Shown here: in pieces, positions 1 to 38,323 of the stretch
How positions within the stretch are numbered: the first letter of the stretch is position 1
How the letters are laid out: every line of letters begins with the position of its first letter
NCBI GenBank assembly: GCA_017524385.1
Contig: JAFWSS010000122.1
Location: 1-38,323 of the forward strand
DNA from: Prevotella sp.
Lineage (GTDB): Bacteria > Bacteroidota > Bacteroidia > Bacteroidales > Bacteroidaceae
Reading direction: 5' to 3'
Length of the DNA: 38,323 nt
Notes under the pieces: generated by a model
Told to the model about the DNA's origin: nothing
Database searches by the model: none
The model's input: only the letters and a program-made list of their open reading frames with translations
Program-made: the position numbers and the translations under genes

Positions 1-559
1 GCTTGATGGTTTTGAGCACGAAGGTGTCGACCACCTCCTTGTCATCGTTCCAATAGAGGCTTTTCTCCTCGAGCAACGCGTCGAGGTCGGCGTTGTCTTG
101 TATGATGGTTTTGTAGAGTTTTCTCCACACCTCCCTGTCGGCCTCGTAAGAGTCCTCCTCATCTGCCATGTAATCCTGGTAGATTTGGCTTTGCTCCACG
201 ATGTTGCATAGTTTTCTGACATACTCGATGTCCTCTGCCCATGAGAGTTTTTGCTCATCAGCGAAATCAAGGAGCATGAGGTTGTCTTCCAGTTGCCTAG
301 CAAACCTATTATCCACGAACTTAGTGCTTGGCGGCTCTGTCCCTTCTCTTCCGGCCCTAGTCGTTGCCACTTCCACGCGATGTCTCATCTCCTTGGAGAC
401 AGCGACGACGAGCATCAGCATATAGTTGTAGAGCGAATATGCCATGGACAGGCTGTAAATCAATTCGTTCTCAGCCTTGGTAAGGTTATTGCTTCCATTC
501 TGATAGTATGCGTAGGTTAACTGTACGATTTTAATTCTTATTAATTCCCTGTTTATCAT
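1..559 (-). CDS. nusB: Transcription antitermination factor NusB, partial (C-terminus beyond window)
   Basis: This is an open frame on the minus strand from an ATG at 557-559 to the left edge, with 186 codons visible and no stop. The N-terminus reads MINRELIRIKIVQLTYAYYQ and the last visible part LYWNDDKEVVDTFVLKTIK; both are characteristic of the long NusB proteins of Bacteroidetes. NusB binds boxA RNA with NusE (S10) and helps RNA polymerase read through rRNA operons. The frame is diverged from rplY and has its own promoter at 612-644. The C-terminal RNA-binding helices are only partly seen because the window ends. Identification rests on sequence recall and is strong; the full length is unknown. 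Confidence 0.88.
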   Translation of the reverse strand, partial: MINRELIRIKIVQLTYAYYQNGSNNLTKAENELIYSLSMAYSLYNYMLMLVVAVSKEMRHRVEVATTRAGREGTEPPSTKFVDNRFARQLEDNLMLLDFADEQKLSWAEDIEYVRKLCNIVEQSQIYQDYMADEEDSYEADREVWRKLYKTIIQDNADLDALLEEKSLYWNDDKEVVDTFVLKTIK

Positions 560-611
560 ATGAAAATGAGAAATTTGACGTTTGCGTGTTTTACGTTTTA
601 CGAAACAATGA

Positions 612-644
612 TGCAAAAATAAGGTTTTTTCGCGTTATTTGCAA
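612..644 (-). promoter_or_regulatory. Promoter of nusB
   Basis: On the minus strand a TATTTTTGCA element (612-621) fits the Bacteroidetes -7 box TAnnTTTG. A TTG (642-644) lies 20 nt upstream as the -33 box. It is 53 nt upstream of the nusB start. Confidence 0.6.
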
Positions 645-698
645 GAAATCTGCGCAAAATATGGTACTTTTTTGTATTTTTTCATCATTTGCTTTCCA

Positions 699-726
699 TT
701 GTTCGAAAATATTTGATTACCTTTGC
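699..726 (+). promoter_or_regulatory. Promoter of rplY-pth-hslR
   Basis: TACCTTTGC at 718-726 matches the -7 box, and TTG at 699-701 lies 16 nt upstream. The spacer is slightly short. The leader to the rplY start is about 90 nt. Confidence 0.55.
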
Positions 727-821
727 ACCGCTTTTTTGCACACCTACGCACTAAAAGTATCGTGTGATGGTGAATTAAGCAATTCAATCACTTAATTTAG
801 AGTAACACAAAATTCAAGGAA

Positions 822-1436
822 ATGAAAGAAATTAGTTTGAAAGGCCAGAAGCGTACCGACACCGGCAAGAAGGCCACGAAGCAATTGCGTAAGAACGGTT
901 TTGTGCCTTGCAACCTTTATGGTGAGTCCAAGGACGAGAATGGCAAGCCCAAGGCCATGCCATTCGCTGTTGCCGTAGCCGACCTTCGCAAGGTGATCTA
1001 CACCCCTCATGTTTATGTTATCAATCTCGACATCGACGGCGAGACACACACCGCCGTGATGAAGGAGTTGCAGTTCCACCCCACCACCGATGCCTGCTTG
1101 CACATCGACTTCTACGAGATCAATGAGGAGAAGCCTTTGACCATCGGTATTCCCGTCCATCTCGTTGGCCTTGCCCAAGGTATCCGCGACGGTGGCCGTA
1201 TGAACCTCTCCATCCGCAAAATCGAGGTTACCGCTCCCTACCGCCAGATTCCCGAGCAGCTCGACATCGATGTCACCCATCTTCGCATAGGCAAGAGCAT
1301 CAAGGTAGGTGAACTGAAATTCGAGGGTCTTGAGTTCGCCACAAGCAAGGAAGTTGTGGTATGCTCCGTGAAGATGACCCGTGCCGCTTCGAAGGCTGCC
1401 GCTTCAGAGACCGAAGAGGAAGGTGCCGAGGAGTAA
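822..1436 (+). CDS. rplY: 50S ribosomal protein L25 / general stress protein Ctc
   Basis: This 204-aa protein is L25 of the long Ctc type. It has an N-terminal 5S rRNA-binding barrel of about 95 residues (MKEISLKGQKRTDTGKKATK at the start, then the LYG turn near residue 37). A C-terminal beta domain follows, and then an acidic tail ending ETEEEGAEE. It sits in the large subunit at the 5S rRNA. The ATG at 822 follows an A/G-rich AAGGAA with no true Shine-Dalgarno, as usual in this phylum. It is first in an rplY-pth-hslR operon and lies 38 nt before pth; all three genes have translation-related roles. The acidic tail is common in Bacteroidetes L25. Confidence 0.93.
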   Translation: MKEISLKGQKRTDTGKKATKQLRKNGFVPCNLYGESKDENGKPKAMPFAVAVADLRKVIYTPHVYVINLDIDGETHTAVMKELQFHPTTDACLHIDFYEINEEKPLTIGIPVHLVGLAQGIRDGGRMNLSIRKIEVTAPYRQIPEQLDIDVTHLRIGKSIKVGELKFEGLEFATSKEVVVCSVKMTRAASKAAASETEEEGAEE

Positions 1437-1474
1437 TCTCCCCCGTGCATTGAGCATGGAAAAGAAGAAGAGCA

Positions 1475-2086
1475 ATGGACAAATACCTGATTGTGGGTTT
1501 GGGCAACCCTGGTGTGGAATATGCTGAGACCCGTCACAACATAGGTTACATGGTATTGGACGCCTTCGCCAAGGCGTCCAATATTGTTTTCGACGACCGC
1601 CGTTACGGCTACGTGGCCGAGACCTCCTTGAAAGGGCGCAAGCTCTACCTGCTGAAGCCCACCACCTACATGAACCTCAGCGGCAATGCCGTTCGCTATT
1701 GGTTGAACAAGGAGAACATCGACGAGTCACGCTTGTTGGTGGTGGTCGACGACATCTCACTTCCCCTCGGCGCTCTGCGCCTGAAGGCCAGCGGCAGTGC
1801 CGGCACCCACAACGGTCTGGGCCACATCCAGCAACTCATCGGGCAGCAATACGCCCGCCTCCGTGTGGGCATCGGCAACGACTTCCCTCGCGGCAGCCAG
1901 GTGGACTATGTCTTGGGGTGTTTCAGCGACGAGGAACGCGAATTTCTCCAACCCAGCATCGACACCGCCGGAGACATCATCAAGAGTTTCGTGCTTGCAG
2001 GTGTCAACATCACGATGAACCAATACAACAAGCGCAAGCTTTCCCCTCCACCACCATCATCCGAGACAAGCAATGAACAGCAATGA
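1475..2086 (+). CDS. pth: Peptidyl-tRNA hydrolase
   Basis: This 203-aa cytoplasmic enzyme frees tRNA from peptidyl-tRNA dropped by ribosomes. Expected active-site residues are present: Asn11 in GLGNPG, catalytic His21 in TRHNIG, Asn67 in TYMNLSG and Asp93 in VVVDDISLP. The loop [12 protein letters not shown] is also intact. The length matches the family (about 190-200) with a short Ser/Pro-rich tail. The ATG at 1475 gives the canonical [10 protein letters not shown] start; the ATG 20 bases upstream is out of frame. The last 14 nt overlap the start of hslR, which suggests translational coupling. Confidence 0.95.
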
Positions 2087-2495
2087 GGCAAGGATAGACA
2101 AATGGCTGTGGGCAGCCCGCATCTTCAAGACGCGCTCGATAGCAGCCGATGCCTGCAAGAACGGCCGTGTGACCATTGGCGGAATGAACGTCAAGCCTTC
2201 CCGTCCCGTCAAGGTGGGCGAGGTGATTGACGTGAAGAAGCCCCCTGTGACCTACTCTTTCCGCATCCTGAAATGCATAGAGAACCGTGTAGGCGCGAAG
2301 CTCATCCCCGAGGTATATGAGAATGTGACCGACCCGAAACAATACGAGATTTTGGAAATGAGCCGCATCAGCGGCTTTGTAGACCGTGCCCGGGGCACTG
2401 GTCGCCCGACGAAGAAAGACCGTCGCCAAATGGAAGCATTTGTAGAGCCTACGCTCTTCGGCTTCTTTGACGAGGACGAAGAAGATGAAGAGTGA
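2073..2495 (+). CDS. hslR: S4-domain RNA-binding protein, Hsp15 family
   Basis: This 140-aa protein has an N-terminal S4 domain (residues about 6-65: [20 protein letters not shown], then NGRVTIGG and VKVGEVIDV). A basic stretch follows ([11 protein letters not shown]), and the tail is acidic, ending DEDEEDEE. Hsp15 proteins bind stalled 50S subunits that carry peptidyl-tRNA, which fits its coupling to pth with a 14-nt overlap. It is the last gene of the operon and the terminator begins 5 nt after its stop. Family assignment is firm; the precise role in this phylum is inferred. Confidence 0.88.
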
Positions 2496-2500
2496 GCTCA

Positions 2501-2550
2501 CCATCATAAAAAAACCGGCCATCGATTGATGGCCGGTTTTTTTATGATGG
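2501..2550. terminator. Bidirectional terminator, 23-bp perfect palindrome
   Basis: Positions 2501-2523 and 2528-2550 are perfect inverted repeats with a 4-nt loop (GATT). The core is ACCGGCCATC/GATGGCCGGT. An A-run enters the stem and a T-run leaves it, so it can act in both directions, ending rplY-pth-hslR on the plus strand. Confidence 0.85.
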
Positions 2551-2722
2551 AGTTAAGAAGTTAAAGACATTATGGTTTTTATGATGAAGTCAAGAAGTTA
2601 AAGAAGTTATCGCTTCGCTCGAAGTTAAAGACATTAGCCTTGCTGAGTTTGGAACTAATGTCTCTAACTTCTCTAACTTCTTTAACTTCTCTTACTTCTT
2701 AACTTTTCTAACTTCTCTTACT
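2551..2722. repeat. Degenerate GAAGTTAAAG repeats in inverted arrangement
   Basis: The left half holds repeated AGTTAAGAAGTTAAAG-like units, and the right half holds their reverse complement (CTAACTTCTTTAACTTC). The core is an inverted repeat of 17 bp with one mismatch (2621-2637 with 2655-2671, loop 17 nt). The patch fills the gap between the terminator and the end of the outer-membrane gene. No coding is seen. Confidence 0.7.
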
Positions 2723-2738
2723 AAGCTATTCGGAGTGA

Positions 2739-5700
2739 TCAGAATGGACGTCCGCCGCCGAAGCCGCCGCCACCGAAGCCGCCGCCGAAGCCGCCACCTC
2801 CACCGAAGCCGCCGGGACGACCACCACCGGGCATGCCACCACCGGGACGGCCACCGCCGTTACCACCGGGACGACCACCACCTGGAGGCATTCCCATACC
2901 TGGCATCATGCCGGGCATCATGCCGGGCATCGGGCTTTGTTGCCTTGCCTGCCTGCCACCGAATGCATTGAAACGGTAGATGACGTGCAACATGGCGTAG
3001 CTGTTGATGGAGTTGTATTCCGTATCACTCCTCTGCATAGCGTTGATGACGCGGGAGAAGCTGCTCTGCTGGTGGAGGATGTCATAGAGTTGTAGACTGA
3101 CGGTCAGAGCCTTTCCCTTGAGGAAGCCATGGCTCACCTGTGCGTTCCACAACAACTCGTCGTTGTTCATTGATTCATCGTTGTAACCTCTACGTGAGTT
3201 CATGCTGATGCCAGAGGAGATACTTGTGCCCCAAGGCATGTAGAGGTTGACATTGACGCCATAGGAGAACATCCAAGTGTCGAGGTCGCTGTTGCTCTGC
3301 AACTTGTTGCGTGCATGTGTATAGGTGAGCGAACCGTTGGGTTCCACCTCCAACCAGGAGTTGCGATATGACAGTGAGAGTCGCTCCATCACCGTGGTTG
3401 TGCGTGTGGTGTTCTTCCTGTTCACGTTATCCAAGAAGAGGTAGCTCACATTGTTGGCATAATTCAGGTTGGTGAAGGTGTTGATGTTCCAATAACCTAC
3501 GCTGTCAAGAGCGGTGTTGAACATAAAGGCAGAATTGACGTTCCAGTTGCCGTTGATGTTCTCCGGTCGTGTGATTCGTCCACCAGTCTTTTCGTTGTAA
3601 GTCACCATGTTGCTGATGTTGTTGCGTGTGGAGCTGAAGTTGACGAACGACATGATCGACTGCTGGTGAGCTTGGATATAAGTATTGTAGAAGAGCTGGA
3701 AGCTGTTGGTGAACGAGGGTTTCAGTCCGGGGTTACCCTTTGTGATGTTCATCGGGTTGCTGTCGTCGGTGATGTCGAGCAGGTCGGAGATATTGGGTTG
3801 AGATGTCGTACCACGATATTGTATGCGGAGGTTGCTCAACTGATTGAAACGATAGCGGAAGTCGAGAGTCGGCGACATATTGGTGACGTTCCTGACAGTG
3901 TCGGCATAGATGCCCTGATAGTCCTGAATATAATGTGAGCGGAGTGGTTGCACCATGAATCCGGCGTTGAGTTGGAACTTGGGTTGAATCCAACGATAAG
4001 TGAGTTGGATGTCGTGAGTGTAGTTGGTGTATTCGGAATAACGGCTCAGGTTCTTGTCTTCGTATTTCTCGAGCGGATCGACCAGTCTGGAGAGGTATGG
4101 GTCCCAAGTGCGGTATTTTGGCACGATGCTGGCGAAATCCGTTCCTGGACGAAGGCCTCCATCGGTGAAGTCAAAGGTGGAGCGGTCGCTCTCGTTCAAG
4201 CTGTAGCTGTATTTGTAGCTCAACTGCAGGAACATGGTTCGAGCGATGGGCTCTGTGTAAGTGGTCTGCAGTGAGTAGCCTTTCCTTGTGCTCGGTGTGA
4301 GGCTGTATCTGTTGGTCCTGGTTGCTGGCATATAAGTGGAATCAAGGCCCAGCTGATAATAATTCACCCTGTTGATGGCAAAGCTGGTGTTGTCGTTGTC
4401 ACTGTAGTTGCCATCTACTCTGAGTGTGACATTGCGTCCGAAGTTGTTGAGTTTGCGGTTGAACTGCAACATACCGTTGAGCGATTTCGACTCGCCATAG
4501 GAGAGGTTGATTGTTCTCTGGTCATTGACAATGATGCCATTTTTCTCAAGCACAGCCAATTCCAGGGAGTCAAGCGGATTTTCCACATAGTTGTAGGGGT
4601 CCTCGTTGAATGTGGCCGACCTGTTGTTCTGGTTGCCGTCGTTCGATGAAATGGTAAAGTTGGGTCTGAACATGATGTTGGTCATGGAGTCTGGCATCCA
4701 TTCCACGCGCATCTGTCCGTTCCACGAGTTGCGGCGTGTGTAGTTCTGGTTGATGCTGTTAGAGAAACTCTTCGTACCCACGAAGTTCTCCACCGACTGC
4801 TTTGAGAGGACGTCACCATCACCGTGGTTCCACCTGACACTGGCATCCATCTCCAGTTTGTCGGTATCCTCGTAGTTGAAGTTGAGGCCAATCATCTTGT
4901 TGGAATTGCGACCTCCGCCGCCCATTCCTCCCATTCCGCCCATACCTCCACGGAATCCACCGCCACCACCGGGGAATCCCTGGTCGTTGACGTTGTTGGC
5001 GCTTCCCATGAGCATGATCCTATACTTGTCTTTGAAGAGGGCGCCCATCACGCGCTCAGCATAGCGTCCTTTCGTACCTATTCCGAGGTCGAAATTGCCG
5101 AAGAAGCCCTTGTTCATGCCGGCCTTGAGTCCGAAGTCGAGAACGGTCTGCTCTTCGCCATCGTCGATGCCGGTGATGCGTGCGAGGTCGCTCCTCTCGT
5201 CGTATGCCTTGATACGGTCGACAATCGAGGTGGGGAGGTTCTTCAATGCAGTCTGTGTGTCGCCTGTCATGAACTCCTTGCCATCGACAAGGATTTTCTT
5301 CACCTGCTTGCCGTTGATGGTGATTTTTCCATCGTCATCGACTTGTGCACCAGGCAGTTTTCTCACCAATTCCTCAACGACGGAGCCTTCTGGCACACGG
5401 TATGCAGCGGAATTGTAGACGAAGGTGTCTTCCTTCACCACCACCTTTGCGGCCATACCAGTCGCCACCACTTCCTTCAGCATGATGGCATCGGCTTTGA
5501 GGCTGAGAGTGCCGGCATCCAAATCCTTGCCACTTTGCACGGCAACATCCTTTGCTAAAGTGACGTAACCGATGCTGGTGATTTTGAGGATATAGTTTCC
5601 CGGATCCTCAACGGGAAGGTTGAAATTACCTTCGTCATCAGACAAGACTCCAGTGACGTAAGTGGAATCTTTTTTCAGGAGTTGCAAGGTGGCTTGTATC

Positions 5701-5810
5701 ACGCCTTCCTTGGTATCCTTGTCCACGACACGCCCCGTGATGGCCTGCTGTGCCGTGGCGGTGGCTGAAAAGCAAAGCCACAACATTAAACCTGTTAATA
5801 CATTCTTCAT
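2739..5810 (-). CDS. Outer-membrane beta-barrel protein with carboxypeptidase-like N-domain
   Basis: This 1023-aa protein starts MKNVLTGLMLWLCFSATATA, a signal peptide cut before QQAITGRVVD. An upstream ATG (5855) would put 15 residues before it and is less likely. Residues about 22-100 are a CarboxypepD_reg-like fold. Residues about 118-180 resemble the plug region (EELVRKLPGAQVDDDGKITI, then VDGKEFMTGD). The rest is a many-stranded barrel of the OMP_b-brl_3 / TonB-receptor-like type. Two Gly-rich inserts stand out: a GGMGGMGG stretch near residues 275-300, and a C-terminal tail of about 65 residues of PGMMPGM and GGGRPGG units. The protein ends in RPF, and a terminal Phe is typical of barrel assembly signals. 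No SusD-type partner is adjacent. The substrate is unknown. Confidence 0.85.
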   Translation of the reverse strand: MKNVLTGLMLWLCFSATATAQQAITGRVVDKDTKEGVIQATLQLLKKDSTYVTGVLSDDEGNFNLPVEDPGNYILKITSIGYVTLAKDVAVQSGKDLDAGTLSLKADAIMLKEVVATGMAAKVVVKEDTFVYNSAAYRVPEGSVVEELVRKLPGAQVDDDGKITINGKQVKKILVDGKEFMTGDTQTALKNLPTSIVDRIKAYDERSDLARITGIDDGEEQTVLDFGLKAGMNKGFFGNFDLGIGTKGRYAERVMGALFKDKYRIMLMGSANNVNDQGFPGGGGGFRGGMGGMGGMGGGGRNSNKMIGLNFNYEDTDKLEMDASVRWNHGDGDVLSKQSVENFVGTKSFSNSINQNYTRRNSWNGQMRVEWMPDSMTNIMFRPNFTISSNDGNQNNRSATFNEDPYNYVENPLDSLELAVLEKNGIIVNDQRTINLSYGESKSLNGMLQFNRKLNNFGRNVTLRVDGNYSDNDNTSFAINRVNYYQLGLDSTYMPATRTNRYSLTPSTRKGYSLQTTYTEPIARTMFLQLSYKYSYSLNESDRSTFDFTDGGLRPGTDFASIVPKYRTWDPYLSRLVDPLEKYEDKNLSRYSEYTNYTHDIQLTYRWIQPKFQLNAGFMVQPLRSHYIQDYQGIYADTVRNVTNMSPTLDFRYRFNQLSNLRIQYRGTTSQPNISDLLDITDDSNPMNITKGNPGLKPSFTNSFQLFYNTYIQAHQQSIMSFVNFSSTRNNISNMVTYNEKTGGRITRPENINGNWNVNSAFMFNTALDSVGYWNINTFTNLNYANNVSYLFLDNVNRKNTTRTTTVMERLSLSYRNSWLEVEPNGSLTYTHARNKLQSNSDLDTWMFSYGVNVNLYMPWGTSISSGISMNSRRGYNDESMNNDELLWNAQVSHGFLKGKALTVSLQLYDILHQQSSFSRVINAMQRSDTEYNSINSYAMLHVIYRFNAFGGRQARQQSPMPGMMPGMMPGMGMPPGGGRPGGNGGGRPGGGMPGGGRPGGFGGGGGFGGGFGGGGFGGGRPF

Positions 5811-6025
5811 CTTTATACCTTGGAAAAAATGCTTAGGGCATCCATTTGCCCTCAAAAATGATTATTGATAGATAATTGATAATTGTTAGTTGTCATTTTG
5901 ACGTTTATTCACAGCCAAAGTTTAAAGGTGATGGAAAAAAACACGTCGTTCGAAGAAAAAAGCATGGCCATGGTCTTTGGGCGTGGAAAAACAAAGTTCC
6001 ATTCCCCTCATGCCTTTTCTTGATA

Positions 6026-6053
6026 CAAAAGTATGCAACCTCTTGAAAAACAA
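6026..6053 (-). promoter_or_regulatory. Candidate promoter of the outer-membrane barrel gene
   Basis: Minus strand: TACTTTTG (6026-6033) is a -7 box, with TTG (6051-6053) 17 nt upstream. It implies a leader of about 210 nt, which is long, so a nearer promoter may have been missed. The stretch 5811-6099 shows no gene. Confidence 0.4.
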
Positions 6054-6099
6054 GCAAGAAAAGCCAGGCAAGGAATGAAGGAAATGAGCAGTAAAAACG

Positions 6100-6213
6100 G
6101 TTTTCACCTGTGGTGATGCGGATGTTGCTGCCGCAGTTGTCGATGGTGACCGTGCCGAAGAGATGGCCGATGAGTCCGCCAGCATGGTCGTGGTCGGTGG
6201 CCAGCCGGTCCGA
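6100..6213 (-). pseudogene. Relic of a GLUG-motif surface protein
   Basis: A minus-strand frame beginning just after a TAG (6214-6216) reads LATDHDHAGGLIGHLFGTVT followed by IDNCGSNIRIT. The pattern GGLIG..xGTVxIxNC fits the GLUG repeat of large bacterial surface proteins. There is no start codon and no second repeat, and the homology-like part stops after about 38 codons. It appears to be a fragment left by deletion or recombination, wedged 11 nt after the phosphatase stop codon. The call is by pattern only. Confidence 0.4.
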
Positions 6214-6227
6214 CTAGGAAATGGTTA

Positions 6228-7073
6228 CTATTGGCTTACTTTTTCCCCGTTTTTGATCACGATGCCGTTTGTCTTCTCTGAAGCTGGGACACCATTGATG
6301 TTGTAGATCTGTGCGGAAGACGAGGGAGTAGGTCTAAGTTCCATGATGGCAGCCTGGCCTTCAGAGAGTCTCTGATATTCCTCGCGGGCGGCGGCCATGT
6401 CGCTCATGAACTCTGCACAGGTGTGAAGACGAGCATAGACACCTGCGGCCATGAGTCGCGAGGCATTGACGTCACTCTGCCAGTGATATCCTGTAATGAC
6501 ACGGCTCTGTCCCCATTCGTATCCTAATTTCAGGATGTCGTTCTGGTGATCGGGGTTCACTTCACAAAGCACCAATGCCAACCCCCATCCTCTTATGGTG
6601 TGTCCTGAAGGATAAGACCCTATATTTCGTTCTCTTTCTTCATCCCATGGGATGGATGTGGGTTCGTTGAAACGAACGTATGGACGCTTCCGTCGAAAGG
6701 TTGCCTTGGGTTTTGTGACGCTGAGACGGAAGGTGGGTATGGAACGTGCGATTAATTTGAAAATGGCAGGGGTTTCATCCTCTGAGATGGTCATGCCAAA
6801 TGGAACGCTGAAGAATTCTGCCATCTCTGTGGCGCTTGTCACCCAGTGCTCAGTGGCCTCCACTCCCCGTTGTGTGTTGCGTATGCTCTTGCCCCACATG
6901 TATTGGGTAATGTCATAGACAAACTGTGTAGAGGTCGTGTCAGGAGGTTCGGGCAGCCATTCCACGCCATTGGGAAGTTCGTCTTCTACTAAATAGACAG
7001 GGTAGTTGTCTTGTGCCTGGGTGGTTGTGACGACCGCCATGAAGATAAGGATGATGGACAAAAATTTTTTCAT
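6228..7073 (-). CDS. Exported class A acid phosphatase (PAP2 superfamily)
   Basis: This 281-aa protein starts at the ATG at 7071-7073, which gives the signal peptide MKKFLSIILIFMAVVTTTQA. The longer frame to 7169 adds 32 residues without a purpose. All three PAP2 motifs are present in order: K123-x6-R130P131 (KATFRRKRP), PSGH at 155-158, and S190R-x5-H197-x3-D201 (SRVITGYHWQSD). PSGH with SR-x5-H-x3-D is the catalytic set that forms a phospho-histidine. The spacing fits periplasmic class A non-specific acid phosphatases (PhoN-like). The C-terminus, IYNINGVPASEKTNGIVIKN, resembles the IYDIQGRRV..GLYIVNGKK tail of the 9043-10818 protein and is extra to the phosphatase fold. A promoter lies at 7135-7169. 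Confidence 0.88.
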   Translation of the reverse strand: MKKFLSIILIFMAVVTTTQAQDNYPVYLVEDELPNGVEWLPEPPDTTSTQFVYDITQYMWGKSIRNTQRGVEATEHWVTSATEMAEFFSVPFGMTISEDETPAIFKLIARSIPTFRLSVTKPKATFRRKRPYVRFNEPTSIPWDEERERNIGSYPSGHTIRGWGLALVLCEVNPDHQNDILKLGYEWGQSRVITGYHWQSDVNASRLMAAGVYARLHTCAEFMSDMAAAREEYQRLSEGQAAIMELRPTPSSSAQIYNINGVPASEKTNGIVIKNGEKVSQ

Positions 7074-7134
7074 AAAAACTACTCTATATGATATGATATT
7101 TCTGGGAAAAGAATTATGCTGCATTTCTTTTCTT

Positions 7135-7169
7135 TGCAAAAATACGATTTTTATGTTTCCTACGTGCAA
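7135..7169 (-). promoter_or_regulatory. Promoter of the acid phosphatase gene
   Basis: Minus strand: TATTTTTGCA (7135-7144) is a -7 box, with TTG (7167-7169) 22 nt upstream. It lies 61 nt before the chosen start, which supports the shorter reading frame. Confidence 0.5.
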
Positions 7170-7251
7170 AAAGTTGAATATTCCTGCATTTTTTTCTTTT
7201 TTCGCAATTAGGATGTCCTATTTGTTGTATCAACTTTTAATCAAAGACCCC

Positions 7252-7478
7252 ACCTTTGGCTTCGCGAAGGTACTCCCGCTCGGAAAAACTCAAATAAATT
7301 CGGCTTTCCACTCGCTTATTCGTACCTTTGGCTTCGCCGAAGGTACTCCCGCTCGGAAAAACTCAAATAAATTTGGCTTTCCACTCGCTTATGCGTACCT
7401 TTGGCTTCGCCGAAGGTACTTCCGCTCGGAAAAACTCAAATAAATTTGGCTTTCCACTCGCTTATGCGTACCTTTGCA
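7252..7478 (+). repeat. Tandem 73-bp promoter-bearing repeats (3 units plus a fourth start)
   Basis: Units start at 7252, 7324, 7397 and 7470 (spacing 72, 73, 73). Each unit contains an ACCTTTG -7-like box, a hairpin (for example 7322-7346 and 7395-7419, GTACCTTTGGC / GCCGAAGGTAC), then TCCCGCTCGGAAAAA, an AT-rich part and CTTTCCACTCG. Units 2 to 4 are preceded by a -33-like TTTGG or TTCGG about 20 nt upstream. The array lies upstream of aroB. ORFs through it are by-products of the repeat. Confidence 0.85.
7445..7478 (+). promoter_or_regulatory. Proximal promoter of aroB
   Basis: TTTG (7445-7448), a 20-nt spacer, then TACCTTTGCA (7469-7478). It is the best match of the tandem set, because the repeat breaks from GGCTTCG to CATGCAGG right after the box. 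The leader to aroB is about 150 nt with a small CCCTT/AAGGG hairpin near 7500. No known riboswitch was recognised. Confidence 0.65.
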
Positions 7479-7633
7479 TGCAGGAATCCCCACTCGTCCC
7501 TTTTATAAGGGCATCACTCAAGCGAAAGCGGCATCCCAGACAAATGTATGTCATATTATATAATGTGTCATACAAGAACGGAATGAAAGGTATGTTATGT
7601 TATTTATAAGGTATAGAATGTAAAGAGAGAAAA

Positions 7634-8680
7634 ATGAACAAAGTGATTTTGTCTGCATCCTTGCATGAGGACCTGGCCATCGCCATGTCAGAGTGCAGCC
7701 ACGACCACACCTTCGTGCTCACCGACAGTACGACCAAGGAGTCGTGCTGGCCGTTGCTCCGCGATTTCATGGGTCTGCGGTCAGCCTCCCATATCACCAT
7801 CCCCGCCACCGACACTCACAAAACGCTGGACAGTCTCTCCCAAGTGTGGGGAGAACTGGTGTCCGGCGGTGCCACACGCCATTCCTGCCTGATCTGCCTT
7901 GGCGGAGGGATGGTGACCGACCTAGGCGGTTTCGCCGCCAGCACCTTCAAGCGTGGCATCAACTACATCAACATCCCCACCACACTGCTCTCGATGGTCG
8001 ACGCCTCCGTGGGCGGGAAGACCGGTGTCAACTTCAAAGGTTTGAAAAACGAAATCGGCGTGTTCTCTGAGCCCCATGCCACCATCATCCATACCACATT
8101 CCTCAATACGCTCGACAGTGGCAACATGCGGTCGGGCTACGCAGAAATGCTCAAACACGGACTAATTTCCGACAACGAGACATGGTCTTCCCTGCTCCAA
8201 TTCGATATCGTCCATCCCGACCTACAGCAACTGCAATCCATGGTGGGTCAGTCGGTAGAGGTGAAGAAACGCATCGTGGAGCAAGACCCCCATGAGCATG
8301 GCATACGAAAGGCTCTCAACCTGGGGCACACCATCGGACATGCATTGGAGTCATGGGCCATGCGCAACAGGCAACCCATCCTTCACGGTCACGCTGTTGC
8401 GCTGGGCCTGACAGGCGAACTCTATCTGAGCAGCATCCTCACCGGATTCCCCACAGAAAAGTTGCGCGCCACGGTGTCGTACATCCACGAGACCTACGAA
8501 CGTCTGCCTTTCACCTGCGACGACTATCCCACGCTCCTCGAATTGATGTCACATGACAAGAAAAACATCGGTAGCAACATCAATTTCACCCTTCTGGCCG
8601 ACATTGGCGACCTCCGCCTCAACCAGACTCCACCTAAAGACCTCATAGAAGAAGCACTCGACTTCATCAGGGAGGGATGA
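7634..8680 (+). CDS. aroB: 3-dehydroquinate synthase
   Basis: This 348-aa protein converts DAHP to 3-dehydroquinate, step 2 of the shikimate pathway, in the cytoplasm. The NAD-binding stretch LGGGMVTDLGGF is at residues 89-100. PTTLLSMVDASVGGKTGVN follows at 115-133. Metal-ligand regions are GYAEMLKHG (Glu171), LGHTIGHALE (around His232/236) and HGHAVALG (His251/253). The length matches the bacterial family. The gene stands alone, behind the tandem promoter array, and is followed by a low-complexity patch. Nothing is missing from the active site. Confidence 0.95.
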   Translation: MNKVILSASLHEDLAIAMSECSHDHTFVLTDSTTKESCWPLLRDFMGLRSASHITIPATDTHKTLDSLSQVWGELVSGGATRHSCLICLGGGMVTDLGGFAASTFKRGINYINIPTTLLSMVDASVGGKTGVNFKGLKNEIGVFSEPHATIIHTTFLNTLDSGNMRSGYAEMLKHGLISDNETWSSLLQFDIVHPDLQQLQSMVGQSVEVKKRIVEQDPHEHGIRKALNLGHTIGHALESWAMRNRQPILHGHAVALGLTGELYLSSILTGFPTEKLRATVSYIHETYERLPFTCDDYPTLLELMSHDKKNIGSNINFTLLADIGDLRLNQTPPKDLIEEALDFIREG

Positions 8681-8760
8681 GGAAGATTGGAAGATTTGAG
8701 ATTTGAGGGTTGAGGGTTGAGATTTGAGGGTTGAGAATGGCGGGTTGAGATTAGAGAAAT
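8681..8760 (+). repeat. Low-complexity GATTTGAGGGTTGA repeats
   Basis: Immediately after the aroB stop there are purine-rich units (GGAAGATT, GATTTGAGGGTTGAG repeated about three times, GGGTTGAGATTAGAG). No coding and no hairpin are evident. 8760-8875 is A-rich with no gene. Confidence 0.65.
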
Positions 8761-8875
8761 AATGGAATGACGTGACAAAATGACAAAAAAAAGATTAAAA
8801 AAAAGAAAAAAGTAGCAATTTGGAACATCAAAAACGATTTTTACGTTTTTTAAGAAATAAAAAAAAGAAAATTCC

Positions 8876-8908
8876 TTTGTCAATTCAGAAAGAGTTTATA
8901 AATTTGCA
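8876..8908 (+). promoter_or_regulatory. Promoter of surface module A
   Basis: TTTG (8876-8879), a 19-nt spacer, then TAAATTTGCA (8899-8908): a close match to the Bacteroidetes consensus. The leader to the 9043 start is about 130 nt. Confidence 0.75.
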
Positions 8909-9042
8909 GCAAAATATGCGCAACATATCCATTATCAAGGGAGCACATATACTGAAACGAATACAACACCTGTGAGTAAGATGAGCACTTAAACCCCTAT
9001 AGAATAGAGGAATTTCTATATATAAACTTAAATATTTACATT

Positions 9043-10818
9043 ATGAGAAAATTTACGAAAGGTTTATTGATGACACTTGTTGCCACGGCAATGAGCGTTG
9101 GAGCTTCTGCCCAAGTAGCCATAGACGCTTGGGATGAAATCGGTGACCCAGACGCTTTCGAGGGTTATTTCCGCGTGATCAACGTTGGTTATCTGAATGA
9201 AAGAGGAACAGGTGTGATGAATGTCACATCCCCCAACACCGCTCAGCCACAAGCCAAGCAAATGGATGCCATCACTATGCCAGGTACAGTGATGTACATC
9301 AACGCCAGTAAAGAAGAAGGCGAAATCCCCACTCCTGAAAGTGGCTACAACGACTACAAAGAAGGTGACTATGTAGTTGTTAATCTCCGTTCACAAGCAG
9401 TTGACGCTTCCGCAGCCGTTTATGGTCCGTTGTGCAAGACTCTGAAGGAAGGTTTCACTGGCTCATTGAAGACGATGAACAGGATCTACGGTTGGAACCT
9501 GAGCGATGACGAACTGACTGAAGCTATCGACAAGATGTTCTTCTTTATGAAGATGTATCTTGAGAAGACAGAAGATTCACAAGGCAATACCGCTTTCTAC
9601 CTGAAGAGCACCACTCCCGATGCACGTCCTTTGGCAAACATCTTGAGAGAGAAGGGCATCGAGGTTCCCAGCGGCAACAGAGAGGACACCGAATGGCTTT
9701 GGGATGAGTTGTATGACAACGTGAAGACCTACTGCGACGAAGCTGGTGAAGAGCAGCTTTGGACTGAGTGGGAGTACTTCTTCGAGTATGAGCTCGATGG
9801 TTACAAGAACCGTATCCACATGGGTCACACCTATTATCTGATTGGTGGTCATGTGAAGACCAACTTCACCACCCACACCCAGAAATTCGACATGGGTCCT
9901 GTCAACGGTGAGTTCATCCGCTTCGGCAACGAGAACAAGGTTGACTATCCTTATACTGGCTACACACCTGAAATCGAGGTTGCTGGTGACTTCTCGAAGT
10001 GGTATCTGGAGCCCATCGTTCCCGGCACAGAAACCGAAACCACCAACTACTTTGCTATCAACGGCTATGTAAAAGGCCTTGACGACCACTACTACAGCAC
10101 CATTTATGTTGACTTCCCAATGGAAATCGTCGACAATGGTGACAACACCGTCCGTGTATGGGGCATCCAGAATGGCCCACAACTTGGCACCTTCGGCTCA
10201 GTTCAACCCAACCCCGGTGACATCGTAGGTTACGTGGTTACCAAAGAGTACAAGAATATTGTTCCCGCACGTACTCCTGTTGTTGTAGAGTGCAAGAGCA
10301 CCAGCTTCACCAACAACCTGCTCACTCCCGCCTATGACGAGCCTTACATTGAAGAGGATCTGAACAAGTCCATCCAAGATGAGACCGACCGCTCGTTCCT
10401 CAGAGGTATTTTCTTCCCCTCCGATTTCGACAGCAACTCTCCCACCTCCGCTGATCCTGACGACCAATTCATCTATTGCATCCGTCCGATTAACGAGAAT
10501 GGTGCTGTTAACGAAGGTACCCCCATCAAGAGAGTTCAGTTGCGCGTCTTCAACAGTGGCAAGAACACTCTGAACCCCCTCGGCTTCTTCAAATACAATG
10601 GCAAGACCGTGAAGGCCAACCAGGCATTCATGATCCTTGACGAGGACCAGGCTTACGCCAACAGCATCCGCATCGTTGACGAGGACTTCCTCCTTGGCAT
10701 CAGCGAGGTGAGCACAGAGGCTACTCAAGACAATGTGATTTACGACATCCAAGGCCGCCGAGTGATGAATCCTACAAAGGGTCTGTATATTGTGAACGGA
10801 AAGAAAATGGTCAAATAA
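9043..10818 (+). CDS. Exported modular surface protein, 591 aa, function unknown
   Basis: The start is a clear signal peptide (RKFTKGLLMTLVATAMSVGA, cut near SAQ). The C-terminus reads VIYDIQGRRVMNPTKGLYIV plus NGKKMVK. That tail is common on secreted proteins of Prevotella and relatives and resembles type IX-type sorting tails. The middle has HYYSTIYVDFP (residues about 345-355) and later VPARTPVVVECKS. The same pair recurs in the 11849-13678 protein (YYTTMYTAFP and VPAYTAVILECSS), so the two share a module. No enzyme motif was recognised. It heads a four-gene unit: three ~60-aa peptides follow at spacings of 16, 17 and 14 nt. Expected location is the cell surface or outside; role unknown. 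Confidence 0.8.
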   Translation: MRKFTKGLLMTLVATAMSVGASAQVAIDAWDEIGDPDAFEGYFRVINVGYLNERGTGVMNVTSPNTAQPQAKQMDAITMPGTVMYINASKEEGEIPTPESGYNDYKEGDYVVVNLRSQAVDASAAVYGPLCKTLKEGFTGSLKTMNRIYGWNLSDDELTEAIDKMFFFMKMYLEKTEDSQGNTAFYLKSTTPDARPLANILREKGIEVPSGNREDTEWLWDELYDNVKTYCDEAGEEQLWTEWEYFFEYELDGYKNRIHMGHTYYLIGGHVKTNFTTHTQKFDMGPVNGEFIRFGNENKVDYPYTGYTPEIEVAGDFSKWYLEPIVPGTETETTNYFAINGYVKGLDDHYYSTIYVDFPMEIVDNGDNTVRVWGIQNGPQLGTFGSVQPNPGDIVGYVVTKEYKNIVPARTPVVVECKSTSFTNNLLTPAYDEPYIEEDLNKSIQDETDRSFLRGIFFPSDFDSNSPTSADPDDQFIYCIRPINENGAVNEGTPIKRVQLRVFNSGKNTLNPLGFFKYNGKTVKANQAFMILDEDQAYANSIRIVDEDFLLGISEVSTEATQDNVIYDIQGRRVMNPTKGLYIVNGKKMVK

Positions 10819-10834
10819 TTAAATCAATTACATT

Positions 10835-11020
10835 ATGAAATATATCATTCCAACCAGCAAGGTTCTGTCAGTGAATACAAGACATTCCGTACTTGAAGAA
10901 GAGCCAATTTTGGCCACATCTGAAGAGGATCGCCCTGTAGATCCAGGAGATTACTCAAACAAGAGCCTGGAGTTCGATGACGCTGTTGACGATTTGTTTG
11001 GAGGAAAGGTAAAGTATTAA
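10835..11020 (+). CDS. Small acidic peptide, copy 1 (61 aa)
   Basis: The sequence begins MKYIIPTSKVLSVNTRHSVL and ends SLEFDDAVDDLFGGKVKY. There is no signal peptide, membrane segment or known domain; the peptide is rich in Asp and Glu. It is 16 nt after the large exported protein and so probably on the same transcript. It is nearly identical to the next gene (5 amino-acid differences, all in residues 8-37) and shares both ends with the third peptide. The conservation of start, frame and spacing argues that it is a real gene. The function is unknown; a structural partner, a regulator or a precursor peptide are all possible and none is shown. Confidence 0.75.
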   Translation: MKYIIPTSKVLSVNTRHSVLEEEPILATSEEDRPVDPGDYSNKSLEFDDAVDDLFGGKVKY

Positions 11021-11037
11021 TTTAAATCAATTGCATT

Positions 11038-11223
11038 ATGAAATATATCATTCCAACCTGCAAGGTTCTGTCAGTGAATACAAGACGTTCCGTACTTGAA
11101 GAAGAACCAATATTGATCACATCTGAAGAGGATCGCCCTTTAGATACAGGAGATTACTCAAACAAGAGCCTGGAGTTCGATGACGCTGTTGACGATTTGT
11201 TTGGAGGAAAGGTAAAGTATTAA
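11038..11223 (+). CDS. Small acidic peptide, copy 2 (61 aa)
   Basis: This is a tandem paralogue of the preceding gene. Differences are S8C, H17R, A27I, V35L and P37T; only two of the changed codons are silent. It starts MKYIIPTCKVLSVNTRRSVL and ends DDAVDDLFGGKVKY. The Cys at position 8 is shared with the third peptide (PVCKV) but not with copy 1. It lies 17 nt after copy 1 with the same duplicated leader. No known domain; function unknown. Confidence 0.75.
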   Translation: MKYIIPTCKVLSVNTRRSVLEEEPILITSEEDRPLDTGDYSNKSLEFDDAVDDLFGGKVKY

Positions 11224-11237
11224 ACATTTTCGAGATT

Positions 11238-11414
11238 ATGAAGAAACAATATATCAACCCGGTATGCAAGGTAATGACCTTGAACACGAAGAAGAACGTT
11301 CTTGACAGTTTGTTTGGCAACACATCCTTCATCCCCGTTGGCAACGTGCAAGGCGACAACGAATATGAGGATGCTGTAGACGACATGTTCAGCAACAAGT
11401 CCAGCTGGGAATAA
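11238..11414 (+). CDS. Small acidic peptide, third family member (58 aa)
   Basis: The frame ATG 11238 to TAA 11414 reads MKKQYINPVCKVMTLNTKKN at the start and EYEDAVDDMFSNKSSWE at the end. The pattern MK.xYI.P.CKV...NT and the end (E/D)DAVDD(L/M)F match the two upstream peptides, while the middle (SLFGNTSFIPVGNVQGD) does not. It lies 14 nt after copy 2 and 17 nt before a terminator hairpin, so it closes the module A unit. It has no signal peptide or membrane segment. Function unknown. Confidence 0.72.
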   Translation: MKKQYINPVCKVMTLNTKKNVLDSLFGNTSFIPVGNVQGDNEYEDAVDDMFSNKSSWE

Positions 11415-11431
11415 GATTCCAGAATCTAGAT

Positions 11432-11466
11432 AAAAAGAGTGGCAGGCTTCACCTGCCACTCTTTTT
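11432..11466 (+). terminator. Rho-independent terminator of module A
   Basis: A 15-bp stem (11432-11446 with 11452-11466, core GAGTGGCAGG/CCTGCCACTC) and a 5-nt loop, followed by a run of eight T. The A-run on the left arm may let it work weakly in reverse. Confidence 0.85.
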
Positions 11467-11562
11467 TTTCACAGAACGTCATGGGAACTCTTCCCCCCGG
11501 GGTTGTCCTGTTTATCGACTTTACCAGGAGGGCAGAGAAATTATCACATGATAAATCATTCT

Positions 11563-11748
11563 TGAGCCCACTTTAAAAAGTCCTGTTTGAGGAAATATCG
11601 GTAATAGTTATCCCCTCCCCTCAAGGGGAGGGGCAGGGGTGGGGTCTGTAACTTATTGTTTTTCAAAACTTATTCTCCCCTCCCCTGCTATTGTAGGAGA
11701 TATGCGCACCGCCCTATAGCTCACTTTAGACATTTTAAAGTAGGCTCA
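11563..11748. mobile_element. MITE-like element, 186 bp, with 16-bp terminal inverted repeats
   Basis: TGAGCCCACTTTAAAA (11563-11578) and TTTTAAAGTAGGCTCA (11733-11748) are inverted repeats with one mismatch. TTCT occurs directly outside both ends, which fits a short target duplication. If the element is taken one base shorter at each end, the flanks are ATTCTT on both sides. A third related copy, GCTCACTTTAGAC, lies inside at 11719-11731. There is no ORF. The interior holds CCCCTCCCCT hairpins and a G-quadruplex motif. The rest of 11467-11848 has no gene. Confidence 0.5.
11612..11644 (+). other. C/G-rich hairpin overlapping a G-quadruplex motif
   Basis: CCCCTCCCCT (11612-11621) pairs with AGGGGAGGGG (11624-11633). 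From 11625 to 11644 there are four runs of four G separated by A, CA and T, a textbook quadruplex pattern on the plus strand. The two structures compete for the same bases. Confidence 0.7.
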
Positions 11749-11805
11749 TTCTTTAAAAAAATAAAAAAAAAGTCTTATTCCAAGCCTTCATCAATACATT
11801 TTTTG

Positions 11806-11815
11806 TAATTTTGCA
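11806..11815 (+). promoter_or_regulatory. Promoter (-7 box) of surface module B
   Basis: TAATTTTGCA at 11806-11815, 33 nt before the 11849 start. No clear -33 TTG was found at the right spacing, so only the -7 box is called. Confidence 0.5.
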
Positions 11816-11848
11816 CGAAAATAGGCTTTCGGATACAATTATTTCAAA

Positions 11849-13678
11849 ATGAAGAGAATATTAGCAACACTTCTTACGCTTGTGGGTACATTCACCATGC
11901 TTCATGCCATAGGTCCCACCTTTTTTTATAAATTCTCAGTAGAACCAGTACCCTTAGGAGCCGGTCTTGTCTATGCTTCCGACGAGGATATGGATGTTGA
12001 GGACATACCTTGGAAATCATCATGGTATATGACTGTCCCATTCCAGAAAAAGATCAATGTGCAGCAAGAAGCCACCACCGTAACCGCCTTCCTTTATGCC
12101 AAGCCATTAGACGGCTATCTTTTCAGCCATTGGACGAAAAAGAACGACAACGGCGGTGAAACGGTGTTCAGCTACACGGCAAACACCACCGACCTGGTAA
12201 CGACAACCTCCACAGTAGAGACAAATGCCAAACTGTCGCAATACAAGGCATATTTTGTGGAAAAGGGTTTGGTGTTTCCCGAATCATCAGATGATGCACT
12301 TGGCTCAGTGACGATAGACAACCCCACCAACAAGGTTGGCGACAGGGTTACCCTAACCGCCTTCCCCGACCATCTCAATGGAAAATTCTTAGGATGGCGG
12401 CGTAACAACTCCAGCCAACTCATCACAGCCAACCCATACAACTTCAAGGTAACCAACTCCAACAAAGGCACATACACTGCAGAGTTTGAGGCTCGAGGCA
12501 TCAACACTAAAGGCATCTACGTCTATTTGGAGAATGTGAAATCCAACAAATACCTTGGTGTGACCGGCACTTCAGAAGACAGCATTACCGAAGAGCAGCG
12601 CAACTTCTACAACTCGATGATGCTGGTTGACAAGAGCCATAGGAAGAGCCATTCCCTCCCCGCCCTTGTGCTCAAACTCACTGGCACTCCTACCGGGACA
12701 GGAGGCTTGAGAAGTGTTGACATCAAAGGGCAAGGCATCTCCACCTACGACATCAGCAACCTGAAATTCAGAGTGGAGAAATACGACACCCTCGACTATT
12801 ACATTTATGGTTCAGCACAGGGCGCCACCGGCTACCTGAAAGACAATGCCGACAAGAGCACTTATGGCGAGATGGAATTGATAGGCACCATCCGCTATCC
12901 CAACCTCTACAACCGTCCCAACAACGATACCCCCTACAGGTGGAGATTCCATCATATCGATGAAGAGCATCTCAATGACAATTATTTTGGTGCCCTCCCC
13001 TCGCCAAACACCTTCAAGAACGGGAAATATTACACCACGATGTACACCGCCTTCCCCTACCAATGCCTTGACAACGTGAAAGCATACTTGGTGGACAAGA
13101 TACTTGACAACGGCAGCATCCACTTGGTGGAAATCTCCAACGGCATTGTCCCGGCCTACACTGCCGTCATCTTGGAATGCTCCTCCACGGAAGCCATCGG
13201 CAACCGCCTGCTCCCGCTCACCACCGACCCAGAGCCCCTCACCTCCACCAACCTTCTCAAAGGAGAGATTTGGTTGCATAACGGGTCAGAAGACGAATCA
13301 ACCTACCGTACACGTTTCGACCCAGCCACCATGCGTGTGCTCAGTGATGACAAATTCGCTTTCGTCGCTGTGAACAACAAGGATGACGCCCATGGCAACG
13401 TTACATTGGAATACATCGCCAACAACACCTGCTACCTGGACATCACCGGCAAGAACATGCCAGAAGAGATGGAAATCTCCACCACCTCCGGCAGTGGTTT
13501 GATGGGCGATGTCAACAATGACGGCATTGTAGACATCGTAGATGTGATGACCACGGTTAACGTCATCGTAAAGAAGAAGGTGCCGGTGTTCATCTTTGAG
13601 AACGGCGACATCAACCACGATGGCATCATCGATGTGGTGGATTTGATGGAAATAGTATACATCACACTGCGCCAATAA
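11849..13678 (+). CDS. Exported surface protein with InlB-like repeats and dockerin-like C-terminus, 609 aa
   Basis: The signal peptide is MKRILATLLTLVGTFTMLHA. Residues about 60-215 hold two divergent repeat units of the kind called InlB B-repeat / bacterial repeat: AKPLDGYLFSHWTKKN ... YKAYF, then LTAFPDHLNGKFLGWRRN ... YTAEF. The middle part (YYTTMYTAFP, then GIVPAYTAVILECSS) is shared with the 9043-10818 protein. The end (about 551-609) has two calcium-loop-like repeats, GDVNNDGIVDIVDVMTTV and GDINHDGIIDVVDLMEIV, forming a type I dockerin-like domain. No catalytic motif was seen. It has its own promoter, and a peptide gene with a separate promoter follows. A surface role is likely; the ligand is unknown. 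Confidence 0.82.
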   Translation: MKRILATLLTLVGTFTMLHAIGPTFFYKFSVEPVPLGAGLVYASDEDMDVEDIPWKSSWYMTVPFQKKINVQQEATTVTAFLYAKPLDGYLFSHWTKKNDNGGETVFSYTANTTDLVTTTSTVETNAKLSQYKAYFVEKGLVFPESSDDALGSVTIDNPTNKVGDRVTLTAFPDHLNGKFLGWRRNNSSQLITANPYNFKVTNSNKGTYTAEFEARGINTKGIYVYLENVKSNKYLGVTGTSEDSITEEQRNFYNSMMLVDKSHRKSHSLPALVLKLTGTPTGTGGLRSVDIKGQGISTYDISNLKFRVEKYDTLDYYIYGSAQGATGYLKDNADKSTYGEMELIGTIRYPNLYNRPNNDTPYRWRFHHIDEEHLNDNYFGALPSPNTFKNGKYYTTMYTAFPYQCLDNVKAYLVDKILDNGSIHLVEISNGIVPAYTAVILECSSTEAIGNRLLPLTTDPEPLTSTNLLKGEIWLHNGSEDESTYRTRFDPATMRVLSDDKFAFVAVNNKDDAHGNVTLEYIANNTCYLDITGKNMPEEMEISTTSGSGLMGDVNNDGIVDIVDVMTTVNVIVKKKVPVFIFENGDINHDGIIDVVDLMEIVYITLRQ

Positions 13679-13718
13679 GGGAGAAAATACAAATTAACAA
13701 AAAAAAAGGAGTATTTTG

Positions 13719-13752
13719 TTTGCCGCAAACATTTATTTTTTATAAATTTGCA
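13719..13752 (+). promoter_or_regulatory. Separate promoter for the module B peptide
   Basis: TTTG (13719-13722), a 20-nt spacer, then TAAATTTGCA (13743-13752). The -7 box has the same 10 bases as the module A promoter box. The leader to the 13839 ATG is about 80 nt. Confidence 0.7.
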
Positions 13753-13838
13753 TCGGTTTTAGTAGTAACAACAAGACGACCTTTGCTCAATCAAAGACCA
13801 TCTGACACGTAACAACAACAATAATAAACAATTGCATC

Positions 13839-14027
13839 ATGAAAAGAATTTATTCCAAGCCTGAAGCAAGATTCGTGGACATCAACCTCATCGATTCAAT
13901 TCTGGAGCCCCCACAGCCACCACCAGTATCCGGAGGCGAAGGCAACGTGAGAGTCTGGGACGAAAACGAAGAAGGTAAACTCCCCACAAGCAAGAGTGTA
14001 TGGGGCGAAGAAATTGAAGAAAAATAA
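13839..14027 (+). CDS. Small acidic peptide, module B (62 aa)
   Basis: The sequence starts MKRIYSKPEARFVDINLIDS and ends SVWGEEIEEK. The start resembles the module A peptides (MK..Y..P...V..N...L) and the length is the same, but the C-terminal DAVDD motif is absent. The middle is Pro-rich (LEPPQPPPVSGGEG) and the end is acidic. There is no signal peptide. It follows the dockerin-bearing surface protein by 160 nt and has its own strong promoter and terminator, so it can be made apart from that protein. The function is unknown; family membership with the module A peptides is inferred from the N-terminus only. Confidence 0.68.
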   Translation: MKRIYSKPEARFVDINLIDSILEPPQPPPVSGGEGNVRVWDENEEGKLPTSKSVWGEEIEEK

Positions 14028-14033
14028 GAACAC

Positions 14034-14081
14034 AATAGATTGAATGGTGCCAGGTCAAACCTGTTCACCATTCAATCTATT
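14034..14081. terminator. Convergent terminator between the peptide gene and menE
   Basis: AATAGATTGAATGGTG (14034-14049) pairs perfectly with CACCATTCAATCTATT (14066-14081); an inner CAGGT/ACCTG stem lies in the loop. The outer flanks (AATAAGAACA / TTGTTCTTATT) extend it. It contains the menE stop codon and serves both strands. Confidence 0.75.
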
Positions 14082-15034
14082 ATTGTTCTTATTGGTTTTC
14101 CCGTTTCTGTCATCGGCAGTTGCCTGACAAATACGGTTTTTTTAGGTTTCCAATATTGAGGGAGGATATTGCCAGCAATATCTTCTATATTTTTATTTTG
14201 TTCTCCTTCTATCACAAGGACCAATATTTCCCCGAATTTCTCGTTCTTTTCCTTGCCTATGAAGAAAGGCTGTTGAATATGTGGCCGCAGCATTTCCTCC
14301 ACTTTCTCCAATTGTATTTTCAATCCCCCGCAGCAAGCCACATTGTCTACTCTCCCCACCACCTTGAACCTTTTTCCGTCAGGGTGCATCTCCACGATGT
14401 CGCGTGTGACCAGTGTTTTTTCACAAAGCAATGGCGCGTTAACCACCAAGCAGTTATCATCGTTCACCGACAGTTCCACGTCTGGCATAGGTTCAAACCA
14501 TGCAGAAGCATTGCTCCCGTTCACTTTTCTCATAGCCACATGGGAAAGCGTCTCTGTCATGCCGTAGGTAGCCCACACATGGTTGGGGAAACACCGCAGT
14601 TCCTCTTCCAACTTTCCATCCAAGGGTCCTCCTCCTATAAGCAGATGCCTCACCCGTTTCAACCTCTCTTTCTCCACCGGTATTTGCAAGGTGTTGTAGA
14701 CTTGCAAAGGCACCATCGCAGCCAAATCGATGTCCAAGTCGCCAACGGCGCCTTCCGACATCGGATGCCCCGACGGCTCCACAGCCACGAGCCTCAGTTC
14801 TCTCACCAAAGCCCTGACAGCCATCATCTTCCCTGCGATGTAGTCGAGAGACATGCAAAGCAACGCCGTGTCTCCCACCTTCAGCTGCAGGAAGTCGCAG
14901 GTCATCCTAGCGCTTGCCATCATCCTTCGCTTCTCCACGACCAAGGGCTTTGGCGGTCCTGTGGAACCGCTGGTGTGCACCGTCAAGGTGTCGCATCCAT
15001 CGTTCCACACCTTGTAGAACTCAGACAGTGTCAT
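14072..15034 (-). CDS. menE: o-Succinylbenzoate-CoA ligase (short form)
   Basis: This is a 320-aa AMP-forming ligase that activates o-succinylbenzoate with CoA. The start chosen is the ATG at 15032-15034 (MTLSEFYKVWNDGCDTLTVH), which overlaps the menC end by 14 nt; the longer frame to 15166 is mostly menC shadow. Core motifs are TVHTSGSTGPPKPLVVEKRR (phosphate-binding loop), ATYGMTET, and GRVDNVACCGGLKIQLEKVE with a C-terminal Lys in TETGKPIR. It is about 130 residues shorter than E. coli MenE, lacking most of the N-terminal subdomain, as in other Bacteroidetes. It is last in the men operon. Confidence 0.88.
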   Translation of the reverse strand: MTLSEFYKVWNDGCDTLTVHTSGSTGPPKPLVVEKRRMMASARMTCDFLQLKVGDTALLCMSLDYIAGKMMAVRALVRELRLVAVEPSGHPMSEGAVGDLDIDLAAMVPLQVYNTLQIPVEKERLKRVRHLLIGGGPLDGKLEEELRCFPNHVWATYGMTETLSHVAMRKVNGSNASAWFEPMPDVELSVNDDNCLVVNAPLLCEKTLVTRDIVEMHPDGKRFKVVGRVDNVACCGGLKIQLEKVEEMLRPHIQQPFFIGKEKNEKFGEILVLVIEGEQNKNIEDIAGNILPQYWKPKKTVFVRQLPMTETGKPIRTIID

Positions 15035-16070
15035 ATGGTTGTAATGCAGTATAGTGTAGTTCGTCGCCCACCACTTCCAGGGGAGCATCCACGTTGTCGG
15101 TAAAAAGTTGTCCAGTCCCCAGTCCTTGCGGCATGGGCACCGGACATCCATAGATATGAGCGGCAAACTGCGCGATGGCAGAGAGTCCCACGTTGCTTTC
15201 CAAGGCAGAAGTCATCCACGACCCAATGCCCCGTTTCTCAGCCATGTCAATCCATTCGCTCGTCCCCGCCAGTCCTCCATGGAGCGAGGGTTTCAAGATG
15301 ATGAATGCAGGCTTGACGATGTCCAGGAGTTCCTCCTTCATCAGCGGGATGTTCACCCCTATCAACTCCTCGTCGAGAGCAATGGGAATGGGCGAATTGG
15401 CGCACAAGTCAGCCATCACCTTCCATTGTCCCTGCCTGATGGGTTGCTCGATGGAATGTATGCCAAAAGTAGCCAGCCTCTGCAGTTTTCCCATAGCCTC
15501 TTCTGGTTTGAATGCTCCATTGGCATCAAGCCTCAACTGTATGCATTCCGGTGAGAAACGCTGCCTGACACGCCTCATCAAGTCGATTTCACTCTCGAAA
15601 TCAATGGCGCCGATTTTGAGTTTCACACATCGGAACCCCATCTCCATTTTCTCCTCCATTCTCTCGAGCATCTCATCATAGTCGCCCATCCACACCAGTC
15701 CGTTGATGGGAATGCCGACCTCGCCCCTAGTAAACGGAGTGTCGAAAATGACGTCAGAGGCAGCTCGCTGGCGCAAGAGCGCCGTCTCCAAACCAAACCT
15801 CATGGAAGGATAAGGAGCCAACAGCCCATGGTCTATCTCGCCTTTTCTCTCCACCATCCTGCACATCTCACGCAAGACGTCTCCATAGTCGGGCAGGTCG
15901 TCACAACTCAATTGCGGCAGAGGAGCACACTCCCCCACCCCGACAGCTCCGGGGTCGTCGTCGTCAGTGGCTGTCACCATCCAGGAATGCCTTGTGGTAT
16001 ACACTCCCCTTGATGTCCCGGCGGGCACCTTGAAATGGAAAGTCCGCTCAGATACAGTCAGTTTCAGCAT
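15021..16070 (-). CDS. menC: o-Succinylbenzoate synthase
   Basis: This 349-aa enolase-superfamily enzyme dehydrates SHCHC to o-succinylbenzoate. The barrel signature residues appear in order: KLKIG (catalytic Lys), LRLDANGAF (metal Asp), SIEQPIRQG (metal Glu), IALDEELIGV (metal Asp/Glu) and FIILKPSLHGG (second Lys). The start MLKLTVSERTFHFKVPAGTS gives the usual N-terminal capping domain. It lies 15 nt after menB and overlaps menE by 14 nt, so menB-menC-menE are tightly coupled. Confidence 0.92.
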   Translation of the reverse strand: MLKLTVSERTFHFKVPAGTSRGVYTTRHSWMVTATDDDDPGAVGVGECAPLPQLSCDDLPDYGDVLREMCRMVERKGEIDHGLLAPYPSMRFGLETALLRQRAASDVIFDTPFTRGEVGIPINGLVWMGDYDEMLERMEEKMEMGFRCVKLKIGAIDFESEIDLMRRVRQRFSPECIQLRLDANGAFKPEEAMGKLQRLATFGIHSIEQPIRQGQWKVMADLCANSPIPIALDEELIGVNIPLMKEELLDIVKPAFIILKPSLHGGLAGTSEWIDMAEKRGIGSWMTSALESNVGLSAIAQFAAHIYGCPVPMPQGLGTGQLFTDNVDAPLEVVGDELHYTALQPYDTV

Positions 16071-16085
16071 ATTTCAAGATATTAT

Positions 16086-16907
16086 TCAAGGCAGTTTGGG
16101 ATATTTCTTGAAGTCGGGCTTGCGTTTCTCCAAAAAGGCTTTTCCACCTTCCTGAGCCTCGTCGAGGAAATAGTAGAGCATAGTGCAGTCGCCAGCAAGC
16201 TCCTGTATGCCAGCTTGTCCGTCCAATTCGGCATTGAGTCCGGCCTTGATCATGCGCAAGGCAAGCGGACTTCTCTCCATCATCGTCTCAGCCCATTCCA
16301 CACACTCGTCCTCCAACCGTTCGAAGGGTACGACCTTGTTGACCATTCCCATTCTCTCAGCCTCTTGGGCGGAATACTGTCTGCAAAGAAACCATATCTC
16401 CCTTGCCTTCTTCTGTCCCACTATCCTGGCGAGGTAGGAAGACCCAAATCCGGCATCAAACGAGCCCACCTTTGGGCCAGTCTGTCCGAAGATGGCGTTT
16501 TCGCTTGCGATGGTGAGGTCGCAGACGAGGTGAAGGACATGTCCACCCCCTATGGCGTAGCCGTTGACCATGGCAATGACCGGTTTGGGCAACCTGCGTA
16601 TCTGCATCTGCACGTCGAGGACGCTCAGTCTGGGGACACCTTCTTCATCCACATATCCCCCTCTCCCCTTCACGTGCATGTCGCCACCGGCGCAAAACGC
16701 CTTGTCGCCGGCACCGGTGAGAATGACGACGCAGATGTCCTGCGCCTCACGACAGTAAGCAAAGGCCTGTGAGAGTTCCAGTGTGGTCTTGGGTGTGAAA
16801 GCATTACGGTAACGTGGTCGGTTGATGGTGATTTTTGCAATCCCATTGTATTCTTCGAAGAGGATTTCCTCAAAATCCCTGATCTTCGTCCATTGTCTTT
16901 TTGGCAT
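16086..16907 (-). CDS. menB: 1,4-Dihydroxy-2-naphthoyl-CoA synthase
   Basis: This is a 273-aa crotonase-fold protein that closes the second ring of menaquinone. Recognisable parts are [20 protein letters not shown], the oxyanion stretch [31 protein letters not shown], and [20 protein letters not shown]. The last is highly typical of MenB. The C-terminus [16 protein letters not shown] is also standard. It is separated from menD by 176 nt carrying a purine-rich repeat patch, unlike the tight spacing elsewhere in the cluster. Confidence 0.95.
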
Positions 16908-16919
16908 ATGATATAAGTA

Positions 16920-16998
16920 TTTAATTGGGAGTTAAAGGGGAGTTTTTTAAGGAGTTATAGGGGAGTAAAAGGGGAGTAAAAAGGGAGTTAAAGGGACA
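16920..16998. repeat. GGGGAGTAAAA-type degenerate repeats inside the men cluster
   Basis: About seven units of GGGAGTTAAAG, GGGGAGTAAAA and similar lie in the 176-nt gap between menD and menB. In the sense of the men transcript this is a pyrimidine-rich leader ahead of menB. No promoter box was found in 16908-17083. Confidence 0.6.
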
Positions 16999-17083
16999 TT
17001 TGTTCGCATATAGTGCCTTTTTAGCTTCACTTTTTCACGCCTTGTATATTCTAACTTGCGAAAGTTGAGTAAGTGCATTGGTA

Positions 17084-18850
17084 TTATGTTTTTTTCCTTT
17101 CAAACAGATTGAAGTATTGGGCCAAAGCCTTGGCATCGGCATCGGCATCGGTGAACACCTCCAATAGCAGAGGTCTTTGCCTTTCCTCGACGAGCAAGGT
17201 CACGATGCCCATCCTCGCCTCCTCCATGTTTGTGGCCTTGAGATATCCCACATCGTTTTGCTCGCATATTCCCCTTGCCGTCACATGGTGCTCAGCGGCG
17301 ACAAGCCTGTCACGCACGCAGCTTTGTTCCAGTCCGGGCAATGAAAGGAAGATGCCTCCCTTCCCGTTGTTGAGCACGATGATGCGCAAATTCCCCCTCA
17401 GGTTCTGGTTCCACAACGCGTTTTGGTCGTAAAAGAAACTCAAGTCTCCGATGACACAGAACACCTTGTCGTCACTTGCCACGGAAAAGCCCGCCGCCGT
17501 AGAAAGCGATCCATCAATACCGTTGACCCCTCGGTTGCACCAGACGGGATGCCAGGCATGGATGTTGGCCAACCTTACAGCCGCACTATTGGCATAGTGC
17601 ACATCGAAGTCATATTCCATATCCTCCAACTGCTGTTCGAAATAATCCACCACCGCCATCTGCGAGAACGCCGGGCGATAGTCTTCGGCGATGACACGCA
17701 CCTTTTGTAAGACTTCCCGCCAACGCTGGGAGAAAGCGAATGACTTGGCAGAGGGAGAGCCTGAGAAATCGGAATTTCCTGAATGGTCTAGAAAATCGGA
17801 GTTTCCTGAGTGGTCGGAGGAATCTGAGTTTTCCAGATACCTCAAGAAACTTTCCAAGTTGCCAGTGAACAGATGGTCGAGGTGCATGGTCACATCTCTC
17901 ACCAAGCCGTCCGGGTTGACCATGCAGACGAGGGCGCCAGCCGACACTTTCCTCAAGAAACGTTTCATTCGCTTGCTCACAAGCGTTCCTCCGAAATAGA
18001 CGATGGTGTCGGGCCAATATTGCTCGTCGTCGCCGATGAGCGACAACGCTTCCTCCACATGGACAGGTCCTGTTGGCAGACCAGCAAGACTCTCAGCCAA
18101 GACGACGGCTCTACCAGGCAATCGTCCTCCCGGCTTCAGTGCTAATCGTGACAATTGCCCTATGGCTTCATTCTGCCCCACCACCACCATCAGTCTTTCC
18201 GCCTTCTCCATCATTTCAGCAAGTAGTCGATAATCTCCCACTTGCATACCGGCGTGCCTTCTTACCACCCGCTCCTGGGGCAGTTGTGTAGTGGTGAAAC
18301 TGAAAAGTGGTTCATCGATGGGAACATTGATATGAACCGGTCCTTTGACCATATTGGGTTCCAATGCGTTCCGTCCACCGGTCTCCATCAAGGCCTCGTT
18401 GACCAAGCGGTTGCAATACCACCGTTCCTCTTCATCTTCCACATTCACAGGCAGAGCCACCGCTTTCCTCACAAAAGGTTGCAAGGCATCCTCCTGCGGC
18501 AGTGTCTGGCCGTCGAGTTGCCCTATCCACCTTTTAGGCCTATCTGCCGACACCACTACAAGCGGCACTTGCTGATAGAAAGCCTCAGCCACAGCAGGAG
18601 CCAGGTTGAGCAATGCCGTGCCCGACGTGACACATACCACGACGGGTTCCCCTGTGGCCTGTGCCATACCCAGTGCATAGAATCCGGCACTTCGCTCATC
18701 GGTGACAGGGTGGCAGTTGATGGAAGGCGCCTCATTGAGGTTGTGCACGATGGGTGCATTGCGACTGCCCGGACACACCACGGCATGGTGGATTCCTTTC
18801 GCGACGAGCAGTGCGGTGAGAATGTTGACGTTTTCCTTGTCGGAGTACAT
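17084..18850 (-). CDS. menD: SEPHCHC synthase (MenD)
   Basis: This 588-aa thiamine-diphosphate enzyme joins 2-oxoglutarate to isochorismate. It has VCPGSRNAP (residues 26-34), the ThDP-activating Glu52 in VTDERSAGF, VTSGTALLNLAPAVAEA, and the cofactor motif GDLSFFYDQNALWN with LNNGKGGIF. The length is close to the family. Oddity: residues about 337-365 carry a Ser/Asp-rich tandem repeat (HSGNSDFLDHSGNSDF) in the linker between the middle and ThDP-binding domains, encoded by 27-nt DNA repeats at 17765-17830. The start ATG 18850 is 15 nt after the isochorismate synthase stop. Confidence 0.93.
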   Translation of the reverse strand: MYSDKENVNILTALLVAKGIHHAVVCPGSRNAPIVHNLNEAPSINCHPVTDERSAGFYALGMAQATGEPVVVCVTSGTALLNLAPAVAEAFYQQVPLVVVSADRPKRWIGQLDGQTLPQEDALQPFVRKAVALPVNVEDEEERWYCNRLVNEALMETGGRNALEPNMVKGPVHINVPIDEPLFSFTTTQLPQERVVRRHAGMQVGDYRLLAEMMEKAERLMVVVGQNEAIGQLSRLALKPGGRLPGRAVVLAESLAGLPTGPVHVEEALSLIGDDEQYWPDTIVYFGGTLVSKRMKRFLRKVSAGALVCMVNPDGLVRDVTMHLDHLFTGNLESFLRYLENSDSSDHSGNSDFLDHSGNSDFSGSPSAKSFAFSQRWREVLQKVRVIAEDYRPAFSQMAVVDYFEQQLEDMEYDFDVHYANSAAVRLANIHAWHPVWCNRGVNGIDGSLSTAAGFSVASDDKVFCVIGDLSFFYDQNALWNQNLRGNLRIIVLNNGKGGIFLSLPGLEQSCVRDRLVAAEHHVTARGICEQNDVGYLKATNMEEARMGIVTLLVEERQRPLLLEVFTDADADAKALAQYFNLFERKKT

Positions 18851-18865
18851 ATTTCTGTTGGAATA

Positions 18866-19978
18866 CTACTTCTTGGTATGCATGATGTCCTTCATGGTGC
18901 ACATCTTGTCCTCTGTCTCTTTCCACTCCACCTCTTGTTCGCTGCCGGCCATGATGCCACCTCCGGCAAACAAGCAGCATCCCCCCTCATCAATCCTCAT
19001 GCATCGAAGCGACACATAGAGATGAGTGGCGGAGTCGCTTCCCATGGGTCCGGCAAAACCGCTGTAATACTGCCTTGGGGTGAATTCATTTCTCAGGATG
19101 AAATCGCGAGCATTGTCCTTTGGCAGTCCGCAAACGGCGGGTGTGGGATACAAGATGCTGAGCAATCGTCCGATGTCTTCAGGATGCGACATGGTGAAGT
19201 TGAAATCACTCTTGAGATGAACAAGTTTTCCCGCCCTAACGGTATAAGGTCCTTTCTCCTCTATGAAATCCGCCACTTGTTCAAGACTTTCCGTAATATA
19301 TGTGGATACGAACCTTTGTTCTTGAATGTTCTTGATATCCCATTTGAAATCATATTTGCCAACAGGTTCACGCGATGGAGGGTCGTCGAAGTCTAGTTGG
19401 TTCTCCCCAAGGGCCATCGTTCCTGCAAGCGATACTGTGGACCAGTGGGTGCCCACCCCCTCGAGCAGCACCTCCGGGGTGGCCATCAGCCATGTCCCGC
19501 TTCTCCATGTCGACACCAATGCCACGAACATCCGTGGATAACGGCTGCACGCATCTGCAAACATCATGAGCGGTGTGCGCCCCTCGTCATATTTTTCCCT
19601 CACACACCTGGCAAGCACAATTTTGGAGAATTCCCCTTCAAGAACCTGCGAATGGAAATTGGCGAAATCGATGGCATAATTCGAGTGGGAACTTTTCCTC
19701 ACTTTCTCATGTTGCTTGGGTTCGGCAAGGATGGACTCCAACGTATCCCTCCAAGGTTGTCGGTCGGTTAAAAGTTCGTCGGGGTTGATGCTCAACGTCG
19801 TATCCGGATGGATGACCAGCACCGGATAGCGTTTGTCGACAGCAAACGGCGCCATGACAAACCCGTCCTTCCCGCTGAGGGAAGATACCGAAGGCAATTC
19901 TTCCGGCTGCCCCTCCTGCTGTATCAGGAGATGGCATTGTGCTTCGTATGGAAGTCTGAAAATAGCAAAAGCACCCAT
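18866..19978 (-). CDS. menF: Isochorismate synthase
   Basis: This 370-aa chorismate-utilising enzyme converts chorismate to isochorismate, the first step of menaquinone synthesis. Typical family parts are FSKIVLARCVRE, LVSTWRSGTWLMATPEVLLE, VSLAGTMALGE, LYPTPAVCGLPKDNA, YYSGFAGPMG and the end CLFAGGGIMAGSEQEVEW. In menF/entC enzymes the SLAGT and PTPAVCG segments line the active site. Its position ahead of menD supports menF over entC. The gap to the thioesterase gene upstream is 4 nt. Confidence 0.92.
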   Translation of the reverse strand: MGAFAIFRLPYEAQCHLLIQQEGQPEELPSVSSLSGKDGFVMAPFAVDKRYPVLVIHPDTTLSINPDELLTDRQPWRDTLESILAEPKQHEKVRKSSHSNYAIDFANFHSQVLEGEFSKIVLARCVREKYDEGRTPLMMFADACSRYPRMFVALVSTWRSGTWLMATPEVLLEGVGTHWSTVSLAGTMALGENQLDFDDPPSREPVGKYDFKWDIKNIQEQRFVSTYITESLEQVADFIEEKGPYTVRAGKLVHLKSDFNFTMSHPEDIGRLLSILYPTPAVCGLPKDNARDFILRNEFTPRQYYSGFAGPMGSDSATHLYVSLRCMRIDEGGCCLFAGGGIMAGSEQEVEWKETEDKMCTMKDIMHTKK

Positions 19979-19982
19979 GTCA

Positions 19983-20402
19983 CTAGTTTTTGTTTTTGGC
20001 GGTGATGATATAATTGGTTACCGTGACGGTTGAAATGAGTTCACCGGCGGAATTGTTGATTTCCACATTCCACACATGCAAGCGTTTGCCTTTTTGGACA
20101 AGGTGAGCCAATGCGGTGACGGTGTCACCCTCCAACACGGCTTTGACATGGCTTCCACTGACACTGATGCCCACACAGATTTTCCCTGGGCAAAGCGCGG
20201 AAGACCCCACTCCGGCGAGATTTTCTGCCAAAGCGAGCGTCGCCCCGCCACTGAGGAAGCCGAAAGGTTGGCGGTTGCGCTCATCGACGACCATGGTGGC
20301 CATCACCATGTCGTCGTCGGGGGTGGAAATGAAATTCATCCCCAGCGCGGTGGAGAGGTTGGGACTCCTCTCTATGATTTCCTTGATGTAGTCTATATTC
20401 AT
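19983..20402 (-). CDS. menI: Hotdog-fold thioesterase, probable DHNA-CoA thioesterase
   Basis: This 139-aa protein starts at the ATG at 20400-20402 (MNIDYIKEIIERSPNLSTAL). A longer frame from 20444 adds 14 residues that overlap the promoter. It belongs to the PaaI/YdiI hotdog type: RNRQPFGFLSGGATLALAEN holds the usual catalytic helix with Glu, and CVGISVSGSHVKAVLEGDTV follows. As first gene of a men operon, hydrolysis of DHNA-CoA is the natural role; this is inferred from context. Motifs alone would not separate it from other 4HBT thioesterases. Confidence 0.82.
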   Translation of the reverse strand: MNIDYIKEIIERSPNLSTALGMNFISTPDDDMVMATMVVDERNRQPFGFLSGGATLALAENLAGVGSSALCPGKICVGISVSGSHVKAVLEGDTVTALAHLVQKGKRLHVWNVEINNSAGELISTVTVTNYIITAKNKN

Positions 20403-20422
20403 AATGGTGTTGTAACAAAAGG

Positions 20423-20430
20423 CAAAATTA
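20423..20430 (-). promoter_or_regulatory. Promoter (-7 box) of the men operon
   Basis: Minus strand TAATTTTG at 20423-20430, 20 nt before the menI start. No convincing -33 TTG was seen. Its position argues for the shorter menI start. Confidence 0.45.
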
Positions 20431-20575
20431 CAAATTAATTTCAAATAAGGATGCTTTGAAGGTGTTTTTTTCTTTCACATGGGGTTTTAGGGGCTTTAAG
20501 CACCCTGAAAAGACATTTTGCCTTGCCATGATGCAAAAATGCATAAAAGAGGTGGCTGCTTCGCAAAAAAATTTG

Positions 20576-20585
20576 TAATTTTGCA
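20576..20585 (+). promoter_or_regulatory. Promoter (-7 box) of the lysS operon
   Basis: TAATTTTGCA (20576-20585), 29 nt before the lysS ATG. The region 20446-20575 between the divergent operons has no gene. The -33 region is weak. Confidence 0.55.
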
Positions 20586-20614
20586 CCGCTAAAGCTAAAA
20601 AACAGCCAAGAAAA

Positions 20615-22348
20615 ATGAACATATTAGAATTAAACGAACAAGAGATAGGCAGGCGGCAGAGTCTGGAAGAGTTGCGCAAATTAGGCATCAACCCATATCC
20701 AGCCGCCGAATTCCCCACCAACGCATTCTCCACCGACATCATCAAAGAGTTCACCGACGATGCCGAGCCCCGCCCCGTGGTGGTGGCCGGCCGCATGATG
20801 AGCCGCCGCGTGATGGGCAAGGCCAGTTTCATGGAGTTGCAGGACTCCAAGGGCCGCATCCAGGTGTATGTCAAACGCGACGACATCTGCCCCGACGAGG
20901 ACAAGACCCTCTACAACACCGTTTTCAAGAAATTGCTCGACATCGGCGACTTCGTAGGCGTCCGCGGCATCGTCTTCCGCACCCAGACGGGTGAAATCAG
21001 CATCCACGCCCAGGAGCTCACCCTGCTTTCTAAGAGCCTTAAGCCCCTTCCCATCGTGAAATACAAGGACGGTGTCGCCTACGACAAGTTCGACGACCCG
21101 GAACTTCGCTACCGCCAGCGCTATGTCGACCTGGTGGTGAACGAGGGTGTGAAGGAGACCTTCCTCCAGCGCGCCACCGTCATCCGCACGATGCGCCGCG
21201 TGCTCGACGAGGCCGGCTACACGGAGGTGGAGACTCCCACCCTGCAGACGATTGCCGGCGGGGCCAGTGCACGTCCCTTCATGACCCACTTCAACGCGCT
21301 CGACCAGGACATGTACATGCGCATCGCCACCGAACTCTACCTCAAGCGCCTCATCGTGGGTGGCTTCGAGGGAGTGTATGAGATTGGCAAGAACTTCCGC
21401 AACGAAGGCATGGACCGCAACCACAACCCTGAGTTCACCTGCATGGAACTTTACGTTCAATACAAGGACTACGAGTGGATGATGTCGTTCACCGAACGGC
21501 TTCTCGAAACCATCTGCATCGCCGTCAATGGCAGCACGGAGCGCGAAATCGACGGAAAAATCGTGAGTTTCAAGGCTCCTTACCGCCGCCTCCCCATCCT
21601 CGACGCCATCAAGGAGAAGACAGGCTACGACCTCGACGGCAAGAGCGAGGAAGAGCTCAGGGAGATTGCCAAGGCATTGGGCATCGAGGTGGATGAGACG
21701 ATGGGCAAAGGCAAACTCATCGACGAGATATTCGGCGAGACCTGCGAGGGAAGTTTCATCCAGCCCACCTTCATCACCGACTACCCTGTGGAAATGTCGC
21801 CACTGACGAAGATGCACCGCTCGAAACCCGGCCTGACGGAGCGTTTCGAACTGATGGTCAACGGCAAGGAACTGGCCAACGCCTATTCCGAGCTCAACGA
21901 CCCCATCGACCAAGAAGAACGCTTCAAGGAGCAGATGCGTCTGGCCGACAAAGGCGACGACGAGGCGATGATCATCGACCAGGACTTCCTGCGCGCACTC
22001 CAATACGGCATGCCACCCACCAGCGGCATCGGCATAGGCATCGACCGCCTCACCATGCTGATGACGGGCAAGACCTACATTCAGGAAGTGCTCCTCTTCC
22101 CACAGATGCGCCCTGAGAAGAAAGCTCCCCGCAGCACCGTGGCTGAATGGGCGGAAGTGGGAGTGCCCGAACCCTGGGTGCCCGTTCTCAACAAATGCGG
22201 TTACTACCTCGTGCAAGACATCAAGGATGTCAACCCCCAGAAACTGCAAATGGACGCCTGCGGCGTGAACAAGAAATACAAACTTGGCTACGACAATCCC
22301 AAGGTTGAAGAGTTTGCCAAGTGGATAGAAGCCGCGCAATCCAAATAA
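20615..22348 (+). CDS. lysS: Lysyl-tRNA synthetase, class II
   Basis: This 577-aa enzyme charges tRNA-Lys. It has an N-terminal OB-fold anticodon-binding domain ([20 protein letters not shown]). The class II catalytic core follows with motif 2 ([20 protein letters not shown]) and motif 3 ([15 protein letters not shown]). It is about 70 residues longer than the E. coli enzyme because of a C-terminal extension (about 505-577, [20 protein letters not shown]). This looks like a small helical domain and is usual in Bacteroidetes. It heads the operon lysS-gpsA-pgi-HAD-lipoprotein-mnmA. Confidence 0.96.
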
Positions 22349-22399
22349 CCAAGCACCAACCACGCCGCCGCTCTCCGTCAAGGCAGCGGCGGCACAACC

Positions 22400-23407
22400 A
22401 TGACTTCCATGCATAATTGCGGCAAGACAGCCATCATCGGCGGAGGCAGTTGGGCCACAGCCATAGCCAAGATCGTAGTGGGGCACACCCACCACATCGG
22501 ATGGTATATGCGGCGCGACGACCGCATCGCAGACTTCCGACGCATGGGGCACAACCCTGCATACCTCACCAGTGTGCATTTCAACACCGAAGAGATCAAT
22601 TTTTCCAGCGACATCAACAAGATTGTCGACCAATACGACACGCTCGTCTTCGTCACCCCTTCCCCATACCTGAAGAACCACCTCAAGAAGCTCAAGACTC
22701 GCATCAAGGAGAAATTCATCATCACCGCCATCAAAGGCATCGTGCCCGACGAGAACCTCGTCTGCTCCGAATATTTCCACCAAGTGTATGACGTGCCCTA
22801 TGAGAACCTCGCCTGCATCGGGGGTCCCTCCCATGCCGAAGAGGTGGCGCTTGAAAGGCTGTCGTACCTCACCGTGGGATGCGCCGACCTGGAGAAGGCG
22901 CAGGCCTTCACCGAACTCCTCTCCAGCAACTACATCAAGACCAAGACGAGCAATGATGTCATCGGCATAGAATACTCCTCGGTGCTCAAGAACGTCTACG
23001 CCATCGCAGCCGGCATCTGCAGCGGCCTGAAATACGGCGACAACTTCCAAGCCGTGCTGATGTCCAACGCCGTGCAGGAGATGTCGCGCTTCCTCTCCGT
23101 CATCAGTCCCTCCGCCGACCGCAACGTCTATGACTCCGTCTACTTGGGCGACCTCCTGGTGACCGGCTATTCCAATTTCTCCCGCAACCGCGTCTTCGGC
23201 ACGATGATAGGCAAGGGATACAGCGTGAAAAGCGCACAAATAGAGATGGAGATGATTGCAGAAGGATTCTTCGGCACCAAGTGCATGAAGGAGATCAACC
23301 GCCACCTGCATGTCAACATGCCCATCCTCGATGCGGTATACAACATCCTTTACGAGCGCATCTCACCACAGATAGAAATCAAACTGCTCACCGACAGTTT
23401 CAGATAA
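22400..23407 (+). CDS. gpsA: Glycerol-3-phosphate dehydrogenase [NAD(P)+]
   Basis: This 335-aa cytoplasmic enzyme makes sn-glycerol-3-phosphate from dihydroxyacetone phosphate for phospholipids. The Rossmann motif is GGGSWATAIAKI near residue 14. VFVTPSPYLKNHL, ITAIKGIV and CIGGPSHAEEVA follow. The catalytic Lys lies in EYSSVLKNVYAIAAGICSGL. The C-terminal NRVFGTMIGKGYSVKSAQIE is also typical. It is 51 nt after lysS and 48 nt before pgi. A second Met (codon 4) is an alternative start. Confidence 0.94.
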   Translation: MTSMHNCGKTAIIGGGSWATAIAKIVVGHTHHIGWYMRRDDRIADFRRMGHNPAYLTSVHFNTEEINFSSDINKIVDQYDTLVFVTPSPYLKNHLKKLKTRIKEKFIITAIKGIVPDENLVCSEYFHQVYDVPYENLACIGGPSHAEEVALERLSYLTVGCADLEKAQAFTELLSSNYIKTKTSNDVIGIEYSSVLKNVYAIAAGICSGLKYGDNFQAVLMSNAVQEMSRFLSVISPSADRNVYDSVYLGDLLVTGYSNFSRNRVFGTMIGKGYSVKSAQIEMEMIAEGFFGTKCMKEINRHLHVNMPILDAVYNILYERISPQIEIKLLTDSFR

Positions 23408-23455
23408 GCAGCAACTTTAGAAAATCAATTCCTATACCACAAAAAATCAAAACAA

Positions 23456-24802
23456 ATGAAAAACCTCAGTTTAGACATTTCAAAAGCCGCCCAATTCCTC
23501 AACGAAGGCGCAGTGAAGGCAATGGAACCCCAAGTGAAAACAGCCCAGCAAGCCTTGGAAGCAGGCACCTGCCCCGGCAACGACTTCCTTGGATGGTTGC
23601 ACCTCCCCTCTTCCATCACCCCTTCCTTCCTCGATGAGATACAAGCCTGCGCCGACGTCCTCCGCGCCAACTGCGAGGCCGTCGTGGTGGCAGGCATCGG
23701 CGGCAGCTACCTTGGCGCCCGTGCCGTGATAGAGGCCTTGGGCAACTCCTTTGCCTGGCTTCTCAAGGACAGCAGCAACCCCACCATCCTCTTCGCCGGC
23801 AACAACATCGGCGAGGACTACCTGGCAGAACTCACCGACTATTTGAAAGACAAGAAGTTCGGCGTAATCAACATCTCCAAGTCGGGCACCACCACCGAGA
23901 CCGCCCTCACCTTCCGCCTTCTGAAGAAGCAATGCGAAGCCCAGCGTGGCAAGGAAGAAGCGAAGAAAGTCATCGTGGCAGTCACCGATGCCAAGCGCGG
24001 AGCAGCACGCACCTGCGCCGACAAGGAGGGTTACACCAGTTTCATCATCCCCGACAATGTGGGCGGCCGTTTCTCCGTCCTCACCCCTGTGGGCCTGCTA
24101 CCCATCGCCTGCGCCGGTTTCGACATCCGCCAACTGGTGAAGGGTGCCGCCGACATGGAAGCTGTCTGTGGATTGGAAACACCCTTCGAGGAGAACCCCG
24201 CCGCCCTCTATGCCGCCGTGCGCAACTGCCTGTATGGCGACGGCAAGAAAATAGAAATCATGGTGAACTACCAGCCTAAACTCCATTTCATCAGCGAGTG
24301 GTGGAAGCAACTCTACGGAGAGAGCGAGGGCAAGGAGAACAAAGGTATCTTCCCAGCCTCCTGCGACTTCACCACCGACCTGCACTCCATGGGACAATGG
24401 ATACAAGAAGGCGAGCGCACCATCTTTGAAACCGTCATCAGCGTGGAGCAACCCAACCGCAGACTCCTCTTCCCCGAAGACGAAGAGAACCTCGACGGCC
24501 TCAACTTCCTCGCCGGCAAGCGCGTGGACGAAGTGAACAAGATGGCAGAACTGGGCACCCGCCTTGCACATGTCGATGGTGGAGTGCCCAACATACGCAT
24601 CGCCATCCCCGAACTCAACGCCTACTACATCGGACAACTCATCTATTTCTTCGAGATTGCCTGCGGCATCAGTGGCAACGTCCTCGGTGTCAACCCGTTC
24701 AACCAACCTGGCGTGGAAGCATACAAGAAGAACATGTTTGCCTTGCTCGACAAACCCGGCTATGAGGCTGAGAGCAAAGCCATTAAAGAACGACTGGCCT
24801 GA
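23456..24802 (+). CDS. pgi: Glucose-6-phosphate isomerase
   Basis: This is a 448-aa enzyme of the short bacterial type; it interconverts glucose-6-phosphate and fructose-6-phosphate. Sugar-phosphate binding motifs are [20 protein letters not shown] and [20 protein letters not shown]. Later active-site parts are [16 protein letters not shown] and [19 protein letters not shown]. The stop is 2 nt before the HAD gene start, indicating coupling with the sugar-phosphate-type phosphatase that follows. Confidence 0.95.
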
Positions 24803-24804
24803 CC

Positions 24805-25575
24805 ATGGACATCAGCAACGCCATCAAGCAATACAATGCCATAGAGCGACATAAAGAAGGGCGACACGGCTTTGGGAGGTTCTCTCCCAAAGCCGTGCTC
24901 TTCGACATGGACGGCGTACTATACGATTCCATGCGTTTCCATGCCAAGGCCTGGCATGAGTCGATGAGACAATACGGCATCGCCATGAGCGAAGCCCAAG
25001 CCTATGAACACGAAGGCATGCGCGGAATGGAAACCATCCGCGAAATAGCCCTCCTGCAACCAGGCAAGGAACATCTTGCCGACAAGGCGGATGAGATATA
25101 CAAGGTGAAGTCGGCCCTCTTCGCCTCCTATGGTGAACCCTCCAAGATGAAAGGTGTGGAAGAGCTGATGCGGCAGATGAAAGCCGACGGCATGACCATC
25201 TGCGTGGTCACCGGCAGCGGGCAGCACTCATTGCTCGACCGTCTGGAGCGAGACTTTCCCGACCTCTTGCACCGCGAACTGATGGTGACCTGTTTCGACG
25301 TAAGCGAAGGAAAGCCCAAACCCTACCCTTACCTTCAAGGTTTGGCAAAATGCGGAGTAGAGCCTTGGGAAGCCATCGTGGTGGAGAACGCCCCCCTTGG
25401 CGTACAAGCCAGCGTGGCAGCGGAAATCTTCACCGTGGCAGTCAACACCGGGCCCCTTCACGACGACAAGTTGCTAGAAAAAGGAGCAAACCTGCTCTAC
25501 CACACCATGGACGAGTTCCACCAAGACTGGACAACCCTGCTCACCCTGGCGCGAGACACCTCACCAAACCCATAA
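24805..25575 (+). CDS. HAD-superfamily phosphatase, beta-phosphoglucomutase-like
   Basis: This 256-aa protein has HAD motif I as AVLFDMDGVLYDS (nucleophile Asp34, Asp36). An alpha-helical cap follows (residues about 47-110), then motif II in CVVTGSGQHSLLD, motif III Lys in SEGKPKPYPY and motif IV in IVVENAPLGVQAS. Motif IV has Asn where most relatives have Asp (VEDSxxG). About 28 residues precede motif I, longer than usual. The position 2 nt after pgi suggests a phosphorylated sugar or glycolytic side product as substrate; this is inference, and the fold does not fix the substrate. Confidence 0.85.
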   Translation: MDISNAIKQYNAIERHKEGRHGFGRFSPKAVLFDMDGVLYDSMRFHAKAWHESMRQYGIAMSEAQAYEHEGMRGMETIREIALLQPGKEHLADKADEIYKVKSALFASYGEPSKMKGVEELMRQMKADGMTICVVTGSGQHSLLDRLERDFPDLLHRELMVTCFDVSEGKPKPYPYLQGLAKCGVEPWEAIVVENAPLGVQASVAAEIFTVAVNTGPLHDDKLLEKGANLLYHTMDEFHQDWTTLLTLARDTSPNP

Positions 25576-25591
25576 AACCACATAAAGACAA

Positions 25592-26098
25592 ATGACAAGA
25601 AGAAACGCTTTCATCATCCTGCTATTTGCCCTGGCCGTCACCATGACACTCACCAGTTGTCACGGCGACAGCGGCGACGGCGTGATGGAACGCCCCGACT
25701 ACACCAGCATCGACTTCAAACTCGCATTGAGTCCCGAAATGCTGAAATTCTATGACATTCAAGCCACCTACACCTCGATTTCCGAAGAAGAGAAGACGGT
25801 AGAAATCACCAACGAGACTTGGCGTGTCACCGAAAAAGTAGAGGGTTATCGCAACATCGACTTCAAGCTCAAAGTCATTGCCACGGTGAAGACACAGGAG
25901 CCACGTCTGGACGAGAAAGTGGATGAATATGCCCTCACCTGCGAATACAGCGCGGAATACTACACCAAACCCACCAGCGCCAAGCGCATGGCACAGGAGA
26001 CATTGAACAAGAAATTGAAAAAAACCGGTGTTGCCGCATACTTGGCCGAGCACCCCGTCATCTCTCTGGTGAACTATCAAAAAAACAACACCCCCTGA
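25592..26098 (+). CDS. Predicted lipoprotein, 168 aa, function unknown
   Basis: The N-terminus TRRNAFIILLFALAVTMTLT with SC at 22-23 is a type II signal peptide with lipobox LTSC, so Cys23 would be lipidated. The mature part is mainly beta-like with conserved-looking WRVTEKVEGY and YALTCEYSAEYYTKP and a basic stretch near the end. No known domain was recognised. It lies 16 nt after the HAD gene and 2 nt before mnmA, so it is on the operon transcript, although its envelope location has no clear link to its neighbours. Confidence 0.75.
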   Translation: MTRRNAFIILLFALAVTMTLTSCHGDSGDGVMERPDYTSIDFKLALSPEMLKFYDIQATYTSISEEEKTVEITNETWRVTEKVEGYRNIDFKLKVIATVKTQEPRLDEKVDEYALTCEYSAEYYTKPTSAKRMAQETLNKKLKKTGVAAYLAEHPVISLVNYQKNNTP

Positions 26099-26100
26099 AA

Positions 26101-27177
26101 ATGAAAGAGAACCTGACCGACAAGCGAATCGCCTTGCTGCTCTCTGGCGGCGTCGATAGTTCCGTGGTGCTCCACGAGCTATGCTCGCAGGGGCTTCACC
26201 CCGACTGTTTTTACATCAAAATCGGTCCGGAGGAGGACGAGGAGTGGGACTGCTCCTCAGAGGAAGACATGGAAATGTGCACCGCCCTTGCCCACCGCTA
26301 CGGCGTACGCCTCGAGGTGGTGGACTGCCATCATGAGTACTGGGACCGTGTGACCCGCTACACGATGGACAAGGTGCGTGCCGGGCTCACCCCCAATCCA
26401 GATGTGATGTGCAACCGCCTCATCAAGTTTGGTGCCTTCGATGAGAAAGCAGGCCACGACTACGACCTCATCGCCACAGGGCATTACGCACAAACGGAAA
26501 TCATCGACGGGAAGAAATGGCTGGTCACCAGCCCCGACCCGGTGAAAGACCAAACCGACTTCCTGGCTCAAATCGAGGACTGGCAATTGAAGAAAGCCCT
26601 CTTCCCGATAGGCCATTATTTGAAAGAAGAGGTGAGGAGCATCGCTGAGCGCGAGCACCTGGTCAACGCCCGACGGAAAGACTCCCAAGGCATCTGCTTC
26701 CTTGGGAAAATCAACTATAACGAATACATCCGCCGTTACCTCGGTGAAAATCCCGGCGACGTGCTGGAACATGAGACAGGGAAACTGATTGGCCGCCATC
26801 GCGGACTGTGGTTCCACACCATCGGGCAGCGCCACGGCCTGGGCTTCGGCGGCGGTCCGTGGTTCGTGGTGAAAAAAGACATGGAACGCAACATCCTATA
26901 CGTGAGCAAGGGATACGAGCCCCAAACGGCCTACAAGGATGTTTTCCGCATCCATGCTTTCCATTACCTCACGGAAGAGGTGACCTTGCGTGATGTCACC
27001 TTCAAGATACGACATACGCCAGAGTTCCACCACGCCGTGCTCGACAGCATCGGTCCCGGTGAGTATGTCGTCCATTCCGAGCACCCCATCCAAGGGGTGG
27101 CTCCCGGGCAGTTCTGCGTGGTCTACGACACCGACCACCACCGCTGCTTCGGCTCGGCGGAAATATATTATGATTGA
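26101..27177 (+). CDS. mnmA: tRNA-specific 2-thiouridylase MnmA
   Basis: This 358-aa enzyme puts sulfur on U34 of tRNAs for Lys, Glu and Gln. It has the PP-loop LLLSGGVDSSVV (residues 12-23), Cys104 in NPDVMCNRLIKFG, and Cys199 in KDSQGICFLG; these are the catalytic pair. TIGQRHGLG and the C-terminal beta domain ending SAEIYYD are also present. Tandem placement with lysS groups two tRNA-Lys functions on one transcript. It is last in the operon, and the stop codon lies inside a heptamer repeat patch. Confidence 0.95.
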   Translation: MKENLTDKRIALLLSGGVDSSVVLHELCSQGLHPDCFYIKIGPEEDEEWDCSSEEDMEMCTALAHRYGVRLEVVDCHHEYWDRVTRYTMDKVRAGLTPNPDVMCNRLIKFGAFDEKAGHDYDLIATGHYAQTEIIDGKKWLVTSPDPVKDQTDFLAQIEDWQLKKALFPIGHYLKEEVRSIAEREHLVNARRKDSQGICFLGKINYNEYIRRYLGENPGDVLEHETGKLIGRHRGLWFHTIGQRHGLGFGGGPWFVVKKDMERNILYVSKGYEPQTAYKDVFRIHAFHYLTEEVTLRDVTFKIRHTPEFHHAVLDSIGPGEYVVHSEHPIQGVAPGQFCVVYDTDHHRCFGSAEIYYD

Positions 27178-27219
27178 AGATTGAAGATTGAAGATTGAAA
27201 ATTGAAGATTGAAGATTGG
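27173..27219 (+). repeat. Heptamer ATTGAAG repeats after mnmA
   Basis: Six to seven near-perfect copies of ATTGAAG begin at the mnmA stop codon. A short echo (AAGATTGAAGATTGAG) occurs at 36814-36829. Confidence 0.75.
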
Positions 27220-27260
27220 GGATATATGGCTGTTATTACGTGCCATCTATCCCCAATTCA

Positions 27261-27290
27261 AATAGGGAAAAACCCCGGAGAAATAGGGAT
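27261..27290 (+). promoter_or_regulatory. 21-bp direct-repeat element, site A (two copies)
   Basis: AATAGGG occurs at 27261-27267 and 27282-27288, exactly 21 bp apart, with CCCCGGA between. The same element occurs on the minus strand at 29012-29061. The last repeat ends 32 positions before the -7 box and just upstream of the -33 box, the usual place for an activator. Confidence 0.65.
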
Positions 27291-27297
27291 AGCACCA

Positions 27298-27329
27298 TTG
27301 GAGGTGAAAAAAAAAGTCCTACCTTTGCC
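27298..27329 (+). promoter_or_regulatory. Promoter of the 27369 outer-membrane gene
   Basis: TTG (27298-27300), a 19-nt spacer, then TACCTTTGCC (27320-27329). The leader is about 40 nt. Confidence 0.7.
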
Positions 27330-27368
27330 ATCGTAAACAAGATATAAAACCCTCTAAAACAGAAAAAG

Positions 27369-28079
27369 ATGAAAAGGACAATGACACACCTCATGGCAGC
27401 CCTTTGCGTGCTCGCCCTGACAGCCACCTTGCCCGCGCAAGCACAGACACGTCATCGTGGCAGATACACTCCTCCAGCTCCTCGCGGCGGCTACTCCACA
27501 CATTCCTCCCGCAGTTACAGCTACGCACCCAACACGTATTTCGGTTTCCGCTTCGGCCTCTCGGCATCACACATCAATTCTGATGCTCCTGACCTGAACG
27601 GCAGTTCCAGCAAGACCGGGCTCAACGTGGGTGCCGTGGTAGGCGTCCAATTGGCTCCGCAAGCCCCGCTGTTCTTCGAGACGGGCCTGGAATACTCTGA
27701 GAAAGGTGGAAAGGGCAAATTAGGGGGAGACAAGTTCTCCATCGGCCTCAACTACCTCGAAGTGCCTCTCACCTTGAAATACTCGGCCTATGTGGCTCCC
27801 GCCACCGCCGTGGAACCCTTTGTCGGCGGCTATCTGTCCTGCGGCGTGGGTGGCAAGGTGAAGGATTATGGAAATCGTGAAGCATACAGTTCGTTCGACG
27901 ACCACTATGGGGCAAATTTCAAACGCTTTGATGGCGGCATCCGCGTGGGATGCGGCTTGGCCTATGAGATGCTCTATGCGGAACTCGGCTATGACTTCGG
28001 CCTCACGAACATCGGCGACAACGCCTTCGACGACACGCACAACGGTGCACTCTTCCTCAACATCGGCGTGAACTTCTAA
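27369..28079 (+). CDS. Outer-membrane beta-barrel protein (PorT-like), 236 aa
   Basis: The signal peptide is TMTHLMAALCVLALTATLPA, cut near AQAQ. A basic, Tyr/Ser-rich linker follows (residues about 27-55), then an eight-strand-like barrel with alternating strands such as YFGFRFGLSASHI, FFETGLEYSEKG and YLEVPLTLKYSAY, ending GALFLNIGVNF with a terminal Phe. It fits the small outer-membrane barrel families of Bacteroidetes (PorT / outer membrane beta-barrel domain); no specific function can be given. It converges on another barrel gene (28158-28889) that has the same 21-bp upstream element, which suggests co-regulation. Confidence 0.8.
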   Translation: MKRTMTHLMAALCVLALTATLPAQAQTRHRGRYTPPAPRGGYSTHSSRSYSYAPNTYFGFRFGLSASHINSDAPDLNGSSSKTGLNVGAVVGVQLAPQAPLFFETGLEYSEKGGKGKLGGDKFSIGLNYLEVPLTLKYSAYVAPATAVEPFVGGYLSCGVGGKVKDYGNREAYSSFDDHYGANFKRFDGGIRVGCGLAYEMLYAELGYDFGLTNIGDNAFDDTHNGALFLNIGVNF

Positions 28080-28107
28080 ACTATCAGAAATCACCTCATC
28101 CCATGAC

Positions 28108-28136
28108 AAATGCAGCCTTTTCAGGCTGCATTTTTT
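28108..28136 (+). terminator. Terminator between convergent barrel genes
   Basis: AAATGCAGCCT (28108-28118) pairs with AGGCTGCATTT (28123-28133), a 4-nt loop, then more T. It is strong for the plus-strand gene and may also end the minus-strand gene. Confidence 0.8.
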
Positions 28137-28157
28137 CTTGCTGTGCGGAAAACCACT

Positions 28158-28889
28158 TTAGAAATACACTCTCACCCCCGCGAGCAAACTGACACGCTCG
28201 ATGCCATATACATCATCCTCATCTTTGATGTAATAGCCTTTGGGTTCAAACTGGAAGAGGGTGTTCCAATTGAGTTGCAAGCCAAAGGCCACATTTTTAG
28301 CCACTCCGTATTCCACCCCGACACCTACCATCGCAGCAAAATCCTTCTCGGTGTGCGTATATTGGAATCCTTTCTCCTTCAAGATGCCACATCCCAGACC
28401 AAATTCCAGTTCGGCGCGAACCAGCCCTTTGCTGTCGAGATAGTCACTGTAGGCCACCAACGGTCCCACATACTTGATTTCCACATTCAAGTCCCTGTCG
28501 AACGAAGTGTTGAACAAATACGCACTTGCTCCCAATCCAAAACCGGAACGCCATAAATGTTGGTACTCGACACCATAATCCAGGCCCAACTTGTATTCAT
28601 AGAAATTCCTCGGAGTCTCCACTTCCGAACAGACGAGCGAAGGGCCGACATTCACCTTGACGACATTACACGGGACACGCTTTTCATCAAACGGGAACCT
28701 ATTTACATCCTCCAATTTGATGGTCGGCAGTCTTTTCCCTGTCACAGTCAAGTCATCGGAAGCCATGTCTTCACTTGACTGGCCTTTACTCACAGGTTCC
28801 ACCGAGGACAACAGTTTCGAAGAAGAACAACCTACGACCAAAGCCGCCAACACACTCAAGGAAAAAAAGGTAAAACAACGTGAAAACAT
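28158..28889 (-). CDS. Predicted lipoprotein with outer-membrane barrel-like domain, 243 aa
   Basis: The ATG at 28887-28889 gives FSRCFTFFSLSVLAALVVGC, a type II signal peptide with Cys21 as the lipidation site (LVVGC). Longer frames to 29003 would add 38 residues and break this signal. After a polar region with TIKLEDVNRFPFDEKR, residues about 95-243 look like beta-hairpins of a small barrel (GFGLGASAYLFN, VGVGVEYGVAKNVAFGLQLN), ending VSLLAGVRVYF with a terminal Phe. A lipidated N-terminus on a barrel-like protein is unusual. It shares the 21-bp upstream element with the convergent barrel gene at 27369. Confidence 0.7.
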   Translation of the reverse strand: MFSRCFTFFSLSVLAALVVGCSSSKLLSSVEPVSKGQSSEDMASDDLTVTGKRLPTIKLEDVNRFPFDEKRVPCNVVKVNVGPSLVCSEVETPRNFYEYKLGLDYGVEYQHLWRSGFGLGASAYLFNTSFDRDLNVEIKYVGPLVAYSDYLDSKGLVRAELEFGLGCGILKEKGFQYTHTEKDFAAMVGVGVEYGVAKNVAFGLQLNWNTLFQFEPKGYYIKDEDDVYGIERVSLLAGVRVYF

Positions 28890-28970
28890 ATCCAAGAATT
28901 TTATAGGGTTATAATCAAGAAAGATGGAAGCCAAGGAAGCCAAACCACTGCCCATGGCCTCCATCTTTGT

Positions 28971-29003
28971 TGCAAAAATGCAAAGAAATCTTAAATTCAT
29001 CAA
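28971..29003 (-). promoter_or_regulatory. Probable promoter of the 28158-28889 gene
   Basis: Minus strand CATTTTTGCA (28971-28980) matches the -7 box except its first base, with TTG (29001-29003) 20 nt upstream. Its distance to the 21-bp repeats (32) equals that at site A, which supports the call despite the imperfect box. TTTCTTTGCA at 28979-28988 is an alternative. Confidence 0.5.
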
Positions 29004-29011
29004 GAGTTTTT

Positions 29012-29061
29012 CCCTAATATTCCGGGGATTTACCCTAATGCTCCGGGGGATTATCCCTATT
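29012..29061 (-). promoter_or_regulatory. 21-bp direct-repeat element, site B (three copies)
   Basis: On the minus strand AATAGGG, ATTAGGG and ATTAGGG start at 29061, 29039 and 29018 (steps of 22 and 21), with CCCCGGA between copies. It is the same pattern and promoter distance as at 27261-27288. This is a likely binding site for a shared regulator. Confidence 0.65.
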
Positions 29062-29082
29062 TTGTATCTCCACCTCGCTCAC

Positions 29083-29124
29083 AAAAAAGGCCATGCCCTT
29101 GCTTTCTTGGAGCAAAGGCATGGC
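29083..29124 (-). terminator. Terminator of the frr-rsgA-propeller operon
   Basis: GCCATGCCCTTGCT (29090-29103) pairs with AGCAAAGGCATGGC (29111-29124) with one mismatch. On the minus strand the hairpin is followed by CTTTTTT. Confidence 0.75.
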
Positions 29125-29193
29125 TTTTTCGTGACAGGAATCGTTTTTACAGGAAACTCCAGGAATACTTGAAAAACGAGAACCTTAACAGGT

Positions 29194-30783
29194 TCATCCT
29201 TGCGCTTTCTTCTGACGTCTTCTCACGAGGAGCCCCACGATGGCAAGGACGATGACAACGCCCGCACCGATGGCGACAGGCGACATGCCACCGCCATCCT
29301 CGCCATCGAGCATGGCGGTGAGGTTGCCACCGGCCTTCTCCTCCTTGCCAAGGTCGGCAGAATCCTTGTTCTCCAGCGTCTCCAAGACGGCAGCTCCGTC
29401 AGTATTCTTAAGCACTGGTTCCGGCTCGGCATACTCCACCTCATAGATGTTGACGGCATTGCCGCTGGTTCCGGCAGTCCCCCTCCCCTGCGAGGTGACG
29501 ATGACGTAGCGCCCGTCATTGGAAATGTCGAGTCCTACGGGATAAGAATCCACGTCGATGTTGGCCACTGCCTTCATCGTCCTGGTATCGACAACATAGA
29601 GTTTGCTGGCGAGGTTGCAAGCAGCAAAGACAAAATGCCCGCTTGGCGATATTTCTATGGTGCGTGCCCCTGCTCCCACCTTGCATTCCTCCCATCCTCC
29701 AACGTTGGTGGTCTTCCCTGCCATGGCCTTTGCAGCCGCCATGAACTTGTCTAATTTGATGCGCTGCACATATCCGGCCTTGTTGACGCTGAGATAGAGA
29801 TAGCCGTCGCGTATGACAAGATGCCTCACGTTGGCCATCATTCCCAACACCCTTCCGAGATATTCCTGCGTCTCCATGTTGATGACGGCGATGCCGCCAT
29901 TCCCTCCCATGCATCCCACGAGGAGGTATTTGTCATCAGGCGTGAAGACAGTTCCCCTGAGGCAATACCCACTCTTGTTGTCGCGATCGACAGATTCCTT
30001 GAGACTGAAATTGAGCGGCAACACATAATCGACCACGAGGAGTTTCTCATGGAACCACTCGTCGGGGTTGAGGCTAGCCACGTTGACCAGTCCCACGGTG
30101 TTGTTGCCCCAATGCGTGATGGCCACATGTTTTCCATCGTGCGACGTGGCCACCATCTTAGGCAGCGGTCCCGTCTCCATTAGTTTAACAATTTGGTCGG
30201 TCTTGGTGTCTATGACGGCGACAGCCGACGGGTCTTGGGCATTAAGGTCGTAGGTGCGCCTGTAGAACGGAATCCACAAGTATCGTCCACCATGCGAGAA
30301 GGTAGCCTCTACAGGTTTCCCCTGGAAGGTGTTCAGGTTGTGAGTGTAGTGTGTGAAAGGATAGAACTGGCTCGGTTTGCTCCACAAAGCGTCGTCCTTC
30401 CCGTCCTTGAAGTCATATTTTATCACCTTTAGCCTCTCATGGGTTTTCATATCATAGACCACGGTAGCGCATCCCTCGAGTGAGTTGACATAATACTTGG
30501 TTCCATCGGGGTGTATGTTGGCCGACTTGGGTGAGTTGACATACGGGTCCCTGTATTCCTTAGGGCTTCCACCATAATTGACATGTTTCTTGATGATGGT
30601 AAGAGTCAGCTCTCCTCCTTGGGCCTTGGCAGTGGTGCCCATGGCCGGATGCACCAACCTTTCCGCAGCAGCCGTATTGGTGGTTTGTGTCTTGCTCTTG
30701 ACAGAATCTTGTGCTTGAGCCGTGGCGCATGCCAAAACTGTCAAGGCACACGCGGAAAAAAAGAAATGCTTGAAAATTATCAT
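29194..30783 (-). CDS. Exported YncE-like beta-propeller protein with C-terminal membrane anchor, 529 aa
   Basis: The ATG at 30781-30783 gives the signal peptide IIFKHFFFSACALTVLACAT (cut near AQAQ); a longer frame overlaps rsgA. Residues about 75-430 hold repeated propeller blades with the pattern 'DG/GR-Y-V ... V-D-x-T': IHPDGTKYYVNSLEG, SHGGRYLWIPF, SHDGKHVAITHWGNNTVGLV, TPDDKYLLVGCMGGNGGIAV, SPSGHFVFAACNLASKLYVV and SNDGRYVIVTSQG. The C-terminus has an acidic linker, one membrane helix (SPVAIGAGVVIVLAIVGLLV) and RRRQKKAQG, so the propeller faces the periplasm or surface. It lies 31 nt after rsgA. Ligand unknown. Confidence 0.82.
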   Translation of the reverse strand: MIIFKHFFFSACALTVLACATAQAQDSVKSKTQTTNTAAAERLVHPAMGTTAKAQGGELTLTIIKKHVNYGGSPKEYRDPYVNSPKSANIHPDGTKYYVNSLEGCATVVYDMKTHERLKVIKYDFKDGKDDALWSKPSQFYPFTHYTHNLNTFQGKPVEATFSHGGRYLWIPFYRRTYDLNAQDPSAVAVIDTKTDQIVKLMETGPLPKMVATSHDGKHVAITHWGNNTVGLVNVASLNPDEWFHEKLLVVDYVLPLNFSLKESVDRDNKSGYCLRGTVFTPDDKYLLVGCMGGNGGIAVINMETQEYLGRVLGMMANVRHLVIRDGYLYLSVNKAGYVQRIKLDKFMAAAKAMAGKTTNVGGWEECKVGAGARTIEISPSGHFVFAACNLASKLYVVDTRTMKAVANIDVDSYPVGLDISNDGRYVIVTSQGRGTAGTSGNAVNIYEVEYAEPEPVLKNTDGAAVLETLENKDSADLGKEEKAGGNLTAMLDGEDGGGMSPVAIGAGVVIVLAIVGLLVRRRQKKAQG

Positions 30784-30814
30784 TTTTATGGTAATGCTGA
30801 TCTTCGCTTGAATG

Positions 30815-31747
30815 TCAGAATGCCTCGCGGTACTTGGCCTCGTCCTTGTCATCGAGCATGCTCACATAGGAGTTGTACCTGCTGAGTGCGATGTAATGCT
30901 GTTCTACAGCCTGCAGCACGGCACATCCTGGTTCGTGCGTATGCGTGCAGTTGCCAAATCGGCAGTTTTTTGAGAAATGAAAGATTTCACGGAAATAGCC
31001 GCAGATTTCCTGCGGTTCCATGTCAAATGAGCCGAAGCCCTTGATGCCCGGAGTGTCGATGGCCCATCCTCCCCCCGGCAGTTTCAGCATCTCGCTGAAA
31101 GTGGTGGTGTGTGTGCCTGTCCCATGGGCGGCAGAAAGTTCCGCCGTGCGCAGGTTCAGTCCAGGGATGAGTCTGTTGAGCAATGTGGATTTCCCCACTC
31201 CGCTGTTACCGCTGAAGACAGACACCTTTCCGTCGAGCATGGTCTTCAGCTTGTCGAAGCCCATTCCGGTTTCCGCCGACACCTGCAAGACGTCGTAGCC
31301 GATGTTCTCATACAAGTCGGCCACCATCTGCTGCATCCTGAGGTCGTCGCTGTCGAGGAGGTCGGTCTTGTTCAACACGAGCACGACAGGCACCCTGTAG
31401 GCCTCAGCCGATGCAAGGAACCTGTCGACGAAAGTAAGCGAGGTGACGGGATAGTTGACGGTGGCAATGAGAAAGGCCTGGTCCACATTGGCGGCAATGA
31501 TATGGCATTGCTTGGAAAGGTTGGGCGACTTTCTGACGATGTAGTTCTTGCGGTCTTCTATCTCGTTGATGAAAGCCGTCCCCTGTGCGTTTCGTATGAT
31601 GCCCACCCTGTCGCCCACAGCCACCGGGTTGGTGCTGCGGATATCCTTGAGACGGAAATTTCCTTTAATTTTGCTTTCCACCGTCTCACCTTCATCGGTG
31701 AGTACGGTGTACCAGCTTCCCGTGTTCCTGATGACGAGTCCTTTCAC
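30815..31747 (-). CDS. rsgA: Ribosome small-subunit-dependent GTPase RsgA
   Basis: This 310-aa circularly permuted GTPase acts late in 30S assembly. The OB-fold is N-terminal ([20 protein letters not shown]). The permuted G motifs are G4 (VLNKTDLL), G1 ([17 protein letters not shown]) and G3 ([10 protein letters not shown]), in that order. The zinc site follows ([14 protein letters not shown]). All are intact and the length is normal. It starts 4 nt after the frr stop, pairing ribosome recycling with ribosome maturation. Confidence 0.95.
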
Positions 31748-31751
31748 CTGC

Positions 31752-32312
31752 CTACACGGTCATGATTTCCTTGTTCTTTGCGGCAAGAATCTCCTCAATC
31801 TTCTTGATGTACTTGTCGTGGAGCTTCTGGAGTTCGAGTTCTGCATCCTTCTCGTTGTCCTCTGAAAGTCCATCCTTGATAGCTTTCTTGAGTTTATCCT
31901 TGATGTCTCCCCTTACATTTCGCACCTCGACCTTTGCTTTCTCCGCAATCTTGTTGCACTGCTTGGTGAGTTCCCTGCGTCGCTCTTCGGTGGGTTGTGG
32001 TATGTTGAGACGGATGATTTCCCCGTTGTTCTCCGGAGTGATGCCCACGTCGGAGTCCATGATGGCCTTCTCAATGGTGCGTATCATCTTCTTGTCCCAG
32101 GGCCTGATGGCGATGGTTCTTGGGTCGGGCGTCGACACGTTTGCCACTTGGTTGAGCGGCACCATGCTACCATAGGATTCCACCTTGACACCGCTGACGA
32201 TTGCGGTGTTGGCCCTTCCTGCTCTGATCTTGGCCAGTGCGTCCTCAAGGAACATGGCGGCCATCTCCATTCTCTCTTCACTTTCGCTAAGTGTTGCTTT
32301 AACGTCTATCAT
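31752..32312 (-). CDS. frr: Ribosome recycling factor
   Basis: This 186-aa protein splits post-termination ribosomes with EF-G. Signature parts are [80 protein letters not shown] and the C-terminal helix. The length is exactly that of the family. It is the first gene of the frr-rsgA-propeller operon. Confidence 0.96.
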
Positions 32313-32339
32313 AGTTTGTTATCAATGGTTTCTGTCGGG

Positions 32340-32370
32340 CAAAATTATGAATATTTTTGATACCATGCAA
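32340..32370 (-). promoter_or_regulatory. Promoter of the frr operon
   Basis: Minus strand TAATTTTG (32340-32347), with TTG (32368-32370) 20 nt upstream. It is 27 nt before the frr start. Confidence 0.6.
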
Positions 32371-32390
32371 AAAAATGCATAGAAAATTGA

Positions 32391-32712
32391 ATGATAGAGC
32401 TTGAATTAATCATGGAACTTAATCTCTCCAATAGCAAAACCTTGTTTCAACACGTACTCGAGTCTTCCGCTTCGCTCGTCGAAGAATTACATGTGATGTG
32501 CAGTGGCTCTTTACAAAATGGTGGAAGAAATGTTGAATTTAGTATCGTGAACACCCCCAAACGGCAAAAAATGCAGTGATGCCATCCGGACATGCATGAA
32601 GCAACAGCAGTCGCAACAGGCCTGCCTCTACGGTGCGCACCAGGTGTTGAATTCTTCCCACGGGGAAGACAAAATGGTGCTGATCATGTCAAAATCCGTA
32701 AAATTGGTATAG
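32391..32712 (+). pseudogene. Possible degraded small gene with a frameshift
   Basis: A 62-codon frame (from 32391; inner ATG 32412 reads MELNLSNSKTLFQHVLESSA) ends at 32577-32579. A +1 frame from 32551 continues PNGKKCSDAIRTCMKQQQSQ to a TAG at 32710-32712. Joined, they would give one ~105-aa protein. No family was recognised and no promoter fits well. It may instead be non-coding: the 490-nt gap between frr and the dehydrogenase gene shows nothing else. Confidence 0.25.
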
Positions 32713-32753
32713 ATTCAGATAATATGTTTAATATCCATATCGCATAATGTTCA

Positions 32754-32763
32754 TAACTTTGCA
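32754..32763 (+). promoter_or_regulatory. Promoter (-7 box) of the dehydrogenase-flavodoxin pair
   Basis: TAACTTTGCA at 32754-32763, about 40 nt before the 32805 start. A TTTA at 32727-32730 is a poor -33 match. Confidence 0.55.
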
Positions 32764-32804
32764 GTGTGATTAAAAACGATAGTACTAATTAAAACGAAAA
32801 TAAC

Positions 32805-33971
32805 ATGTTAGGCAACTTTACATTCCACAATCCCACGAAACTGCATTTCGGCGAGGATGCATTGAACAAACTGAGTGAAGAACTGACCCATTACGGCAGC
32901 AAGGTGATGCTCTGCTACGGCGGCGGCAGCATCAAGCGAAACGGCATCTACGACCTTGTTATGGCAGAGTTGAAGAAGGCTGGCTGCGAGGTGGTGGAAC
33001 TTTCCGGCGTGATGCCGAACCCCACCATCGAGAAAGTGCTTGAGGGCGCCCATCTTGCACGGCGCGAAGAGGTGGACCTCATCCTCGGCGTGGGCGGTGG
33101 CTCGACCATCGACTACTGCAAGGCCGTGGCCGGAAGCGCATGGTATGACGGCGACCCCTGGGAGTATTACTTCAAGAACTGGCAACCGATGACATGCCGC
33201 TGGATTCCCGTGGGCTGCGTGCTCACGATGGCAGGCACGGGGTCGGAGATGGACAGCTGCTCGGTCATCTCCAGCCACTCGGAGAACCGCAAATTGTTCT
33301 ACAACTTCCGCAATCCCGACTTCTCCATCCTCAACCCACGCTTCACCTTCACCGTGCCCCAATACCAGATGGTGGCCGGCATCTACGACATCATGAGCCA
33401 CATCCTCGAACAGTATCTCTCGGGCACCGACGACAACACCAGCGACTACATCGCCGAGGGCCTGATGCGCTCGCTCATCGTCAGTTCGCGCAAGGCATTG
33501 GTGAACGCCGAGGACTACGAGGCCCGCTCCAACATCATGTGGACGGCCACCTGGGCGCTGAACACCCTCATCGACCGCGGCAAGGCCACCGACTGGATGG
33601 TGCACATGCTGGGGCAGGCCGTCGCCGCTTTCACCGACGCCACTCACGGGCACACCCTCGCCGCCGTCAGCGGAGCCTATTACCGCCTTCTCATCAACAA
33701 GTCAACGGATGCCGTGATGAAGTTCAAGCGCCTGGCCATGAACGTATGGGACGTGCGTCCAGAAGGAAAGAGCGACGAACAGGTGGCTATGGAAGGCTTG
33801 GAGACGATGGAGCAATGGATGCGCGAACTGGGTCTGGCGATGAACATCACCGACTGCGGCGCCAAGCCCGAACTCATCGAGGGAATGGCCGACGCCTGCC
33901 CCATATGCCAAGGCGGCTACTACATTCTCAATCGCGACGAGGTGGTCGAGGTGCTGAAGGAGAGTTTGTAG
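32805..33971 (+). CDS. Iron-containing alcohol dehydrogenase (YqhD / butanol dehydrogenase type)
   Basis: This is a 388-aa group III dehydrogenase using NAD(P)H to reduce aldehydes. The N-terminal cofactor domain has LCYGGGSIKRNGIYD and LGVGGGSTIDYCKAVA. The middle has MAGTGSEMDSCSVISS. Metal-ligand regions are GIYDIMSHILEQYL (Asp and His) and HMLGQAVAAFTDATHGHTLA (His). It is close to YqhD/BdhA in length and motifs. The next gene starts 3 nt later and encodes an exported flavodoxin fusion, a curious partner for a cytoplasmic oxidoreductase. Physiological substrate not determinable from sequence. Confidence 0.9.
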   Translation: MLGNFTFHNPTKLHFGEDALNKLSEELTHYGSKVMLCYGGGSIKRNGIYDLVMAELKKAGCEVVELSGVMPNPTIEKVLEGAHLARREEVDLILGVGGGSTIDYCKAVAGSAWYDGDPWEYYFKNWQPMTCRWIPVGCVLTMAGTGSEMDSCSVISSHSENRKLFYNFRNPDFSILNPRFTFTVPQYQMVAGIYDIMSHILEQYLSGTDDNTSDYIAEGLMRSLIVSSRKALVNAEDYEARSNIMWTATWALNTLIDRGKATDWMVHMLGQAVAAFTDATHGHTLAAVSGAYYRLLINKSTDAVMKFKRLAMNVWDVRPEGKSDEQVAMEGLETMEQWMRELGLAMNITDCGAKPELIEGMADACPICQGGYYILNRDEVVEVLKESL

Positions 33972-33974
33972 GAT

Positions 33975-35138
33975 ATGAGACAGATTCATTTGTTTTTGAC
34001 AGCGATGCTGCTCATCTGCTTTTCTCCTGGCAACGAGATGATGGCAGAGGTGCCCAGCAATGCGGGCAAGACCCTCGTGGCGTATTATAGCTACACGGGC
34101 AACTGCCGCGAGATAGTGAACAAGTTGACCAGTCAGATTCAGGTCGACGTGCTGGAAATCCAACCGGCAGAGAAGGGACTGCACTACGAAGCCAACGGCT
34201 ATGCCCTCGGCACCCAGTTGCTGAACGCCATCAACGCCAACCCCAACTCCGCCAGCAGCTATCCCGCCATCGACCCGGTGACGACATCGCTCAACGACTA
34301 CCAGAACATCATCATCGTCACGCCGCTGTGGTGGAGCCAGATGGCAGCCATCATGCAGACCTACCTGTTCAACCATGGTCCTCAAATGGCAGGAAAGCAC
34401 GTAGGGTTGATTGTGTCGAGTGCCAGCAGCGGCATCAGCAGAGTCGTGGCCGACGCAAAAAGGCTTGTTCCCAATGCCGTGTGGATGGGCGACGCCCTGT
34501 GGATCAACAACTCGAATCGCCGCAACGCCACTTCGCTGATAGAGAACTGGCTCAAGAACCAGGATTTCGCAACAGAACAAACCACCACGGACAAGATGTA
34601 TGTCACCATCGGCGGACAGACGCAAAGCGTTACACTTGAGAACAATGCCTCCACCCGGGCGCTGGTGGAAAGGTTGCAACAAGCACCCGTCACCGTGACG
34701 CTCAACAGCAGTGGCGGCTTTGAGATATGGGGCACACTGGGCTTCTCGTTGCCCACAAGCGACCAACAGACGACGGCGCAGCCAGGCGACGTCATCCTCT
34801 ACAACAGCAGCAACATCTGCATGTTTTATGGCACCAACTCATGGAGCTACACCCGTCTGGGAAAGATCGACGGCTTGTCGGAGAGTGAACTGCGCACGTT
34901 CCTGAAAGCAGGTGAGAGCAACATCAGCGTCACCCTGTCGCTCATACCGGGAACAACCGTCATCAGAGGCGACTTAAACAACGACGGCGAGGTGAGCATA
35001 GTAGATGTGACCTTACTCGTCGACATCATTCTCGGGAATACAACGGAAGAGCATACCGAGGTCTCAGACGTGAACGGCGACGGGGATACGAACATCACCG
35101 ACGTGACAACGCTCGTGAGCAACATACTTGGTGCATAG
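33975..35138 (+). CDS. Exported flavodoxin / cyclophilin-like / dockerin fusion, 387 aa
   Basis: Residues 1-24 look like a signal peptide (IHLFLTAMLLICFSPGN). Residues about 32-195 are a flavodoxin fold with the FMN phosphate loop YYSYTGNCREI and the TPLWWSQMAA loop. Residues about 207-300 resemble the bacterial cyclophilin-like domain (MYVTIGGQTQSVTLENNAST, GDVILYNSSNICMFYG, YTRLGKI). Residues about 332-386 are a dockerin-like pair, GDLNNDGEVSIVDVTLLVD and SDVNGDGDTNITDVTTLVSN. The flavodoxin plus cyclophilin-like pairing is seen in gut Bacteroidetes; an added dockerin with export is unusual. It lies 3 nt after the dehydrogenase gene. An FMN-dependent redox role outside the cytoplasm is inferred. 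Confidence 0.82.
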   Translation: MRQIHLFLTAMLLICFSPGNEMMAEVPSNAGKTLVAYYSYTGNCREIVNKLTSQIQVDVLEIQPAEKGLHYEANGYALGTQLLNAINANPNSASSYPAIDPVTTSLNDYQNIIIVTPLWWSQMAAIMQTYLFNHGPQMAGKHVGLIVSSASSGISRVVADAKRLVPNAVWMGDALWINNSNRRNATSLIENWLKNQDFATEQTTTDKMYVTIGGQTQSVTLENNASTRALVERLQQAPVTVTLNSSGGFEIWGTLGFSLPTSDQQTTAQPGDVILYNSSNICMFYGTNSWSYTRLGKIDGLSESELRTFLKAGESNISVTLSLIPGTTVIRGDLNNDGEVSIVDVTLLVDIILGNTTEEHTEVSDVNGDGDTNITDVTTLVSNILGA

Positions 35139-35148
35139 TCAACGGCAC

Positions 35149-35187
35149 GGCTATCGATGCGGGCGAAGACACCCGCAATCGATAGCC
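35149..35187. terminator. Hairpin between convergent genes
   Basis: GGCTATCGATGCGGG (35149-35163) pairs with CCCGCAATCGATAGCC (35172-35187) with one bulged base. There is no clear T-run, so it may be an intrinsic terminator of weak type or only an mRNA 3' hairpin. Confidence 0.55.
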
Positions 35188-35214
35188 GCGACCTATTTCG
35201 GGCGAGCAAAAATC

Positions 35215-35775
35215 TCATCTATGCTGTTTGGGATGAAGCTTCTTATCCAACTTCATCTCCATGCGCAATTCCTTGACCACCGACTTGCCGAGAAAAGTCT
35301 CCGCCTGGCGTTTGCCGCAGTTAAATCGGAAAAGCAGGCGTTTTCCCCCTAACGGTTTCTTCTGCACCACGCACACGGAGGTGTTGGGCTCTCCGAGTCG
35401 GTCACCACCAGTTGCAGCCCTTCCCTTGAACTCCACCGTGGTATCGACATCCTTGCCGTAAAGTTCGAGGATGTCGTCAAGGGTGGCATATGCCTCGTCG
35501 TAGGTGGCACCAAGCCAGATACAGGTTTCCTTGATGTCTTCGAAGGACATGTCGGTGATGTCGTCGCGGAAGATAGACACATAATTGATCACCCTCCCAA
35601 GTCCGAGATAGTAGCCGAATGTCTCATCCTCGTCCTTATAGGTGAAAATCGAGAATTCACTATTGTCTGTCTCTGCTTCGGCTATCTCCATTCTCATACC
35701 AGCTGGGATGTTCTGTGCAGAGGCACTCATTGCAACCATCATTGTGGCTACAATTATCATCAAGCATTTTTTCAT
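35215..35775 (-). CDS. Exported protein of unknown function, 186 aa
   Basis: A clear signal peptide (KKCLMIIVATMMVAMSASA, cut before QNIPAG) precedes a mixed alpha/beta protein. Notable segments are FGYYLGLGRVINYVSIF, LGATYDEAYATLDDILELYG and, near the C-terminus, a basic stretch (KELRMEMKLDKKLHPKQHR). No known domain was recognised. It starts 20 nt after the ksgA stop and has no promoter box of its own, so it is probably transcribed from the ksgA promoters. Confidence 0.72.
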   Translation of the reverse strand: MKKCLMIIVATMMVAMSASAQNIPAGMRMEIAEAETDNSEFSIFTYKDEDETFGYYLGLGRVINYVSIFRDDITDMSFEDIKETCIWLGATYDEAYATLDDILELYGKDVDTTVEFKGRAATGGDRLGEPNTSVCVVQKKPLGGKRLLFRFNCGKRQAETFLGKSVVKELRMEMKLDKKLHPKQHR

Positions 35776-35795
35776 TTTGTCTTTAGTTTTATGGG

Positions 35796-36611
35796 TTAGT
35801 ATTGGTTTGTATTCGTTTCACGTTTCAGTTCAGCCTCCACCCTGTTGGTGAGTTCCACGAACTCCTGTATGGAGAGTTGCTCTGGCCTTCGTGTCATGAT
35901 GTCGCTTTGGAAGAATGCGTCGGATGCCTGTCCTACGGGGAATAGTTGGCGGAGACTCACCCTCAGCATTTTCCTCCGTTGGTTGAAGACGGTCTTCACC
36001 ACGCGCTGGAAGAGCGCCTCGTTGCATCCAAGATGCTCCACACTGTTGCGTGTCATCCTGATGACAGCGCTTTTCACCTTTGGCGGTGGGTTGAAGACGT
36101 GTTCATCCACAGTGAAGAGATATTCCACGTCATACCAAGCCTGGATGAGTACGCTGAGTATGCCGTATGCCTTGTTTCCCGCCGGGGAGGCGATACGCTG
36201 GGCCACCTCGCGCTGTATCATGCCCGTGCAGCAGGGAATGAGGTTCTTGTTTTCGAGCATCTTGAAAAAGATCTGCGTGGAGATGTCGTAGGGGTAGTTG
36301 CCGGTGAGCACGAACTGCCTTCCTTCGAAGAGCTGCGACAGGTCCATGCGCAAGAAGTCCCCTTCCACCACCTTTCCGTCAAGCATGGGGAAATGCTGAT
36401 GGAGATAAGCCACCGACTCGCGGTCGATTTCCACCACGCGTAGTTCACGGGGTTTCTCCATCAGATATTGGGTGAGCACTCCCATTCCCGGCCCCACCTC
36501 CAAGACGGGGATTTCCGGACAAGCATCCACGGTGTCGGCAATGGCTTTCGCCACGTTCAAGTCGATGAGGAAATGCTGTCCCAAGTTTTTCTTTGGCCTA
36601 ACTTTTTTCAT
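35796..36611 (-). CDS. rsmA: 16S rRNA dimethyladenosine transferase
   Basis: This 271-aa enzyme (also called KsgA) dimethylates two adenines at the 3' end of 16S rRNA. The ATG at 36609-36611 gives the family start MKKVRPKKNLGQHFLID; the longer frame to 36647 runs through the promoter. SAM-binding motif VLEVGPGMGVLTQYL, then VVEIDRES and VEGDFLRMD. The catalytic motif IV is LTGNYPYDIST (N-x-P-Y). The C-terminal rRNA-binding domain includes FNPPPKVKSAVIRM and VFNQRRKMLR. All are intact. Confidence 0.94.
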   Translation of the reverse strand: MKKVRPKKNLGQHFLIDLNVAKAIADTVDACPEIPVLEVGPGMGVLTQYLMEKPRELRVVEIDRESVAYLHQHFPMLDGKVVEGDFLRMDLSQLFEGRQFVLTGNYPYDISTQIFFKMLENKNLIPCCTGMIQREVAQRIASPAGNKAYGILSVLIQAWYDVEYLFTVDEHVFNPPPKVKSAVIRMTRNSVEHLGCNEALFQRVVKTVFNQRRKMLRVSLRQLFPVGQASDAFFQSDIMTRRPEQLSIQEFVELTNRVEAELKRETNTNQY

Positions 36612-36615
36612 CGGC

Positions 36616-36648
36616 TGCAAAGTTAGTATAAACCGAGTGGAATGCAAA
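36616..36648 (-). promoter_or_regulatory. Proximal rsmA promoter
   Basis: Minus strand TTTG (36645-36648), a 19-nt spacer, TAACTTTGCA (36616-36625). It is only 4 nt upstream of the start codon, so transcription begins within or at the very start of the gene. Either the leader is almost absent or the distal copy is the main one. Confidence 0.5.
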
Positions 36649-36704
36649 ACAAAAAAAAGACTTTTTTGCCTTCATTCCCGAGGTGCAGCCAAACTTCTCC
36701 GATA

Positions 36705-36737
36705 GGCAAAGTTAGTGTAAACCGAGTGGAATGCAAA
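36705..36737 (-). promoter_or_regulatory. Distal rsmA promoter
   Basis: Minus strand TTTG (36734-36737), a 19-nt spacer, TAACTTTG (36707-36714). It is the same element as the proximal copy, 89 bp upstream, and would give a leader of about 90 nt. Confidence 0.6.
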
Positions 36738-36921
36738 ACAAATAACAAAGTTTTTGTTTTCATTCCCGAGGTGCAGCCTAAATCTCCCCCGAAGTCGTAA
36801 GGGCGGGTCTACAAGATTGAAGATTGAGCGAATGCGGAACATGAAAAATATTATTAGCCAAAAACATAATAAATGGGGGATGGTCATCGTTAGAAAGATA
36901 TAATGACCAAAAAGATTGCCT

Positions 36922-37047
36922 ATGAAAATTTTTACCCTCGAAGAGACAGAACCCTCCCCCCGTACACTCAACTTCATCAGAGAATTCGCCCGCACCTGCC
37001 GCGTCATCGAGATGAACGGTGAAAGTTGCATCTATTGTCTGAACTAA
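36922..37047 (+). CDS. Small protein, 41 aa, upstream of rpe
   Basis: ATG 36922 to TAA 37045-37047 reads MKIFTLEETEPSPRTLNFIR, then EFARTCRVIEMNGESCIYCL and N. The segment PSPRTLNFIREFAR recalls short unannotated proteins of Bacteroidales with an EPSxRTLNFIRxFA core; this is memory, not a search. It is soluble in character and has three Cys (two as CIYC). It ends 9 nt before rpe and is probably co-transcribed. No promoter box was found in 36782-36921. The overlapping frame from 36903 (MTKKIAYENF) ends early and is less likely. Confidence 0.6.
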   Translation: MKIFTLEETEPSPRTLNFIREFARTCRVIEMNGESCIYCLN

Positions 37048-37056
37048 CCTTCAGCC

Positions 37057-37710
37057 ATGGCAACACTTGTCTCACCATCGTTATTGTCAGCCGACTTCAC
37101 CAACCTTCGCGGCGACATCGAGATGATCAACCGCAGCGAGGCCGACTGGTTGCATATGGACATCATGGATGGTGTCTTTGTTCCCAACATCTCTTTCGGA
37201 TTCCCCGTACTGGAAGCGGTGGCCGGCATATGCCAAAAACCGCTCGACGTGCATTTCATGACCGTACACCCCGAGGACTACATCGCACGGACAGCCAAAC
37301 TTGGCGCGATGATGATGAACGTACACTACGAGGCTTGCACACACCTCCACCGCACCATCCAGCAGATTCACTCCGCAGGAATGAAGGCCGGCGTGACCCT
37401 CAACCCCAGCACCCCCGTGTCGATGCTCGAAGACATCATCTGCGAGGTGGACATGGTGCTGCTGATGAGTGTCAACCCCGGTTTCGGCGGGCAGAAATTC
37501 ATTGAGAACACGATAGGGAAAGTCATCCGCCATCGCGAGATGATAGCATCGAAAGGGAGTCACGCACTCATTGAAGTGGACGGCGGCGTGCAGGACGAGA
37601 CGGCTCCCCGCCTGGTGAGCGCCGGTGTTGACGTGCTGGTCAGCGGCAGTTATGTGTTCAAGGCCAAAGACCCCATCGCCACCATCCACGACCTGAAAGC
37701 ATTAGGATAA
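37057..37710 (+). CDS. rpe: Ribulose-phosphate 3-epimerase
   Basis: This 217-aa TIM-barrel enzyme interconverts ribulose-5-phosphate and xylulose-5-phosphate. It shows SPSLLSADFTNL near the start, the metal-site HMDIMDGVFVPNISFG, DVHFMTVHPEDYI, LNPSTPVSMLEDI, VLLMSVNPGFGGQKF and IEVDGGVQDE. The C-terminal phosphate-binding VSGSYVFKAKDP is also present. The length is normal and the active-site His and Asp residues are in place. It follows the 41-aa gene by 9 nt and ends at a strong terminator. Confidence 0.95.
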   Translation: MATLVSPSLLSADFTNLRGDIEMINRSEADWLHMDIMDGVFVPNISFGFPVLEAVAGICQKPLDVHFMTVHPEDYIARTAKLGAMMMNVHYEACTHLHRTIQQIHSAGMKAGVTLNPSTPVSMLEDIICEVDMVLLMSVNPGFGGQKFIENTIGKVIRHREMIASKGSHALIEVDGGVQDETAPRLVSAGVDVLVSGSYVFKAKDPIATIHDLKALG

Positions 37711-37726
37711 ATCCTTACCACTTTTT

Positions 37727-37800
37727 CATCCCGAATTAGAGAATTGACTTTTGACCAAGACATCTTGGTGCATCAATTTTCCAATTCGGGATGTTTTTTT
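37727..37800 (+). terminator. Branched terminator after rpe
   Basis: CATCCCGAATT (37727-37737) pairs with AATTCGGGATG (37783-37793) and is followed by a run of T. Inside, GAATTGA/TCAATTT and CCAAG/CTTGG can form further stems, giving a long hairpin. Confidence 0.8.
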
Positions 37801-37820
37801 ACACGAATTACCAAATCAAA

Positions 37821-38075
37821 CAGCGGAAATGATTCTTAAACATATATTTAACATATAATTAACATGTAATTAATCATTAATTGTTGCACACAAAAATTAA
37901 TGGCAATTCGTGGGATAATTATAGTGAAATTCGTGTTGAGTTATTGACAACTATTTTTCAAACAACGGAAATGATTCTTAAACATATATTTAACATGTAA
38001 TTGGCATATAATTGACGCAAGTTCCAACAGACAGCGGAAATGATTCTTAAACATATATTTAACATATAATTAACT
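37821..38075 (+). repeat. Three AT-rich ~43-bp direct repeats
   Basis: CRRCGGAAATGATTCTTAAA followed by CATATATTTAACATRTAATT occurs at about 37821, 37964 and 38032. Spacing is irregular (143 and 68). Between copies 1 and 2 AATTCGTG is repeated. There is no ORF in 37801-38122. The repeats lie upstream of the probable transposase and may belong to the element's end or its regulatory region. Confidence 0.75.
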
Positions 38076-38122
38076 AAAGTTTCCCACCTTTTTGTAACAG
38101 TTTGAAAAATAAGTAGAAAAGA

Positions 38123-38196
38123 AACAGTTTCTCGAAAAAAGTTGTACCTTTGTAGGTGATAAGAAACTATTGTACAACTAACTAGGAGAAACTGTT
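38123..38196 (+). promoter_or_regulatory. Promoter with nested inverted repeats before the transposase gene
   Basis: The -7 box TACCTTTG is at 38145-38152. It lies between inverted repeats AACAGTTTCTC (38123-38133) / GAGAAACTGTT (38186-38196) and AGTTGTAC (38140-38147) / GTACAACT (38172-38179). The outer right arm ends at the start codon. This may be an operator, or part of the element's terminal structure. Confidence 0.55.
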
Positions 38197-38323
38197 ATGA
38201 TTGCAAAATTAGGTGATTTCAGCGAGATATCCAAGCTCACCAATGTTAAAAATCACATTGGGCGGGATATTTTTCATTTGTTCGGTCTATTTCGTCTATC
38301 TCAAACCCTAAGAAGGCTTGGCA
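38197..38323 (+). CDS. Probable insertion-sequence transposase, N-terminal fragment
   Basis: From ATG 38197 the frame is open to the window end (42 codons): IAKLGDFSEISKLTNVKNHI then GRDIFHLFGLFRLSQTLRRL. The GRDIFHLFGLFR segment resembles the N-terminus of DDE-type transposases of Bacteroidetes insertion sequences. This is judged from memory, and the catalytic core lies outside the window. The AT-rich repeats and inverted repeats just upstream fit a mobile element. It could be another protein; the family cannot be named safely. Confidence 0.55.
   Translation, partial: MIAKLGDFSEISKLTNVKNHIGRDIFHLFGLFRLSQTLRRLG

Follow-up and report, generated by a model that had tools for sequence, protein, structure and literature searches.

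Tandem TAGGG repeats in front of two envelope genes

The window (the whole stretch of 38,323 nucleotides analysed here, contig JAFWSS010000122.1 of a Prevotella sp. genome) has two genes for predicted envelope proteins, one on each strand, and each of them is preceded by tandem TAGGG repeats and a -7 box (Table 1). The original prediction had named both as outer-membrane barrel genes. This was borne out for the plus-strand gene, in which the PF13568 match is above the Pfam cut-off. It is less sure for the minus-strand gene, because its PF13505 match (E 3e-5) is below the cut-off (24.7 against 28.7 bits) and a lipobox, VVGC, is present as judged by eye.

Table 1. Positions of the repeats, promoter elements and downstream genes in the window
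Feature	Position	Strand	Remarks
Probable tandem operator, two TAGGG units (27263-27267 and 27284-27288), period 21	27261..27288	+	First unit bipartite, TAGGGAAAAACC
Likely -33 element TTGG, adjoining the operator	27298..27301	+	Assigned by spacing, counted by hand
-7 box TACCTTTG, 31 nt past the last TAGGG	27320..27327	+	
Predicted regulated gene 1, outer-membrane beta-barrel protein, 236 aa	27369..28079	+	PF13568 (E 2.1e-16), PF13505 (E 7.8e-8)
Predicted regulated gene 2, predicted lipoprotein with a beta-barrel-like domain, 243 aa	28158..28889	-	PF13505; lipobox
-7 box CATTTTTG, 5′ end 28980, 31 nt past the last TAGGG	28973..28980	-	
Probable tandem operator, three TAGGG units (5′ ends 29059, 29037 and 29016), periods 22 and 21	29012..29061	-	

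The repeat had been described as AWTAGGG-N5-CCCCGGA, in two copies on the plus strand and three copies on the minus strand. These counts hold for TAGGG. The longer unit is complete only once on the plus strand and twice on the minus strand. The CCCCGGA heptamer is found after the first of the plus-strand copies and after the first two of the minus-strand copies, and is absent after the last copy on either strand. The coordinates confirm that the last TAGGG ends 32 positions (31 intervening nucleotides) before the -7 box on both strands. The predicted TAnnTTTG form of this box does not apply to the minus strand, where the box is CATTTTTG, and in the relative L352 a box CAATTTTG lies just as far away, at 31 nt (counted by eye).

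Among the three TAGGG-N16/17-TAGGG pairs of the window, two have NAnnTTTG at 30-32 nt. A control of 1000 first-order Markov windows gave 0.038 pairs on average, with no window that had three pairs and none that had a pair and a box together, so a chance origin of the pairs is implausible by this control. The single loose unit (TAGGG-N5-CCCCGGA with 3 mismatches) was found 27 times in the window against 25.75 in shuffles, which is the chance level. The special feature is the TAGGG pair along with its distance to the promoter, and not the single unit.

Some other repeats were also recorded in the window. An array of GATTGAA heptamers (27172-27218) lies directly upstream of the plus-strand repeats, at the end of an MnmA-type gene (26101-27177). 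A 73-bp unit is present in three tandem copies at 7252-7476, a 203-bp tandem duplication at 10819-11223, and an 11-bp minisatellite at 16927-16995, of the form (GGGGAGTTAAA)n and ending in GGGACATATG or GGGACGTATG, which is unrelated to the TAGGG site.

The site in homologous promoters

The geometry was analyzed in homologues of the window barrel protein which were fetched by protein alone, without the motif. Out of 330 homologues 80 were kept, and 79 promoters were usable after one locus (L420, at a contig end) was dropped. These promoters are a free test of the geometry, whereas the 123 sites of the logo and the target sites described below were found by the motif and their gap of 29-33 nt is therefore set by construction.

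A relaxed form of the site was present in 66 of the 79 homologous promoters, against 7 of 1523 background windows, and absent from the other 13; the strict form was found in 29, including all 17 of the closest homologues (L348-L364). TAGG pairs were tracked with any period from 8 to 40 allowed and were found in 64 promoters, of which 60 have a period of 21 (18 promoters) or 22 (42 promoters), in agreement with the predicted period of 21-22 bp. With TAnnTTTG allowed anywhere from 0 to 90 nt, 48 of 51 boxes lie at 31 nt (30 boxes) or 32 nt (18 boxes) and three lie elsewhere; no TAnnTTTG at 30-33 nt is present in 16 of the 64 promoters that have a TAGG pair. Within the 433,447 bases of homologue loci there are 44 TAGGG pairs, and 31 of these are followed by a box at 30-32 nt; the reversed pattern has 8 matches there.

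CC is present in 62 of the 64 promoters with a TAGG pair and CCCCGGA in 1, so the heptamer, which had been taken as a part of the site, lies outside it and only its CC is conserved. In distant homologues the second unit is often TAGG followed by another base. The logo of 123 sites gives WWTAGGGAWWWYCCYM for unit 1 and TAGGGAWWW with a weaker CC for unit 2; the period is 22 in 92 sites and 21 in 31 sites, and the gap is 31 in 85, 32 in 36 and 30 in 2. The site is TAGGG-A-W3-Y-CC, repeated at a period of 21 or 22 bp, and its last TAGGG stops 31 (or 32) nt short of TAnnTTTG.

Two rival explanations were weighed on this evidence. One is a functionless mobile or slipped repeat, and Tandem Repeats Finder does list 29008-29059 as an array. 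Such an origin is hardly conceivable, as the cores are kept while the spacers diverge and the distance to the promoters is fixed. Since the flanks and the downstream genes differ between sites, with many different target genes, the site is not a mobile repeat. The locus L352 keeps both window sites with different bases between the TAGGG cores, and its minus-strand site, of two units and not three, lies ahead of the only homologue of the minus-strand gene found outside the own genome (70% identity). The other explanation takes the repeats as a component of the promoter, such as an upstream element recognised by an alternative sigma factor, which would suit the rigid distance to the -7 box. We regard it as very improbable, because the -7 box is an ordinary TAnnTTTG and because the variation in unit number (2 or 3) and period (21 or 22) would be easier to reconcile with a protein bound to the DNA than with contact by a sigma factor.

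In 7 of the 79 homologous promoters (L387, L402, L407, L409, L412, L415 and L424) the sequence GTTAAAC-N17/18-GTCTAA is present without a TAGG pair; it was found in none of 1668 background windows and nowhere in 1.36 Mb of other loci. It resembles a sigma-E-like ECF promoter.

Distribution of the site and predicted target genes

By protein matches the window belongs to a genome of the rumen Prevotella type (97% identity to Prevotella sp. RGIG8056). The own genome (5.05 Mb, in 272 contigs with 6.6% contamination) was scanned with a sharp pattern derived from the logo and the window sites (AGGG-N-WW-NN-CC, GGG and TTTG at the right distance). Seven sites were obtained against none for the reversed pattern, and all seven are ahead of proteins predicted by eye to be exported: a DLYF/YNRR secreted protein, an LTDKMA secreted protein, a glycine-zipper lipoprotein, a small lipoprotein, the two window proteins and a secreted LRR protein. 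Further promoter-linked sites beside envelope genes are what the original prediction had expected from such a scan. Looser scans of the same genome gave mostly noise, with 12 matches against 8 reversed and 28 against 17 reversed. By our own count 18 of these 28 matches are the 11-bp minisatellite (e.g. L019, L024, L026 and L035).

The distribution across taxa was surveyed with the pattern TAGGG-N16/17-TAGGG-N30-32-TAnnTTTG. Among 200 genus genomes 190 have the site, and one reversed-control match was noted. Among 241 family genomes 98 have it, spread over 16 of 30 genera, and the reversed control matched in five genomes. In the order it was found in 3 of 295 genomes drawn; outside the family this is 1 of 291, about the reversed-control level (five control matches). 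By genus label the site was found in 16 of 16 genomes of g1, 6 of 6 of g2, 15 of 15 of g13 and 3 of 15 of g3, and the strict site in none of the genomes scanned from g12 (15), g15 (15) and g22 (14). As far as sampled, the site is a Bacteroidaceae trait. It is also not scattered: in 528,422 bases of regulator-gene loci TAGGG pairs are confined to a single place, in L265, and the reversed pattern has 4 matches.

A description of the site was not found in the open-licence literature searched. In the accessible parts of the papers on RprY and HaeR TAGGG occurs in primers only, and the accessible part of the Bacteroides thetaiotaomicron iModulon paper has no matching motif. The PhoP motif of Riemerella, given as TTTAACA in the accessible part of its source, was rejected as unrelated to the TAGGG site.

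For the target genes 137 distinct sites were read, which had been returned by the pattern scan or chosen by position, and not by gene. By a simple rule the ORF which the site faces has a signal peptide or lipobox at 128 of them and lacks both at 7, and at the remaining 2 there is no ORF of 60 aa. Among ORFs of at least 150 aa, 117 of 119 targets are called exported against 73 of 154 control ORFs of the same loci, by a home-made rule and with a control set which may include spurious ORFs. In L178 the protein behind the site is a flippase-like membrane protein. A word search placed 76 of the 137 targets in three groups, namely DLYF/YNRR proteins (36), LTDKMA proteins (26) and glycine-zipper lipoproteins (14).

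The Pfam search was done on 115 proteins, consisting of 113 of the 114 class-B exported targets and the two window proteins; a doubtful ORF (L117), 14 class-A targets and 9 others were left out. The families found were Gly-zipper_Omp (11), OMP_b-brl_2 (7), DUF4476 (6), OMP_b-brl (6), BamE (5), SIMPL (3), Peptidase_M48 (3), OmpH (1) and META (1), and at least 45 of the proteins have no Pfam family at E 0.001. Families of folding, proteolysis and assembly are a minority of these matches, and barrels or LRR proteins alone would not indicate stress.

Autoregulation through the site was considered, but no regulator gene was seen directly behind it at any of the 137 sites. In one g2 genome (L173, 2229-3855) the site precedes an operon of a small membrane protein, an ECF sigma factor as second gene, and a membrane protein which may be its partner. 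The DLYF/YNRR gene of the genus (L073, 5229, and 13 other class-A sites) has a second TAnnTTTG about 8 nt past the last TAGGG; here the activator site would overlap this second promoter, possibly giving a switch between repression and activation.

Candidate regulators and the proposed envelope response

We consider it likely that a transcriptional activator of the Bacteroidaceae uses the repeats as its tandem operator, in control of a putative envelope-homeostasis or envelope-stress regulon. This reading draws on the observed site, its geometry and conservation, its near-restriction to the family and the classes of its targets, from which we infer activation by a site-bound regulator. The common activator proposed from the window alone is well supported by the geometry fixed in promoters fetched without the motif, the genus-wide occurrence, the exported targets, and the seven own-genome sites against none.

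In the proposed mechanism each bipartite unit, WWTAGGGAWWWYCC, would be contacted at TAGGG and again at CC, roughly one helical turn further on, and two or sometimes three units spaced by 21 or 22 bp would lie on the same face of the DNA. The last unit would abut the -33 region, where the activator may touch RNA polymerase at TAnnTTTG promoters 31-32 nt downstream. A last unit at -33 with a rigid distance to the -7 box, along with a slightly variable unit number and first spacing, fits the need of a class II activator. The predicted activator would turn on exported envelope proteins, that is glycine-zipper lipoproteins, BamE-like and Skp-like proteins, M48 protease, SIMPL and META proteins and beta-barrels, and also two large uncharacterised secreted families.

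The original prediction had pointed to a LytTR-type regulator as the protein which binds the 21-bp direct repeats. In the accessible part of PMC6193735 LytTR operators are direct repeats of 9-11 bp close upstream of -35, mostly with 11-13 bp between the repeats, and in one Bacteroides LytTR operon repeats of 11 bp, spaced by 11 bp, precede TATCTTTG. The TAGGG site has this format in its two direct repeats about 21-22 bp apart, close to two helical turns, beside -33/-35. TAGGGAWWW(YC) also fits the LytTR repeat size, yet CCYM beyond it is conserved as well in unit 1, in which conservation extends to 14 bp with two boxes, against the 9-11 bp of the LytTR repeats described there.

Domain scans for LytTR covered the own genome along with 20 further genomes; a tree was built from 30 regulators, and a profile of a divergent group was run over 24 genomes, 17 of them site-bearing. 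In favour of LytTR, two tested genomes of the site-free genus g12 gave no LytTR match at E 0.001, whereas all five tested genomes of the site-free g22 and g15 carry LytTR regulators. No nearby TAGGG pair was found at 58 of 59 LytTR loci. The exception (L265, 455-501, the same as L458, 5355-5401) has three inverted TAGGG units with period 21 between the genes of a membrane LytTR protein and an exported protein, 3′ of the LytTR gene, in a site-rich g2 genome (G073), and the exported-protein gene has the box TACCTTTG. The locus of another membrane LytTR gene, in G031, has no TAGGG units. The L265 locus is a lead for LytTR which shifts the odds too little to alter them.

No receiver-type LytTR group was common, above the cut-offs used, to the genomes G489, G479, G342, G339 and G014. 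G489, which has a single LytTR, and G479 have group i, G342 and G339 are without it and have a degenerate group ii, and G014 has another type. Group iii gave strong matches (E < 1e-60) in 7 of the 24 genomes, one of these seven being site-free. Because no LytTR orthologue group is common to the site-bearing genomes examined and the 14-bp unit fits AraC-type (HTCS) operators equally or better, the LytTR attribution is weakened, and such a regulator now appears unlikely. As a separate observation, the LytTR response regulators of L149 (G342) and L260 (G339) have a receiver without the usual acidic and phospho-acceptor residues (IIDEDPEA, LAIHM).

An AraC-type regulator is a candidate, and one of neither this nor the LytTR type may be entertained tentatively. 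GppX was considered as a candidate from the literature. Two contact boxes are a mark of AraC-type binding. The information in unit 1 spans TAGGGAWWWYCCYM in two boxes, within the range of 12-16 bp of AraC-type operators, and is weaker in unit 2. In the accessible part of PMC3878776 the HTCS operators of Bacteroides are direct repeats averaging 21 bp apart with units of 12, 14 or 16 bp, so the 21-bp direct repeat is equally this published form and the TAGGG site (60 of 64 pairs at 21 or 22) shares both its spacing and its unit size. The bipartite 14-bp unit fits these operators at least as well as those of LytTR, and on this ground HTCS operators are favoured. A difference is that the HTCS regulons described there serve polysaccharide use, whereas the TAGGG site is ahead of envelope genes in many species. 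No HTCS gene was seen beside the site among the neighbours listed. Among the 70 of 215 AraC-type domains read, no clearly conserved orthologue was found, and the best cross-genome pairs look HTCS-type.

A regulator of the NarL/LuxR type, binding each unit as a 14-bp palindrome TAGGGAWWTCCCTA in the manner of RcsB, is quite doubtful. Unit 1 is a full palindrome at many sites, while the second unit is non-palindromic. The alignment of one orphan NarL-type regulator, which has an atypical receiver, covered 13 genomes (L222, L226, L227, L229, L234, L235, L238-L242, L248 and L249); its recognition helix differs in two site-free g12 genomes, but it is nearly identical in the site-free genera g22 and g9. 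No site was found in any of the 30 GerE loci read.

Whichever protein binds it, the site marks a target list which resembles a mixture of the outputs of sigma-E, Cpx and Rcs of Escherichia coli. The overlapping gene kinds are Skp/OmpH, BamE, M48 protease, META (HslJ), SIMPL (YggE) and glycine-zipper lipoproteins, while the operator and promoter type of the E. coli regulons differ from those of the TAGGG site. To our knowledge, envelope stress control in Bacteroidota is largely unmapped. It is an idea of slightly less than even chance that the site belongs to an undescribed general envelope-stress response of Bacteroidaceae, with an activator unlike the known envelope regulators and with the barrel gene of some lineages moved to a sigma-E-like ECF promoter.

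The sharply defined operator, present in 190 of the 200 genus genomes, together with the target list provides a handle for isolating the regulator by DNA pull-down and for testing the regulon. If the ECF promoter is true, the barrel gene has switched between two envelope-linked controls. If the regulon is true, two large uncharacterised secreted families (36 and 26 of the 137 targets) would be placed in envelope biology.
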